Shown in pieces: positions 1 through 64,000 of a stretch of 64,000 nt of DNA. The stretch is from Flavipsychrobacter sp. GTDB taxonomy: Bacteria; Bacteroidota; Bacteroidia; Chitinophagales; Chitinophagaceae. The translations under genes were made by a program, and so were the position numbers. Where the stretch lies: NCBI GenBank assembly GCA_031292525.1, contig JARLGY010000037.1, positions 248,001-312,000 on the forward strand. Direction: 5' to 3'. How positions within the stretch are numbered: the first letter of the stretch is position 1; each line of letters begins with the position of its first letter. The notes beneath the pieces were generated by a model, which worked only from the letters and a program-made list of their open reading frames with translations, made no database searches and was not told the origin of the DNA.

Positions 1-938
1 CGTTCTTCAAGCTCTGCCTTAAAGTGGGTAAGATAAGTTTTGATGCTTTCTTTGTTCTGGAAGAACTCTGCAACACCAACCTGCTCTGCCATAGGCGCCC
101 ATGCACCTATATGGGTCAATAAGGACTTCATTTTCGCAATTACATTCACTGGCCCCAAAGCCCAGCCTATACGTACTCCCGTGGCTGCAAATACTTTAGA
201 TATGCCATCCACAAGAATAGTATATTCTTTCATAGCAGGGCGCAGCGCTACCGGGTTATGATGTTCTGTAGTACCATAAGTAAGCTTAAAGTACATCTGG
301 TCAAACATTACATACAGTTTCTTTTCTTCAGGTGTTCTTGTCGCATTCTCTGCAAGTACCAGGTCGCAGATCTTTTCCATTTCCTCTTTGCCAAGTGTAG
401 TTCCTGTAGGGTTCTGTGGCGTGCAAAGACAAAGCAAAGTCGCACCGGCAAGGTGTGGGGCTATATCAGCTGCCGTAGGCATAAAATCATTTTCGGCGCT
501 GGTTTTGATCACACAATGCTGTCCTTCATTTATATGTACGTAGTGGTTGTTGTTCCAAGATGGTACCGCATATATCACCTTATCACCACGATCAACTATA
601 GTACGGAACAGTGCATATATCAATGGTCTGCCACCACTAGCTATAAGTATTTCATTGGGTGCGTAATCCACATTTTCAGATTCCTTTATAAATTCACCAA
701 CGCCAGTGCGTAGCTTCAATATGCCTTCTCCGGGAGGATAGTTGGTGCGCTTATCACGATATGCCTTAACTATGCAGTCTTCCAGATCTTTGGGGATCGG
801 GAAAATATCAGGATTAAAATCACCGATCGTGTAGTTATATATCTTCTCCCCACGACTGATACGATTGCTGATGTCGTTACCTAAACGTACAATTTCTGAT
901 CCTATCAGTGTTTCTGCAAGCTGGCTTAGTTTACTCAT
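1..938 (-). CDS. PLP-dependent aminotransferase, class I/II (3' end outside the window)
   Basis: The reading frame opens at an ATG at 936-938 and stays open to the window edge, giving about 312 residues of an aminotransferase without its C-terminus. It begins MSKLSQLAETLIGSEIVRLG. The class I/II pattern is clear: a YPPGEG-type substrate loop near residue 70, the CTPQNPTGTTL motif, a FDQMYFKL stretch carrying the cofactor-binding aspartate and tyrosine, and the PLP-lysine region DGISKVFAATGVRVGW. The family moves amino groups between amino acids and 2-oxo acids using pyridoxal phosphate in the cytoplasm. Aspartate aminotransferase is the closest guess, but the substrate cannot be read from sequence. 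It lies 229 bases downstream of leuB on the same strand, too far to claim it as part of the leucine operon. Confidence 0.9.
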   Translation of the reverse strand, partial: MSKLSQLAETLIGSEIVRLGNDISNRISRGEKIYNYTIGDFNPDIFPIPKDLEDCIVKAYRDKRTNYPPGEGILKLRTGVGEFIKESENVDYAPNEILIASGGRPLIYALFRTIVDRGDKVIYAVPSWNNNHYVHINEGQHCVIKTSAENDFMPTAADIAPHLAGATLLCLCTPQNPTGTTLGKEEMEKICDLVLAENATRTPEEKKLYVMFDQMYFKLTYGTTEHHNPVALRPAMKEYTILVDGISKVFAATGVRIGWALGPVNVIAKMKSLLTHIGAWAPMAEQVGVAEFFQNKESIKTYLTHFKAELEE

Positions 939-1167
939 TTCCTTATCTTAATATTTATTTTAAAAGGTTAGACTGCAAATTTAGTTGAAAAAGCAAAGAT
1001 TATTTTTAGATTCATAGATTATCTTGTTAAAACCGTATAACAAACCTCATCATTCAGCGAACGATTAAAGGCACACTTATACATATTATAAAATAACACA
1101 CTGTGATGCCCTATAAACATATGGGCTTGTTCACTAATTCCATTACCCCAATCTTAAATAATACACA

Positions 1168-2313
1168 TCATATTATTGTCGATTGGCCAAGATCTATATT
1201 GTAGGTATAGGTCTCCTGCACTTGTTCTTCATAATTATCAGCCTCCTGTGCTACCACATCCAATATTCGTTCGCAAATAAATGTGCCAACCTGAGTGGTG
1301 GTATAGCCATGCGTTGCGTTTATATCCTGCGTTGTAACGCCCTGTTCCAAAGCTGCTTGCACAGCTTGTTTCACATCATTGGCTTCTTCACGCATTCCAA
1401 AGTGTTCCAGCATCATAGCTATAGACAGTATAGTACCCATAGGGTTAGCAATATTTTTACCGGCTGCCTGTGGGTAAGAACCATGTATAGGCTCAAATAA
1501 AGGCACCTTACTGCCTATAGAGGCCGATGGCAACATACCCAGCGATCCACAAAGCACACTCGCTTCATCGCTAATGATATCTCCAAACATATTTTCAGTA
1601 AGTATCACGTCAAACTGGCTTGGGTTCAGTATCACCTGCATGGCTGCATTATCCACGTACATGTAATCCACTGTTACATCAGGATGAATGACAGACAATT
1701 CGCGCACTACCTTTCTCCAAAGCCTTGAAGTCTCCAAAACATTTGCTTTATCTACCAGTGTCAATTTACCCCGGCGCTTCTGGGCCTCTGCAAATGCCGG
1801 CCTCGCTATACGCAGTATCTCATCTACCGAGTAAGTACATTCGTCGGTTGCACTATTACCATCGCCGCTCGTTTCTTTCTTGCCAAAGTAAATACCACCT
1901 GTTAGCTCCCTGTATATTATAAAGTCCACATCCTTCAGCCTGCTATCCTTTAGCGGCGACAGATGTGATATGGAGGGGTACATAGTTACCGGGCGTATAT
2001 TAATAAACAGCTCCAGTGCCTTCCTCAATTTCAGTAAGCCTTGTTCCGGGCGTACTTTAGCTGTAGGGTCATTATCATACTTTGGATGCCCTATTGCACC
2101 TAGCAAAACCGCATCACCTGCAAGACATGCAGTTATGGTATCATCAGGTAGTGGGTTACCTGTCTCTTCAATAGCCACACCACCCATAAGGCAATGTTTG
2201 TATTGAAAGTCATGCTCATACTTCTTAGCTATAGCCTCCAATACGGCTATCCCCTGTCTCGTCACTTCCGGCCCTATACCATCTCCGGCAATTACTGTAA
2301 TATTCTTTTTCAT
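1168..2313 (-). CDS. leuB: 3-isopropylmalate dehydrogenase
   Basis: LeuB oxidises and decarboxylates 3-isopropylmalate to 2-oxoisocaproate with NAD+, the third step of leucine synthesis. The 381-residue protein starts with the family pattern AGDGIGPEV (residues 9-17). It carries the metal-binding segment ENMFGDIISDEAS and the NAD-binding segment EPIHGSYPQAAGKNIANP. It is 20-30 residues longer than many LeuB proteins; the surplus is an acidic, Tyr/Gln-rich C-terminal tail after the last dehydrogenase helix. It is the last gene of the operon leuA-leuC-leuD-leuB, and only one base separates it from leuD, which suggests translational coupling. The whole pathway branch from 2-oxoisovalerate is present here except the final transamination, which the neighbouring aminotransferase might supply (inference). 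Confidence 0.97.
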   Translation of the reverse strand: MKKNITVIAGDGIGPEVTRQGIAVLEAIAKKYEHDFQYKHCLMGGVAIEETGNPLPDDTITACLAGDAVLLGAIGHPKYDNDPTAKVRPEQGLLKLRKALELFINIRPVTMYPSISHLSPLKDSRLKDVDFIIYRELTGGIYFGKKETSGDGNSATDECTYSVDEILRIARPAFAEAQKRRGKLTLVDKANVLETSRLWRKVVRELSVIHPDVTVDYMYVDNAAMQVILNPSQFDVILTENMFGDIISDEASVLCGSLGMLPSASIGSKVPLFEPIHGSYPQAAGKNIANPMGTILSIAMMLEHFGMREEANDVKQAVQAALEQGVTTQDINATHGYTTTQVGTFICERILDVVAQEADNYEEQVQETYTYNIDLGQSTII

Positions 2314-2314
2314 A

Positions 2315-2944
2315 TCAATTCAACTGTAACACTGGTGCTGACAATTCTTTTTTACGTTCTTCAAAAGCTGTTATTTCATCACGAATGCTCAACAAGTAGT
2401 CTATATCATCGAACCCATTGAGCAAGCATGTTTTCTTGTATGGATGAATAGGAAAATGTTCGTATTCACCGGTAGCTCCAAGGATTATTGTTTCCTCTTG
2501 CAAGTTCACGGTGAAGGTGGTTTCAGGGGCTGCCTCTATTACTGTAAATATCTTTTCTAAAAATGCATCGCTCACCTTTACAGGCAGCAGAAAATTATTA
2601 AGCGCATTATTCTGGAAGATGTCTGCAAAAAAACTGCTTACCACAACGTCAAAGCCATAGTCCTTCAAAGCCCAGGCGGCATGTTCCCTGCTGCTGCCAC
2701 AGCCAAAGTTCTTCCCTGCTACCAGTATATTCCCTTTATACAATGGACTATTCAGTGTAAAATCAGCCTTGGGTTGCGCTTCATCATTGTGCTCGTACCG
2801 CCAGTCGCGAAACAGGTTTTGGCCAAACCCATCCCTTGTGGTCGATTTTAAAAACCGTGCTGGTATTATTTGGTCAGTGTCTATATTCTGCACGTTCAGC
2901 GGCACTGCTGTACTGGTTATTACTTTTATTGCCCTGCTGTTCAT
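2315..2944 (-). CDS. leuD: 3-isopropylmalate dehydratase, small subunit
   Basis: LeuD pairs with LeuC to form isopropylmalate isomerase, which converts 2-isopropylmalate to 3-isopropylmalate by dehydration and rehydration. The 209-residue protein has the usual length. The family signatures are [13 protein letters not shown] near residue 20 and [17 protein letters not shown] near residue 78, the swivelling-domain substrate loop. It starts 9 bases after the leuC stop and ends one base before leuB, so it sits inside a tightly packed operon. No anomalies were seen. Confidence 0.97.
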
Positions 2945-2953
2945 TCGTTCTTA

Positions 2954-4354
2954 TTAGTTTATATACTCCCTCACATCAGTTATATAACCGGTTATAGCAC
3001 TTGCTGCTGCCGTCAGCGGGCTAGCCAGCAACGTACGGGCACCGGCACCTTGCCGCCCTTCAAAATTTCTGTTACTGGTCGATATGCAATATTTCCCCTC
3101 AGGTATCTTATCATCATTCATAGCAAGGCAAGCACTGCATCCAGGCTGGCGCAGCTTAAAACCCGCATCCTCAAATATTTGCTGTATTCCTTCTTCAATA
3201 GCTTGTTTTTCTACTTGTCTGCTGCCCGGCACTATCCAAACTTCCACATCATCGGCCTTCTTCTTTCCTTTTATAAAAGAAGCCACCTGGCGCAGGTCTT
3301 CAATACGGCTGTTAGTGCAGCTGCCTATGAATATATAATCTACCTTCTTACCCACCAGTGTTTCCTCTTCTTCAAAGCCCATGTAAGCTAAAGACTGATG
3401 ATAGACCTTACGGCCATTTTCATCCATGCCGTCGCTATTGGGTACTTTGCCTTTTATGCTAATGCCCATGCCCGGGTTGGTACCGTAGGTGATCATGGGT
3501 TGTATGTCTTTGGCAAGTATGTTTATTTCCTTATCAAAAACTGCATCTTTATCGCTTTTCAACTTACGCCATTCGGCAATTTTCTCGGGCCATGCTTCAC
3601 GTATAGGCGTATGTTTCCGGCCTTTCATGTAAGAAAAGGTCACCTCATCTGGCGCTATAAGACCTCCGCGTGCACCCATTTCTATGCTCATATTGCACAC
3701 AGTCATACGTGCTTCCATAGACATAGCCCTTATAGTACTGCCCGCAAACTCCACAAAGTGGCCGGTAGCGCCATTGAACGATATTTTTGAAATAATATGC
3801 AGTATCACATCCTTTGCTGTAACACCCTTTCCCAACGTACCATCTACACATATTCGCATCAGCTTGGGCTTGTTTTGTAGCAGGCATTGGGTAGCCAATA
3901 CCATCTCCACTTCACTGGTACCTATACCAAAAGCTATAGTACCAAAGGCGCCATGGGTGCTGGTATGACTGTCGCCGCACACAATGGTCATACCGGGCTG
4001 GGTTATACCTAGTTCAGGTCCTATAACGTGCACTATGCCATTGTATGCATGGCCCAGACCATACAGTTCTATGTTATGCTTTTTACAATTATCGGTAAGC
4101 TGCTGCACCTGCATTGCCGATAATTTATCAGTTATTGGCAGGTGCTGGTTAATGGTAGGTATATTATGGTCTGCCGTAGCTACAACCTGCTTTGGCCTTA
4201 ATACGCTTACGCCCCTGTCTTCAAGCGATTTAAACGCCTGAGGAGAAGTAACTTCGTGTATAAAGTGCGTATCAATATATAAAACATCAGGACCATCAGG
4301 TATAGTTTTTACAATGTGTTTTTCCCAAATCTTTTCAAAAAGTGTCTTTCCCAT
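2954..4354 (-). CDS. leuC: 3-isopropylmalate dehydratase, large subunit
   Basis: LeuC is the aconitase-like catalytic subunit of isopropylmalate isomerase and carries a [4Fe-4S] cluster. The 466 residues match the normal bacterial length. Visible signatures are [13 protein letters not shown], the first cluster cysteine in [11 protein letters not shown], and the paired cluster cysteines in [12 protein letters not shown], followed by [12 protein letters not shown]. It lies 26 bases after leuA and 9 bases before leuD on the same strand. Its position between leuA and leuD gives the order A-C-D-B. Confidence 0.97.
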
Positions 4355-4380
4355 ACTATATACTGATTGGTAACTAATAA

Positions 4381-5547
4381 CTATGCTAAAACTGCTGATG
4401 AATTTGCGTACGCCAGTGCCAACTCTTGCAGATCTGCATCCAGTACTTCTCTTTTTTCATCAGCCACTTGCAAGAAGTGGGTGTATAAAACATCTATATC
4501 ATCGCGGTTGTAAGTGTAGCCCAGCTTCAGCAGCCTGTAGGCCAGTGCAGAGCGGCCGCTACGCGCCGTAAGCCTGATGCTGGAGCCAGCCGCCCCCACG
4601 TCTTTAGGATCTATACTCTCATACGTAGCAGCATCTTTCAGAAACCCATCCTGGTGTATGCCCGATGAGTGTGAGAATGCGTTACCGCCTACAATAGCCT
4701 TATTAGGCTGCACCGGCATACGCATGAGGTCTGATATATAGTTACTGATGGGCGTAAGCTTCGTAGCCTGCACATCAGTATAAAAATTCAATGATTTATG
4801 CTGCCTTATGATAACTGCTACTTCTTCAAGAGATGTATTACCTGCGCGTTCGCCTATACCATTTATGGTACATTCCACTTGCCTTGCACCAGCTATAATA
4901 CCCGCTATAGAATTGGCAGTAGCCAACCCAAGATCGTTATGGCAATGGCAAGAAATAACCGCCTTATCTATATTAGATACGTTGTTCATCAGGAAGGCAA
5001 TTTTCTCGCCATACTGGTGTGGCAGGCAATAACCAGTGGTATCAGGAATATTCACCGTGGTGGCACCAGCCTTTATAACCGCCTCTATTACGCGGGCAAG
5101 GTATTCATTATCTGTACGGCCCGCATCTTCAGCATAAAACTCCACATCATCTGCAAAGTTCTTTGCCCATTTCACGCACTGTACAGCTTGCTTTAGTATC
5201 TCATCCTGCGTGCTGCGGAATTTAGATTTTATGTGGTAGTCACTTGTGCCTATACCCGTATGGATACGTGGTCTTCTTGCGCCTTTCAGCGCTTCCGCAG
5301 CTACTTCTATGTCTTTCAGCACAGCTCGGGTAAGACCGCATACTACAGCATCTTTTATCACTCGTGCTATCGCACTTACGCTTTCAAAATCGCCGGGAGA
5401 TGAGATGGGAAAACCTGCTTCTATTATATCTACCCCAAGGGCTTCCAGTTCCAGCGCCGCTTCTACTTTTTCTGTTGTGTTCAGTTTGCAACCGGGCACT
5501 TGTTCGCCGTCGCGCAGGGTGGTGTCAAAAATCAATATTTTATCCAT
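4381..5547 (-). CDS. leuA: 2-isopropylmalate synthase, short form without the C-terminal regulatory domain
   Basis: LeuA condenses acetyl-CoA with 2-oxoisovalerate, the committed step of leucine synthesis. The TIM-barrel signature [12 protein letters not shown] is at the N-terminus. The metal-binding [13 protein letters not shown] lies mid-protein and [15 protein letters not shown] follows. At 388 residues it stops after the helical subdomain ([20 protein letters not shown]). It therefore lacks the C-terminal allosteric domain that brings many LeuA proteins to about 500-520 residues and binds leucine. Short LeuA-like proteins are known, and related Re-citrate or homocitrate synthases share the barrel, but the leuCDB genes immediately downstream make the leucine role secure. 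A promoter and a leader hairpin lie upstream. Confidence 0.94.
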
Positions 5548-5596
5548 AGCTCACAGTATTGTATTCTATTAGCGCAACATTTTCTTAACTTAGTAG

Positions 5597-5617
5597 GCCT
5601 GTACCGTACATACAGGC
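5597..5617 (-). promoter_or_regulatory. Hairpin in the predicted leuA leader
   Basis: A perfect 7-bp inverted repeat (GCCTGTA / TACAGGC) with a 7-base loop lies between the predicted leuA promoter and the leuA start codon. It is not followed by a T-run, so it is not a standard terminator. No leucine-rich leader peptide was seen. It may affect leader stability or regulation, but this is only inference. Confidence 0.35.
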
Positions 5618-5640
5618 GCTACACTATGTCAGCCAGTTTG

Positions 5641-5672
5641 GAAAAGTATTGCTGAATAGCAACCGCATCAAA
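5641..5672 (-). promoter_or_regulatory. Predicted Bacteroidota-type promoter of leuACDB
   Basis: On the minus strand TTTG (complement of 5669-5672) is followed by 20 bases and TACTTTTC (complement of 5641-5648). This fits the Bacteroidota primary sigma pattern TTTG-N19-21-TAnnTTTG with one mismatch. Transcription would begin near 5634, leaving a leader of about 85 bases before the leuA ATG. Confidence 0.6.
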
Positions 5673-5761
5673 ACAAAATTTCCATTTTCAAACCCATCTG
5701 AAAACGATGAAATTGTTTTAAATGCTTTACTGTACTAGGTTTCACCTGTTTCAAAAACATC

Positions 5762-7309
5762 ATGCTCAACAAATCAATAGACAACCTTTTTCAACTTATT
5801 AAGTCGCTCACCAAGTCTGAAAAGAAGAATTTCAAGCTGTATGCTACCCGTAATTCCAACACTACGGAACTGCGGACTGTAGCTCTATTTGATGTATTGG
5901 AGAAAATGAATGAATATGACGAAGCTGTATTGTTGAAAAAACTAACTCTGCCCCGGCAGCAATTATATAATATAAAGACACGGTTATACCGCCAGGTGTT
6001 GCAAAGCTTGCGCCTGATAAAGGATGAAGGCAACATAGATATACAACTGCACGAGCAGATGGACAATGCCCGTATATTATATAATAAGGGTCTGTACCTG
6101 CAAAGCCTTAAAATACTGGATGCCGTGAAGGCTCAGGCCAAAACTTATGCCCAGCTTAGTTATGTGCAACAAGCGCTGTTCTTTGAGAAAAATATAGAAG
6201 GTCTCCACATCACCCGCAGCATACATAACCGGGCCGACCAACTTGCAGCAGAGTCAGACGACGTGAATGAGCGGCTCTCCACCATTAGCCACTTATCCAA
6301 CCTGTCCTTGCAGCTATATAGCCGGTATATACAAAATGGCCATGCCCGTAACGAGAAAGACGAGGAAGACCTGAAAAGCTTTTTCACAAGAGCGTTGGCC
6401 CAGAAAAAGGCACATAACGACGATTTTTATGAGAACCTGTATCTCTACCAGAGTTATTGCTGGTATGCCTTTATACTGCAAGATTTCTTCTTGTACTACC
6501 GTTACACCCAAAAATGGGTCAACCTGTTTGATAGCTTTCCGCATATGATAGAAGTGGAAAGCACCCACTACCTCAAAGGGCTGCACAATCTCTTGGAGTC
6601 ACACTTTTACCTCAGCAACCATCGTGGTTTCGACGAAACACTGCAGAAGCTGGAAGACCTCTGCGAACTAGACTCCATAAAGAACAATGAGAACAACCTG
6701 ATACAGGGCTTTGTATATCTCACAACAGCACGCATCAACAAGCACTTTATGGAGGGCACCTTTACAGAAGGTCTCAAAATAGTGCCGGGCATCCTCAACC
6801 AGTTGCAGGAATACAGCCAATATATGGATAGCCATCGCGTGCTTATATTCTACTATAAAATAGCCAGCCTCTACTTTGGCAGCGGCGATTCAGAAACTTG
6901 TATCGACTACCTGCAAAAGATCATCAACTGGAAAACCGACCTTCGGGTAGACCTTCAGTGTTATGCCCGTCTGTTGCACCTTATAGCCCATTACGAATTG
7001 GGTAATGATGAGTTGCTAGAATACCTCTCCAAATCAGTTTACCGCCTCATGGGCAAAATGGAAAACCTAAGTGTGGTAGAAGAAGAAATATTCAACTTCC
7101 TCAAGCGCGCTTTCCACATACCACCCCGTCAACTCGAAAATGAGTTTCGTATATTGCTGGCCACTTTACGCCAACAAAAAGAGGTCCACAAAAAAACACG
7201 CGCTTTTACCTATCTGGACATTATATCCTGGCTGGAGAGCAAGATCGAACGCACACCTGTACAGGATGTGATCAGGAGGAATTATTTAGAGCAGGTGAAG
7301 CATAAGTAA
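5762..7309 (+). CDS. Conserved hypothetical, helical repeat-rich cytoplasmic protein
   Basis: I do not recognise a characterised family for this 515-residue protein. There is no signal peptide or membrane segment. It starts MLNKSIDNLFQLIKSLTKSE and is predicted helical throughout, with Leu/Tyr spacing that resembles degenerate TPR-like helix pairs, for example around NKGLYLQSLKILDAVKAQA. Charged residues are abundant and there are no catalytic signatures. It is transcribed divergently from leuA, 214 bases away, and is followed by metG after 94 bases. A protein-interaction scaffold is a guess from the helical repeat character only. Length, base composition and codon use are like the neighbours, so it is a real gene. 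Confidence 0.88.
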   Translation: MLNKSIDNLFQLIKSLTKSEKKNFKLYATRNSNTTELRTVALFDVLEKMNEYDEAVLLKKLTLPRQQLYNIKTRLYRQVLQSLRLIKDEGNIDIQLHEQMDNARILYNKGLYLQSLKILDAVKAQAKTYAQLSYVQQALFFEKNIEGLHITRSIHNRADQLAAESDDVNERLSTISHLSNLSLQLYSRYIQNGHARNEKDEEDLKSFFTRALAQKKAHNDDFYENLYLYQSYCWYAFILQDFFLYYRYTQKWVNLFDSFPHMIEVESTHYLKGLHNLLESHFYLSNHRGFDETLQKLEDLCELDSIKNNENNLIQGFVYLTTARINKHFMEGTFTEGLKIVPGILNQLQEYSQYMDSHRVLIFYYKIASLYFGSGDSETCIDYLQKIINWKTDLRVDLQCYARLLHLIAHYELGNDELLEYLSKSVYRLMGKMENLSVVEEEIFNFLKRAFHIPPRQLENEFRILLATLRQQKEVHKKTRAFTYLDIISWLESKIERTPVQDVIRRNYLEQVKHK

Positions 7310-7403
7310 GAAAACACATATAAAATTCACTAGACCCAAAAACCAAGGCATCTCCACGCTCTAACTAACTTATGATTATCTTGCACCCTTATTAATATTT
7401 AGA

Positions 7404-9509
7404 ATGGATTTTAAGAGATACCTGGTTACGTCAGCACTGCCTTACGCCAATGGCCCCATACACATCGGGCACCTGGCCGGGGGCTACCTGCCGGCAGATA
7501 TTTATGTACGGTACCTGCGCGCGCAGAAAAGAGATGTAAAGTTTATCAGCGGCAGCGATGAGCACGGTGTGCCCATCACCATACGCGCCATGCGCGAGGG
7601 TATAACCCCGCAGCAGGTGGTTGATAAGTACCACGAAATGATGAAGGACAGCTTTGCCAAAATGGGCATCTCCTTCGATATATATTCCCGCACCTCATCT
7701 GTTACTCATCGCGATACGTCGCAGGCGTTCTTCTCCAAGCTATATAACGACGGTGTATTTGAGGAAAAAGAAAGCGAACAATATTATGATGAGGAGCACG
7801 ATGTGTTCCTGGCTGATCGTTATATAATAGGTACCTGCCCCGTATGCGGTAACCCTAATGCCTATGGCGACCAGTGCGAGCGTTGCGGTTCTACCCTGTC
7901 ACCCGAAATATTGATCAACCCGCATAGCGCACTTAGCCATTCAAAACTGGTAAAAAAGCTAACCAAACATTGGTACTTCCCGCTTAATAAGTATGAGGAC
8001 TGGCTGAAGGAATGGATTGTTGAAGGCAAGAAGAACGAATGGAAACCTAACGTATATGGTCAGTGCAAAAGCTGGCTGGATAGCGGCCTGCAACCCCGCG
8101 CCATGACACGCGACAGCAACTGGGGCGTACCCGTACCCCTGCCCGATGCAAAAGGCAAGGTGCTGTATGTTTGGTTCGATGCACCTATTGGCTACATCAG
8201 CGCTACCAAAGAACTAACCAACCAGTGGGCCGACTACTGGTGTAAAGAAGATACCAAGCTGGTACACTTCATAGGTAAGGATAATATTGTATTCCATTGC
8301 ATCATATTCCCGGCCATGCTTAAAGCCCATGGTGGTTTTGTGCTACCCGATAATGTACCTGCAAACGAGTTCCTGAATATAGAAGGTGAAAAAGTATCCA
8401 CTAGCCGCAACTGGGCGGTATGGGTGCACGAATACCTGGAAGATTTTCCTGAGCAGCAGGACCTGTTGCGTTATGTGCTCTGCGCCAACGCGCCGGAAAC
8501 CAAGGACAACGACTTTACCTGGAAGGATTTCCAGGATAGGGTGAATGGCGAACTGGTGTCTATATTTGGCAATTTTGTGAACAGGGCATTTGTGCTCATG
8601 CATAAACTCTGCAAGGGCAAGGTGCCCCGTCTGCACAACGAATTGCTTACAGCTTGGGACATGGAACTGGTTACAGCCATAGGCAATGCCAAAACGCTGG
8701 TGGAAAGTAATATTGAGAATTACAAATTTCGCGATGGGCTTTTTGAGGTGATGGACCTGGCCCGTAAAGGCAATAAATACCTGCAGGACTGTGCGCCCTG
8801 GAGCCTGGCCAAAACCCCCGAACTACAGGTGGAAAACCAGATGCGTATAGACAATTGCCTACACCTGTGTTTGCAGCTTACCGCTAACCTGTCCATTCTT
8901 ATCAATCCGTTCTTACCGTTTACGGCTAAGAAAATGATCTACATGATGAAGGTAGTAGAGCGCATGCTCGACTGGGAAAACGCTGGCAGGATGGACCTTT
9001 TAAATGCAGGCTATCCGTTACGCGCTCCGGAACTGCTGTTCAGGAAAATAGAAGATGCCGAGATGGCATTGCAAGTAGAAAAATTAAAAGGAAGGGCTAT
9101 AAAACCAATACAAGACGTGGAACCAGCACCAGAAAAAGAAGTGGCGACACCGGCAGAAAGTAAGCCAGCAGCGCCAGCAAAAGAAACCATTACTTTCGAC
9201 GATTTTGCGAAGATAGACCTGCGTGCAGGAACTATATTAACTGCCGAAAAAGTAGAGAAGGCAGACAAATTGCTGAAGCTGACCGTAGATATGGGTACAG
9301 AACACCGTACTATAGTAAGCGGTATAGCTATGCACTTTAAGCCTGAAGACGTCGTAGGCAAGCAGGTAACCGTAGTAGCAAACCTGGCACCCCGCAAAAT
9401 GCGTGGAATAGAAAGCCAAGGTATGATACTCATGGCTGAAAATGCTGAAGGCAAACTGATATTTGTATCACCTGCGGAGCATACAGATGCCGGAAGTGAA
9501 GTAAAATAA
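7404..9509 (+). CDS. metG: Methionyl-tRNA synthetase with C-terminal tRNA-binding domain
   Basis: MetG charges tRNA-Met with methionine. The class I HIGH motif is present as [10 protein letters not shown] around residue 20. The second signature is the variant [13 protein letters not shown], in place of the classical KMSKS. A zinc knuckle pairs [18 protein letters not shown] in the CP insertion. After the anticodon-binding helical domain comes a Pro/Ala/Glu-rich linker (about residues 570-595). It leads to an EMAPII-like OB-fold domain beginning [20 protein letters not shown] and containing [14 protein letters not shown], which adds tRNA affinity and dimerisation. The full length of 701 residues matches the long form of the enzyme. 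It stands 94 bases after a hypothetical gene and 36 bases before an adaptor protein gene. Confidence 0.98.
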
Positions 9510-9545
9510 CGAACTAGTAATATTTGAATTAATTTAGCTTTCGAA

Positions 9546-10880
9546 ATGAAAAAGCGAACCCTTTGGTGGATAGTAGGCGGTAGTATAGTATTGCTGATCG
9601 TGCTCATTGTAGTAGCAAAAACTACAGGCGATGACGGCATAAAGGTAGCTGTTGAAAAAGCAGCCAGCCATACCATTACCGAAACGGTAACCGCGAGTGG
9701 AAAAATATATCCGGAAACTGAAGTAAAAATAGCCCCTGAGGTCAGCGGTGAAATCACCGAGTTGAATATACAGGAAGGCGATAGTGTACGTAAGGGTGAT
9801 GTGCTGGTAAAGATCAATCCTGCCATCTATAATTCAATGGTAGATCAGGCCAGCGCATCGGTAGAGCAGTCGCGGGCCAGTGCAGGCAACAGCAAAGAAA
9901 TGATGGCGCAGGCAGAGTCGCAGATGAACCTTGCTTTAGCTACTTACAAAAGAAACCAGAAACTCTTCCAGGACAAAGTAATATCACAACTGGAGTTTGA
10001 ACAGGGTGAAGCTTCTTACAAAAGTGCAAAGGCAGCATATGATGCTGCTAAAGCCAGCACCACAGGTGGACAGTACGGTATAAAAGGCGCGCAAGCCAAC
10101 CTGAGCCAGGCGCACGAAAACTTACAAAAGACTACCATTATAGCGCCTACAGCCGGCATCATATCGTTGCTGAGCGTGAAGAAGGGAGAACGTGTAGTGG
10201 GTACCGCACAAATGGCCGGAACCGAAATGCTGACCATTGCTGATATGAGCCGTATTGAAGTGCGGGTAGATGTAAGCGAAACTGATATTGCCAAAGTGAA
10301 AATTGGTGATACCACCATTATAGATGCCGACGCTTACAGGAACAGGAAGTTCATAGGTATAGTATCCAAGATAGGAGTATCAAGCAGTAAATCGGGCACT
10401 ACACAATCTACCAGTACCGACCAGGTAACCAACTACACCGTACACATTCTCATACTGCCATCTAGTTATGCCGAGTTGGCTGCACAATTACCTAAAGGCA
10501 AGTTTGTTTTCAAGCCTGGCATGTCGGCATCTGTAGAGATACAGACCAACAGGGAGTATAATATATTATCGGTACCTGTAAATGCTGTTACAACGCGCGA
10601 CTGGCCAGATAGCATAAAGAACAAAAAGAACGCTACTGCCGATAATAATGATATACGCCAGGTGGTGTTTGTATATGACAGCAAAACCAAAAAAGTAATA
10701 TTAAAAGATGTACAGACAGGCATACAGGATAATATGTATATCCAGGTAACCAAAGGTCTGGACAGCGGCCAACAGATCGTTTCTGCACCGTATGGTGCCA
10801 TAGCACGCACCCTGTCTAACAACACTAAAGTTACAGTAGTACCCAAGGAAAAACTTTTTGAAGTAAAAACGGGTAACTAA
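9546..10880 (+). CDS. HlyD/MacA-type periplasmic adaptor (membrane fusion protein)
   Basis: The 444-residue protein begins with a single N-terminal membrane anchor (about residues 5-25, WWIVGGSIVLLIVLIVV). A lipoyl half-motif follows around EVSGEITELNIQEGDSVRKG, then a long Gln/Ala-rich coiled-coil hairpin (about residues 95-190). The second lipoyl half is IIAPTAGIISLLSVKKGERV, and a beta-barrel and membrane-proximal domain come after it. Such adaptors bridge an inner-membrane ABC or RND pump to an outer-membrane TolC channel. No pump or TolC gene is adjacent: the neighbours are metG (36 bases upstream) and gpsA (25 bases downstream). Its partners must be encoded elsewhere, so the exported substrate is unknown. 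Confidence 0.93.
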   Translation: MKKRTLWWIVGGSIVLLIVLIVVAKTTGDDGIKVAVEKAASHTITETVTASGKIYPETEVKIAPEVSGEITELNIQEGDSVRKGDVLVKINPAIYNSMVDQASASVEQSRASAGNSKEMMAQAESQMNLALATYKRNQKLFQDKVISQLEFEQGEASYKSAKAAYDAAKASTTGGQYGIKGAQANLSQAHENLQKTTIIAPTAGIISLLSVKKGERVVGTAQMAGTEMLTIADMSRIEVRVDVSETDIAKVKIGDTTIIDADAYRNRKFIGIVSKIGVSSSKSGTTQSTSTDQVTNYTVHILILPSSYAELAAQLPKGKFVFKPGMSASVEIQTNREYNILSVPVNAVTTRDWPDSIKNKKNATADNNDIRQVVFVYDSKTKKVILKDVQTGIQDNMYIQVTKGLDSGQQIVSAPYGAIARTLSNNTKVTVVPKEKLFEVKTGN

Positions 10881-10905
10881 TTTTTCAACTTAAACATCTC
10901 TAGCA

Positions 10906-11925
10906 TTGCAGCATACTTTAGGTAAAATAGGCATCATTGGCAATGGTAGCTGGGGTACCGCCCTGGCTAAAATGCTTACTGACAATGGCCAGCAAATATA
11001 TTGGTGGGTACGCAATAAAGACAGTATTAAGTACCTGCTCACACGCCATCACAATCCACACTACCTTTCTTCGGTAACGTTTTTACCCGAAACTATAATA
11101 CCCACACACGATCTTGAAGCAGTGCTTAAAGCCTGCGACACTATAATAGTTTGTGTACCCAGCGCCTATGCGCAGAGTGTAATAGAAAGTGTAGATAAAA
11201 GTCTTTGGCAGGGTAAGAATATCATCTCTGCTATAAAAGGAATACTACCCGATACCAACCTACTGCTCAATGATTACCTGGAGCAATACATGCAACTGGA
11301 TCTTGAAAATTATGTTGCACTAACCGGCCCATGTCATGCTGAAGAAGTTGCCGATGAGCGCTTATCATACCTCACCTTTTCGGGGCTGAATGATTCATTG
11401 ACATGCAGTGCTTCCAAGGCATTCAACAACACCTATATCAACACCACCTTCAACCACGATCTGTGGGGTGCACAGTTTGCTGCTGTACTAAAGAATATAT
11501 ATGCCATAGGCGCCGGTACTGCTAGGGCTTTGGATTATGGCGATAACTTCTTGAGTGTATATATCACCAACTGCTACCGCGAAATGTATCATTACCTGGA
11601 CGCACATTTCATAAAAGTACATCCGTCTAATGACCACCCCGACTTCCATACCAGCGCCTACCTGGGCGATCTGTTGGTTACCTGCTACTCGTTGCACAGC
11701 CGTAACCGCACATTTGGCGCTATGCTAGGCAAGGGCTACAGTGTAAAGGCAGCCATGCTTGAAATGAACATGGTGGCCGAAGGATACTATGCTGCCCGCG
11801 GTATGCAGGCCATATCCCAAAAACTAGAGATAGAGATACCCATAGCCGATATGATCTATAAAATGCTTTGGGAAAACATGAACCCGTCTGAAGTATTTCT
11901 GAGATTAGAAAAAATGCTGTCTTAA
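10906..11925 (+). CDS. gpsA: Glycerol-3-phosphate dehydrogenase [NAD(P)+]
   Basis: GpsA reduces dihydroxyacetone phosphate to sn-glycerol-3-phosphate for phospholipid synthesis in the cytoplasm. The Rossmann glycine motif GIIGNGSWGTALAKML is right at the N-terminus. The catalytic region contains SAIKGILPD, LTGPCHAEEVA and LKNIYAIGAGTARALDYGDN. The last matches the GpsA helix that holds the catalytic lysine. The length of 339 residues is usual. The first available in-frame start is TTG at 10906; no ATG precedes the Rossmann motif, so the unusual start codon is likely real. No clear ribosome binding site is visible. It follows the adaptor gene by 25 bases and precedes a DUF1684 gene by 16 bases. 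Confidence 0.95.
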   Translation: MQHTLGKIGIIGNGSWGTALAKMLTDNGQQIYWWVRNKDSIKYLLTRHHNPHYLSSVTFLPETIIPTHDLEAVLKACDTIIVCVPSAYAQSVIESVDKSLWQGKNIISAIKGILPDTNLLLNDYLEQYMQLDLENYVALTGPCHAEEVADERLSYLTFSGLNDSLTCSASKAFNNTYINTTFNHDLWGAQFAAVLKNIYAIGAGTARALDYGDNFLSVYITNCYREMYHYLDAHFIKVHPSNDHPDFHTSAYLGDLLVTCYSLHSRNRTFGAMLGKGYSVKAAMLEMNMVAEGYYAARGMQAISQKLEIEIPIADMIYKMLWENMNPSEVFLRLEKMLS

Positions 11926-11941
11926 TCCATTCAACAACATT

Positions 11942-12565
11942 GTGATGATCACGCGCAGATTCCTGTATCTTTTATTAGCCATCTTACCCTTGTGCAGCCA
12001 CGCACAAGATTATAACTATAACGATAGCATAGCCCGTTACTGGCAACAGTACAAGAACGATTTTCTTACGGATGCACACAGTCCGCTAACAGCTGAAGAT
12101 ACTGCCTACTTGCGCTTCTACCCAACCAATGCGGCCTACAGCATTACTACTCACTTTACCCGTACACCCGATAGCAAACCATTTACCATGCTCACACATA
12201 GTGGCACGCGTAAAAACTATAGTGAGTACGGCTATGCAACATTTAAAGTTAAGGGCACTACCTGCACCCTGCATATATACCAAGCTATAGATCTCATCAA
12301 AAAAGACAGCAAGTATAATGACTATCTCTTCATACCCTTTACAGACGAAACAAACTATAAAGAAACCTTTGGTGGTGGCCGCTACTTAGACCTTTCCACT
12401 AAAGAAATACATGGGGACAAACTGGTCATCGATTTCAATAAATGTTACAATCCTTATTGCGCATTTAAAGGTGGCTATGCTTGCCCCATACCACCCAAAG
12501 AAAACGACCTTTCTATAAGCATTGAAGCAGGAGAAAAACTATTTGGAAAGGAAGTGAAGGAATAA
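11942..12565 (+). CDS. DUF1684 family exported protein
   Basis: The 207-residue protein has a Sec signal peptide (MMITRRFLYLLLAILPLCSHA, cleavage before QDYN). The family pattern is strong: FTDETNYKETFGGGRYLDLS, then DFNKCYNPYCAF and CPIPPKEN, then an IEAGEK tail. DUF1684 proteins are widespread in Bacteroidota and Actinobacteria and have no assigned biochemical function. Export to the periplasm or beyond is inferred from the signal peptide. It starts 16 bases after gpsA and is probably cotranscribed with it. It ends 82 bases from a convergent gene. Confidence 0.9.
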   Translation: MMITRRFLYLLLAILPLCSHAQDYNYNDSIARYWQQYKNDFLTDAHSPLTAEDTAYLRFYPTNAAYSITTHFTRTPDSKPFTMLTHSGTRKNYSEYGYATFKVKGTTCTLHIYQAIDLIKKDSKYNDYLFIPFTDETNYKETFGGGRYLDLSTKEIHGDKLVIDFNKCYNPYCAFKGGYACPIPPKENDLSISIEAGEKLFGKEVKE

Positions 12566-12646
12566 AAAGCTATATCATAAATAGCCTTTAATCGTCTATC
12601 CTGTCGATTATTATGCCCGTACTATAGGATTACCATACTCTTACAC
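12566..12646. terminator. Short convergent intergenic region with two weak hairpins
   Basis: Between the convergent DUF1684 and lipoprotein genes there are two small inverted repeats: AAAGCTAT / ATAGCCTTT just after 12565, and TAATCG / CGATTA at 12589-12594 and 12605-12610. They are weak and could end transcription from either side. Confidence 0.3.
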
Positions 12647-13723
12647 TCACTTATTTTTTAGATCCTCAAAATCTAAAAAAAGAATTTTATCTCCTTCAAC
12701 TACTATAAGCCCTGACTGTGTAGAAGTAGGATGTTGCAACGTACCTTTTGGCGGTAATGAATCGTAACACATGTAATTGTAACCACACACAAACTTATCA
12801 CCCATATGGGATACTAAAAATCTATCCAAATGGCTTCGTTTGTTATTATTAATGCTGATAGAATCGATAATAATTAGTCTCTTATTATCGTGAATAGCTA
12901 TCATATATTTCGATTTCACATTAAGAATTGAATAAATTTCATCTTTATTTGTAAAAGTTAGCAACGATATTATTCCAGAAGTATCAAAGTATTCAGAGAC
13001 TCCTGGCAAATGTATGTTGTTGTAATTTTTATAAATACTATCCACACGAACCCACCAATTTTGCAAAATTGGTTTAATATCAGGAAGTAGATATAATTTG
13101 GTTGGATCAGCTATTTGTATAAATCCAACGGTCCCATTCATATGCCTAAGATTGTTGCAAATAAGGTAAGTATTTTTATTTTTTAATACCTGTGTCGGGC
13201 AAGTGGCAGGATAGGAGTATAGTTTCTTTTTGTCCTGAAAAAATATTGACCCTCCAAATTCTCCCGCACATCCCCCATATATGGAATAGCTGCTATCTTC
13301 CAATAAAGTAGCTCTGGTTTGATTTAGAGAATGAGAGCGTTTCAGAACGAAACCGGGAGACAGATAATAAAATTTATGTCCACTAATAAGAAATACGGTA
13401 TCCCTTGCACTGAACAAGTACTCAAAGGGCATTTCATTTAGCTTTTCCTCTACACCATAAAGATGATGATATGAGGAATCTAATACAACTAGCTTTTGCT
13501 TCTGATAATTACGATCTCCTAGCAGGCATATTAAATTGCCTCCATAGCACGCAACGGATTGAATTTCCAGTGGATCACTATAAACACTTTTTTTGCCGAA
13601 AATAAAGTGGGCGTAACTTTTTAAAGGCTTGTTGTTATCATCTTTTCTATTTGTTGATGAACAACACGTAAAAAAGATGATAACAAATAGAAAAGCAAAA
13701 GCACCCTTGGCTGGAAAATTCAT
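12647..13723 (-). CDS. Hypothetical secreted lipoprotein, possibly beta-propeller
   Basis: This 358-residue protein matches no family I can name. The N-terminus MNFPAKGAFAFLFVIIFFTC followed by CSS looks like a lipoprotein signal with a cysteine at about residue 20 or 21. The rest is rich in short beta-strand patterns of the type LVVLDSSYHH, LYSYPA and SGLIVVEGDKILFLDF, suggestive of propeller blades. No catalytic motif is visible. The gene appears AT-richer than its neighbours and might be an acquired or fast-evolving gene. The DNA encoding the signal peptide and the residues just after it forms two long overlapping inverted repeats. Downstream of ppc by 67 bases on the same strand, it may be read from ppc or from its own promoter. 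Confidence 0.8.
   Translation of the reverse strand: MNFPAKGAFAFLFVIIFFTCCSSTNRKDDNNKPLKSYAHFIFGKKSVYSDPLEIQSVACYGGNLICLLGDRNYQKQKLVVLDSSYHHLYGVEEKLNEMPFEYLFSARDTVFLISGHKFYYLSPGFVLKRSHSLNQTRATLLEDSSYSIYGGCAGEFGGSIFFQDKKKLYSYPATCPTQVLKNKNTYLICNNLRHMNGTVGFIQIADPTKLYLLPDIKPILQNWWVRVDSIYKNYNNIHLPGVSEYFDTSGIISLLTFTNKDEIYSILNVKSKYMIAIHDNKRLIIIDSISINNNKRSHLDRFLVSHMGDKFVCGYNYMCYDSLPPKGTLQHPTSTQSGLIVVEGDKILFLDFEDLKNK
13632..13695 (-). repeat. Two mutually exclusive inverted repeats inside the lipoprotein gene start
   Basis: Repeat A is a perfect 15-bp pair, 13632-13646 with 13672-13686. Repeat B is a perfect 14-bp pair, 13642-13655 with 13682-13695. They share bases 13642-13646 and 13682-13686, so only one can form at a time in a transcript. 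Both lie within codons of the signal peptide (the FLFVIIF stretch) and the codons for NRKDDNN. Confidence 0.75.
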
Positions 13724-13790
13724 TATCTATTTTTATTAAGAGAGTGACTTGCGCCAACTAACAAATAAGCCATGAGCAGAGCACTTTAAC

Positions 13791-16364
13791 CTAAGCAGAA
13801 TTTCTACCAGCATTAATTATCCCGAACGAGCAGCGCATGATCAGCTTCTCCAGCGTTTTCCGCAGCTCCACATCGGTTTGTTTATTTTCTTCCATTTCAC
13901 GTACCCGACTCAGGGCATATTGCTGTATAGTAGTAAGCGGCAGTACTATGCGCTCACGCATACTTACAGAAAGGCGGTCAACAGGATATTTTTCCATCAG
14001 CTCGGTTGTGCCCCCCAGCTTCATGGTCATAGTTTTAGACAATTCATACTCGTCATGTATCATGTTCCATATGGCCCCATATTGCGGGTGGGTAGCCAGG
14101 TGTGCCGTAAGCGGGAAGAAACTCTTCATCATGGCCATCTCGCAGTTATCTATCATGGTTTTGAACAGCAGTGAGTTTTCGTACAGGTCTTTTACTTCCT
14201 GCCATCTGCCCTCGGCTTCTATTTTCTGTAAGGCTTTGCCCACACCATAGTAGCCGGTTAGGTTTTGTTTTAGCTGACTCCAGGCGCCCACAAAAGGTAT
14301 GGCGCGTAGATCATCCAGGTTTAGCTTTTCACCTTCATTGCGCTTAGCTGGCCTGCTACCGATATTAGCATCAGCGTAAAAACGCAAGGGACTTACATTT
14401 TCAAGATAAGGCACAAATTCAGGTTCATTCTTTAACGCTACATATGCTTTATAACCTTCTTCAGAAAGTTCCAGCATTAGCGCTTCCTGGTCGCGGGTAA
14501 GTGTTGGCTTTTGCTCTGCAAGTACACTATTGTATATACCGGCATGCAGCAGTTTTTCCATATTAAAACCTGCAGCATCTACATTCCCAAAGCTGCTGCT
14601 TATGGTCTGCCCCTGTATAGTTATCTGTATCTCCTTCCCGGCAATATTACTCCCTAGAGATGCGTAGAATTGGTGGGTCTTGCCACCACCTCTTGCAGGG
14701 GGTCCACCACGGCCATCAAAGAACACTACCTCTATGCCATGCTCACGGGCCACAGTTGTCAGGTTCTCCTTGGCCTTGTATATGCTCCAGTTGGCCATCA
14801 GGTAGCCGCCATCTTTGGTACCGTCGCTAAAGCCAAGCATCACATGCTGTATGTCGCCCCTCTTTTTCAGGTGAGCACGGTACGTTTCATTTTCGTAAAG
14901 CACTTTCATGCTGGCGCCTGCTTCTTGTAGGTCTTCTATCATTTCAAACAGAGGCACAATATCTACTGTCAGTTCGCTACCATCGTTTACTAATTGCAAC
15001 AAAGCGTACACTTCAATCACGTTAAGCGCACAAGTGTTGTGGCTTATTATATACCTATGGCATCCTTTTTCTCCATTATTGCGCTGTATGGTCTTAATGG
15101 CCTTCATTACATCCAGCGTATCTTGCAGCAGCCAGTCTTCAAGTACTATATCGGGCTGTTGGTGCAACTGGAGGAGGGCATCTATCTTGCCTTTTTCATC
15201 CAGGTCGTAATAACCTGCAGGCAATATTTTTTTCTGGTCATCTATTGCTTTCAGGGTCTTTGTATGCACTGTGCTATTCTGCCGTATATCCAGCGATGCA
15301 AAGTACAGCCCGAAAATGCGCACCTTCATCAGCATCTCATCAACCTGGGAAAGAAACAAACTATCATGGTCATTTATAATGGTCTGCCTTATTTCCTCCA
15401 GTGCATCTATGATCTCATGAGTTGTAATCGGCACTTCAGGTTTGTAGTATAGTGCATTAAACAGTTTCTCTTCCAGGTTGGTCACCAATGTAAGCACCCC
15501 TTTAAAAGTAAGCCTGTGGCGCAGTTTCTTAAGATCCTTATGGTAGCATTTAATAATTCGGTTATTCAGCGTTGCAGCAACATGCAGCGTAGTTTCACTG
15601 GTCACAAATGGATTACCATCGCGGTCGCCCCCGGGCCAGAAGCCCATATTGATAACGGGATTGTCATCGTGCACGGCATTGGGAAACCTGTTTTTAAGTG
15701 TACTCATAATATTGCCGGCTGCGGTGTAGAATACATGCTCCATATACCACATCAGGCTTACTGCTTCATCGTACGGTGTAGGCTTCTGCTTTTTTAAGAA
15801 TGGTGTCTTTCCCAATTGTTGCAGGTACATGTTCACATCGCCTACATTATCGTCTTTTACCGCGTTCGATAGATCGGTTATAATACCCAGTACCTCATCA
15901 GGATAAAATTGTGTCGGGTGTGCAGTCAACACAAGCCTTATTGCATAATCTTCAAGTTTTTGCTTCAGCTCCTCTTCCTTATGCCGGCTATTTACTTCCA
16001 GTTCCAATTGCTTCAGTGAGCCTTGCCCGTTCATATCGTGTATCTTGCTAAAAGCGGCATCTTCAAGGGCATCAAACAATACTACTTGTCTTTCAGCATA
16101 TTGTATAAAACGAAACAACAATTCTATTTTCTCTTGTTCCGTTGTATATGCCGTATTCTGTTGCACAAAGCCATCCACTATTTCTATAGGGTTCCTGCTT
16201 TGCTCAAAGCTTTCCTCGCAATCCATCTGGAAGAGCGACAGAAGTATTCCTGTCTTTTCAATTTTATGAAAAGGGAGCGAAGTAAAAAGGCTGTTATATA
16301 ACTGGAACTTTATGCCGACAGAATTGTTGAATTGCATTAAGGCATTGTCGCCGGTGTTTTGCAT
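13791..16364 (-). CDS. ppc: Phosphoenolpyruvate carboxylase
   Basis: Ppc carboxylates phosphoenolpyruvate with bicarbonate to oxaloacetate, refilling the TCA cycle and supplying aspartate and glutamate carbon. The catalytic His region VLTAHPTQFYPDEV, the glycine loop FWPGGDRDGNPFVT, the SDGTKDGGYLMANWSIY segment and the mobile loop FDGRGGPPARGGGKTHQFY are all present. The last differs from the classical GRGGxxGRGG form. The C-terminus ends NAGRNSA, keeping the conserved RN-S/T pattern. The frame extends upstream to 16421, but I prefer the ATG at 16364 (MQNTGDNAL...), giving 857 residues. The extra 19 residues (Arg/Tyr-rich) are not family-like. Neighbours on the same strand are amtB upstream and a lipoprotein gene downstream. 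Confidence 0.96.
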   Translation of the reverse strand: MQNTGDNALMQFNNSVGIKFQLYNSLFTSLPFHKIEKTGILLSLFQMDCEESFEQSRNPIEIVDGFVQQNTAYTTEQEKIELLFRFIQYAERQVVLFDALEDAAFSKIHDMNGQGSLKQLELEVNSRHKEEELKQKLEDYAIRLVLTAHPTQFYPDEVLGIITDLSNAVKDDNVGDVNMYLQQLGKTPFLKKQKPTPYDEAVSLMWYMEHVFYTAAGNIMSTLKNRFPNAVHDDNPVINMGFWPGGDRDGNPFVTSETTLHVAATLNNRIIKCYHKDLKKLRHRLTFKGVLTLVTNLEEKLFNALYYKPEVPITTHEIIDALEEIRQTIINDHDSLFLSQVDEMLMKVRIFGLYFASLDIRQNSTVHTKTLKAIDDQKKILPAGYYDLDEKGKIDALLQLHQQPDIVLEDWLLQDTLDVMKAIKTIQRNNGEKGCHRYIISHNTCALNVIEVYALLQLVNDGSELTVDIVPLFEMIEDLQEAGASMKVLYENETYRAHLKKRGDIQHVMLGFSDGTKDGGYLMANWSIYKAKENLTTVAREHGIEVVFFDGRGGPPARGGGKTHQFYASLGSNIAGKEIQITIQGQTISSSFGNVDAAGFNMEKLLHAGIYNSVLAEQKPTLTRDQEALMLELSEEGYKAYVALKNEPEFVPYLENVSPLRFYADANIGSRPAKRNEGEKLNLDDLRAIPFVGAWSQLKQNLTGYYGVGKALQKIEAEGRWQEVKDLYENSLLFKTMIDNCEMAMMKSFFPLTAHLATHPQYGAIWNMIHDEYELSKTMTMKLGGTTELMEKYPVDRLSVSMRERIVLPLTTIQQYALSRVREMEENKQTDVELRKTLEKLIMRCSFGIINAGRNSA

Positions 16365-16474
16365 AATTTGCTGAGGTTTTGAATACACACTGTAACCACG
16401 CCTTGAACAATAGCGAAGCAAGTTTAAAGGTACTGGAAATGAACCTTTCTTAAAAATACCATTATGGTATAAGG

Positions 16475-17812
16475 CTATAGCTGGAAGGCAGGCTCAACCT
16501 CTTCTTCATATACAGACTCGCCGTGCTGCGAAAGGTCAAGTCCTGCTTCTTCATCCGTAGTGCTTACACGTAGCGGAGTGATCTTATTAGTGATCCAGTA
16601 CATAAACATACTTCCTGCAAAGGTGAATACAACAACAATAACTAACCCCAGCAAATGATATAAAAATGTGGTTGTATGGCCACTTGTAAGACCAACACCT
16701 TTAGCAAAAGCGCCCGTGGCTATCATACCTACTATGCCCCCTACACCATGACATGGAAACACATCCAGCGTGTCATCTATTTCTGATTTTGTCTTCAAAT
16801 GCACTGCCCAGTTAGAAACAATACTTGCCAGCACACCAATAAACAGTGCAGGACCATAATCTACAAAGCCTGCTGCCGGGGTGATGGCCACAAGGCCTAC
16901 CACCGCACCAATACATGCGCCCATAGCCGATGGCTTGTTTCCCTTAACAACCTCGAACAGCACCCATGTCACCATAGCAGATGCTGATGCCAGGTTAGTA
17001 TTTACAAAAGCAAGCACAGCTTGTGGATTTGCAGAAAGTGCAGAGCCTGCATTAAAGCCAAACCAGCCAAACCAAAGTAAGCCAGTACCCAGCAGCACAT
17101 ATGGTATATTGGGTGAGTTAAAATGCGCCCGATGGTCTTTTCTCTTCCCCATAAACATGGCGCCTGCAAGCGCCGCAACACCTGCTGAAATATGGACTAC
17201 AGTACCACCGGCAAAATCGAGTATCCCCCATTTATGCAGAAAACCATCGGGATGCCACGTCCAGTGTGCTATTGGGCAGTATATGAATATAGAGAACAAG
17301 CACATAAACACTATATAGCCCCAGAATCGCACACGCTCTGCAAAAGAACCGGTAATAAGTGCAGGGGTAATTATAGCAAACTTCATCTGAAACGCCGCGA
17401 ACAAGATAAAAGGAACAGTCGGGCTCATTACTGGATGAACTGCAGTTCCCACATGGTTCATCATGAAATAAGTAGCAGGATTGCCTATAACTCCACCAAT
17501 ATCATCGCCAAAAGCCAGGCTAAACCCTACAACATACCATATGAAACTGATGATACCCAAAGCCATGAAACTTTGCAGCATAGTACTGAGTATATTCTTT
17601 GGACGCACCATGCCCCCATAAAAGAAAGAAAGACCAGGAGTCATTATAAGCACCATGGCCGATGCTGTTAGCATCCATGCTATATCTCCTGAATTAAAAT
17701 CTTTACCATTAGATTCCGGGTGCACTACAGGGTAAAAGCAAGCCAGCAAGCTGATACCGATAAGGAGGATAAAAGCAATATTACCTATCAATTTCTTTCT
17801 CTCAGGCGCCAT
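16475..17812 (-). CDS. amtB: Ammonium transporter, AmtB/Mep/Rh family
   Basis: AmtB conducts ammonium or ammonia across the inner membrane as a trimer. The 445-residue protein has about eleven hydrophobic segments. Family signatures are FFYGGMVRPKNILS, the phenylalanine-gate region, DFAGGTVVHISAGVAALAG and FPCHGVGGIVGMIATG. The last two carry the pore twin histidines. The N-terminus MAPERKKLIGNIAFILLIGI gives one hydrophobic helix that may be a signal or an extra transmembrane segment. The C-terminal tail is acidic (EEEVEP). No PII (glnK) gene is adjacent, unlike the common glnK-amtB pairing. Downstream ppc and upstream mgsA lie on the same strand. Confidence 0.96.
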   Translation of the reverse strand: MAPERKKLIGNIAFILLIGISLLACFYPVVHPESNGKDFNSGDIAWMLTASAMVLIMTPGLSFFYGGMVRPKNILSTMLQSFMALGIISFIWYVVGFSLAFGDDIGGVIGNPATYFMMNHVGTAVHPVMSPTVPFILFAAFQMKFAIITPALITGSFAERVRFWGYIVFMCLFSIFIYCPIAHWTWHPDGFLHKWGILDFAGGTVVHISAGVAALAGAMFMGKRKDHRAHFNSPNIPYVLLGTGLLWFGWFGFNAGSALSANPQAVLAFVNTNLASASAMVTWVLFEVVKGNKPSAMGACIGAVVGLVAITPAAGFVDYGPALFIGVLASIVSNWAVHLKTKSEIDDTLDVFPCHGVGGIVGMIATGAFAKGVGLTSGHTTTFLYHLLGLVIVVVFTFAGSMFMYWITNKITPLRVSTTDEEAGLDLSQHGESVYEEEVEPAFQL

Positions 17813-17930
17813 AGTATTATATTTTCATCTTATTTGATGCAAATATAACGATACATATCTAAAATTAAGAATGTTGCTTATTTTTTATTTTCATCAACAA
17901 AAAATAAACATTTTACGAAAAAAATTCACA

Positions 17931-18383
17931 TTAAATTATTTTTCTGTTTAAATAAGAGCTATAATCTGGCAAATTGCTTACATACTCAGTATTCATATAT
18001 GGCGAAGTAACTAAAAAATCAGCTGTTGCCCTGTCACAAGCAATTGGGATATTCCATACGGCACCTACCCTTAAAAGTGCTTTTACATCAGTATCATGTG
18101 CTTGGCTTTCCATAGGATCCCAGAAAAATATCATCATATCCATTTCGCCCTGTGCAATAAGGCTGCCTACCTGTTGGTCTCCTCCCAATGGACCACTTAA
18201 TAGCTTGACCACTTCAATATGCAGTGCTTCTTCCAACATTTTACCGGTGGTACCGGTTGCATACAATATATGCTTACTTAGTATCTCCTTGTTATCCGTT
18301 GCCCAATCAATCAGTTCTGCTTTTTTTCTATCATGTGCTATTACCGCAATCCGTTTACGGGCATTCATTATTTTCTCACTCAT
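17931..18383 (-). CDS. mgsA: Methylglyoxal synthase
   Basis: MgsA converts dihydroxyacetone phosphate to methylglyoxal and phosphate, a bypass that relieves sugar-phosphate stress when phosphate is scarce. The 150-residue length is right for the family. The start of the fold IAVIAHDRKKAELIDWA, the phosphate-binding LSGPLGGDQQVGS, the FFWDPMESQAHDTDVKALLR motif carrying a catalytic aspartate, and the PIACDRATADFL motif are all visible. It is 118 bases upstream of amtB on the same strand. A shared promoter is possible but unproven. Confidence 0.96.
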   Translation of the reverse strand: MSEKIMNARKRIAVIAHDRKKAELIDWATDNKEILSKHILYATGTTGKMLEEALHIEVVKLLSGPLGGDQQVGSLIAQGEMDMMIFFWDPMESQAHDTDVKALLRVGAVWNIPIACDRATADFLVTSPYMNTEYVSNLPDYSSYLNRKII

Positions 18384-18685
18384 TTTGCATATTTATGATT
18401 GTTCCAGAACTACAGATGAAAGATACAATAAAAATATACTTAAACTAATTACAATACGATGATTAGCTTCAACTTTACAAATCTCCATAACAGCTATATT
18501 TGCAATCGTTATCGGTAACGTGTGCATAAATAATAAGGTACACGAAAACGATTTCTATATTAAAAAAAATTATTATTGCGTTATGATAGTGAGTAATCAC
18601 TCACTACTACAATTTTGGTAAATCCAAACTATACATATAGTTAATTACAAATACAATAGCATACTATCTATCTAAATAAAAAATC
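18384..18685 (+). promoter_or_regulatory. Intergenic region with a palindrome and candidate promoter for the giant adhesin
   Basis: An 8-bp inverted repeat TAGTGAGT / ACTCACTA with a 4-base spacer lies at 18587-18606. Eight bases further is TTTG (18614-18617), followed after 20 bases by TAGTTAAT (18638-18645), a partial match to TAnnTTTG. This gives a candidate promoter with a leader of about 40 bases. A second TAnnTTTG match, TATATTTG, is at 18495-18502 without a good upstream TTTG. The palindrome position just upstream of the -33 box fits a regulator binding site. Confidence 0.45.
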
Positions 18686-21600
18686 ATGAATAAACAGTTA
18701 CAAACATCTATCCTATCAAAGCGATTACAATTCATTACCACGCTTATCATTCTCTTTTTAAGTATACAAGCAAATGGGCAGGGAGCAATAACAGCTACGT
18801 GGGCATTGACGAGTAATGGGAACGGCGCTGCTGGAGGTGCAGGTGCAAGTACAATAACCGTGGGAACGATGACTCCTGGTACCGAATTTTCATCCGGCAA
18901 CTACAGTTCCAGTGGCTATGAATGCCAAAGCACAGTGACGTGGCCAACAGCAGCAAACCAGGCAGGCGGTTATTACCTGGATTTTCCAGTTTCTCCTACA
19001 TCTGGCTATGATCTTACCTTATCGTCTTATTCTGCAATAATAAAAACAAGCGGAAGCAGTAATCAATCAATGATCAGCTTCTCATATGCGCTTGACGGTG
19101 GTACAACCTTTACACCATTTGGCACAGCATTAGGTATCAATAGCGGTGGCACAACAACAGTTTCCACAACAAGCTTCACATCTATTTCGTGTGGTAATGG
19201 GCATACCATGAAAATAAGAATGTTCATTTATGCAGGCTCAGGGGGAAATTCCAGTAGCAGAAATGTGTATGTAAAAAGCCTGGTTTTTAATGGAAGTACC
19301 GCTCTATCAGTACCCACCCCAACAGTAACTGTATCACCCACCAGCCAAACCGTATGCAATAATGCTTCTATAGCGCAGATAACGTTTTCAGGCTCTCCTG
19401 CATCAGGTACAGTTTATAACTGGACAAACAATAACACAGCAATTGGCTTGGCGGCAAGCGGCTCTGGCAACATTTCATTCACAGCTACCAATACTACTAC
19501 CGCGCCAATAACAGCCATCATTACGGTTACACCGGTTGCCGGGTCGGTAAGTGGTACAGCCAAAACAGATACAATAATTGTAAACCCGTCAACCACTCTC
19601 GTAAACCAATCTTACGACAAAAACATATGGGTTGGGAATAATGTCTCGTTCTTTGCCAATGCAATAGGCCTTGCGCTTACCTACCAGTGGCAATACAGCA
19701 CAGGGGGCGCATATACAAACGTCCCTGCGTCAGCTCCATATAGTGGCACAACAAGCAATACGCTATCAATAACAGGGGCCACGGCTGCCATGAACGGATA
19801 TACTTACCAATGTGTAGTTACCGGCACATGCAGTGCAGTAACGACTATCCCCAACACCTTGCATGTTGCCATCACACCTACTATTACCGGAATAGCATGC
19901 TCCGGCAGCACACTCACACTAAACAGCACATTTAACCCGGTAGAAATAATATGGAGCCTTAACGGCACTGCGGTGCAGACCAGCACTAACTCTTACAGCA
20001 CTAGCGGAGTAACTGTTGCCGGAACCGGAGGAAGCGGACTGGGCGCTACACAGCTATACCTGCCAAGATTTACATTTACTGATGTGAGCGGGAACCTGTA
20101 CGTTAGCGATCAATCTAATCAACGCATACTAAAATATGCACCGGGTTCTACAAGTGGAGTTACTATTGCAGGTACAGGTGTTGCAGGTTCCAGCGCCACG
20201 CAGCTTTATAATCCTGCGGGCATTTGCGTAGATGGTATAGGCAACCTATATGTAGCTGATGCTGCAAACAATCGCATACAAAAATTCGCACCGGGATCTA
20301 CGACCGGAGTTACCGTAGCAGGTACAGGTACTGCGGGATCAGGGGCTACTGAATTGTCTTTTCCGCAAACAGCGGTTGTGGATGCGGCGGGAAATCTATA
20401 CGTTGCCGATCAAAATAATAACCGTGTACAAAAATTTGCATGGGGATCAACTACAGGCGTAACAGTAGCAGGCACTGGTGGCAATGGTTCGGGCGCCACA
20501 CAATTGTACAATCCGTTTGATCTGTTTATAGATAATGCAGGAAATCTTTTTGTTGCAGATGCCAGCAATAATCGTGTACAGAAATTCACACCCGGCTCTA
20601 CAACGGGGGTAACTGTGGCTGGCACTGGTGGCAATGGTTCGGGGGCAACACAACTCAACTTCCCTGTAGGGGTTTTTGTAGATGGCCTGGGCAACCTATA
20701 CGTGAGCGACCAATACAACAACCGCATACAGAAATTTGCACCGGGTTCTACTACTGGAGTTACTGTAGCGAGCCCTAGCCAGGTAACTCATCCTGCAGGC
20801 ATGTTTATAGATGCTGCTGGCAATTTGTTTGTTGTAGATCAAAACAATAATCGCATACTGGAATTTACAAACACCATCAACAACACGTTAGTTCCATCTG
20901 CAGCAGGCACATATACTGCAGTAGTAATAGCTAAAGACAGCACAGCTACTTCTACTGCATCTTTTGTGGTTAACCCTACACCCGTTGTAACTGTTTCTAC
21001 TACCAGCCAACCTGTGTGTGCTAACGGAACAACACAACCCATCACTTTTACCAGCACAGTAACCAATACCAATTATGCCTGGACAAATAACAATACCAGT
21101 ATTAGCCTCGGCGCAACAGGCACTACCAATATCGGTTCATTTACTGCACTCAATGCTACCAATGCACCTATACTTGATACCATTACAGTAGTACCTACCG
21201 CAAACGGTTGCACTGGCACAGCACAAATAGCTACCATAACCGTAAACCCTATACCAACCGTAACAGTAAATCCGGCAACGCAAACTATTTGCAATAACAA
21301 CCCCGTAGCCGCAATCACGTTTACCCCTACTGTTACAGGCACTACCTATGCCTGGGTAAACAACACAACTTCTATAGGCCTTGCAGCTAATGGAACATTA
21401 CCTATACCAACCTTTACTGCGCTCAATGCAGGCACAACCGCAGTGACTGCCACCATTAACGTAACGCCCACTGCCAACGGCTGTATAGGAACTACCCAGC
21501 AAGCCATTGTAATTGTTAGCCCCACACCTGCTATTACTGCTACACCTGCAAGCCAACCGGTGTGTAACGGCAGTGCATCAAACCCAATTATATTTACAAC

Positions 21601-24600
21601 CAGCGTACCCGGTACCACATACAACTGGACGAACAATACATCATCTATAGGACTTAGAGCCACAGACACAACTAACATTGCGGCTTTTACTGCCATAAAT
21701 AATGGCACCACTGCTATTACGGCAACCATAACTGTAACTCCAATTGCAAATACCTGCTCCGGTACCCCGCAAGTAGCAACAATTACAGTTAACCCTACAC
21801 CAACTGTAGCAGTAAACCCTGCAAACCAAACTATTTGCAACAACACCCCCGCTGCTGCCATAACATTTACCCCTACCGTTACCGGCACTACCTATACATG
21901 GGTGAACAACACGCCAGCTATAGGCCTTGCAGCTAACGGAACATTACCTATACCAACTTTTACTGCTGTTAATTCAACGGCTACTGCAGACACTGCAACT
22001 ATAACCGTAACACCAACCGCCAATGGCTGCCCAGGCACACCAGTATCTGCGCAAATAATTGTAAAACCTACACCCTCTGTTATAATAAGCCCCACACCAC
22101 AACTGTTATGTGTTGGGTTTAATACACAACCCATTAGCTTTACAGGCCCGGTAGCAGGAACAGTTTACAACTGGGTAAACAATAACACGTCTATAAACCT
22201 TGGCGCAAGCGGTTCAACTAATATAAACGCGTTCACCACTGTCAATACTGGTAATACGCCTGTAACCGCAACTATAACTGTAACACCCTTAGCTAATGGA
22301 TGTACAGGTGCAAACCAGTCAACAACTATAACTGTAAATCCAGCTCCAATAATCACGTTAACCCCCTCTTCTCAAACAGTATGTAATACAGCAGCCGTAA
22401 TACCGGTAAATTTCTCAAGCTCCATAACCAACACATCATATAACTGGACAAATAACAATACAAGCACAGGACTTGCAGCAACAGGAACTACCAGCATCGG
22501 ATCTTTTCCTGCTGTAAATACAGGAATTGTACCTATATCATCTGTTATTGCGGTGATACCAACTGCAGGTGGATGTACTGGTCCAACTCAGTATGACACT
22601 ATTACTGTAAATCCATCACCAACTGTAACAGCATCGCCATCTGTTCAACCAGTATGCAATGGTGACATGAGCCAGCAAATTACTTTTACCAGCACTATTG
22701 GAGTAACAACCTTCCTGTGGACAAACAATAATACAGCAACTAACCTTGCTGCGTCAGGGACCGATACGATACAACCTTTTATGGGAACCAATACTGGCAA
22801 TAGCCCTATTACATCTATTGTTACTGTAAACCCTATATCGGGTTCATGCATGGGCACACCCTACACGTTAACTATAACTGTCAATCCAACTCCTGCAGTT
22901 ATTGTATCGCAACCCACGCAGCCAGTATGTAATGGTATGCCTACATTACCTATCGGTTTTACAGGCAACGTAGCAAATACAGTATTTAAATGGTACAATA
23001 ACCAGCATTCAATAGGCCTTGCAGATAGCGGCATTACTAATCCCATCGCTGCCTTTAATGCCATTAACGCCACAAATTCTCCCATCATCTCTACCATTAC
23101 AGTATTCCCCGTTGCTAATGGTTGCACTGGACTATCACAAACTGCTATCATTACAGTTAACCCCACACCAAATGTTACTGCAACACCTACAAAACAGGCT
23201 ATATGTAATGGCACAGCTGCAAGCGCTATCGTATTTACAAGCAATGTAAGCAATGCCAACATTGCATGGACAAACAATACAACCTCTATAGGCTTAGGTG
23301 CATCAGGAACAGGGAATACATATATATTTACCGGAACCAATACAAGCAACGCTCCGGTTAGTTCTCTCATCTCTGTTACACCGACTGCAAATGGATGCAG
23401 TGGTGCTGTACAAACTGATACCATCACTGTTAACCCAATACCTACTGTTACTGCTACCCCCAGCAACCAAATAGTGTGCAACAACATTGCAACCCAAGCT
23501 ATATTATTTACCAGCAATGTTAGTGGTGCATCATTCGCCTGGACCAATGGACTGCCGTCAGTAGGTATTGCAGCAAGTGGCACCAGTAGCAGCATACCAG
23601 CATTTACCGCCAGCAATAGCAGTAATGTTCCGGCCACGGCAATAATCACAGTTATTCCAACAGCTAATGGTTGTATCGGGAATCCCAAGCTTGATACTAT
23701 TCTTGTCAATCCAACACCATTCGCAAACCCGATTAGCCCACAAATACTTTGCAATGGGGGCACGGTTAATCCAATACCCTTCAGTGGCTCATTAGTATCC
23801 GGCACCTCTTATAGTTGGACAAACAGTGCACCATCTATAGGGTTGGCGGCAAGTGGTACAACCAACATCAATGCATTCACCGGCATTAATACAGGCAGTA
23901 CACCCGTTGTTGCTACTATTGCAGTAACACCTATAGCAAATGGATGTAGTGGCGCTGTAAAAACAGCAACCATAACAGTTAACCCTACCCCTAATGCAAT
24001 TGTAACACCAGCCAGCCAGCCTATATGCAATGGCGCACCAATTGGAGCAATAACTATTACTGGCAGTGTCAACAATACAACCTTTTCATGGACAAATAAC
24101 CGAACAATAGGCCTTCCAATAAATGGTGCAGGCAATATTACGTCAGTCAATGCTATCAACAATGGCACCGCACCTATACTGGATACGATTAGCATTATAC
24201 CTGTTGCAAATGGCTGTCCGGGGGCAAAGGTGATAGCCACCATAACAGCAAACCCTACTCCTATAGTAGGCTCTACTCCCGTATCGCAATCTGTATGTAA
24301 TGCAACTACAGCAGCTATTACATTTAACAGCGCAGTAAGCGGCACCACTTACACTTGGAGCAACAACATTTCAACAATAGGTCTTAACGGCATTGGCAAT
24401 AACAACATCAGTTTTACAGCAACCAATACAACTCCTGCTCCTGTTATAGCTTTCATTTCGGTAACACCAACTGCAAACGGTTGTACCGGGGCAACGCAGG
24501 TAGATACAATTACAGTAAGGCCAACCCCTACTGCATCTATTACTGCGGCTGCTAATCCATTGTTCTGCCCCACCGATTCGGTTCGCATAATTGCTAATAC

Positions 24601-26410
24601 CGGCGCGGGGCTAACTTATCAGTGGCAGTTCAATAACAGCAACATCCCAGGTGCTACGGTAGATACATTCTTTGCCAATCCTGCGGGGAACTACAACGCT
24701 GTGGTCACTAATATTTACAATTGCCCTACTACATCCAACACTGTAGTAGTTACCCACCTGCCTGCACCCGCGGCACTCATTACCCCGGCGGGATCTACAA
24801 ATCTCTGCATTGGCGATTCTGTATTACTTAATGCAAACATTTCTCAAGGGGTCACTTATACATGGAAGTTAAATGGTGTTTTCATCAGCAATGCGCATTC
24901 TATATCCTACACAGCACGCCTGGCTGGTGCCTATACTGTATATGAATCGGATGGCACTTGCAATGCAACTACACCAGTACTGAACGTCACTGTAAACCCG
25001 TATCCACCTGCCGTTATCAGCAGCGGGGGGCCAGCATATTTCTGCCCGGGAAGTAGTGTAACACTCACTGCTGATTCAGGCATCACCGCAAATTATACTT
25101 ACCAATACTCATTAAACGGTGCGGTACTTACTGGCAACACTCAAACATATACGGCGGTTCTTATTGGAAACTATTCAGTAAAGGTGACCAACGCAGCAGG
25201 CTGCAGCAATACATCATCTCTTTTCCCTGTAAGTACCATCCCGGCACCCTCAGCGCTGGTAACTTATAATGGGAACCCAGCCATTTGTATTGGCGACAGT
25301 ATTGTTTTTAATGCCAATCCAGGCAGCGGATATTCATTCCAGTGGCAGCAAAACGGAACGCCAATACCTAGCGCTACAGCAATAACCTATACTGCAACTA
25401 CTGCTGGCAATTATGCAGTAAAGGTAACTGCCCTAAATGGTTGCTCTACAACAGATACATCAGTTGTCGTAACATTAACGCCAGGCCCAACTGCCACAGC
25501 AACAGCAGCCGGACCAACAACCGTTTGTGAACCAGTCAACGTATTATTGAATGCTGCTACTGGCAATAACTATACCTATCAGTGGCAGCAAAACGGAAGC
25601 GCAATAACCGGCGCCACAGCAGCAACATATACAGCAAACGCCAGTGGAAACTATAGCGTAAAGGTATCTAACGGTAGTTGCGCCATTTCATCTTTAACCG
25701 TACCTGTAACAGTAAACCCATTACCTGTAGATTCAATGGTTGTATTTGCGCCGAAAGTGATCTGCACAGGTGGCTCAGTATTGATGCGGGGGGCGTTAAA
25801 TCCAACCTACCTATATCAATGGCAATTAGATAGTAATAACATCAGCGGCGCTACCTCTGCATACTACAGTGCAACTGTGGGTGGTTACTATGATGTAAAA
25901 ATAACAACTGCTGCAGGCTGTAGTATCACAACAGTGCCAGTGGGAGTAGCAACGGCTGCAACCCCAACCCCTGTTATTATTGCAACAGGTAACCAGTTAT
26001 GTGCTTTAGGTTACACCACCTACCAATGGTTTTTAAATGGCGTTCCAATACAAGGCGCTACCGGCGCATGCATCAATCCGCTTGAAGGCGGCGGCTACAC
26101 TGTAGCTGTTACCAATGTGGCCGGTTGCGCTGCGGTAAGCCCCGTTTATGACTTGAACACAGGTGTTAGCAATGTGGTAGCAGAGCAGGTAAAATTATAT
26201 CCTAACCCTGCAACACAGTTTGTAAATGTAAGCGCACCTCAAAAAGTAAATGTATCGTTAAGCAGCATGGACGGTAAGCAACTCATCTATGTTGAAGACG
26301 CAAAAACAATAGATATCAGTTCATTACCTAATGCCATTTATTTGCTAAAGGTTTACGATAAGAATAATACAATGATTAAAATAGAAAAATTGGTAAAGAC
26401 CGGATGGTAA
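18686..26410 (+). CDS. Giant T9SS-secreted surface protein with NHL propeller, PKD-like and Ig-like modules
   Basis: The 2574-residue protein has a signal peptide (about residues 1-32, ending QANGQ). A beta-rich N-terminal domain runs to about residue 205, followed by one PKD-like module (about 210-302). An Ig-like module comes next and is interrupted by six NHL repeats (about 440-728; repeat core GNLYVADxxNNRIQKFAPGS). Thirteen consecutive PKD-like modules of about 91 residues each run from about 762 to 1945, with recurrent elements NPTPTVTV, VCN, YxWTNNNTSIGLAASGT and ITVTPTANGC. About six Ig-like modules with TYQWQxNG follow to about 2480. The C-terminus is a type A T9SS sorting domain (VKLYPNPATQFVNVS). 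It is presumably anchored on or released from the cell surface and acts in adhesion; ligands cannot be predicted. Thr, Asn, Ala and Gly dominate. Confidence 0.95.
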   Translation: MNKQLQTSILSKRLQFITTLIILFLSIQANGQGAITATWALTSNGNGAAGGAGASTITVGTMTPGTEFSSGNYSSSGYECQSTVTWPTAANQAGGYYLDFPVSPTSGYDLTLSSYSAIIKTSGSSNQSMISFSYALDGGTTFTPFGTALGINSGGTTTVSTTSFTSISCGNGHTMKIRMFIYAGSGGNSSSRNVYVKSLVFNGSTALSVPTPTVTVSPTSQTVCNNASIAQITFSGSPASGTVYNWTNNNTAIGLAASGSGNISFTATNTTTAPITAIITVTPVAGSVSGTAKTDTIIVNPSTTLVNQSYDKNIWVGNNVSFFANAIGLALTYQWQYSTGGAYTNVPASAPYSGTTSNTLSITGATAAMNGYTYQCVVTGTCSAVTTIPNTLHVAITPTITGIACSGSTLTLNSTFNPVEIIWSLNGTAVQTSTNSYSTSGVTVAGTGGSGLGATQLYLPRFTFTDVSGNLYVSDQSNQRILKYAPGSTSGVTIAGTGVAGSSATQLYNPAGICVDGIGNLYVADAANNRIQKFAPGSTTGVTVAGTGTAGSGATELSFPQTAVVDAAGNLYVADQNNNRVQKFAWGSTTGVTVAGTGGNGSGATQLYNPFDLFIDNAGNLFVADASNNRVQKFTPGSTTGVTVAGTGGNGSGATQLNFPVGVFVDGLGNLYVSDQYNNRIQKFAPGSTTGVTVASPSQVTHPAGMFIDAAGNLFVVDQNNNRILEFTNTINNTLVPSAAGTYTAVVIAKDSTATSTASFVVNPTPVVTVSTTSQPVCANGTTQPITFTSTVTNTNYAWTNNNTSISLGATGTTNIGSFTALNATNAPILDTITVVPTANGCTGTAQIATITVNPIPTVTVNPATQTICNNNPVAAITFTPTVTGTTYAWVNNTTSIGLAANGTLPIPTFTALNAGTTAVTATINVTPTANGCIGTTQQAIVIVSPTPAITATPASQPVCNGSASNPIIFTTSVPGTTYNWTNNTSSIGLRATDTTNIAAFTAINNGTTAITATITVTPIANTCSGTPQVATITVNPTPTVAVNPANQTICNNTPAAAITFTPTVTGTTYTWVNNTPAIGLAANGTLPIPTFTAVNSTATADTATITVTPTANGCPGTPVSAQIIVKPTPSVIISPTPQLLCVGFNTQPISFTGPVAGTVYNWVNNNTSINLGASGSTNINAFTTVNTGNTPVTATITVTPLANGCTGANQSTTITVNPAPIITLTPSSQTVCNTAAVIPVNFSSSITNTSYNWTNNNTSTGLAATGTTSIGSFPAVNTGIVPISSVIAVIPTAGGCTGPTQYDTITVNPSPTVTASPSVQPVCNGDMSQQITFTSTIGVTTFLWTNNNTATNLAASGTDTIQPFMGTNTGNSPITSIVTVNPISGSCMGTPYTLTITVNPTPAVIVSQPTQPVCNGMPTLPIGFTGNVANTVFKWYNNQHSIGLADSGITNPIAAFNAINATNSPIISTITVFPVANGCTGLSQTAIITVNPTPNVTATPTKQAICNGTAASAIVFTSNVSNANIAWTNNTTSIGLGASGTGNTYIFTGTNTSNAPVSSLISVTPTANGCSGAVQTDTITVNPIPTVTATPSNQIVCNNIATQAILFTSNVSGASFAWTNGLPSVGIAASGTSSSIPAFTASNSSNVPATAIITVIPTANGCIGNPKLDTILVNPTPFANPISPQILCNGGTVNPIPFSGSLVSGTSYSWTNSAPSIGLAASGTTNINAFTGINTGSTPVVATIAVTPIANGCSGAVKTATITVNPTPNAIVTPASQPICNGAPIGAITITGSVNNTTFSWTNNRTIGLPINGAGNITSVNAINNGTAPILDTISIIPVANGCPGAKVIATITANPTPIVGSTPVSQSVCNATTAAITFNSAVSGTTYTWSNNISTIGLNGIGNNNISFTATNTTPAPVIAFISVTPTANGCTGATQVDTITVRPTPTASITAAANPLFCPTDSVRIIANTGAGLTYQWQFNNSNIPGATVDTFFANPAGNYNAVVTNIYNCPTTSNTVVVTHLPAPAALITPAGSTNLCIGDSVLLNANISQGVTYTWKLNGVFISNAHSISYTARLAGAYTVYESDGTCNATTPVLNVTVNPYPPAVISSGGPAYFCPGSSVTLTADSGITANYTYQYSLNGAVLTGNTQTYTAVLIGNYSVKVTNAAGCSNTSSLFPVSTIPAPSALVTYNGNPAICIGDSIVFNANPGSGYSFQWQQNGTPIPSATAITYTATTAGNYAVKVTALNGCSTTDTSVVVTLTPGPTATATAAGPTTVCEPVNVLLNAATGNNYTYQWQQNGSAITGATAATYTANASGNYSVKVSNGSCAISSLTVPVTVNPLPVDSMVVFAPKVICTGGSVLMRGALNPTYLYQWQLDSNNISGATSAYYSATVGGYYDVKITTAAGCSITTVPVGVATAATPTPVIIATGNQLCALGYTTYQWFLNGVPIQGATGACINPLEGGGYTVAVTNVAGCAAVSPVYDLNTGVSNVVAEQVKLYPNPATQFVNVSAPQKVNVSLSSMDGKQLIYVEDAKTIDISSLPNAIYLLKVYDKNNTMIKIEKLVKTGW
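20003..20870 (+). repeat. Six tandem NHL-repeat coding units
   Basis: Each unit is about 147 bases (49 residues) and reads GVTVAGTGxxGSGATQLxxP, a VDxxGNLYVAD stretch, then NNRIQKFAPGSTT. The sixth unit is shorter and degenerate. The DNA copies are very similar, for example the GTAGCAGGCACTGGTGGCAA segment recurs. Six blades would close a beta-propeller. Confidence 0.85.
20972..24518 (+). repeat. Thirteen tandem PKD-like module coding repeats
   Basis: Thirteen units average about 273 bases (91 residues), each starting at an NPTP-type linker and a conserved VCN/ICN cysteine and ending at GCxG...ITV. A fourteenth copy lies apart at 19315-19600, ahead of the NHL block. The two cysteines per unit (VCN and NGC) could form an intradomain disulfide. 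Units 3 and 5 are close to each other (both contain ITFTPTVTGTTY and LAANGTLPIPTFTA), pointing to recent internal duplication. Confidence 0.85.
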
Positions 26411-26450
26411 CATAATACCGGATCAAAACAATTTTAAATTAGTACAAATA

Positions 26451-26484
26451 AAAATGGGCGCCACTTCGGGCGCCCATTTTTTTA
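26451..26484 (+). terminator. Rho-independent terminator after the giant adhesin
   Basis: A perfect 12-bp stem (26451-26462 with 26469-26480) with a 6-base loop is followed by a T-run. It lies 40 bases after the adhesin stop codon. Confidence 0.9.
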
Positions 26485-26594
26485 TAAGGTTACGCAATCG
26501 TTCTCTTTTAAAGATTGGTTAATACTTGACTGTTTTCAATAAATCATTATGATTTTATATTAATTTGACCAGCATTAACTTCACTTGCTATATT

Positions 26595-27857
26595 ATGACT
26601 TCCATATCCAAATTACCCGTTGATATTGTCAACCCTTACGAATCGATGCTGGAGCGCTTTAATATAGCTGCAGACATATTGGGACTTGACCCCGAAAAAC
26701 GCAAAAGGCTCAGTCGGCCCGCAAAACAGATCATCCTTAATTTTTCCATTATTATGGATAGCGGCGAGGAGCGAAATTTTGAAGGATATCGTGTCATACA
26801 TTCTACAGTTCTTGGGCCATCAAAGGGGGGTATCCGTTTTGATAAAGATGTAAACCTGGATGAAGTTAAAGCGCTTGCAGCATGGATGACCTGGAAGTCT
26901 GCTGTGGTAGGATTACCCTTTGGCGGTGCTAAAGGAGGTATCATCTGTTCACCAAAAACCATGTCTAAAACAGAGCTAGAAAAACTAACACGGGCCTATA
27001 CAAAAGCCCTCATAGATACCTTTGGACCCAATAAAGATGTACCTGCGCCAGACATGGGGACCGGGGCCGATGAAATGGGTTGGCTTATGGATGAATACAG
27101 CCAGGTACACGGTAAAAAAATATATGCAGTTGTTACCGGCAAGCACCTTGATTCAGGGGGCTCCCTGGGCCGCACCGAGGCTACTGGCAGGGGCGTAAGT
27201 ATTGTTATACTGTTGGCACTCAAAAAGCTTTCAATGAGGCCCGAAGGTACAACGGTTGCTATACAGGGCTTCGGCAATGTAGGCATGCACTCTGCCTTAT
27301 TCCTTTTTGAAAAGGGGTTAAAAATAATAGCAGTGAGTGACATTTACGAAACATTGTACAATAGTAACGGCTTCAACATCCACCATCTTATAGCATACAG
27401 CAAAAAGAATAATAATTCTTTAAAAGGCTACCCTGATGCTACTCCTATAGAAAACAGTCAACTCATAACGCTGGAAGTAGATGTGCTGATACCTGCTGCC
27501 AAAGAGGATGTAATAACTGCAGGTAACGTAAACGATGTGAAAGCCAAACTTATAGTTGAAGGTGCAAATGGTCCAACATCGGCCGATGCAGATGAGGTAA
27601 TCCAGCAAAAGGGAATACTGGTTGTACCCGATATACTTGCGAATGCCGGGGGCGTTACAGTATCGTATTTTGAGTGGCTGCAAAACCAACTGGACGAAAC
27701 ATGGGACGTAGAAAAAGTGAACCGAATGCTTGAAGAGATTCTGGACAAATCGTTTGCAGAAGTATTTGATGCATCAGAAAAATACAAGGTTCCTATGCGT
27801 ATTGCAGCCTATGTAATAGCAGTACACCGGGTAGATCTGGCACAGCAAAATAAATAA
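26595..27857 (+). CDS. gdhA: Glu/Leu/Phe/Val dehydrogenase, probable glutamate dehydrogenase
   Basis: The enzyme interconverts glutamate and 2-oxoglutarate plus ammonium with NAD(P). Signatures are the substrate-binding PFGGAKGGIICSP with the catalytic lysine, the PAPDMGTGADEMGWLMDEY motif with the catalytic aspartate, GSLGRTEATGRGV, and the Rossmann stretch VAIQGFGNVGMHSALFL. I chose the ATG at 26595 (420 residues). An in-frame TTG at 26565 would add 10 residues (MTSINFTCYI) with no family resemblance. GdhA, AmtB and aspartase in one window point to ammonium turnover. NAD versus NADP preference was not determined. The ClC gene follows 134 bases later. Confidence 0.95.
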   Translation: MTSISKLPVDIVNPYESMLERFNIAADILGLDPEKRKRLSRPAKQIILNFSIIMDSGEERNFEGYRVIHSTVLGPSKGGIRFDKDVNLDEVKALAAWMTWKSAVVGLPFGGAKGGIICSPKTMSKTELEKLTRAYTKALIDTFGPNKDVPAPDMGTGADEMGWLMDEYSQVHGKKIYAVVTGKHLDSGGSLGRTEATGRGVSIVILLALKKLSMRPEGTTVAIQGFGNVGMHSALFLFEKGLKIIAVSDIYETLYNSNGFNIHHLIAYSKKNNNSLKGYPDATPIENSQLITLEVDVLIPAAKEDVITAGNVNDVKAKLIVEGANGPTSADADEVIQQKGILVVPDILANAGGVTVSYFEWLQNQLDETWDVEKVNRMLEEILDKSFAEVFDASEKYKVPMRIAAYVIAVHRVDLAQQNK

Positions 27858-27991
27858 GCCATTAAGTAGCAACCCTAATGTCTGTGATTTATAATATCTG
27901 TTAAATCTGCAGGGTCCATATCGACTAATATCCTAGCGTAGTAACTTCGCAAAAATTCCAGGTATGGTCACAAGCATACTGATACATCTTA

Positions 27992-29407
27992 ATGGATTGG
28001 GAAAAATTCAGTACTACGCTAAAAAACCTTTCAGGAAGATTTAAAAATGAAAAGCTTCGTATGCATGTACTGCAAGCTTTTCCCTACTGGATCGCCTCCC
28101 TTATCACCGGACTTATAGCTGTATTTTATGCCCGGCTTTTTGCCTGGGCCGAAACCTTTGGGGTATCTATCCTACATGTACACAAATGGCTTATTTTTAT
28201 TATCACGCCTGCATGCTTTGTTATTGCAAGGCTTTTGGTACAACGTTATAGCCCATACGCACGTGGCAGCGGCATACCGCAGGTCATGGCAGCTATAGAG
28301 CTGGCAAATCCAAAAGAAAATGAAAAGGTAAAAAAGCTACTCAACCTACGGGTCATTTTCATTAAGGTATTGTCTAGTATGCTTATGATCATTGGAGGTG
28401 GTGCAATTGGCCGCGAAGGACCAACCATACAAATAGCAGGTACAGTATTCAGGAAGATCAATGAATGGTTACCTGCTTCCTGGCCCAAGGTATCTAAAAA
28501 GAATATGATACTGACAGGTGCAGCGGCTGGCCTCGCAGCAGCTTTTAATACCCCTCTGGGTGGGATTGTTTTTGCCGTAGAGGAACTCGCTAAAACACAC
28601 ATCAGCTTTTTCAAAACTGCCATCTTTACTGCCGTAATTATTGCAGGTCTCACTGCCCAGGCCCTACTGGGTCCTTACCTCTACCTGGGTTATCCTGATG
28701 TAAATAATCTTTCAGGCTACATATTCTTTGCCGTTGCTTTCGTAGCAATAATAGCTGGTCTTGCAGGTGCTTACATGAGCAAACTTATATTGATGCTTAT
28801 GGCCTGGAAAAAAAGCCTGAAAGGCAAATATGCCGATATTTTTTTTGTACTAGGATGTGCGGCAGTAGTTAGCTTAACTGCTTACTTTTTAGATGGAGGT
28901 ATATTAGGTTCAGGCAAGGAACAGATGACGCACATACTTTTTACAAGTGATAAGTATGCAAGCTGGCAATTACCATTACTCCGCATCATTGGCCCTATAC
29001 TTGCATTCACTACGGGCGCTGCAGGTGGGGTTTTTGCACCTGCACTGGGTGCCGGCGCTACACTTGGCTCTTTTATAGCTGGGCTTATGCACCTTGCTGC
29101 CGCTAATACAAATATGCTGGTATTGGCAGGCATGGTTGCCTTTCTCACTGGCGTTACACGTTCTCCATTTACATCAGCTATACTGGTGCTCGAAATGACT
29201 GATCGGCACAATGTTATTTTTCATCTCATGCTAGCAGGCACTATAGCCAGCCTTGCAGCTACACTGGTAAGTAAGCATTCGTTTTACGATTACCTGAAAC
29301 ATCAATACATAATGGAATTGGCAGAAGAGGACAAACACGAAGACCTTAATAATAAAAATGACATCGGTAAAATACCTCCTGGATCTCCGTTGACAACTCC
29401 AGCCTGA
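27992..29407 (+). CDS. ClC-family chloride channel or H+/Cl- antiporter
   Basis: The 471-residue polytopic membrane protein has the ClC selectivity signatures: ARGSGIPQVMAA (GSGIP), GGGAIGREGPTIQIAG (GREGP, whose glutamate is the gating residue) and GAAGGVFAPALGAGATLGS (GxFxP). A glutamate pair at FAVEELAKT sits where the internal proton-path glutamate occurs in transporter-type ClCs. An antiporter is therefore more likely than a passive channel, but this is inference. There are no C-terminal CBS domains; the tail is short and charged. The gene ends 8 bases from a convergent hydrolase gene, with no evident terminator between them. Confidence 0.94.
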   Translation: MDWEKFSTTLKNLSGRFKNEKLRMHVLQAFPYWIASLITGLIAVFYARLFAWAETFGVSILHVHKWLIFIITPACFVIARLLVQRYSPYARGSGIPQVMAAIELANPKENEKVKKLLNLRVIFIKVLSSMLMIIGGGAIGREGPTIQIAGTVFRKINEWLPASWPKVSKKNMILTGAAAGLAAAFNTPLGGIVFAVEELAKTHISFFKTAIFTAVIIAGLTAQALLGPYLYLGYPDVNNLSGYIFFAVAFVAIIAGLAGAYMSKLILMLMAWKKSLKGKYADIFFVLGCAAVVSLTAYFLDGGILGSGKEQMTHILFTSDKYASWQLPLLRIIGPILAFTTGAAGGVFAPALGAGATLGSFIAGLMHLAAANTNMLVLAGMVAFLTGVTRSPFTSAILVLEMTDRHNVIFHLMLAGTIASLAATLVSKHSFYDYLKHQYIMELAEEDKHEDLNNKNDIGKIPPGSPLTTPA

Positions 29408-29415
29408 TCGTTACC

Positions 29416-31290
29416 TCACTTAGCTGTTAACCGTACCGAATTATCGCGCACTATAGGCAGTTCTATGCAGGTAGCAAAGCGCCTGCTCCTGTAGATGCTT
29501 TGGGTTGTTTTAATGAAATCTTTATCTGTAGCTGCAAATATGTTCGGCACATATTTTTGCGGATTACGATCGTACAAAGGGAACCACGAGCTTTGTATCT
29601 GCACCATAATGCGGTGTCCTTTTTTAAACACATGGTTCACCTCATGCAGCTTTATTTTATATTCTTCTACTCTACCGGGCACTATAGCCTGTGGAGCAGT
29701 AAAGCTGGTCCGGAACCGCCCCCTGAAAATATCTGCTGCTATAATGAGTTCATATTGGCTCATTTCAGGTTTGGGCTTGTAGTATTCAGGGTATTGGTCA
29801 ATCACTTTTACCACCCAGTCCGCGTCACTTCCGGTAGTACTTGCAAATAAGCTTGCAACCACATTCCCTGTTATAGTTACATCGGTATCCAACGGCTCGG
29901 TCTTATAGCTGATCATATCTGGCCGGTGATCTACCTGGCGCTGATCTTCGGTCAGCCACGTATCCCAGCTTGAACTATCTGAATAAGTCACCTCTATAGG
30001 TCTTCTCCTGTAAGGTATCGGGTTCTCCGGGTCACTAATATAGGTATCAAAACCTTTGTCACCTTCTGTAGGCTTCTGGAAAGACAGTTTATTGTTATCG
30101 TTTAGATAGAGCTTTGTATTTTTTGTACTGTGGTCCGGCCAATGTGCATAACGTTTCCAGGTATTAGATCCTGTCTGAAAACATATTGCTTCCGGAAATG
30201 CGCCATCGCCTTTACCTTTCAAATAGTAGTCAAACCATTCTGTTTGTAATGCCCGGAAATCATCGGCGGTATTACGCCCCATGTTATAGTCTCCTATTAC
30301 CGTTGCATCGTTATCAGACCATTGTCCATGACACCAAGGGCCCAATATTATATGGTTATAATTGTTACGATCATACCTTTCCATTTTTGCATAAAGCATT
30401 TCTGGCCCGTTCATGTTTTCCTGGTCCCAAAATCCGCCAACATGTAGTATAGGTATATTGGGGGTATCGGTATAATTGACAGGCGCCTTGTTTGCCCAAA
30501 ATTTGTCATAATTTGGATGAGCAACAAAGCCGTTCCAGGTGGGTATTTGGTTATGAAAGTACTTCTTGTTCACATTGGCTAGTGATCCTAAGTTCAGGTA
30601 CCAGTCATAAAGATCATACTGCATAAAAGGGAAAGTAGTATCTCCTCTCGTTGCTTCCTCGCCATAAGAATATTCAAAGGCAAATGATAATCTGAATGCC
30701 CCATTATGAAAGTAATCATCTCCCATGAAAAAATCTGCTACAGTCCCCTGCGGCGATACAGTCTTAAGAGCTGGATGGGTACCTTTTGCTGCACTTATCA
30801 GCGCTAGCTCTCCAGGGTATGAAATACCCAATTGGCCCACTTTACCATTGCTGGGTATGTTTTTCACCAGCCAGTCTATCAGGTCATAAGTATCAGATGC
30901 CTCATCAATTGCTTTACAATTTTTCCTTTCAAATGCCCCTTCCATCACAAAGTCACCTTCGCTTTTTTGTTTTCCTCTTATGTTCTGGTAAACAAAAATA
31001 TATCCGTCCTGCGCCAGGTTCTTTACGTAACTATCTTTTTCAGGACTTAAAACACCTATGTTCCAGTCGCTATATGGCGAGCGCATGATGAGTATTGGGA
31101 GGGTATCGCTACCATTAACTGGGATGTATATGCGCGTGAAGAGTTTGACACCATCCCTCATAGGTACCATTATTTCCTTTTTTGCATACTGTATAGGCTG
31201 CTTTAAGGTGGTATTTTGGGCATTGCTTTTAGCTATGGTAACAAAGCATGTAAACAAAAAAACTGGAAGGAAATACTTCAAAGTATACAT
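29416..31290 (-). CDS. CocE/NonD-family exported serine hydrolase (X-Pro dipeptidyl-peptidase-like)
   Basis: The 624-residue protein carries a Sec signal peptide (cleavage near SNAQNTT). It has the CocE/NonD alpha/beta-hydrolase N-domain: MRDGVKLFTRIYIPVN, the oxyanion region MRSPYSDWN, and the nucleophile elbow GISYPGEL. The acid and base regions are GGFWDQENMNGPEM and LGPWCHGQW. The C-terminal jelly-roll domain (about residues 430-620, including HRIMVQIQSSWFPLYDRNPQ) is typical. Such enzymes hydrolyse esters or amides such as glutaryl-7-ACA, cocaine or N-terminal dipeptides. The physiological substrate here is unknown. It is 155 bases upstream, in transcription order, of nothing recognisable: the convergent ClC gene is on its 3' side. 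Confidence 0.93.
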   Translation of the reverse strand: MYTLKYFLPVFLFTCFVTIAKSNAQNTTLKQPIQYAKKEIMVPMRDGVKLFTRIYIPVNGSDTLPILIMRSPYSDWNIGVLSPEKDSYVKNLAQDGYIFVYQNIRGKQKSEGDFVMEGAFERKNCKAIDEASDTYDLIDWLVKNIPSNGKVGQLGISYPGELALISAAKGTHPALKTVSPQGTVADFFMGDDYFHNGAFRLSFAFEYSYGEEATRGDTTFPFMQYDLYDWYLNLGSLANVNKKYFHNQIPTWNGFVAHPNYDKFWANKAPVNYTDTPNIPILHVGGFWDQENMNGPEMLYAKMERYDRNNYNHIILGPWCHGQWSDNDATVIGDYNMGRNTADDFRALQTEWFDYYLKGKGDGAFPEAICFQTGSNTWKRYAHWPDHSTKNTKLYLNDNNKLSFQKPTEGDKGFDTYISDPENPIPYRRRPIEVTYSDSSSWDTWLTEDQRQVDHRPDMISYKTEPLDTDVTITGNVVASLFASTTGSDADWVVKVIDQYPEYYKPKPEMSQYELIIAADIFRGRFRTSFTAPQAIVPGRVEEYKIKLHEVNHVFKKGHRIMVQIQSSWFPLYDRNPQKYVPNIFAATDKDFIKTTQSIYRSRRFATCIELPIVRDNSVRLTAK

Positions 31291-31445
31291 AACTTATTAC
31301 AGGCACCGCAACGCCTAATTATTTTACCAAATAAAATGGGGCAGTCAAATTTACAGATTAAAACGTTATTGTCTATATAAACAACTCAATTTACCAGCGT
31401 TTGTAATGTTTTTTTGACATAACATATACAATCGGGACAACAACA

Positions 31446-32276
31446 TTATTCCTGGAAGGCAATTCCTACCCCCTGCCATGTAGATGTAGTTTTGTACAAC
31501 TGGTCGTTACCCTGTCCACCACCGCCATTTCGCCTCCCCATACCCATACCACCACCCATACCTGGGCCCATGCCAAAACCACCCACACCTACGCTAAAGC
31601 GGGGTGCACCGCCTCCACCGTTACCACCCATACCTTCAGGCCTGTCCATTCCCAAAATATCGAAGCAGATATCCAGTGGCCTGCCTTGGTCTCTGCGGTC
31701 AATTTCACCTTTAGGATAAAATGTTTTAAAGGGGATTACAGCTTCCCATACCAACTGGTCATACTCGTCCAGTCCCACACCTACCTTTATACCGCAAGTA
31801 TCGCCGTCATCCAATTTAAATTTGCCACGGCAGCCTTTAAATCCATTTAGAAAAAATTCGTTTGTTGTGCCCATAGCATCATCTACCTGTTTTGCCATAT
31901 CATGTCCCGCCACCACCTTGGTACGTCCATGCTCGTTATCAGATGGGTAACAAACTGAAGTACTTTGTGTTTTGGTTGCAGACTTATCTATCCATACCAC
32001 CATACCCCTGCGTAATATTTTCAACTCGGTTGCCAAATCCCCTGTTTCAACAGTTATATATAAATTATTCTTGTCGTTAGATATAGCATAGGTGATCAAT
32101 GCTTTGCTATTTTCAAACGGATAAGGTACGGGCCAGTCATTACGTTTACCATCAATTACTATGGGCGATGCCTGCCATGTACCCGGTAATCTTTTTGAAG
32201 ATTGATGTGATTTTTTTTCACTGCTGCATCCCAACGCAAGCATCAAGAAAATGCTTGAAATAATTATTTTACGCAT
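31446..32276 (-). CDS. Lipoprotein with CBM9/DOMON-like domain and Gly/Met-rich tail
   Basis: The 276-residue protein has a lipoprotein signal (ISSIFLMLALGCSSEKK, lipid cysteine about residue 17). A family-9 carbohydrate-binding-like fold follows, recognised by IVIDGKRNDWP near the start, then NNLYITVETGD and VWEAVIPFKTFYP. From about residue 215 the sequence turns into a low-complexity Gly/Met/Arg stretch (GMGPGMGGGMGMGRRNGGGG) and closes with a short hydrophobic end. Outer-membrane anchoring is inferred from the lipobox. Function is unknown; the CBM9-like domain could bind a saccharide or act as a structural unit. The gene lies upstream of the CocE hydrolase on the same strand with a 155-base gap. 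Confidence 0.82.
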   Translation of the reverse strand: MRKIIISSIFLMLALGCSSEKKSHQSSKRLPGTWQASPIVIDGKRNDWPVPYPFENSKALITYAISNDKNNLYITVETGDLATELKILRRGMVVWIDKSATKTQSTSVCYPSDNEHGRTKVVAGHDMAKQVDDAMGTTNEFFLNGFKGCRGKFKLDDGDTCGIKVGVGLDEYDQLVWEAVIPFKTFYPKGEIDRRDQGRPLDICFDILGMDRPEGMGGNGGGGAPRFSVGVGGFGMGPGMGGGMGMGRRNGGGGQGNDQLYKTTSTWQGVGIAFQE

Positions 32277-32412
32277 TGTTATTCTGGTATTGTATATAGA
32301 GCAAGCTAATGCACTTTGACTATAAAATATTGCTAAAGTTTAAGCCCAGATAGCTCGGAAGCATGGGCTCACTTAAGCTGATGGCGAACCATGCTCACTA
32401 AATATTATAAAC

Positions 32413-32453
32413 AGCAATGCCCGCCAGGTTAGGAAAACCTGGCAGGCATTGCT
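32413..32453 (-). terminator. Strong hairpin terminator after the dienelactone hydrolase gene
   Basis: A 17-bp stem interrupted by one mismatch (arms 32413-32430 and 32436-32453, mismatch 32422/32444) has a 5-base loop. It is 14 bases past the hydrolase stop in the minus direction. The T-run is weak. Confidence 0.75.
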
Positions 32454-32466
32454 ATATTGTAATTAT

Positions 32467-33276
32467 CTAAAATATAGTTTTGAAGAAACTCTTCATTTCT
32501 GCCCATGACTTCTTATCAGCTGCAGCATTATACGCTATTGGCATCTTAAATTTCTTACCGTTGGCTGTAGCATCCGGATTGGTAAATGCATGCAAAGCTC
32601 CAGGATAGCTAATAAATTTATAAGACACACCACTGGTATCAAGGTTTTTCCTGAATGCAGCAATATCTTCTGCGGGCACAAACTTATCAGCGCCACCATT
32701 CAATACCAACATTTTACCAGTTACTGCCCCCTTCACTGCAGGTACTGTCTTTAAACCACCATGAAAGCTAACAACCCCATCCAGGTTAGTACCCATCTTG
32801 GCTGCATTCAGCACCATGCTGCCACCAAAGCAATAGCCTATTGCCGCTACCTTATGCTGGTCAGCTTCGGGAAATTCCCTCACCTTAACCATTGCAGCCA
32901 CTATACGATTCTTGCCCAGATTAGGGTCGGTATAAAAAGGAGTAGCATACTCTTGCGCTGTTTTCGGATCTGTGGCAACCTTACCATCTCCGTAAATATC
33001 GGCAGCAATGGCTATATACCCAAGTTCTGCCAGCATACGTGCACGGCGCTTGGTATATTCAGTAACGCCCCACCATTCGGGTACCACAATTATTGCAGGG
33101 CGCTTTCCTGTCTTGTTAGCATCATAGGCTACATAGCCCTTTAAAGTAGCACCATTTTCAGTATAGGTTACTTCTTGCCCCACTATCTTGTGTGTCTTTT
33201 TTGCCTGTGCATTTACAGCTGTAATACTTGCAGCAAGGAAACCGAATACCAAAAGTGTCCTAAGTAAAATTCTCAT
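32467..33276 (-). CDS. Dienelactone hydrolase family protein, exported
   Basis: The 269-residue alpha/beta hydrolase has a signal peptide (FGFLAASITAVNAQA). The active-site triad is visible: Cys in the nucleophile elbow AIGYCFGGSMVLN, Asp in LNGGADKFVP and His in YPGALHAFTNPDA. WWGVTEYTKRRARMLAELGY and AIAADIYGDGK are the usual N-terminal family segments. Classical enzymes open dienelactone to maleylacetate in chloroaromatic degradation. Exported homologues in Bacteroidota have unknown substrates, and no aromatic-degradation genes adjoin, so the substrate stays open. The gene is monocistronic with a strong terminator downstream. Confidence 0.93.
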   Translation of the reverse strand: MRILLRTLLVFGFLAASITAVNAQAKKTHKIVGQEVTYTENGATLKGYVAYDANKTGKRPAIIVVPEWWGVTEYTKRRARMLAELGYIAIAADIYGDGKVATDPKTAQEYATPFYTDPNLGKNRIVAAMVKVREFPEADQHKVAAIGYCFGGSMVLNAAKMGTNLDGVVSFHGGLKTVPAVKGAVTGKMLVLNGGADKFVPAEDIAAFRKNLDTSGVSYKFISYPGALHAFTNPDATANGKKFKMPIAYNAAADKKSWAEMKSFFKTIF

Positions 33277-33419
33277 ATCGTTTTATGGTTTAGTGGGTAA
33301 TAACCCAAGGTTAATGATTGTTCAAAGATAAGTAACGATAACTAATACTTTCATACCAACTACACCAGTTGGCCGTCACAATAGAGCCTATACTTTAAGT
33401 GCTTATCCCTTCAACAAAA

Positions 33420-33449
33420 AAATGGCTGCTCCATCGGGAACAGCCATTT
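33420..33449 (-). terminator. Rho-independent terminator after the M43 metalloprotease gene
   Basis: A 13-bp stem with one G-T wobble (33420-33432 with 33437-33449) and a 4-base loop is followed on the minus strand by seven T residues. It is 22 bases past the stop codon. Confidence 0.9.
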
Positions 33450-33470
33450 CTATATTATAAATTCTAAGGA

Positions 33471-35861
33471 CTAATACACAACTAATTTCTCAGTCTGCGA
33501 TTGTTCACCTGCAGTTACATGTACCAGGTACATACCTGTTGCTGTAATTGCAGAACGAGGTATTGTGATGCGGGTTAACGAACCGGTTGTTTGCTGAGCG
33601 GTAGTATAAACTACTCTGCCTGCTATATCAGTAACCTGTATTTGTGCATTTACATCATTCTTGGTAGAGATCATTACAAAAGCATCGCTGTTTGTAGGAT
33701 TTGGAGCCACTACTATAGACTTGTCATTAGGCATCAGAGTATTGAGACCTGAAGGATAGTTACTAAAATTCAAACGATCCATGTAGAAGTTATTCCCTGT
33801 AGAATAATAACCAAGAGCACTCGCGCTATGTGTATAGTAAGCAAGGTTAACGCCTGGTTTGTAACGGAAACGGAAAATAGTATGATTGGTTATTGCATTT
33901 TTTGCAAGCGGGACGCTTTGCAGGCTCCACGCCCCCTGCCATAACGGACGGTAAGGGTGCGGATAAGAACCATAGTTAACTAACTGGCCTTTGGTAAGGT
34001 AGGCCATTGGTGTCCATATATTACCCGGACTACTGCTACCACAAGTGGTGTTATAATCTATTTCAAGTGTATCATTAATATCTCCTGGTATAGAGGTAAT
34101 GCTCGCTGCAGAATACATAAAGTTGAGGGTTGGAGAAGCTGCACCACCGTTAAGACCAGTAAGATCAAATGCTGGAGTGAACATATCATCATAGTCACCT
34201 TTAGCAATACCTATACTGTTAGTAGGATAAGTGCGGTTATCAAAACCTACATATTCCAAGCAAGAATTATCGTAATAGCCGGTATTATTATTTATTATCC
34301 ATTTAAAATCATTATTATAGTAGTTGAACATTGGATATTTGGCAACATCGCTATTAGAAGCCGCAGGGTTGAATTCTTCAACATACCCTTCTGCCGAAAT
34401 TGCTGTAGGATCAGCTACATATAAAGAGTTATTTTGAACCAGTGTATCTGCACCGCTGCTGTTTTTACCATTAGCTATCAGCGAGATATTTACCCAACCT
34501 GGCTGTGAGAACGAAGAAGTAAAAGATGTAGTATTTGTAGAAGTAGGTGTAGATGCATATGAAGGCAATGTCCATAAAACACTTGATACCGAATCATTCC
34601 AGGTAAAGTTGGTAAATGTAACACTTGCACCTTCACAAACAAAGTGGTTGCTTATATTGAAGTCCGCCACTGGTGGCAATACAGGTAATGGATTTAACGC
34701 ACCCGTTATAGCCAGATTATGAGGCGTGGAAAGACTATCCCTGTTTGCAAGAGAAGATTGCAATACCCCCCAAACACGAGCTACTTGTCCTTTGGTAAAC
34801 ATCAGTTCAGGAGAGCACTGCGAGTAAGTCATAATATTTTGTGTATTCGCTGTGTCCGGATAGTCCGCAAGAGAATCGCGTACCACACCTGTAAAGTGAG
34901 CGGGTAGTGGGGAGTAGCTTATACTATCAACAGGGTATTTTTTATAATATCCCGTAGCACACATAGTATCATATAATCCCACCAGGCAGCTTACACAAAA
35001 CTCACCTGTTGTTGGCGGGGTGTCATCTACGCCATCATCACCGCAACCTGCAGCAGCACAACCTGTATTATTATTACCAAAAGGATGCAATAAACCTAAA
35101 TAATGACCTACTTCATGTGATATGATGAAAGCAGAACCACCATCAGCAATGTATGGCGCAGCAGTTATCAAACCATCTATTAAAGGATCAGATGCGCCAA
35201 CATCTGGAAGCTGGGAATAAGCAGCTACAACTGAACCTTGAATATCAGCACCAAGCCCAATTACGTGCTCTATCCATATATTCAGATAATTAGATGGGTT
35301 CCACAGGTCTAGCTTTGCATAGTTATCAGCGCCCCAGGTAAGGTAGGTTGCTTCACGTGTTACGCCTCTTGTTGGTTGACCGGTAGGATCTAAAGTAGCT
35401 AAATGGAATGCAATACGCATTTTACCTATATACTTCTTAAATGGTTGGATTACAGTAGAAACGTCGTTCCTTTCATTATAATAAATATTCAGGTTGTTGA
35501 TCATTGATGCTATTTGCGCATCAGAAACGTCATCCTGGTAAGGATTAAAATTAGGAACAGTATATGGTGGGGTTTGACCATAATTATGTATCACATGCAC
35601 TACAACAGGAATCACAAAAGTATCTATACCAAGAGTATCGGCTTGTGTGGTTTTTGCCAGACTACTACCGGTAAATTTCTTCTTTGTAAAATCAGCAACT
35701 TGTTGCTCAAATAACTTCTGGTTGTTAGCTAGCTTTGTAGCTAGCTCTGGATGCTCCAATAAAAGCTGTTTAGTGGCAAGATCCACACCGCAATACTGGG
35801 CTTTCACTGCCATAGAAAAACTTACAAGGATGGCAGAAAAAAGTATTAATTTTCTTATCAT
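33471..35861 (-). CDS. Secreted M43-family metalloprotease with T9SS sorting domain
   Basis: The 796-residue precursor has a signal peptide (ILVSFSMAVKAQYCG) and an M43 (pappalysin/cytophagalysin-type) metzincin domain. The zinc site is ISHEVGHYLGLLHPFG near residue 250 (HExxHxxGxxH). The Met-turn is NIMTYSQCSPELMF. Cysteine pairs surround the catalytic part, as in secreted M43 enzymes. After it come a PKD-like module (VADFNISNHFVCEGASVTF, about residue 397 onward) and a jelly-roll-like region. The C-terminal T9SS sorting domain spans about residues 717-796 (VAPNPTNSDAFVMIS). It would act outside the cell; the substrate is unknown. It is flanked by non-coding AT-rich DNA upstream. Confidence 0.95.
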   Translation of the reverse strand: MIRKLILFSAILVSFSMAVKAQYCGVDLATKQLLLEHPELATKLANNQKLFEQQVADFTKKKFTGSSLAKTTQADTLGIDTFVIPVVVHVIHNYGQTPPYTVPNFNPYQDDVSDAQIASMINNLNIYYNERNDVSTVIQPFKKYIGKMRIAFHLATLDPTGQPTRGVTREATYLTWGADNYAKLDLWNPSNYLNIWIEHVIGLGADIQGSVVAAYSQLPDVGASDPLIDGLITAAPYIADGGSAFIISHEVGHYLGLLHPFGNNNTGCAAAGCGDDGVDDTPPTTGEFCVSCLVGLYDTMCATGYYKKYPVDSISYSPLPAHFTGVVRDSLADYPDTANTQNIMTYSQCSPELMFTKGQVARVWGVLQSSLANRDSLSTPHNLAITGALNPLPVLPPVADFNISNHFVCEGASVTFTNFTWNDSVSSVLWTLPSYASTPTSTNTTSFTSSFSQPGWVNISLIANGKNSSGADTLVQNNSLYVADPTAISAEGYVEEFNPAASNSDVAKYPMFNYYNNDFKWIINNNTGYYDNSCLEYVGFDNRTYPTNSIGIAKGDYDDMFTPAFDLTGLNGGAASPTLNFMYSAASITSIPGDINDTLEIDYNTTCGSSSPGNIWTPMAYLTKGQLVNYGSYPHPYRPLWQGAWSLQSVPLAKNAITNHTIFRFRYKPGVNLAYYTHSASALGYYSTGNNFYMDRLNFSNYPSGLNTLMPNDKSIVVAPNPTNSDAFVMISTKNDVNAQIQVTDIAGRVVYTTAQQTTGSLTRITIPRSAITATGMYLVHVTAGEQSQTEKLVVY

Positions 35862-36351
35862 TTTCTCAGGAATTTATTATTTTTTTTATTATACACTGCT
35901 GATTGTCCCAAAATTAGAATAATAATGTTAATTTTTTAAAAAAACATTTTCCTCTAAACCCTAGTTCACATCTTTAAAAAATTATCACCTCATCTTAATG
36001 CATTGCTTAAAGGTAGAGTATAGACTTTACTGCTATAAGACGTAATAAATATTATAAAACCTGTGGCGGCTGAATAAATATTTATTTTCACAAAATGAAT
36101 TGTATTAATTAATAGTCTTTATGGTGGCATTCTATTGCCATGAGGCTTCTAGCGTCATTAAATGATAACAACTTAAAGGCGACTCGCTAATAGTAGAACC
36201 ACCCACCTATACAGCAGGCAACCGATACCTTCTCTTGTTTCATGGTTTACAGCGATTTAAGATGTGAATAACGTCAGGTGTGACACAAAAAAATGTGGTG
36301 GGATAAACTACTACTGTAGAAATCCCACCACAAATTTTGATATAAAATATA
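35862..36351. other. 490-base intergenic region
   Basis: This AT-rich stretch holds the upstream region of the M43 protease gene (TTTTGG about 60 bases before its ATG on the minus strand) and the terminator of the DUF2383 gene. I see no reading frame, tRNA or repeat in the rest. Confidence 0.6.
36294..36332 (-). terminator. Rho-independent terminator after the DUF2383 gene
   Basis: A perfect 11-bp stem (36294-36304 with 36322-36332) is followed on the minus strand by a run of seven T. It lies 19 bases past the stop codon. Confidence 0.88.
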
Positions 36352-36870
36352 CTAGAACATCATTGGGCTATACTGGAAACTTCTCATTGCAGTATTTGTT
36401 ACATAGTATTCTTCGTTGCATTTCTTAATGCGTTCAGAAGTAGTCTTCATAGCTTTCTGTTGCGTTTCTATTAATTGGCGAATGTCGTCAAAGGGTGTAA
36501 AGTCTGCACTCAGGGCTGCGGTATACGCATGCTGGGCTATATCTTCATTGTATTGGCAAGAGCTCATTATAGCTTTGCGCGTATTTGTAGATAGCGCAAC
36601 ACTTAAGTCGCTCCATGCACGGTGTATCTGACCCGATATACTGCCCAGAATAGGATATGGATTAACGCCCAACTCGTTCATCTTATCCTTAAGTTCATTC
36701 TTATATTTAATGCTATCCGCAACAATATTTTTAAAAACACAAGCAAGATCCGAGTCCAAATTTGCCTGGTCTAAGGCCTTCTGGTATCGTGCTACCCTGT
36801 CTGTATTTATCTTTACTAAATCGTTTAGCATCTCTGCCACATGTTCGGCCTTGATTTGTTGAGGTGTCAT
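36352..36870 (-). CDS. PA2169/DUF2383-type four-helix bundle protein
   Basis: The 172-residue, all-helical cytoplasmic protein matches the DUF2383 (PA2169) pattern: ALNDLV-type first helix (EMLNDLVKINTDRVARYQKA), then LGVNPYPILGSISGQIHRAW, then SSCQYNEDIAQHAYTAAL. The fold is ferritin-like and such proteins are often stress-induced in other bacteria, but no activity is assigned. Here the C-terminal part (NEEYYVTNTAMRSFQYSPMMF) is specific. Its upstream region contains three inverted repeats, suggesting regulation. It is monocistronic. Confidence 0.85.
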   Translation of the reverse strand: MTPQQIKAEHVAEMLNDLVKINTDRVARYQKALDQANLDSDLACVFKNIVADSIKYKNELKDKMNELGVNPYPILGSISGQIHRAWSDLSVALSTNTRKAIMSSCQYNEDIAQHAYTAALSADFTPFDDIRQLIETQQKAMKTTSERIKKCNEEYYVTNTAMRSFQYSPMMF

Positions 36871-37121
36871 TTTTTTTATTTTTATTGGATCAACAATATT
36901 TTACTATAATCGCTCTGGTGTTGGGAATACCGGGTACTAATTACCTAAAAATATTGTGCCAATAAAATTATTTATTTCATAAATAAATAATATAATTTAT
37001 TACACATGTAATAAATAATTGGGAATCACATGGAGAGTCAGACAGCAAACATTAAACTATTATCACATTAGAATATCAGTGCATTATAATACATTGAGCA
37101 GATAGCAAATCAAAGCAAAAC
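36871..37121 (-). promoter_or_regulatory. AT-rich intergenic region with stacked palindromes
   Basis: Palindrome 1 has 11-bp arms (36967-36977 and 36981-36991) around a 3-base centre. Palindrome 2 has 10-bp arms (36995-37004 and 37007-37016) around CA. A looser pair CAATATTTT / AAAATATTG is at 36894-36902 and 36948-36956. They may terminate ygiD transcription, which runs into them, or control the DUF2383 gene. Confidence 0.5.
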
Positions 37122-38006
37122 CTATGAGATCTTAAAAGAAAGCATCGAAATAGATCCCATTACAAGCTTATCATTAAATAGTGAAATGGATTCCTTTTCA
37201 GTTTTTAACGCCAATGCATAAATAAGTGGAAGGAAATGATCTGGGGAAGGAGCTGCAAGTGCTACTTCTCTGCCTAGCGACTGATAGTTGATAAGCTGTT
37301 TATGATCATCGGTCAATATAAGCCGCTTAAGCCGCTCATTAGCCTCAATTGCCCAGTCAAAACCATATTCCGGCTCTTTTATCTTATCCCAGGCTATAGT
37401 ACCCAAATTGTGCACCATATTACCACTACCTATTATCAACACGCCCTTATTCCTTAGTGTCATCAATTCTTTTGCCAGCTCATAATGGTAAGCAGCAGGT
37501 TTCCGGTAATCAAGACTCATCTGTATCACTGGTACATCAGCAATGGGATATAAATGTTTTATCACACTCCACGCCCCATGATCAAGGCCCCATTTATCGT
37601 CAAGGCCAACTGTGGTTGAAGTTATTATTTTTTTAGTTTCAGCAGCTAGTTCAGGGCTACCAGGAGCCGGATACTCCACATCAAAAAGCGCTTGGGGAAA
37701 CCCGCCAAAGTCGTGAATTGTTTTGGGCCGTTCCATTGCTGTTACAAAAGTTCCATTCGTTTCCCAGTGTGCCGATATGCAAAGTATGGCACTGGGCTTG
37801 GGTAACGTTCTGCCAATTTTCTGCCAGCCATGTACAAACTCATTATCCTCTATTGCATTCATGGGGCTGCCATGGCCTAAAAAGAGAACAGGCATTTGGG
37901 GCGTACTACCAAACGGTTCAGTTAGCTTTTGCAGCGCATCCAATTTCATAGCTGTTGTCATAAAGGGCAAAACAGCCAGTGCTTTTATAAAATTTGATCT
38001 TTTCAT
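37122..38006 (-). CDS. ygiD: YgiD/LigB-type extradiol dioxygenase (4,5-DOPA dioxygenase-like)
   Basis: The 294-residue protein belongs to the class III extradiol ring-cleavage fold. Visible metal-ligand and family motifs are VLFLGHGSPMNAIEDN, ILCISAHWETNGTF, DFGGFPQALFDVEYPAPG, DHGAWSVIKHLYPIADVPV and APSPDHFLPLIYAL. These carry the conserved histidines. An N-terminal extension MKRSNFIKALAVLPFMTTAM looks like a signal or Tat-like region, which the E. coli protein lacks. An extracytoplasmic location is therefore possible. The in vivo substrate of YgiD-type enzymes is uncertain; activity on L-DOPA is known for the E. coli protein. Confidence 0.9.
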   Translation of the reverse strand: MKRSNFIKALAVLPFMTTAMKLDALQKLTEPFGSTPQMPVLFLGHGSPMNAIEDNEFVHGWQKIGRTLPKPSAILCISAHWETNGTFVTAMERPKTIHDFGGFPQALFDVEYPAPGSPELAAETKKIITSTTVGLDDKWGLDHGAWSVIKHLYPIADVPVIQMSLDYRKPAAYHYELAKELMTLRNKGVLIIGSGNMVHNLGTIAWDKIKEPEYGFDWAIEANERLKRLILTDDHKQLINYQSLGREVALAAPSPDHFLPLIYALALKTEKESISLFNDKLVMGSISMLSFKIS

Positions 38007-38176
38007 TGATACTGGCTTATCAACATAAATTTACGCACAATAAAGCTTTATATACTATAATCATCGCTTATAGCAGCTTCATCAGTCAATTGTAGCGGCA
38101 TAAGGATCAATACAGGAATGCCGTTCATCCTTTATTGACTATAATCTTATATTTACTCCCTTAAACAATTTTTTAA

Positions 38177-39589
38177 ATGAGCGCAGTATATAGAACCGAA
38201 CACGATTTTCTTGGAGAAAAACAAATACCTGATACCGCATACTATGGAGTGCAGACATTAAGAGCGGTTGAAAACTTCAACATCACCGGCATCACGATGG
38301 CCAAAGAACCACTTTTCATACAAGCTTTTGGTTATGTAAAGAAAGCCGCAGCAATGGCCAATAGGGAGTGCGGCGTGCTGGATCCCAAAATAGCCGAGGC
38401 CATTATATATGCCTGCGATCAGCTTATTGCCGGCAAGTATCACGATCAGTTTTTAACCGACCTGATACAAGGTGGTGCGGGTACGTCTATAAACATGAAT
38501 GCAAACGAAGTAATAGCCAATATAGGCCTGGAATACATGGGCCATAAAAAGGGCGAATACCAATACCTGCACCCCAACAACCATGTAAACTGCTCGCAAA
38601 GCACTAACGATGCCTACCCTACAGCCTTCAGGGTTGCACTATACCGCAAAATAGACTCCTACATAGAGGCAATTGAAAAACTCATCGTCTCTTTTGCAAA
38701 AAAGGGTGTTGAGTTTAAAGATGTATTGAAGATGGGACGCACCCAGTTGCAGGACGCCGTACCCATGACATTGGGACAGGAATTTAAAGGCTTTGCAACA
38801 ACTATAGGGGAAGATGTAAAGCGCCTGCGTGAAGCTCAAAGCCTGGTAACTGAATGTAACATGGGCGCAACAGCCATAGGCACTCGTATCAATGCCCCCG
38901 ACGGTTACCCTGAAATATGCACAGATCACCTGGCTGCAGTATCCGGAATACCCATAACCCTTGCAGAAGACCTCATTGAAGCTACCAGCGATACTGGCGC
39001 CTACGTGCAGATATCGGGTACACTAAAACGCAGCGTTATCAAAATATCCAAAATTTGCAACGACCTCAGATTGCTGTCCTCAGGCCCCCGTTGTGGCCTT
39101 AACGAGATAAACCTGCCCAAAATGCAACCCGGTTCATCCATCATGCCCGGCAAGGTAAACCCTGTAATACCAGAAGTAGTAAACCAGACCGCATTTTATG
39201 TTATAGGTGCAGATGTAACAATCACCATGGCTGCTGAAGCAGGACAGCTACAGCTAAATGTAATGGAGCCGGTAATTGGCTTTAGCCTCTTCACATCATT
39301 AGAGTACATGACTAATGCTGTGCATACCCTGGCTGATAAATGCATTGACGGCATAACTGCTAATGCAGATGTTTGTCGCGACATGGTGATGAACAGCATA
39401 GGTATTGTTACCGCGTTAAACCCTATACTAGGCTATGAAGTGAGCGCAAGTATAGCAAAAGAGGCATTGGCCACCGGTAAATCCATACACGGTATTGTGG
39501 TAGAAGAGCGCAAGCTAATAACACAAGAAAAATGGGATGAGATCTATTCTTTGGAGAATCTGATCAACCCGAAGTTTATAAACCAATAA
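38177..39589 (+). CDS. aspA: Aspartate ammonia-lyase (aspartase)
   Basis: AspA deaminates L-aspartate to fumarate and ammonia. The 470-residue length, the N-terminal EHDFLGEKQIPDTAYYGVQT, the QGGAGTSINMNANEVIAN and CSQSTNDAYPTAFR segments, and the lyase signature GSSIMPGKVNPVIPEV all match. The aspartase-specific GTSINMNANEVIAN and the length separate it from fumarase C, though the two are related and the assignment is from sequence alone. The gene stands alone with its own terminator. Confidence 0.94.
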   Translation: MSAVYRTEHDFLGEKQIPDTAYYGVQTLRAVENFNITGITMAKEPLFIQAFGYVKKAAAMANRECGVLDPKIAEAIIYACDQLIAGKYHDQFLTDLIQGGAGTSINMNANEVIANIGLEYMGHKKGEYQYLHPNNHVNCSQSTNDAYPTAFRVALYRKIDSYIEAIEKLIVSFAKKGVEFKDVLKMGRTQLQDAVPMTLGQEFKGFATTIGEDVKRLREAQSLVTECNMGATAIGTRINAPDGYPEICTDHLAAVSGIPITLAEDLIEATSDTGAYVQISGTLKRSVIKISKICNDLRLLSSGPRCGLNEINLPKMQPGSSIMPGKVNPVIPEVVNQTAFYVIGADVTITMAAEAGQLQLNVMEPVIGFSLFTSLEYMTNAVHTLADKCIDGITANADVCRDMVMNSIGIVTALNPILGYEVSASIAKEALATGKSIHGIVVEERKLITQEKWDEIYSLENLINPKFINQ

Positions 39590-39627
39590 AATTACTAGAT
39601 TCCTTAGGGTACTATAATTATAAATTT

Positions 39628-39658
39628 AAATAAAGCGCTACTTGTTAGCGCTTTATTT
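39628..39658 (+). terminator. Rho-independent terminator after aspA
   Basis: A perfect 13-bp stem (39628-39640 with 39646-39658) with a 5-base loop lies 38 bases after the aspA stop. The stem is A/T-rich at its base, so it could work in both directions. Confidence 0.88.
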
Positions 39659-39937
39659 AACCAACCCCAATGGATTGCGGGATAGTAAGCTGGCAACCAA
39701 CTAATCTATACTGAATTTATCTAGCCTTAGCTCTTAGAATTTTAAACTCATCCCACCGTCCACTGGCAAACGGCTATAGCAAACCGTAACATACTCCAAA
39801 CGGACATTTACCGATTTTATTTTTGGTGGTCGTTGTTAGTCACCAGGCAAAAGAAAATAGCACAATCAGTAAAAAGTACCATTATTCACTTATAATCCAC
39901 TGCTATTTACCTGGCATAGTATGTAGCTTTGCAACAG
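39659..39937 (+). promoter_or_regulatory. Upstream region of the AraC gene with a TAnnTTTG box
   Basis: The stretch is non-coding. TAGCTTTG at 39924-39931 is an exact match to the Bacteroidota -7 box and ends only 6 bases before the ATG at 39938. Transcription would then start at or next to the start codon. No good TTTG -33 element is seen at the right distance. Confidence 0.45.
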
Positions 39938-40840
39938 ATGAAAAAAGGAAACACCATACTACCAGTTTACGACTTATGGCCTTTTAACAACGATAATAGC
40001 AAGTTAAAAAGAGAGGTGTATGCGGCCCCTTTTGCACCCTACCTGGCAGCGCACCCTCACTTCCTGGTACCACACCGGCATTCATTTTATCATATGGTGA
40101 TGTTTACTAAGGGGAGTGGAGTTCACGTTATAGATTTTGAACAGTTCAGCATACAAAAGGGACAGCTCTATTTTATGGCACCAGGCCAGGTGCATACCTG
40201 GAACTTTACTACACCGCCTGATGGATATGTGGTTAATTTTTCCCCTGGCTTGTTCTCCACTTTTTTATCAGACATACATTACCTCGATCAATTCCGATTT
40301 TTTAGTGGAATTGGACAGGAAAGTGTCCTGCAGCCCGACATCGATACGTTTATAAAGGCGGAAGAGATACTCAGTAATGTAGTAAAAGAAGTACAGAATG
40401 ATAGTGCCGGAGCATTAGATATGATTCGTTCGCTATTACTTTCTTTGTTCATTATCCTTAGTCGTACCACTATAAAAAATACAGACAAACAAGTGCCGCA
40501 ACACAACAGGTTGGTGCTCCTTAACTTCAGAAAACTGGTGGAACAATACTATACAGAAATGAAACTCCCCAAAGAGTATGCGGCCATGTTGTATATAACA
40601 CCCAATCACCTGAATGCTTTGTGCAATGATGTATTGGGGAAGCCAGCTGGAGAAATAATACGAGATAGAATAGTACTGCAGGCCAAAAGACTACTGGTAA
40701 ATGCAGATCTGCAAGTTGCTGAAATAGCCAGTCAATTGAATTTTCCTGACAATTCGTACTTCACAAAATTCTTCAGGAAATACACCGGCAGTACACCTGA
40801 GAACTTTAGGAAACAAACTTTAGGATCAACTTTAAACTAA
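39938..40840 (+). CDS. AraC-family transcriptional regulator with N-terminal cupin
   Basis: The 300-residue protein has a cupin-type sensor half (HRHSFYHMVMFTKGSGVHVI, then QKGQLYFMAPGQVHTW). Its C-terminal half has the two helix-turn-helix units of the AraC family: YAAMLYITPNHLNALCND and VAEIASQLNFPDNSYFTKFF, followed by the typical FRKYTGSTPENFRK. I use the ATG at 39938. An in-frame TTG at 39929 overlaps the predicted -7 promoter box and is unlikely to be translated. The DUF983 gene follows after 5 bases and is probably cotranscribed. Target genes and ligand are not readable from the sequence. Confidence 0.93.
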   Translation: MKKGNTILPVYDLWPFNNDNSKLKREVYAAPFAPYLAAHPHFLVPHRHSFYHMVMFTKGSGVHVIDFEQFSIQKGQLYFMAPGQVHTWNFTTPPDGYVVNFSPGLFSTFLSDIHYLDQFRFFSGIGQESVLQPDIDTFIKAEEILSNVVKEVQNDSAGALDMIRSLLLSLFIILSRTTIKNTDKQVPQHNRLVLLNFRKLVEQYYTEMKLPKEYAAMLYITPNHLNALCNDVLGKPAGEIIRDRIVLQAKRLLVNADLQVAEIASQLNFPDNSYFTKFFRKYTGSTPENFRKQTLGSTLN

Positions 40841-40845
40841 CAACT

Positions 40846-41271
40846 ATGTGTGCTAAAAAATCAAGCAATGAGACTGGGCTTTTAAAAAGTATCATTACCA
40901 ACAAATGCCCTCATTGTCGCAAAGGCAACTTATTTATAGACCCTAACCCCTACCATTTAAAAAGCACAATGCGTATGCCCGATAGGTGCCCAGTATGTGG
41001 TCAGCAATTTGAATTGCAAACCGGCTTTTATTTTGGCACGGGGTATGTAAGCTATGCGTTATCTGTTTTGTTTATCATCATCTTTTTTATAGCATGGCAC
41101 CTTACACTCCATTTATCCCTGCAAGACAATAGCATCTTCTGCTGTATGGGTGTAAGCGCATTAATGCTCATTGTATTACAACCGCCTATGCAGCGCATAG
41201 CCAGGTCTATCTGGATAGCTTGCTTCGTCCGTTACGACCCTAATTACCATGCTAGCACAGGATCAATATAA
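40846..41271 (+). CDS. DUF983 family membrane protein
   Basis: The 141-residue protein has a zinc-ribbon-like start (TNKCPHCRKGNLF, then PDRCPVCGQQFEL, two CxxC pairs) followed by two hydrophobic segments (YALSVLFIIIFFIAWHLTL and CCMGVSALMLIVLQPPM). This matches DUF983, a family of small inner-membrane proteins of unknown function widespread in Bacteroidota and alphaproteobacteria. It starts 5 bases after the AraC gene and ends 7 bases from the convergent MscS gene. Confidence 0.9.
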   Translation: MCAKKSSNETGLLKSIITNKCPHCRKGNLFIDPNPYHLKSTMRMPDRCPVCGQQFELQTGFYFGTGYVSYALSVLFIIIFFIAWHLTLHLSLQDNSIFCCMGVSALMLIVLQPPMQRIARSIWIACFVRYDPNYHASTGSI

Positions 41272-41278
41272 AGTCATG

Positions 41279-43756
41279 CTAAACAACCTGGATATCATGC
41301 GCAGAGAATGCATCGTATATCTTTTTCAGCAATTTACTCTTTATAGACTGTGCCCGTTGCACATCTGTTATCCAAACAAACGATTTCATGTTCATCGACT
41401 TGTCATTCAAGCTGAGCAACAAAAGCTCAGGTGGCATTGTTTTCAATACTTCATCACTACTGTCCAGCACCTCCATAACCACATTTCGCACCTCGTCGTA
41501 AGTATGGCCTGGCGCCACAGAAAACACAAGTTCTACCCTCATATTTTCGTTGCGCAAAGTCCAGTTGATCACCCGTCCCGACAATAGGTCTGCATTAGGC
41601 ATTATGATCTCAGCCCCTTCTTCCTTCACCAGCTTGCTGCTGCGTATGCCTATATCTAACACACGCCCTTTACTATCGCCAAGTTCTATATAATCCCCGA
41701 TCCTGAAGGGTTGTTCAAATATGAGTATCACACCAGATACCAGGTTATTCACAATGCTTTGTAAACCCAGACCAATACCCACACCTAATGCGCCAAGCAC
41801 TATTGTTATCTTATCAATAGGCAAACCAGATGCTGCCACAGCTATAAGAAAACCCAGCACAATAAGCACTAGCCTTGTCATGGCCAATCTTGAGCCGTTC
41901 TTCTTCACCTCAGGATCCCATTTATCATCTGGCCTGCCGTACAATGAACCTACGCCTTGCTGCAATAAGTTAGAGACATAAATGATCACCGCAAAAAGAA
42001 GAATGCTTCCTATCTCAAAACTGGTATTACCTATCTTTCTGGGGGTGGTAAGGAAGCTTGTTAAAACCTCATCAAGAATATTATAAATATTAAGACTTAC
42101 AGTGAATACAATAGTCCAGATAGCCGTAGACAGAAGCACTAATATACGCCTGAACAATACTAACATACGCTCATAATTGAACTTGGAAGTAAGCCCTCCA
42201 GACATTTTATTCACTTGGGTTTGCAATTGCAACGTCTCCATTACAACATTGATAAATACAGAGAGCGCAACGATCTGGGTAAGTCCAAAAATTGCTGTGA
42301 CACCAAATATTTTAGCCAAACTAAGACGCCCGAAAATATTACACAAAATAGCGCCAACGTTAAGCACCAAAAATATCACTGTAACCGTTTTCACCATCCA
42401 CACAGGGGTCATTTCATGCTTAACTATTGCCCTAAACCAAAGCACACCAATAACAACAGAACATATGTTCAATCCCAGCAGCAATAATCTTGATCCCAAA
42501 GCTGGCGTTAACAAGGTACCAGTAACTATAAAAATTACGTACAGCAATGCAATAACCACCCAATAACTGAACACCCTTTTAGGCCATATCTTGCTCATCA
42601 TTACAGTCAGGCATACTACAAGTAAAAGCTCTATGAACTCAACATAAGTGGTAGGCGGATGCAGATCGTAAAGAGGCGCAATGGTGAACGTAACTATTAA
42701 TGCAGGTAAAACAGCAAACCGTGTTATATATTGATACGCTGGCTGTACAACATCCGGATCATTTGGGGCATTTTTGATTTTCCTAATATTCCAGAATACC
42801 CAGAACATAAATATAAATCCTGTGACCAGCAACCATACCTCGTCGTCCCAGTTACGTTGAAAATAAAAGCCAAGTACTTTTCTACGCGCACGGTAAGACC
42901 TGTGTACCAGCACATCTGCCTGTGTATTATCATCTTGTTGTATTCTCTTAAAATCCCACAAGTATTCATATTCCTTACCCAGGTTTTTAACACTAACCTT
43001 TCTCAAAAGATCATTGATCCTATTCTTAAGATCTATATCTTCAAAGTACAAGTTGCTCACATTTGCCTGCAATCGGCTTATTTGTGTAAGCTCCGCATTG
43101 GTATTCTTTTTGGCCTGCCTCCATTTACCTCTCAGGTCATTTAGTTCGCTGCCATACAAAGCAATAAAGGCACTATCCTTAAACAAAGATCTTAATACTG
43201 TATCCTTCTTAAATGCGGTCATTTCCGCATTCATGTCCATCAGTTTCTTGTTATATTTAAACAATGTTTCTCGCCATACTACAACTTGATCTTGTATATC
43301 GGCCAGCAGTATGTTAAACATCTGCAGGTTCTTTACATCCAGCACGTTGGTATAGATGGTAAGGTTCTCGTCTATAATGTCCACATTACTATCCACTGTA
43401 GCTATGTTTTCATCTATGTCATGAGTATCAAAACCTATAGAAGTAACATTGTTTATCTCAGTTAGTGTATTGTGCAGGTTCTCCAGTTTATCCAGCAGAC
43501 TGTCGATCCCTATTTCATTCAACATGCTATCTGATAACACCAATGAATGTGATTCAGCAATAACACGGCTAAACCTTATGGTATCCTTAAGGCGTTGACT
43601 GTATTTTGCTATCACGCGCTGCGGATTTACAGCATGTGCTGGAGTTTCCCTTCCTTTAACCTTTCGGATGCTATCCTTCTGTTGCGCGGTAACGGGTAAA
43701 GCAAACACCCACAATATCAGAATGAGTCCGGATAAATATTTAGAGGTTCTTTTCAT
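41279..43756 (-). CDS. Large MscS-family mechanosensitive channel with periplasmic N-terminal domain
   Basis: The 825-residue protein has a signal peptide (LILWVFALPVTAQQ), then a helical periplasmic region (about residues 25-305, coiled-coil-like). About eleven transmembrane segments follow. The last is the MscS pore helix GALGVGIGLGLQSIVNNLVS. The conserved beta domain continues with IFEQPFRIGDYIELGDSKGRV and IIMPNADLLSGRVINWTL. The architecture resembles the large MscK/MscM-type members instead of the small 286-residue MscS. Such channels open under membrane tension to release solutes in hypo-osmotic shock. Two DUF3857 genes and a cyclic glucan synthase gene lie upstream on the same strand; the nearest is 61 bases away. 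Confidence 0.94.
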   Translation of the reverse strand: MKRTSKYLSGLILILWVFALPVTAQQKDSIRKVKGRETPAHAVNPQRVIAKYSQRLKDTIRFSRVIAESHSLVLSDSMLNEIGIDSLLDKLENLHNTLTEINNVTSIGFDTHDIDENIATVDSNVDIIDENLTIYTNVLDVKNLQMFNILLADIQDQVVVWRETLFKYNKKLMDMNAEMTAFKKDTVLRSLFKDSAFIALYGSELNDLRGKWRQAKKNTNAELTQISRLQANVSNLYFEDIDLKNRINDLLRKVSVKNLGKEYEYLWDFKRIQQDDNTQADVLVHRSYRARRKVLGFYFQRNWDDEVWLLVTGFIFMFWVFWNIRKIKNAPNDPDVVQPAYQYITRFAVLPALIVTFTIAPLYDLHPPTTYVEFIELLLVVCLTVMMSKIWPKRVFSYWVVIALLYVIFIVTGTLLTPALGSRLLLLGLNICSVVIGVLWFRAIVKHEMTPVWMVKTVTVIFLVLNVGAILCNIFGRLSLAKIFGVTAIFGLTQIVALSVFINVVMETLQLQTQVNKMSGGLTSKFNYERMLVLFRRILVLLSTAIWTIVFTVSLNIYNILDEVLTSFLTTPRKIGNTSFEIGSILLFAVIIYVSNLLQQGVGSLYGRPDDKWDPEVKKNGSRLAMTRLVLIVLGFLIAVAASGLPIDKITIVLGALGVGIGLGLQSIVNNLVSGVILIFEQPFRIGDYIELGDSKGRVLDIGIRSSKLVKEEGAEIIMPNADLLSGRVINWTLRNENMRVELVFSVAPGHTYDEVRNVVMEVLDSSDEVLKTMPPELLLLSLNDKSMNMKSFVWITDVQRAQSIKSKLLKKIYDAFSAHDIQVV

Positions 43757-43817
43757 TCAGTATAATATATCAACAACTACAAAAATATCGTTTTAAAAAT
43801 ATATTATTGGCATGAAT

Positions 43818-45728
43818 CTAATTATGGTTCAACACTATATTTACAGGGTAGCCAGCGTTTACAACACCAGCAAACTTTTCATAATCATGATAAAACATCC
43901 TATCATAAACCCCACTATGCTGCACGTATTCGCGGGTAAGTAAAAGCTGCCCATTTAAATTTGTGATGTTGCAGTTATAGTGTCCAAACTTGTATTCTAT
44001 ACTCACTGGCTCGGGGATATATTCTACAGATGTATTTGCAGGAGTTGCAAGCGTGAAGGTGTCCCGTATGGCATACGAGTTAGTAATAAAAAAAGACGTT
44101 TTTCTCTCCGTGTTCATGGTTGTATATTCCTTCTTAATAGGAGCCACATTCATATTTATAAAAATCCGTGTCCCTCTTTTATTATACATACTGCTAGCTG
44201 TTATAACTACATGCTCATCCACAGCCATGTAAGGATCATCGTCAACTGGCTTTAGGGTAAACTTTTCAACGCTGTAACTGGGCATTCCAAACTTTGTATT
44301 TTCATAGTCCTGCAGCTCTTTAGGTTGGCTTAACTTTATCCTGCCATTCAGTTCCTCTCCAGGTACGCCACTATAACGATTATTCATTTCTATTTTCAAT
44401 TCGTCCGCATCTCCACATACTATTTTAGCATTTCTGCATTCCCAATTCACACTTGTGTCATATACAGGCGTGTTTACCAGTACGCCTCCTTCCTGGGTTA
44501 TCATCAGCGCGGTCCTATCATCCGTAAAATCACCTAAAAAATTCATTCTCGAATAGGGACTTGTACACTCAAGCCACATTGTATCTTTTGTAAGCGGAAT
44601 ACAGAGTATTTCGTGATTGCCTTGAACATGCGGAAAGTTCTTCGAAAATGACCGCTTATAGTCTTCTTCGCCATAGATCACTACGGGATATGATTTTATT
44701 CCAACAACTTCCAACAAAGCCATCATATAATTACTGAGCGCCTTGCAATCACCATATTTGTTCTTATATACGCTGCCAGCGTCGATGGTCTGCCATCCTC
44801 CTATACCATATTGGATTGATACATAGCGTGTCGACTTTTGCAGCCATGAATATAGAATGTTTATTTTTTGCTTTGTATCAACAATATTTAACGTGAGTTC
44901 TTTTACCTTACTTTTTGTTTCGTCCGATAATGTATCCCGGTTTTTATTCAACGTAAAAAGAAAATCGCCAAGTTCTTTCCATGTTTTCATGTTACCGGCA
45001 TAACCCTGGCATTCAAAATACTCAGGAGCTACTATAACAGAAGACATTAGTGATTCCTTTGAGTAACTAAGTGGCTCTTTAATAAATGCACTTATATTCT
45101 TCACTTCCCACAACCTGGTTATCATACCGTCTTTCATCGTCATTGTATCCCTCGGCAGCATATTTTGTTTAAATCGCAACTTAAAATCTTCTGGTACACT
45201 TATCTGCAGGCTGGCATGTTCTACCGCACAATTTTCAGCGAGTTGAGGTTGCCAGGGGGCAAAAGTAAATGTATGCCGTTGCCTTGTCACAACAGTATAT
45301 TCTACTGTGTAGGGATATTGCCTGTAATCAACATAATAATAACGTTCCATATCGTCGCTATAAGTACTGGTATATGCATAAGCAGCTCGAGTTTTAAAGT
45401 CAAAAGAGCGGATCTTTTTAACAAGGTTGCCATCTTTATCAATTATCCGCCCCTCAACACTTTCTATAGCTACAAGGCTTGAATAGAAAGTATGTTCATT
45501 TGCAAATACATTCCCTTTTTCATTTAGCACTGTAATTACAATATGCTCCGTTATGTAAACCTCAGTTGGCGATTCTATATTTATTTCAGTGCGGTAGTCT
45601 CTTATTACAGCATCTGCATTTTTTAAAAGGTTTCTGTCTATTGAAGATGCACCATAATTCACATCATTTGCAAAACCTCTAAAAGGTAATGCTGTAATAA
45701 AAAATAAAAAGATCAGACGTTTAAGCAT
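43818..45728 (-). CDS. DUF3857 / transglutaminase-core exported protein, catalytic Cys kept
   Basis: The 636-residue protein has a signal peptide (LIFLFFITALPFRGFA). An N-terminal DUF3857 beta-domain follows (YRTEINIESPTEVYI to about residue 230), then a transglutaminase-like core and a C-terminal DUF3858-like beta region. The core keeps the cysteine (NKYGDCKALSNYM) and the histidine (VQGNHEILCIPL). The third position is glutamate (WLECTS) where many members have aspartate. Such proteins are periplasmic or surface-linked in Bacteroidota; no substrate is established. The stop codon is separated from the MscS start by 61 bases. The upstream paralogue ends 2 bases before this start. Confidence 0.88.
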   Translation of the reverse strand: MLKRLIFLFFITALPFRGFANDVNYGASSIDRNLLKNADAVIRDYRTEINIESPTEVYITEHIVITVLNEKGNVFANEHTFYSSLVAIESVEGRIIDKDGNLVKKIRSFDFKTRAAYAYTSTYSDDMERYYYVDYRQYPYTVEYTVVTRQRHTFTFAPWQPQLAENCAVEHASLQISVPEDFKLRFKQNMLPRDTMTMKDGMITRLWEVKNISAFIKEPLSYSKESLMSSVIVAPEYFECQGYAGNMKTWKELGDFLFTLNKNRDTLSDETKSKVKELTLNIVDTKQKINILYSWLQKSTRYVSIQYGIGGWQTIDAGSVYKNKYGDCKALSNYMMALLEVVGIKSYPVVIYGEEDYKRSFSKNFPHVQGNHEILCIPLTKDTMWLECTSPYSRMNFLGDFTDDRTALMITQEGGVLVNTPVYDTSVNWECRNAKIVCGDADELKIEMNNRYSGVPGEELNGRIKLSQPKELQDYENTKFGMPSYSVEKFTLKPVDDDPYMAVDEHVVITASSMYNKRGTRIFINMNVAPIKKEYTTMNTERKTSFFITNSYAIRDTFTLATPANTSVEYIPEPVSIEYKFGHYNCNITNLNGQLLLTREYVQHSGVYDRMFYHDYEKFAGVVNAGYPVNIVLNHN

Positions 45729-45730
45729 AG

Positions 45731-47698
45731 TTACAGTTTCTTAAAAACATACATGGTTTGTTGCGCGCTAATCACATCGTCAAAATATTTTTTTAGCGAC
45801 GTATAATCCTCTTTATCAAAATATGTTTCACGTCGCGATAATCTGGCGCTTACTTGCAGCATATTGCTTCCTGGTTCATAAGCCGCAGTGTAATGCATGG
45901 TAGTCTTATCATCATACCTATACTCAGTAGAGCTCGTTGTGTCTGCAAATGTATACCCCTCTGGCAATTGCAGGTTAAGTGAGTATATATCTTCTCTCGC
46001 ATATGGAAACTCTATAGGGTATTGACGTTCGGTACCTTTAAAAGGATTACCATTATAAAACTGAGTTAAGACTGATGGCATATAAACATTGTTGCCGGTC
46101 CAGGATACTTTTACTGTATATTCTAACATCAAGGTAGTATCCGGATTCTCCAAATTCACAATTTTATATCCAACCAGCTCAAAACCTGCAGACAGGCTTT
46201 TTATAACTTCATCTCGCACTACAGCTGTGTCTTTTAGCCATTCCCGCCTGTTAGATGGACCGTGTACGTTGCCATAAAAATGGCGGAATTTTAATAGGTA
46301 ATTATTTGGATCCGAATTAACTGTATTTACTATCATTACATCTTTGTCTACCAGTAAATCTGGTGTCAGGCTTATTGCATAACCACTATCCTTTGCTATA
46401 ACTCGTGTATATCCATTGTAACATCTAGGATCCAATATACCAAACGGTAAATATTTTGATACAGGGTCCAGCATATAATCCTTACCATTGACATGAATCC
46501 TCGTAACCATATAGTTCAGCAAATTCGTCATAGGCAGTTTTTCATTCAGTCTAATATTTTCCGTAGTGCATATCAATACCGGATCGCAACTGATGCCGGC
46601 CAGACGCAACATTCCTATCAATACTAAATTGATTTTTTGTACACTACCTCTCCTAACATCTAGTATATTCTGCAAACTTTGTTTATACTTAATGCCTGAC
46701 ATATTATTGGTGAAATTGTCGCGAACATAATGAAAGATGTTTTTAGCCATCTGGGTGGAGTCTTTCACATTAGCGTTGACACGGTAAGTGAGCTTCAGTA
46801 GATCAATATTTTTATCATTCAGCTCTTTTAAAAAGTAATCATTATGTGTGTACAGATTGTTGATACTTTTCCAATCGGGATCCCGATAATTCCTTTGTTG
46901 GAATAGAATTTTTTCTATGTAATTTTGAATATTAGACACATAGGGCTCATCTTTATAGGCTTTGATATTACGTTTCACCCATCTTCTGTGAGCCTCATCA
47001 TATCCTGTTATAAAATTTGTGTAGTATGAAATAGGTAGCATAGAATCTGCTATTTCTTGCTGGCCATCAATTTTCATAAAAGGCACAGTTGTCTGAGTGA
47101 AATTTGTATAAATGAAATTTCCGTTAGTGACAACCTCTACTTCCGAATATAACTTAGGCAAGGTTTGCTGGTAAGGCCAATAGCCAAATATATACCTCAT
47201 GGGCTCATCAAGACTGTATTCGTACTCTATTATTGATCCTGCCTTTACTTCAGGCATTGAAAACTTTAGGGCTATTGAATAATCATTTTCTATTTCCTGG
47301 GTAGAATTTAATTCATCAAGATTGCTAACTTTTAGCGAATCATTCTCCCAGTTATACGTTTTACCCTCGGGTTTTGAGAATTTCGCAAAGGAATATTCAC
47401 TAAAATATGCGGCATCATTAATATTACCATAGTATTTGCCAGCTTCGGTTAGTATCTTAATTATCTTTTTTATATTTTTATGCTCGCATAACCCGTATCC
47501 GTTAAAAATAGGAGTAATACAGACTTTTTCATATAATATTATTGCGTTTGCAGAAGTATCTATAGAATAATAAATTTTATTAATATTCTCTTTAATTAAT
47601 TCAGCTCCTGGAGTGAATACTTTTGCTGTAGCATTTACAACAGAAAAACAAAAAATGAAAATCAGGAAAAGTTTATTCCGGGATATAGGTCTTACCAT
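45731..47698 (-). CDS. DUF3857 / transglutaminase-like exported protein, catalytic Cys lost
   Basis: The 655-residue paralogue of the next gene has a signal peptide (FLIFIFCFSVVNATA) and the same DUF3857-transglutaminase-DUF3858-like layout. In the core the GDCKAL segment is replaced by RGSVQKINLVLIGML, so the catalytic cysteine is a valine in alignment. It is therefore predicted to be non-catalytic. Variants with a changed GDC motif are common among DUF3857 proteins. It is 2 bases upstream of its paralogue and clearly cotranscribed. Upstream lies the terminator of the cyclic glucan synthase gene. Confidence 0.88.
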   Translation of the reverse strand: MVRPISRNKLFLIFIFCFSVVNATAKVFTPGAELIKENINKIYYSIDTSANAIILYEKVCITPIFNGYGLCEHKNIKKIIKILTEAGKYYGNINDAAYFSEYSFAKFSKPEGKTYNWENDSLKVSNLDELNSTQEIENDYSIALKFSMPEVKAGSIIEYEYSLDEPMRYIFGYWPYQQTLPKLYSEVEVVTNGNFIYTNFTQTTVPFMKIDGQQEIADSMLPISYYTNFITGYDEAHRRWVKRNIKAYKDEPYVSNIQNYIEKILFQQRNYRDPDWKSINNLYTHNDYFLKELNDKNIDLLKLTYRVNANVKDSTQMAKNIFHYVRDNFTNNMSGIKYKQSLQNILDVRRGSVQKINLVLIGMLRLAGISCDPVLICTTENIRLNEKLPMTNLLNYMVTRIHVNGKDYMLDPVSKYLPFGILDPRCYNGYTRVIAKDSGYAISLTPDLLVDKDVMIVNTVNSDPNNYLLKFRHFYGNVHGPSNRREWLKDTAVVRDEVIKSLSAGFELVGYKIVNLENPDTTLMLEYTVKVSWTGNNVYMPSVLTQFYNGNPFKGTERQYPIEFPYAREDIYSLNLQLPEGYTFADTTSSTEYRYDDKTTMHYTAAYEPGSNMLQVSARLSRRETYFDKEDYTSLKKYFDDVISAQQTMYVFKKL

Positions 47699-47738
47699 GC
47701 TTTGTCTAGCCGTTAGTTTATGAAGCGGCGAAAATAAT

Positions 47739-47775
47739 AAAAAAGCAATGTAATAGGCTATTACATTGCTTTTTT
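47739..47775 (-). terminator. Rho-independent terminator between the glucan synthase gene and the DUF3857 pair
   Basis: A perfect 17-bp stem (47739-47755 with 47759-47775) with a 3-base loop starts 43 bases past the glucan synthase stop. It separates transcription of the two blocks, unless read-through occurs. Confidence 0.9.
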
Positions 47776-47817
47776 AATTAAAATATTATATATAAACTAT
47801 TCCTGGTTATTGAGCTT

Positions 47818-50800
47818 TTACTTTTTAACAACGGTTAATTCAACCGTGTGATGTTTCCCATCATCTGCAAGCGGTATTACATTGCCCTCAATAGTTTTAT
47901 CATCCACTAATAACAAAGGAGTGTTTACAACTTTTTGTAGTACGGCAATATGATAATATGTACTGCCAAACCTATAATGTAGTTTAAAGGAATCCCACTC
48001 AGCAGGGATGCATGGGTTTATACTTAATTTACCAGCCTCCAGTTTTATACCGAGAACTGATTCTACTATAAGCTGGTACATCCAGCCTGCAGATCCTGTG
48101 TACCATGTCCATCCCCCTCTGCCATTGTGTGGTGCTACTGCATAAACATCTGCGGCTACCACATATGGCTCCACTTTATAGACCTCTATTTTGGCGGCAT
48201 TGTTACCATGGTTCACCGGGTTTATCATAGAGAATAGTTCCCACACCTTTTCATTGTCACCCAGGGCAGCAAAAGCCATAATGGTCCAAATAGCTGCGTG
48301 CGTATATTGTCCGCCGTTTTCCCTTACCCCTGGCACATATCCTCTGATATAGCCAGGGTTCTTACCCACCTTGTCAAATGGTGGATCAAGTAATTGTATC
48401 AACTGCTTATCCCTTCGCACCAAGTATTTATCTACCGATGTCATTGCAGTCTTCGCGTGTACAGTCTCTCCTGCCCCCGAAAGCACAGACCAGCTTTGCG
48501 ATATAGAATCGATGCGACATTCCGTGTTGGTTGATGACCCCAGGGGAGTGCCATCGTCAAAATAAGCCCTACGGTACCATTCACCATCCCATGCATGCTG
48601 TTCTACATTTACTCGTAGTTTTTCTGCCTCGTTCTTACATTCGGTTACAAACGCTGCATCCCCGTGCCCCTCAGCAACCGCTGAGAATTTGTTGAGCACT
48701 GTATATAGGAAGAAAGCCAGCCAAACACTTTCACCTTTCCCCTCCTCGCCTACTTTATCCATGCCATCGTTCCAGTCGCCAGAGCCTATGAGCGGTAATC
48801 CATGTTCGCCATATTTAAAACCGTTTCGTATAGCCGCCACACAATGTTGATATAGTGTATCTGTATATGCCGATTTCAGTGGCAGATCATAATAAGACTC
48901 TTCGCCGTGGTTCAATAAACGCCCTTCAAGATAATTCACTTGTTCATCCAGCACACCAGTGTCGCCTGTAGCTATTACATATCTTGACGTAATGAACGGG
49001 AGCCACAAGAAGTCGTCAGAACAAGTGGTACGCACACCACGTCCTGTAGGCGGATGCCACCAATGCTGCACATCACCTTCCCTAAATTGACGCGAAGCAC
49101 AAAGCAATATCTGCGCACGTGCCAGTTGGGGCCTAGCATGTACAAGAGAAATGACATCCTGCAATTGATCGCGGAAGCCCCACGCACCACCCGATTGGTA
49201 AAACCCGCTGCGCGCTACTATCCTGCTGCTTAATGTCTGGTACGTAAGCCAGCCGTTTGCTACCAGGTTCAGGGCTTTATCAGGAGTTTCCACTTGTATA
49301 GCATTTAGTGTTTCATTCCAGTAGTCATGCACCTTTGTGCGCGCCTCTCCAGCGGCTGCCGAACCTTTAAACTGTAGTGCAATGCGCCTTGCATCTTCTT
49401 CATTTTTCCCTGTACCCAACCTGAAGATCACTTCTTTTTCCTGGTCCTCATACAAGTCAAAAGGCAACTGCAATGCAGTACAAGGATCAAGACCACTACT
49501 CACGCGATTAGACAGTTTTGTCCGGCCCATAGCCTCAGGATTTTGTAGTGTACCATTCCTGCCTATAAATTCAGTACGGTCAGTAGTAACCGTACGTTTG
49601 CTACCATCATCCACGTCAAAAAAGGCTACCATTTCTGAAAATATGGTATTGTACCTATTGCGGGAGAACATAGCACCACTAACAGGATCTGTATCTGTGA
49701 CCACGTGCATCATATTCTTTGCACGCAAGTCGCCCAGCACCCACTCTATATACCCTGTTGCGCTCAGCTTCCTGATCCTTCCTGATAAGTTTTTGATCTT
49801 GAGTACTACAAACTTTATACTTGCCTCAAGATCCACATATACCCACATCTCTGTGCGAATGCCATGTTCTACATGTTCAAAAACGCTGTATCCAAAACCA
49901 TGACGGACAATGTACTCAGTAGTGCCGCCGGGGGCTGGCGTAGGCGACCAGTAATGGCCTGTTTCTTCATCGCGCAGGTAGTAGGCTTCTCCGCAAGTAT
50001 CACTAACAGGATCGTTATTCCATGGAGTAAGGCGATATTCATGTGCATTTTCCGCCCATGTATAAGCACCACCACTTTCTGATATTACAGTACCAAAGTC
50101 AGCATTAGCTATCACATTGGCCCATGGTGCAGGTGTTGTCTTAGCACCCTTAACATCAATTATGTATTCCTTGCCATCCTCGGTAAATCCTCCATATCCG
50201 TTAAAGAACAACAGATTGGGTGGCAATACTGACCGCTGTACTCGTTCAGGTATATAATTTAAAGAAGGCAGCAAAAGTGGTGGCAAGACCTTTGTTACCA
50301 TACGCCTGTTTATTTGCTCTACAAGGGTGCCGTCGCTGTCATTTATAATAACACGGGCAACGGTCTGGAACAAAACACGATCCTCTTCAGATACCTGGTC
50401 AACAGAGCGTACAAAAATATTACCCGGTCTGTCCGTGTTATATACACCGCTTGTTGCCGTTATAAGCCCTAATATCTGGTCTTGCAACAATTGACGATAA
50501 GAACCATGATCTTCATTCCATATCACCAGGTCCACATACAAACCCTTCAACCTCCAGTAAGCGTGTGCCTGCACCATTTGCTTCACAATTTCTATGTTTT
50601 CAGTATCCTGAACACGAAGCAGCACGATAGGCAGATCTCCGGATATAGAATAGCTCCACAAGCCCGATTGCCCCCTGTTGTTGCGGTTGATCATCGCCGC
50701 ATCGGTACGCAATGTTGGGTTAGAATATATGATATAGCCAGCAAGCCTGCTATACAACTGGGCATCTACTTCCAGTGCATTTATTTGTCTCAACAACACG

Positions 50801-53800
50801 TGACTATGTGTCCATGAAAGTTCAAACGCCCTATTCTTTAAGTGCCTGTCCTTATATTTTTCCATCAGCCCTGTGCATACCTCGCGCGTATCTGCTATAC
50901 CCAGCACCATATCAACCGTCACCGCTTGGTTAGGCTTTAGTATAATGCGATATCGTATTGCCACAATGGGATCAAGTACAGAACCTTCACTACCCGAAAG
51001 CTGTGCATTTTCATCCATAGCCTGCGGGTTAGCAACAGTTTTACCACGGCCTATAAATTTCATCCTGTCTGTCTCGTACGATACCATTTCTACATCGGCA
51101 CCATTCACCGTCATCAGGTGAAACATCCATGGCGGTGTTTCATTTTCATTACGCTTCCGGCGGGTACATATTATAGCCGGGTTATTGGGTATGATCTCTG
51201 TTTGTACAAACAAATTGCTAAAAGCAGGATGTGCCATATCCGCAGCATTTGTAGCTAACACCACTTCAGCATAACTGGTCACCTCAATTACCCGGCGCAC
51301 AGCCGTGCGATTAGTGATACGTAAACGCCGCATTTCAATATCATCCTCTGGCGATACTACGATCTCGGTATATGTTTCTATACCTGCATCACGCCTGCGG
51401 AACTCAGCATGCCCCATAGAGAATACTGCTTCGTAACTCTTATATGGCTTTAGCGTAGGTTGATACGTATTTGACCAATACTCACCTGTTTCGGCATCTT
51501 TAATATAACAGAACATACCCCAGTTGTCACGTGTGGTATCTTCGCGCCAACGGGTCACTGCTATATCCTTCCAGCAGCTGTAGCCACCACCAGCATTAGT
51601 AATTACCACCTGGTACCTGCTATTAGATAATAAGTGTACTTCAGGCACCGGAGTATTCGGCGTAGTCATAATACGCATCTGCGGTTCGCTAGCTTCAGTG
51701 TGTGTATCTACAATGTCGGAAGTATGCGAGTAGAATATTGTTGCTCTTGGCAAGCGTTCTTGTAACAGCAATAATGTTGCTTGTATCTGCGGCTCAGCCT
51801 CAAACCTACGCTGCATAGGCTTATCCAATAACAGGTAAGACAAAGAAAGTAAGCCCATGCCCTGGTGGTGAGCCATGTAAGACTTTATAACTGCACAGTT
51901 TGATCCCCTCGGGAGGCGTATTGGCGTATAGTCAATTGCCTCAAAAAAACCATAGTTACCTTCAAAGCCATCATTTTTTAAGGTTTGTAAATTCTTGCAC
52001 GCCTCTTCAGGGGCTACCATCAGGGCGAGCATGGTAGCATAAGGCGCTACTACGAGATCGTCTCCAAGGCCCCTCTTAAGCCCTAGACCAGGCACACCAA
52101 ATGCACGATACTGATAGTTAAGATTGGTATCAACCGTGTTGTAACCAGACTCTGATATACCCCATGGCACTCCGCGCTGGCGGCCATATTCTATTTGCCG
52201 TGCTACCGAAGCTTTATTTGTTTGATCCAGTAACGTATTATCATACGTTGGCATTACAAGCAACGGCATCAGGTACTCAAACATACTGCCGCTCCACGAC
52301 AGCAGAATAGGATCACCACCGGCATTGGTGAGCAACCGCCCTAACGAGAACCAGCTCTCCTGCTCCATTTTGCCTTGGGCTATTGCTACAAATACACATA
52401 AACGTGCTTCTGATGCCAGCAGATCATAATAGCTGGGATCATTACGATGTTCTTCTACATTATACCCAATCCGGTATAGCTTTTTAGAGCGGTCATACAG
52501 GAATTCGTATTCCATGTCTGCGGTCTCCATACATTGTCTGCCCATTGTTTCAATGAGCGCAACACGACTTGCAGCTACACGACTTCCCGCTGTGATATGC
52601 ATACGCACAGCTGTGGACCACGGTTTTAATGTTTCATTATTCCCTTTATCTATCTCATCCAGCATGGGTAGCAATGTCTCTTCAGCCTTTGCAAGATCTG
52701 CCAATGAAGGATTATCCAACTCCGGAAATGTAAAACCAACTGGCATATCTATGTCGAGCCATGGTGCCAGCTCATTTATATCACTTAAGATATCCTGTAC
52801 CTGTGTATAAAGTTTATATATCCATTCACTGCCTTCATCAGCCTCACTTGTTTGCTCATTGTAAACAGGCAGTATATATTCAGCCATAGTCTCTAATACC
52901 ACCTTTACATTTTTCAATGTATGTGGCGGCTGAGCACGTACTACGTCCAGTTCAATACGCATTTTCTCCAGTTTATCCTGGCGCGTCTTTATGTGATCTG
53001 CAACAATATATAATGTATCTGAAATCCCTTCAAAAATGCGAGGGTTTATAATTTTACCCCATAATATTTCGAAGAGCCCCTGCCTCAGTGTGATCAAGTG
53101 ACCAGCAAAGTTGCCACTATCAACTGTAGATACATACCGTGGGAATAGAGGCTGTAGAGTTAACGTATCGTACCAGTTATATAAATGACCACGATATTTT
53201 TCCAGCTTGTCAATTGTATCCAGCGTACCTGAAGTGCGTTGCAGGAAAGTCTTTCCTGAGATGTACCCAAAATCGTATGCAGTAATACCCGACAACATAG
53301 AGAGACCTATATTGGTAGGCGATGTGCGATGTGCGATGACTTCTACTGGATTTTCCTGGTAGTTGTCAGGTGGCAACCAGTTGTCTTCGGCACCCACAAA
53401 ACGATCGAAGAATGCCCAAGTTTTGCGTGCTAGTTTTTGAAGATAAATACGTTGTTCCAAGCTTAGGTTAGCGGCCTTACGCTTCAAAGGAAGACTGATG
53501 TACCAGCTTATTGCAGGAGACGCTGCCCATAGTATAAGTATCGGTGCTGCTACAATCACGGTCATCGGATCATAACTGCATAGGTAAGCCAAAATCATGA
53601 TGGATAAGAAAGGGGCTACCCACATGCGGCGATAGGTGCGCAGAAGCGTACTATTCCCTTTTACTTTCGGGCTGGTAGATGGAGTCCATTCCAGTAACCC
53701 CCTGTTAGTAACCAACATGCGCCAATTAGTACGAATGATCGCATCTGTATTATAATATGCCTCGTAAGGAAGACAGGCAATGGCAAAAATGATGTGCGAC

Positions 53801-56496
53801 AAACTGGAAAAAGCAGATCGCGATGCTTCCAGTAAATGCTCTTTGAGAATAAGGTCATTTGGCTTGTGTACTACATGCCAAATAGACGTCATAACGGTCT
53901 GTAGCAAAAGCATGCCTGTTACCAGAAGAGTCCATAACCATGGCATGGGCAATATGGTCCATCCCAGTAACAACAGAGTTACAAGAGCTATTGGAGATAG
54001 GCTGCGGCGTATGTTATCAAATATCTTCCACCTTGCCAGCCACGAAAGTTTATTGGGAACCAGGTGCCTGTTTTTGTCTGGTATCCATGGCAGCATCCAC
54101 CATGCTATCTGCCAGTCGCCACGTATCCACCTATGGCGGCGGCTTACATCGGCACGATAGGTTGACGGATATTCTTCATACAGTTGCACATCACTGATAA
54201 GTCCACAACGTGTATAGCAGCCTTCCAGCAAATCATGGCTCAGTATACGGTTTTCAGGAAACCTGTTGTTGAGCGCTTTTTCAAAAATATCTACATCGTA
54301 TATACCCTTTCCTATGAAAGAGCCTTCTCCGAACAAATCTTGATAAACATCAGACGTAACGCGGGTATATGGATCAAGACCGGAATCATTCTGGTGCATT
54401 TGTGCATAAAACGAATTTTCAGAACCGGGCATGCTAACGGCTACCCTTGGCTGTAATATACCATAACCCTGAGTTACCCTTTGTTTCCGCTCATCATAAA
54501 CAGCCTGATTCAGGGGGTGTGCCATTGTAGCAACAAACTTCCAGGCTGCATCACGTGGAAGTTGGGTATCGGTATCCAGGGTTATAATGTATCGGATATC
54601 CAGGAGCACGCTATAGTCGCCCACGATGCTAGAAAAACACCCAGCTGCACCTCCACGTAATAGTTCATTCAGTTCAGATAGTTTACCTCTTTTGCGCTCA
54701 TACCCCATCCATACACCTTCCTTGGGGTTCCATCTCCGAGGACGGTGAAACTGGAAGAAAATATCAGGACCGGTTGTTTTATATTTATTGTTCAGCGATT
54801 CTATTGCCTCTTTCGCTGCCGCTAATAGTTCATCATCCCCGGGCATTTTTTCATCCGTAGCATCAGCGAAATCTGTAACTAAAGCAAAGTGTAGGTGCTG
54901 GTCATTATTAGCCAGGTATCTAACCTCCAAGGCTTCTGCAAGTTCTGCCACGCCATTTTTACTGGTAAGCATAGTAGGTATCACTACAAGGGTGCGCAGT
55001 GGTGCGGGAATACCTTTGGCAAAATCCATACGTGGCAGCAACTGCGGCTTTACCAACAATGTCACCATCCAGTTAATTATGGATACTGCAAGGTGAGTTG
55101 AAGAGACGAATGTAAGAAGGCCAACGATAGGTAACAGCCAGGTACCCATACCATACCTGGCGGCCAGCAACGTGGCATATGCGCTAAACATAAGCGCTAT
55201 CAGTATAATAGGCCATACATAAAAAGCCAACGGATGCTTTGCTGCAGCTCGCTGTAGTCTATCAATGGGGCTAAATTGTATGTTTACTGCACGTTCTAAA
55301 TTTTTCAGACCCTTATCTATCAAATAATAGCCTACATGGGTTGTACGTGGCTGCCCCCCTTCGGTAGCTGCAGTTTTGGCCAGCGCAATAGCAGTGCGCG
55401 CCACGTGCATTTCCTCCAATTTGCTTTTTTTAGCAACCGACTCTACTACATGACGATAATGATCTCGTGTTGAAAAATCCATCCGGCTGTAAACGCCATC
55501 AGTATCTTCACGCAGGGCCTCGTCTATACTGCTAAGTGTTTCTACAAAGTCGCGCCAATCTGTAGAGCCCAGAAAACGCAGACTGCCTATGCTGTTGCTA
55601 ATGGATACCTGGTCTGCAGCCTGTTTTTGGTTTTCAAGATGTACTAACTCATTGCTGCTGATACCGGCTTCTGATAGCTGTTGTTCCATCCAGGTAAGCG
55701 GCAGGGATAGTACTGGCCCTTTTCCTTGTAATTGCCTGGTCATTTCAGCAACAAAGGGGCTTGCTAATGGCGGTGCAGACCGTGCCATATCTGCAATGAT
55801 AAGTATAAGATTTTTTGCATCTTTTTCAGCAGAAGCTATAAGTTGCCCGGCCCAGTAGTCTGCCAGTTCCTGGTCTATCTTATCCATGGCTATGCGGGCA
55901 GCCACACGACGCAGATTTTCTATAAGCGCCAGCCGCAGCATGATAGGTATAGCCCACAATTCCCCAATAGTAAGTCGGGTTACAGTTTGGTATGCAGCAA
56001 CAAAGTTGGTAAGGGTTTTTATATCTATACGCCCATCACTATGCGATATAATATCGAGGGCAATATCGTACACTCGGGGCAATCCTGCTGAAGGACCATT
56101 TGCAGCTAATCTTGGTAAGCTTTGGCTATAGCCTTTTGGAAGATGCCTTTTCCCTATTACTATGTGCTCTTCTATCAGATAAAAATTATCCAACACCCAT
56201 TCGCCTGCAGGTGTTATCCGCTTGTTTTCTTTAACAGCATCTACCAACAGGTCCCGAACCTCGAGCAATACCTTTTCGTTGTCACTCAACCGCTTAATAA
56301 GTTGAGCCGGGGCTTTCCCCGTCATTAGCTTATGCGATGCAGCCACAATCTTGCCTTGCTGCTCCATCTGCTCAGACGCGAGGAGATCTGACCTGAGCGG
56401 ATCTTCATGAATGTATTTCTGTGCAGGGCTATAGCCTTGGAAATACACACGCATACGCAATAAAATATCGTAAACTGAATTAGACTTAACGTTCAT
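47818..56496 (-). CDS. ndvB: Cyclic beta-1,2-glucan synthase (NdvB/ChvB/Cgs type)
   Basis: The 2892-residue membrane protein matches the length of proteobacterial NdvB/ChvB/Cgs (about 2800-2870). The GT84 glycosyltransferase domain spans about residues 500-850, with ITLDTDTQLPRDAAW near residue 637 and RHRWIRGDWQIAWWM near 789. It is framed by membrane segments near residues 420-480 and 840-1000. A glucoamylase-like middle domain (about 1060-1560), with GLSMLSGITAYDFGYISG, follows. Two carbohydrate-binding and GH94-like regions come next. The last, about 2340-2890, has IGSGDWNDGMDKVGEEGKG carrying the catalytic aspartate near residue 2576. The proteobacterial enzyme primes, elongates, trims and cyclises beta-1,2-glucan for the periplasm. 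No NdvA-type exporter gene is in the window. Confidence 0.93.
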   Translation of the reverse strand: MNVKSNSVYDILLRMRVYFQGYSPAQKYIHEDPLRSDLLASEQMEQQGKIVAASHKLMTGKAPAQLIKRLSDNEKVLLEVRDLLVDAVKENKRITPAGEWVLDNFYLIEEHIVIGKRHLPKGYSQSLPRLAANGPSAGLPRVYDIALDIISHSDGRIDIKTLTNFVAAYQTVTRLTIGELWAIPIMLRLALIENLRRVAARIAMDKIDQELADYWAGQLIASAEKDAKNLILIIADMARSAPPLASPFVAEMTRQLQGKGPVLSLPLTWMEQQLSEAGISSNELVHLENQKQAADQVSISNSIGSLRFLGSTDWRDFVETLSSIDEALREDTDGVYSRMDFSTRDHYRHVVESVAKKSKLEEMHVARTAIALAKTAATEGGQPRTTHVGYYLIDKGLKNLERAVNIQFSPIDRLQRAAAKHPLAFYVWPIILIALMFSAYATLLAARYGMGTWLLPIVGLLTFVSSTHLAVSIINWMVTLLVKPQLLPRMDFAKGIPAPLRTLVVIPTMLTSKNGVAELAEALEVRYLANNDQHLHFALVTDFADATDEKMPGDDELLAAAKEAIESLNNKYKTTGPDIFFQFHRPRRWNPKEGVWMGYERKRGKLSELNELLRGGAAGCFSSIVGDYSVLLDIRYIITLDTDTQLPRDAAWKFVATMAHPLNQAVYDERKQRVTQGYGILQPRVAVSMPGSENSFYAQMHQNDSGLDPYTRVTSDVYQDLFGEGSFIGKGIYDVDIFEKALNNRFPENRILSHDLLEGCYTRCGLISDVQLYEEYPSTYRADVSRRHRWIRGDWQIAWWMLPWIPDKNRHLVPNKLSWLARWKIFDNIRRSLSPIALVTLLLLGWTILPMPWLWTLLVTGMLLLQTVMTSIWHVVHKPNDLILKEHLLEASRSAFSSLSHIIFAIACLPYEAYYNTDAIIRTNWRMLVTNRGLLEWTPSTSPKVKGNSTLLRTYRRMWVAPFLSIMILAYLCSYDPMTVIVAAPILILWAASPAISWYISLPLKRKAANLSLEQRIYLQKLARKTWAFFDRFVGAEDNWLPPDNYQENPVEVIAHRTSPTNIGLSMLSGITAYDFGYISGKTFLQRTSGTLDTIDKLEKYRGHLYNWYDTLTLQPLFPRYVSTVDSGNFAGHLITLRQGLFEILWGKIINPRIFEGISDTLYIVADHIKTRQDKLEKMRIELDVVRAQPPHTLKNVKVVLETMAEYILPVYNEQTSEADEGSEWIYKLYTQVQDILSDINELAPWLDIDMPVGFTFPELDNPSLADLAKAEETLLPMLDEIDKGNNETLKPWSTAVRMHITAGSRVAASRVALIETMGRQCMETADMEYEFLYDRSKKLYRIGYNVEEHRNDPSYYDLLASEARLCVFVAIAQGKMEQESWFSLGRLLTNAGGDPILLSWSGSMFEYLMPLLVMPTYDNTLLDQTNKASVARQIEYGRQRGVPWGISESGYNTVDTNLNYQYRAFGVPGLGLKRGLGDDLVVAPYATMLALMVAPEEACKNLQTLKNDGFEGNYGFFEAIDYTPIRLPRGSNCAVIKSYMAHHQGMGLLSLSYLLLDKPMQRRFEAEPQIQATLLLLQERLPRATIFYSHTSDIVDTHTEASEPQMRIMTTPNTPVPEVHLLSNSRYQVVITNAGGGYSCWKDIAVTRWREDTTRDNWGMFCYIKDAETGEYWSNTYQPTLKPYKSYEAVFSMGHAEFRRRDAGIETYTEIVVSPEDDIEMRRLRITNRTAVRRVIEVTSYAEVVLATNAADMAHPAFSNLFVQTEIIPNNPAIICTRRKRNENETPPWMFHLMTVNGADVEMVSYETDRMKFIGRGKTVANPQAMDENAQLSGSEGSVLDPIVAIRYRIILKPNQAVTVDMVLGIADTREVCTGLMEKYKDRHLKNRAFELSWTHSHVLLRQINALEVDAQLYSRLAGYIIYSNPTLRTDAAMINRNNRGQSGLWSYSISGDLPIVLLRVQDTENIEIVKQMVQAHAYWRLKGLYVDLVIWNEDHGSYRQLLQDQILGLITATSGVYNTDRPGNIFVRSVDQVSEEDRVLFQTVARVIINDSDGTLVEQINRRMVTKVLPPLLLPSLNYIPERVQRSVLPPNLLFFNGYGGFTEDGKEYIIDVKGAKTTPAPWANVIANADFGTVISESGGAYTWAENAHEYRLTPWNNDPVSDTCGEAYYLRDEETGHYWSPTPAPGGTTEYIVRHGFGYSVFEHVEHGIRTEMWVYVDLEASIKFVVLKIKNLSGRIRKLSATGYIEWVLGDLRAKNMMHVVTDTDPVSGAMFSRNRYNTIFSEMVAFFDVDDGSKRTVTTDRTEFIGRNGTLQNPEAMGRTKLSNRVSSGLDPCTALQLPFDLYEDQEKEVIFRLGTGKNEEDARRIALQFKGSAAAGEARTKVHDYWNETLNAIQVETPDKALNLVANGWLTYQTLSSRIVARSGFYQSGGAWGFRDQLQDVISLVHARPQLARAQILLCASRQFREGDVQHWWHPPTGRGVRTTCSDDFLWLPFITSRYVIATGDTGVLDEQVNYLEGRLLNHGEESYYDLPLKSAYTDTLYQHCVAAIRNGFKYGEHGLPLIGSGDWNDGMDKVGEEGKGESVWLAFFLYTVLNKFSAVAEGHGDAAFVTECKNEAEKLRVNVEQHAWDGEWYRRAYFDDGTPLGSSTNTECRIDSISQSWSVLSGAGETVHAKTAMTSVDKYLVRRDKQLIQLLDPPFDKVGKNPGYIRGYVPGVRENGGQYTHAAIWTIMAFAALGDNEKVWELFSMINPVNHGNNAAKIEVYKVEPYVVAADVYAVAPHNGRGGWTWYTGSAGWMYQLIVESVLGIKLEAGKLSINPCIPAEWDSFKLHYRFGSTYYHIAVLQKVVNTPLLLVDDKTIEGNVIPLADDGKHHTVELTVVKK

Positions 56497-56699
56497 AGTA
56501 TGACAATTGCTTCAAAAAAACAATGCCATTAAAGCTACAGCCATTATTTATATAACTCACTATATATTACAGGCACTATGGAAGCCTCGTATATATGTAA
56601 ATTGTTAGTGGTTGGAGGGAGCAACCATGAGCTATTACACCCAATGGCTCCCATCAGGCAAACACTATGAAGGGATGATAAAGAGGTTGACTACTGTGT

Positions 56700-57446
56700 C
56701 TAACTCTTTTTATACAACTTGCTATTGATCCAGCCCCACTTATGCAGACGGTGTGTGAGCGATACACGGAGTACGCCACGCCCGTACTTCATACTTCTTT
56801 TAAAGTTGATGCTTGAAGCCTCATCAAAATACTTGGTGGGGCAAGTCACTTCGGCTATTTCGTAGCCATTCATAAATATCTGCGATATCATTTCGTTATC
56901 AAAAACAAAGTCGTCGCTGTTGTGGGTAAAGTCAATAGACCTAAGCACATCGGCAGAGAAAGCGCGGTAACCGGTATGGTATTCGCTTAGCTTTTCCCAA
57001 AGCAGTATGTTCTCAAATAAGGTAAGGAAACGGTTGAAAACATATTTATAAAGTGGCATACCACCCTTAAGAGCGCCATTCCCCAGTATTCTTGATGCGA
57101 GCACTACAGGATATACTTCGTTGGCAATTATGGAAGACATAGCCAGCAGCAGCTTGGGTGTATATTGGTAGTCGGGGTGCAGCATGATAACTATATCGGC
57201 TCCCAGCTCCAGCGCTTTTTTATAGCAGCTTTTCTGATTACCACCATAACCTTTGTTTTTTTCGTGGCTTATAATATGCTTGAGTCCCAGCTTCCTGGCT
57301 ACCCCTACGGTATCATCCGTACTGTTGTCATCCACCAGCACTACTTCATCTACTACCTCATGCGGTATTTCACCATAGGTACGTTCCAGCGTTAGTGCGG
57401 CATTGTAGGCCGGCAGTACAATAACAATCTTTTTTCCGTTCAGCAT
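56700..57446 (-). CDS. GT2 glycosyltransferase, dolichyl-phosphate-mannose-synthase-like
   Basis: The 248-residue enzyme has the GT-A fold signs IVIVLPAYNAALTL (residues 6-19), VLVDDNSTDDT (donor-binding aspartates), the NKGYGGNQ loop and the HPDYQY catalytic-site segment. The tail lacks any C-terminal transmembrane anchor. Sequence type is closest to DPM1-like polyprenyl-phosphate sugar synthases. The acceptor and the sugar cannot be assigned. The gene lies 203 bases upstream of ndvB on the same strand and 59 bases downstream of the thioesterase gene. Confidence 0.9.
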   Translation of the reverse strand: MLNGKKIVIVLPAYNAALTLERTYGEIPHEVVDEVVLVDDNSTDDTVGVARKLGLKHIISHEKNKGYGGNQKSCYKKALELGADIVIMLHPDYQYTPKLLLAMSSIIANEVYPVVLASRILGNGALKGGMPLYKYVFNRFLTLFENILLWEKLSEYHTGYRAFSADVLRSIDFTHNSDDFVFDNEMISQIFMNGYEIAEVTCPTKYFDEASSINFKRSMKYGRGVLRVSLTHRLHKWGWINSKLYKKS

Positions 57447-57505
57447 GTATCAAATAGTAATGTCGAAAATAAACTAAATATTTTGTGTGCAAGTTGGTTC
57501 TTATT

Positions 57506-57982
57506 CTACCCTTCCTGCTCATTTTGTGTTTTGAGTTTCATATGGGTACTCACCAGGTTGCTGCTGGCTTTTGCAAGCAGCCTGTTTTCCATATCGTACA
57601 CGTGGCATTCTGCATTCACTATCTTTTTGCCGTGTCTCACTATCCTGGCCTCGCTGCGCAAACGGTCACCTTCTTTTATGGCATACAAGAAATCCACTCC
57701 CAGGTTAAGCGATGTATAGTGGTTTTCAGCCTCCAGGCTTACTATGGCCCAGCCTATACTTTCGTCTATTACAAGGCTCATCATACCACCATGTATATTG
57801 CCATAAGGATTGGTCATTTCCTTACGCACGGTCATAGTTATTACAGCCCGGCCCTTTTCTATTTCTTCAAGCGTCAGCTGCATCCAGTTACCAGCTTCAG
57901 ACCGAGAATCTTTCACTTCTTTACCCAGGTAATGCTCCTTTATCCACTCTACTAATTTTCTTTTCTCTGGCCGGGTATCCAT
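57506..57982 (-). CDS. PaaI-type hotdog-fold thioesterase
   Basis: The 158-residue protein has the hotdog motif NPYGNIHGGMMSLVIDESIG near residue 76, with the catalytic HGG and Asp/Glu helix, and a C-terminal SNLVSTHMKL strand. Such enzymes hydrolyse acyl-CoA thioesters. The substrate is unknown: phenylacetyl-CoA-type, aryl or fatty acyl are all possible. The start codon is one base after the stop of the upstream gene, so the two are probably co-translated. Confidence 0.9.
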   Translation of the reverse strand: MDTRPEKRKLVEWIKEHYLGKEVKDSRSEAGNWMQLTLEEIEKGRAVITMTVRKEMTNPYGNIHGGMMSLVIDESIGWAIVSLEAENHYTSLNLGVDFLYAIKEGDRLRSEARIVRHGKKIVNAECHVYDMENRLLAKASSNLVSTHMKLKTQNEQEG

Positions 57983-57983
57983 A

Positions 57984-58619
57984 TTATTTATTCTTTTTTT
58001 CTTTCATTTTTGTTTGCAGCATTGCTACCATCTTCACTATTCTTGCTGCACGGGTTTCCGGCTTTTTGGCATCTGCTATGGCCATTACATGCTCTTTTTT
58101 ATGGCTGAAGGCAAGCGCATTAAAGAATGCTTCCATGCCAACATGTCCCTGCACTGCCTGCCATGCATCAGCTGGCAATGTTACTGTGCGGTTCTTAAAG
58201 TCTATCCCCTCTACCTGCCTATCTTCCATAGGGATACCCCTTATGTAGCCCGTTATTTGCTCTTTTTTCTTAAAGCGCAGAGCGGTCCAATCCTCGTCAA
58301 CAGCGACTGATGCCACAGGCTCATAACCCAGGCTGAACACGGCCTCCCAACCCGTATCGCGATTGAGATCGGTAGGTATGGCACTCCCCTTTTTAGGATA
58401 TATGATCCAAAGCAGTGCGTTGTTGCCGAGCCTGTTTAGCAGCAGTGGGGCAGTTGCTTCCAGTTCACTAGCCTGGGTAACAAAAAGTAATACCTGCATC
58501 ACAGAACCTGTATCTCCATGAGGATGATAACCTGCAAACAGCGCCGCCATGTTAGGTGGTACATCCACAAGCAGCAAGGGTAGGTCTTTCTTCAGTTTCA
58601 GCTTATCTGTCAGCTCCAT
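57984..58619 (-). CDS. DUF3052-like plus YdeI/OmdA-like two-part protein
   Basis: The protein is 211 residues from the ATG at 58619 (MELTDKLKLKKD). The N-terminal half resembles DUF3052 (ALLWIIYPKKGSAIPTDLNR, then VDEDWTALRF). The C-terminal half resembles the YdeI/OmpD-associated family (FFNALAFSHKKEHVMAIADAKKPETRAARI). An in-frame ATG at 58661 would add 14 residues and is less likely. No catalytic residues are known for either family. Cotranscription with the thioesterase downstream is likely because the gap is one base. Confidence 0.75.
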   Translation of the reverse strand: MELTDKLKLKKDLPLLLVDVPPNMAALFAGYHPHGDTGSVMQVLLFVTQASELEATAPLLLNRLGNNALLWIIYPKKGSAIPTDLNRDTGWEAVFSLGYEPVASVAVDEDWTALRFKKKEQITGYIRGIPMEDRQVEGIDFKNRTVTLPADAWQAVQGHVGMEAFFNALAFSHKKEHVMAIADAKKPETRAARIVKMVAMLQTKMKEKKNK

Positions 58620-58676
58620 GGGGTAACGGTATGCAATGCGCTCCGGCCAATATTTGCGCAAATATAAAATAAAAAA

Positions 58677-58704
58677 AGCAGGCTCATGATATCATGAGCC
58701 TGCT
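58677..58704 (-). terminator. Perfect 28-base palindrome terminating the T9SS adhesin gene
   Basis: The sequence is its own reverse complement (14-bp arms, no separate loop). On the minus strand it is followed by a T-rich run. It sits 22 bases past the adhesin stop codon. Confidence 0.85.
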
Positions 58705-58726
58705 GGAATTACATTAAAGTGTTTTA

Positions 58727-61700
58727 TTATTGATGCATCACCTGGAATACCTTGTTAATAGTACCATCGGTAGTACCGGCACGCAATATATAGCTGCCTG
58801 CAGGAAGCCTGCTGATGTCAATATTTTCAACCTTGTTATTGTTTACTTTTTGGGTATACACTTCCTGCCCTATGGCATTCACAATAGTTACATTTTTCAG
58901 TTCCAGATTGTTGATAGCATTTACAGTAATGTTCGTATTAGCCGGGTTAGGATACAGGTTGATATCGCCATTGTTTTTGTTTACGTTGGTGATACCTGCA
59001 GGTACAGTCCATAACAAAGTATCGGCACCACAGTTGTTAGATACAATGAGCCTTACATGGTAAGGGTATGCTGTATTATAAGTGTGGGTAGGTGCAACCA
59101 GGTTAGAACCTGTGCCATCACCAAAATCCCAATAGTAACCGGTTACATTTTGTGCACCAGATGGAGAGAACGCATAGTTAACTACATTAGTCTGTATGAA
59201 GTTGATACCCGTAACACTTGGTAAAGGCAGTACATCTACCAGCCTTGATGCAACTTCTGAAACGCAATATTTGGTTACAGTTACAGAGTACACAAAAGTT
59301 CCAGAATCATATACATGAATGCGCTGTGACGTATCGCCGGTGTTCCATGCATAGGTAGCGCCAGGGTTGCCGGCATCCAGGTACAGATTTGGAGAGTAGC
59401 AAACAGTATCGCTTACACCCAGGTTTACAACAGGGGCCGCACCTACAGCAGCTGTAACAGGTACCCTGTTGCTTTCGCAATCAGACCCGCCCAGGTGGTA
59501 ATGTATGATGCCATCCAGATTGTATTGTGCAGTAATGTTTGGATTGCTGAAGAAACCACACAATGCTGTAGCATAACGGGTGTTGATAAGTACTCCTCCA
59601 CTTGTAAACATTGGTGTAACACTTACCGTCATATCAGGACCGGAGAAACTACTGTTCGTAGTGCCTGTTACAGGAGTATATTGACCATCGTAAGCTATGT
59701 ATAAAGCGTATGTATTACCGTTTGTAAGATTGAGGGGAACGTTTACAGTAACCGGATAGGTAAGAGAAGTGTTAGTAACATTCACAGCTGTAGTACCTAA
59801 TTGGTACCATACACTGTTGTTAGTTTGGTTACCTACATAGCTGCCTACTTTGTACCATATAGATACTGGCTGCAGACCTACATCGTTAAAATTAAGATCG
59901 AAGCTATCGATAGTAAGGTTGGTACTTGGGGCAACATCAAACATGATACCACCATTGCAGCCTGATGTTTGTATGCCACTGGTTGTACCTGCAACCTGTG
60001 TACCGCTCAACCCTGGTGTGCTTGCAGACACATAGTACGTAATATTGTTAGTGAGGCTTGGGAAGGTTTGCGATGTACCGCTATATACTACCGCGCCGCC
60101 AGAAGGTGCATTGTACCAATTATAAATATTGCCGGCAACAGGAACAACACCAACTGTTGCATTGAAACCACTACATACAGTATCAGACTGCACAATAGGA
60201 TCGGCAGGCAGCGGAACAACAATAAGGGTGCTGTAAGTAGTATCGTTACCTCTGTTCTGATCGTTGCTCAGTGAGGTATAAGCCTTAATTGTGTAAGTGC
60301 CTCCTACAGGAATGCTCATAGTACCGATAACAAATGTTTGAGTGGCGCCGGGAGCAATTGTGCCTGCATGGTTAACATATATAGGTGTAGAATTGCCAGG
60401 ATAAGTAGCACCTACTGTAAAGTTTGACTGTGGCAATGTACCTGCATTGTATAGTTGTACACTTACCGTAAATGAAGAGTTGGCGCAAACGCTGCTACCC
60501 AGCGAAGGCTGCGCAACTGTTACAGCACTCAGATCATCAAGCTGCTGCGGGAGGATATTTACAATGTAGTCTTCTGTTTCACCTGTGGTGCTAGTACCGC
60601 AGGCGTCATTACCGCTACCATCACCACCACTGATCACACGCAATCCCGTAAGACCTGTAAGGGCACTTAGTGGTACCTGGAAAGTGCCACTTGAATAAAA
60701 GGAGAGGAAGCTTGCAGTCATACTTAACGCTTCGCTCGCATCAAAAGTAGTATCATGATTATAATCTATCCACGCTTCGGCTGTTGAACCTAATGTGTTC
60801 ATTAAAACATTTATGTTATAGTAACTACCTACGTACAAATTTGTAGTTGCATGGCCCACCGGAGCATAAGCTGTATACGCATTGGGCAGGGCTGTATAAG
60901 TTTGATTAGCCAAGTTAGTATTGACAATTGAAACACTATCTATAAGCGGACTAATGCCGCCACCGCCAAGATTGTTAGCCAAAGCAGGCTGACAATAGCA
61001 ATTGTAAAAAGGGCTTTGTGCTACAGAATGTACTGCAGAGGTATCTGACAAATGATGAGTAGTATCGGTAGCAATGAGGCGGTAATCTATTGCCGCAGTA
61101 AATACTGCATTGATATAATTATGCGTAGCGCCTACCACATTTACAAATGTATTAGCACCCATAGGGCTAGACTGCCACTGGTAGGTGATACCTGAAGTAA
61201 AGAGATTGGTACTATCGTACAGCGTTAACGCTATTGGAGAATTATTTGTTGTAGTACTAGGGATGCAATATGCAGAAGGCCCTATAATATTTAAAGATGG
61301 CTTGCCTGTAGATGGTGGAGCCTGGGCAATGTTGATATCATCTATATATAATTCGCCACCATTAGGGTCTGACTCGAATATTGCGAAGTCGTAGTTACCA
61401 CTAGATTGGCAGGTAAATGAGCCTGATGCCTGGGCATAACCCGGGTTGGTACCGTTGTGCGAAAAGAATGTGGTATCGGAAGTGTAAAAATTAGTGTAAG
61501 GCGGCGTAGCGCTGGCCAACTTAGCGAAGGTAGCATTGACCGTCATAGTAGTGCTGGTGGTCTTATACCAGAAAGTAAAACTATAAGTATTACCGGAATC
61601 CAGGATCAGCTGCGGTGTTATAAATATTGCAGGGGGAGAAAATGAGAATGGCTGGAAGTTGAATGCAGCCGGCATGCTGAGGTAATGATTACCAGTATGT

Positions 61701-61948
61701 GGCACGCTAAGGCTGGGAGTAGGAACTGTAACGACCCCAACGCCTGTACTATAATAAGAACAAGTTGGCGCTGCACCTGCGGTCATAACGGTTTCAAAAC
61801 CTTCGGAATAGGGCAAGTTGAGCGGATTGCAAGCCTGGGCCAGCACCTTATTATTCACTCCTAATACTAACAAAAGGGCAAACAAAGCAAAACAAGACTT
61901 CCTGGGGTATTTAGTGATAGGGGTAACGATAGTAGCGATATACTTCAT
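58727..61948 (-). CDS. T9SS-secreted adhesin-like protein with GEVED and PKD domains
   Basis: The 1073-residue precursor has a signal peptide (FALFALLLVLGVNNKVLAQA). It then shows a MAM/jelly-roll-like N-terminal region (YSEGFETVMTAG), an Ig-like module (about 215-310) and a GEVED domain near residues 385-465 (AWIDYNHDTTFDASEALS, ending GETEDYIVNI). A CARDB/Ig-like pair follows, then a beta-sandwich region with two further modules, and a PKD domain near 941 (YYWDFGDGTGSNLVAPTHTY). The C-terminal T9SS sorting domain runs from about 1000 to 1073 (INLYPNPANTNITVN). It is expected on the surface or outside the cell. It has no catalytic domain I can see. A transcript would run toward the DUF3052-like gene but a palindromic terminator intervenes. 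Confidence 0.93.
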   Translation of the reverse strand: MKYIATIVTPITKYPRKSCFALFALLLVLGVNNKVLAQACNPLNLPYSEGFETVMTAGAAPTCSYYSTGVGVVTVPTPSLSVPHTGNHYLSMPAAFNFQPFSFSPPAIFITPQLILDSGNTYSFTFWYKTTSTTMTVNATFAKLASATPPYTNFYTSDTTFFSHNGTNPGYAQASGSFTCQSSGNYDFAIFESDPNGGELYIDDINIAQAPPSTGKPSLNIIGPSAYCIPSTTTNNSPIALTLYDSTNLFTSGITYQWQSSPMGANTFVNVVGATHNYINAVFTAAIDYRLIATDTTHHLSDTSAVHSVAQSPFYNCYCQPALANNLGGGGISPLIDSVSIVNTNLANQTYTALPNAYTAYAPVGHATTNLYVGSYYNINVLMNTLGSTAEAWIDYNHDTTFDASEALSMTASFLSFYSSGTFQVPLSALTGLTGLRVISGGDGSGNDACGTSTTGETEDYIVNILPQQLDDLSAVTVAQPSLGSSVCANSSFTVSVQLYNAGTLPQSNFTVGATYPGNSTPIYVNHAGTIAPGATQTFVIGTMSIPVGGTYTIKAYTSLSNDQNRGNDTTYSTLIVVPLPADPIVQSDTVCSGFNATVGVVPVAGNIYNWYNAPSGGAVVYSGTSQTFPSLTNNITYYVSASTPGLSGTQVAGTTSGIQTSGCNGGIMFDVAPSTNLTIDSFDLNFNDVGLQPVSIWYKVGSYVGNQTNNSVWYQLGTTAVNVTNTSLTYPVTVNVPLNLTNGNTYALYIAYDGQYTPVTGTTNSSFSGPDMTVSVTPMFTSGGVLINTRYATALCGFFSNPNITAQYNLDGIIHYHLGGSDCESNRVPVTAAVGAAPVVNLGVSDTVCYSPNLYLDAGNPGATYAWNTGDTSQRIHVYDSGTFVYSVTVTKYCVSEVASRLVDVLPLPSVTGINFIQTNVVNYAFSPSGAQNVTGYYWDFGDGTGSNLVAPTHTYNTAYPYHVRLIVSNNCGADTLLWTVPAGITNVNKNNGDINLYPNPANTNITVNAINNLELKNVTIVNAIGQEVYTQKVNNNKVENIDISRLPAGSYILRAGTTDGTINKVFQVMHQ

Positions 61949-62280
61949 GTGAAAATATTTATACGTTCCTGAATATAGCCCGTAAGTTATTTATTTTTTT
62001 TAACAAAAAGTAGCTTTTGTTAAATTTTACTAATGGCTGATAATGATGGATACACAATCTTCACAACTTAAATAATAGATGTTGTTCAATAGGATATTTG
62101 CGCATTGGCTATGCCTTCCAGAACTCAATAGAAATCGCCACTAATATTTTTTATATACGCATAATATCACTCTATTTGTGGATATCCTCTTTTGGCACAT
62201 TTCTATTCTATAATTACCTTGCATCCGTAAGAGTGGGCAATTCAGTAGCGATTTCCTGGTATTTTTTATTCGGCGCAACC

Positions 62281-62520
62281 GACATTTTCACCACGCCCTT
62301 TATCCACGGCCCATTTCCACAGAAATTAAAATGTCCGTCAACAGACATTTAGGGACATTCTGAACTATCAAATAAAAATTCCGAAATTCACTAGCCAGAT
62401 AATCAATAGAATCATATTTCAAACAAACCTCAACAGACATTATTCGGTATAACCCGCACCTACAGCCCATTTCCACCCAAACATAAAATTTCTGTAACGG
62501 ACATTTAGAGACATTCTGCC
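62281..62520. repeat. Two degenerate direct copies of an approximately 85-base element
   Basis: Copy 1 is about 62281-62363 and copy 2 about 62436-62519. Both share GCCCATTTCCAC, then a variable 6-8 bases, then an AAAAT-type segment, then GACATTTAG(G/A)GACATTCTG. The offset is about 156 bases. The minus-strand frames share a Q-N-V-x-K-C ... VEMG pattern. Each copy contains the inverted half-sites AATGTCC / GGACATT in copy 1, degenerate in copy 2. Confidence 0.55.
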
Positions 62521-62604
62521 TAAAGACTGGAATAAGAAAGAACCAGCAATGACAAACTATATACATAAAACATGTAGGTACATTTATTATCGCAGTTTTA
62601 TATG

Positions 62605-62612
62605 TAGTTTTG
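62605..62612 (+). promoter_or_regulatory. TAnnTTTG -7 box of oxyR
   Basis: TAGTTTTG is an exact match to the Bacteroidota -7 pattern. A weak TTTA lies about 18 bases upstream as a possible -33 element. The transcript would start near 62618, about 20 bases before the ATG at 62640. This supports that ATG over an in-frame TTG at 62610, which overlaps the box. Confidence 0.55.
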
Positions 62613-62639
62613 CAAATTAATTTCACTCACACCTACTTT

Positions 62640-63596
62640 ATGACTATAACACAACTTGAATATGTTGTAGCGGTAGCTACTTATAAGAGCTTTGTGGCTG
62701 CTGCAGAAAAATGCTTTGTTACCCAACCTACCCTAAGCATGCAGATACAAAAACTGGAGGAAGAGCTGGGTATAAAACTATTTGACCGCAATAAACACCC
62801 TATAGCTATAACAGCTATGGGCGAGGCTATTGTAGCACAGGCACAGATAGCCCTGGCCGAAACTGAAAAAATACACGACCTGATACAGAGCCAGCAAGCA
62901 AACCTGGCTGGTGTTTTTAAATTTGCTGTGATACCTACTATAGCGCCATACATACTGCCCGGCTTGCTGGAACAATATGCTATCAGCTTCCCAGGTGTGC
63001 AGTTGGAGGTGAAGGAACTAGAGACCCACCAAATAATAAAAGCACTGCGTAATAATGAAATAGATGCGGCTTTGCTAAGTACCCCACTGGAAGAAAACGA
63101 CATAAAGGAATACCCATTATTCTACGAAGCGTTTGTTGCCTATTTCTCAGAAGATGAACCTGCGCTGAAGAAACGCCTGATCACCCCTGAAGACATATCG
63201 CTGGAACGCATATGGCTGCTGAATGAAGGCCATTGCATGCGCAACCAGATCATAAACCTATGCAGCGAACAGGTACAGAAAATGCAGGCCGGTCGCCCAT
63301 ACCGCTACGAGAGCAGCAATGTGGAAACTTTGCGCAAGCTGGTGGATCGCAACAAAGGCATGACAGTACTACCAGAACTGAGCACTATGGAGTTTACCGA
63401 AGACTTGCTTGAAAAAGTAAGGTATTTTGAAGATCCGGAACCGGTACGCGAAATAAGCCTGGTGACCAATGGCCACTTTGTGAAGCTGACCTTGCTCCAA
63501 ACTCTTATGGACGAGATACTGAAGCTTGTGCCTGAAAAAATGCGTGTACAGAAGAAAAACCGCAAGGTACTACGCATACAGAGCGCTAAGCTGTAA
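62640..63596 (+). CDS. oxyR: OxyR, peroxide-sensing LysR-family regulator
   Basis: The 318-residue protein has the LysR N-terminal helix-turn-helix (ITQLEYVVAVATYKSFVAAA, then FVTQPTLSMQIQKLEEELG). Its effector domain carries the redox motif GHCMRNQIINLCSEQ. From the ATG at 62640 the two cysteines fall at residues 199 and 208, the same numbers as the disulfide-forming pair in E. coli OxyR. It is therefore expected to sense hydrogen peroxide by disulfide formation and control peroxide defence genes. None of those genes are in this window. A terminator follows 22 bases after the stop. Confidence 0.95.
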   Translation: MTITQLEYVVAVATYKSFVAAAEKCFVTQPTLSMQIQKLEEELGIKLFDRNKHPIAITAMGEAIVAQAQIALAETEKIHDLIQSQQANLAGVFKFAVIPTIAPYILPGLLEQYAISFPGVQLEVKELETHQIIKALRNNEIDAALLSTPLEENDIKEYPLFYEAFVAYFSEDEPALKKRLITPEDISLERIWLLNEGHCMRNQIINLCSEQVQKMQAGRPYRYESSNVETLRKLVDRNKGMTVLPELSTMEFTEDLLEKVRYFEDPEPVREISLVTNGHFVKLTLLQTLMDEILKLVPEKMRVQKKNRKVLRIQSAKL

Positions 63597-63618
63597 CAAA
63601 ACATAGTGAATATATTAC

Positions 63619-63648
63619 AAAAGCACCGTAGGAAACTATGGTGCTTTT
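63619..63648 (+). terminator. Rho-independent terminator after oxyR
   Basis: A 12-bp stem with one G-T pair (63619-63630 with 63637-63648) and a 6-base loop is followed by T residues. It begins 22 bases past the stop codon. From here to 63839 I see no further gene. Confidence 0.88.
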
Positions 63649-63839
63649 TAGAGTTAATCATTCAGAAGGCTTTTATTTTGTACGGAGCAACCTTACACGG
63701 TGCATAATACCTATCAATGTTGTTTTGCTACAAAGCGCCCCCCACAGGGCTTGTCATGAATGGGCAAGTGGGAAATTGAAATCGCGATATAATTGGAGAC
63801 GTATCACAACCGATCATATTAAGAACCAATTAAACAATA

Positions 63840-64000
63840 CTACGAAGCAGGTATATTGGCAATAAATATCCGGTTTATGTCCATCTCTATAATTTCGCTA
63901 TCGGGGAATATGTTGAAGAAATTAGTCTTGGATGGGAGCCAATCTTCTTCGTTATTGATAATATAGTTGAGCATGAGACAACCATCACCATTTAACAGGC
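63840..64000 (-). CDS. C-terminal fragment of an unidentified protein, 5' part outside the window
   Basis: A minus-strand frame is open from the window edge to a TAG at 63840-63842, giving 53 codons. The peptide contains GDGCLMLNYIINNEEDW, then PSKTNFFNIFPDSEIIEMDI and NRIFIANIP. Its amino acid balance looks like real coding sequence. The pattern of a hydrophobic strand, then a terminal NRIFIA strand, recalls the end of spermidine-synthase-like methyltransferases, but this is a weak impression. It would be convergent with oxyR. Confidence 0.45.
   Translation of the reverse strand, partial: LLNGDGCLMLNYIINNEEDWLPSKTNFFNIFPDSEIIEMDINRIFIANIPAS

Follow-up and report, generated by a model that had tools for sequence, protein, structure and literature searches.

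The window (the whole stretch of DNA analysed here, 64,000 nucleotides from Flavipsychrobacter sp.) carries, between a DUF1684 gene and a PEPC gene, a lipoprotein gene on the minus strand in which two 24-nt arms can pair with each other in two overlapping registers, designated stem A and stem B. The features discussed below are:

12647..13723, minus strand: lipoprotein gene, 358 amino acids, 33.7% G+C, beginning MNFPAKGAFAFLFVIIFFTCC, absent from the sister genome at the same site
13672..13695, minus strand: left arm (5' in the mRNA), 24 nt, made of a 19-nt unit followed by the first 5 bases of that unit; codons 10-18, the hydrophobic core of the signal peptide
13632..13655, minus strand: right arm (3' in the mRNA), 24 nt, the same 19-nt unit reverse-complemented; codons 23-31, the linker past the lipobox Cys
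13632..13646, minus strand: stem A (15 perfect bp, the dominant hairpin), 3' side, pairing with 13672-13686
13642..13655, minus strand: stem B (14 perfect bp, at best a transient fold), 3' side, pairing with 13682-13695

The encoded protein begins MNFPAKGAFAFLFVIIFFTCCSSTNRKDDNNK, and judged by its sequence the N-terminus reads as a lipoprotein signal peptide with the Cys at residue 20 or 21. It matches no Pfam family (E up to 0.001) and no NCBIfam family (E up to 1), and its spread is patchy, with matches in 21 of 394 genomes of the family and 9 of 396 genomes of the order (both counts include the genome under study). The highest-ranking other match, L005, has 35% identity, and a related-locus search of genome_contigs confirmed no closer relative of the gene. 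The lipoprotein family is uncharacterised; a stretch resembling GGCAGEFGGSIFF recurs, by eye, in several of the homologues. The sister genome (G001), the only other member of the genus searched, has a PEPC protein that is 98% identical but holds no match to the lipoprotein in an assembly that is 69% complete. The DUF1684 and PEPC genes are 66 nt apart there, compared with 1,225 nt in the window (12566-13790), so the gene was either gained here or lost in the sister genome. In that genome the two flanking genes converge on the 66-nt gap (L044:10325-10390), which contains a hairpin (aaatagatagagcg / cgctctatctattt) resembling a bidirectional terminator. The G+C content of the lipoprotein gene is 33.7% against 42-45% for two neighbours, its third-position G+C is 0.29 against 0.41-0.49 for four neighbours, and those four neighbours have no match in any of the 26 homologue loci (about 1.5 kb of flank each, less in one). 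From composition and neighbourhood, which are no proof, we lean towards a gain of the gene here rather than a loss in the sister genome.

The two perfect pairs reported by the first-pass annotation, 13632-13646 with 13672-13686 (15 bp) and 13642-13655 with 13682-13695 (14 bp), were recovered at exactly those positions, and our inverted-repeat search also returned the five bases that they share on each side. The annotation had placed the structure in the first codons and within the signal-peptide codons; this holds for the left arm as regards the signal peptide (codons 10-18) but not for the right arm, which occupies codons 23-31 past the lipobox Cys, and with mRNA positions of +29 to +52 for the left arm and +69 to +92 for the right, the arms as a whole lie beyond the first codons. 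The spacers of the two perfect repeats are 25-26 bp, and the gap between the 24-nt arms is 16 nt. Over its 24 nt the left arm matches the repeated 19-nt unit exactly, in phase 0; the right arm, once reverse-complemented, likewise matches an endless repeat of that unit exactly over 24 nt, starting from phase 9. One arm is thus a reverse-complemented and circularly permuted copy of the other, both being read from one 19-nt unit in two phases, and the arms are complementary once circularly permuted. The first five bases of each arm return as its last five, CTTTT in the left arm and AACAA in the right, which explains the five bases common to both pairs. Because both arms fit a single 19-nt unit, the overlap requires one inverted copy and one 19-nt shift, rather than two independent repeats.

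The first-pass annotation considered such an arrangement unlikely to arise by chance, and simulation bears this out. A perfect arm of at least 14 bp appeared in 4 of 20,000 order-1 Markov strings modelled on the local 141 nt, and the longest arm in 3,000 order-1 Markov strings built from the whole gene was 13. Among 100,000 local Markov strings there was no same-direction overlapping pair whose shorter arm exceeded 12, the observed value being 14. Within the organism's own genome we scanned 679,121 bases, comprising the 64-kb window and 37 further stretches (17 + 20), in which a permuted pair with both arms of at least 10 occurs once, at this locus. Pairs whose shorter arm is 8 or 9 occur at six other places, against 12 in five simulated sets (2.4 per set), a small excess, and the 107,180 bases of homologue and sister loci contain one other permuted pair, with 10-bp arms, in the A+T-rich flank of L006. 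The same own-genome scan lists 91 perfect repeats of at least 12 bp (a few nested ones being counted twice, e.g., 47738-47776), 10 of which fall within stop-free frames of at least 150 amino acids (590,447 bases in all); at 14 bp or more there are 40 entries, three of them inside such frames, and two of those three are the repeats of this locus.

The paired region folds far more stably than its composition predicts (z is -5.57 against dinucleotide shuffles for the 141-nt region, and -3.84 against synonymous shuffles), with stem A dominant. For the first 130 nt of the transcript the minimum free energy (MFE) is -37.4 kcal/mol with stem A and -20.4 kcal/mol with stem B enforced, a preference of 17 kcal/mol for stem A. 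Averaged over its pairs, stem A forms with a probability of 0.99 in a 200-nt transcript, and stem B with one of about 5e-11. When the transcript is grown base by base, with equilibrium folds for each length rather than kinetics, stem B is the MFE fold while the 3' end lies at 13647 to 13642, about six bases; with the end at 13641 the MFE fold changes to stem A, the two stems then having roughly equal probability, and stem A is ahead from 13640 onwards. The transcript MFE is -28.0 kcal/mol at the point where the strong hairpin is just complete. A consensus scan of 12500-14000 found no terminator-like site on either strand, and a terminator at the locus was set aside as a candidate. A known RNA family was likewise set aside: with E up to 1, Rfam gave nine matches, of which eight are to microRNA models and the ninth is to Phe_leader, and none comes near its gathering score. 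The Phe_leader match lies on the strand of the locus (13599-13699; 20.3 bits against a gathering score of 55; E 0.63), and we take it as chance.

For the comparison with relatives, drawn from 26 homologue loci, we folded and measured the 10 whose lipoprotein start was clear; the other 16 were set aside by eye, being too distant, partial or lacking a clear start (L045 was translated and left unfolded). The ten homologues are 28-39% identical over the matched stretches and keep the lipoprotein architecture but not the N-terminal sequence. None of the ten has a perfect repeat longer than 8 bp in its first 200 nt, and their folding z-scores relative to synonymous shuffles lie between -1.58 and +1.35, compared with -3.84 for the gene in the window. 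The first-pass annotation had named, as the observation that would count against its proposed switch, orthologues that keep the protein sequence and lose both pairings; in the ten homologues the pairings are indeed absent, but what is kept is the architecture and not the N-terminal sequence.

These results bear on two explanations in which the RNA itself has a function. The first-pass annotation suggested that the mRNA could switch between the two stems; such a switch might be set during transcription or by a ligand or the position of the ribosome. The stems are mutually exclusive, stem B is favoured over some six bases of elongation and the sub-threshold Phe_leader match is to an attenuator, but the energetics are so lopsided in favour of stem A that we regard a switch as quite improbable: the annotation's own suggested check, RNA folding, leaves stem A alone dominant and stem B best only while the transcript ends at about 13647 to 13641. 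The equilibrium folds show neither two structures of comparable stability nor a sign of a kinetic trap, none of the 10 folded homologues has the pairing, and the consensus scan gave no terminator-like site at 12500-14000 on either strand for the fold to control, nor is there a start site, the arms beginning at +29. It is likewise unlikely, if less so, that stem A (codons 13-31) is a single functional hairpin kept by selection, slowing the ribosome after the signal peptide or protecting or destabilising the mRNA. Its stability for its composition speaks for such a role, while its absence from all 10 homologues examined, the lack of an Rfam match reaching its gathering score and its position speak against it, since the stem begins only at +38, downstream of the usual initiation footprint. 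The effect of so strong a hairpin in the mRNA, if any, would be slower or dampened translation soon after initiation.

We consider it probable, at roughly three chances in four, that the arms are a mutational scar of replication template switching, in which a segment of the signal-peptide sequence was copied backwards into the linker with one 19-nt jump. The first-pass annotation had offered a footprint of a local inverted duplication as its other possibility, and this is supported by the circular permutation of the 19-nt unit, by the single occurrence of the pattern in the 679 kb scanned and by the length of this protein's linker. The nascent strand, ending in AACAA, would have come off its template and annealed out of place to TTGTT in the left arm; after copying 9 nt of the signal-peptide segment as reverse complement it would have slipped 19 nt at the CTTTT repeat within that segment, copied a further 10 nt up to AACAA and then returned to its own template. 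Each switch would use a 5-nt match, and the linker behind the lipobox would then carry a 24-nt arm that is inverted and circularly permuted. On copying from left to right, the inserted bases would be:

13632..13650, minus strand: candidate insertion of 19 bases, preceded by AACAA and ending in AACAA

Two hallmarks of template switching are present at the locus: a long, near-perfect reverse-complement copy close to its source (24-nt arms, 16 nt apart) and short matches at the switch points (CTTTT and AACAA), the latter noticed post hoc and with no control. Removing 19 nt from either arm shifts the frame to an early stop; since a net 19 nt shifts the frame, a clean insertion into a working gene would need a second, compensating small indel, and one accompanying the switch is easy to imagine at the homopolymer runs nearby (T6 and A5). 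A scar-free allele was not found in the material searched, in which the sole sister genome is without the whole gene and the homologues are distant. We infer that one event produced the scar and that the scar is neutral.

The direction of copying was probably from the left arm to the right, making the right arm the derived copy. The distance from the lipobox Cys to a conserved Cys motif is 46 residues here; it is 31-41 in the ten homologues, and four of the five top matches have 37-38 (the first fitting Cys being taken, so that the value for L009 could be 3 shorter and that for the window 1 shorter). The lipobox Cys itself is residue 20 here and residue 15-19 in the homologues, so the part before it is nearly normal in length. 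The excess of the linker is close to the length of an arm, and because the excess residues sit on the right-arm side we take the right arm as the copy. As evidence of an insertion this excess is suggestive only, the homologous linkers themselves varying from 31 to 41. Length alone is also weak evidence for the direction, because the NTNKKD that follows the Cys in L006 resembles TNRKDD here and would point to the right arm as the older of the two, and because the protein carries other extra residues further on.

Explanations other than a template-switch scar that dispense with an RNA function fare poorly. Chance would draw on the antisense-like character of the peptides LFVIIFF and TNRKDDNN in an A+T-rich gene, and synonymous codon shuffles with the protein fixed do yield an arm of at least 14 in 13 of 5,000 cases, with folding at least as good in 1 of 1,000; part of the signal of a single repeat therefore arises because the hydrophobic and hydrophilic peptides are themselves antisense-like. 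Overlapping 14- and 15-bp repeats on a common 19-nt unit, however, are matched by none of the 100,000 simulations and by nothing else in the 679 kb, and chance as the whole explanation is highly improbable. We give similarly little credence to a library or assembly artefact in the form of a snap-back chimera: the structure is known from one genome, in an assembly of 75 contigs, but the gene's frame is intact as it stands and is broken by the loss of 19 nt from either arm, which speaks against an artefact. An intragenic inverton, in which inversion between the arms turns the lipoprotein on and off, is scarcely credible. Flipping 13642-13695 leaves the frame open and in register and replaces the lipobox, and flipping 13632-13686 puts two stops after codon 20, but spacers of 25-26 bp are short for a recombinase. 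That these 64 bases could serve as a working three-state inversion switch, with anchored, unanchored (13642-13695 flipped) and truncated (stop after codon 20, 13632-13686 flipped) forms, has so slight a likelihood that we mention it for completeness. Inverting between the arms of either stem A or stem B gives a plain 19-nt tandem repeat (worked by eye), and we considered and set aside an older state of tandem duplication followed by inversion, as an inverted copy is required on that path too. We also rejected a mobile or repeated element: the 19-nt unit has no second place in the organism's own genome within 2 mismatches and two places at 3 mismatches, and neither genome_contigs nor viral_contigs contains an exact match to the 24-nt right arm (the own or very near genomes possibly being excluded from both), so that an element of this kind is unlikely.

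Template switching has well-described parallels. Quasipalindrome template switching is documented in E. coli, with the Ripley model, the thyA hotspot and lacZ reporters (PMC7202029), and template switching that makes hairpins is documented in yeast coding genes (PMC8604942) and as a maker of RNA hairpins in RNA genes (PMC8794818). Like the quasipalindrome mutations of E. coli (PMC7202029), the present case would involve local reverse-complement copying of nascent DNA that leaves a strong inverted repeat in a coding gene; unlike them, where the outcome is a nested and more perfect palindrome, the copy here would be circularly permuted by a 19-nt jump. The mitochondria of Nematomorpha have inverted repeats that overlap within coding sequence and have been compared to attenuators (PMC6649704); there the repeats are numerous and four are common to all four species, whereas the present locus is a single case in a bacterial genome. 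With the transcription attenuators of leader-peptide genes, which use alternative hairpins, the locus shares mutually exclusive stems early in a translated region; it differs in having no terminator-like site and no balanced energies, in the absence of the pairing from the folded homologues and in lying inside a 358-amino-acid lipoprotein gene. Intragenic inversions were reportedly described by Chanin et al. in 2024, a work cited in PMC11868660. Our literature search found no paper naming the gene or its geometry in bacteria.

If the template-switch reading is right, one replication error would have added some six to eight residues to a surface lipoprotein, with a tolerable outcome because the antisense of a hydrophobic stretch is a hydrophilic linker, and the locus would offer a clear example from bacteria in which the copy is circularly permuted, of use in testing multi-jump template switching. 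The feature is of an ordinary kind and unusual geometry, with no evidence of function, and such a scar, as a known kind of mutation, leaves general views unchanged.

Several other perfect hairpins came to light in the scanned sequence. Within the window, those at 39626-39660 (15 bp) and 47738-47776 (19 bp) lie outside stop-free frames of at least 100 amino acids and are possibly terminators. The third repeat of at least 14 bp in a stop-free frame of at least 150 amino acids in the 679 kb is L057:17747-17778 (TCCTATAATATACC, loop of 4), which lies near the 5' end of its frame and possibly upstream of the start codon. At L043:4621-4675 there is a 20-bp perfect hairpin whose 15-nt loop opens with ATCTGGAA, the complement of the arm's first 8 bases, which makes it another site with alternative pairings.
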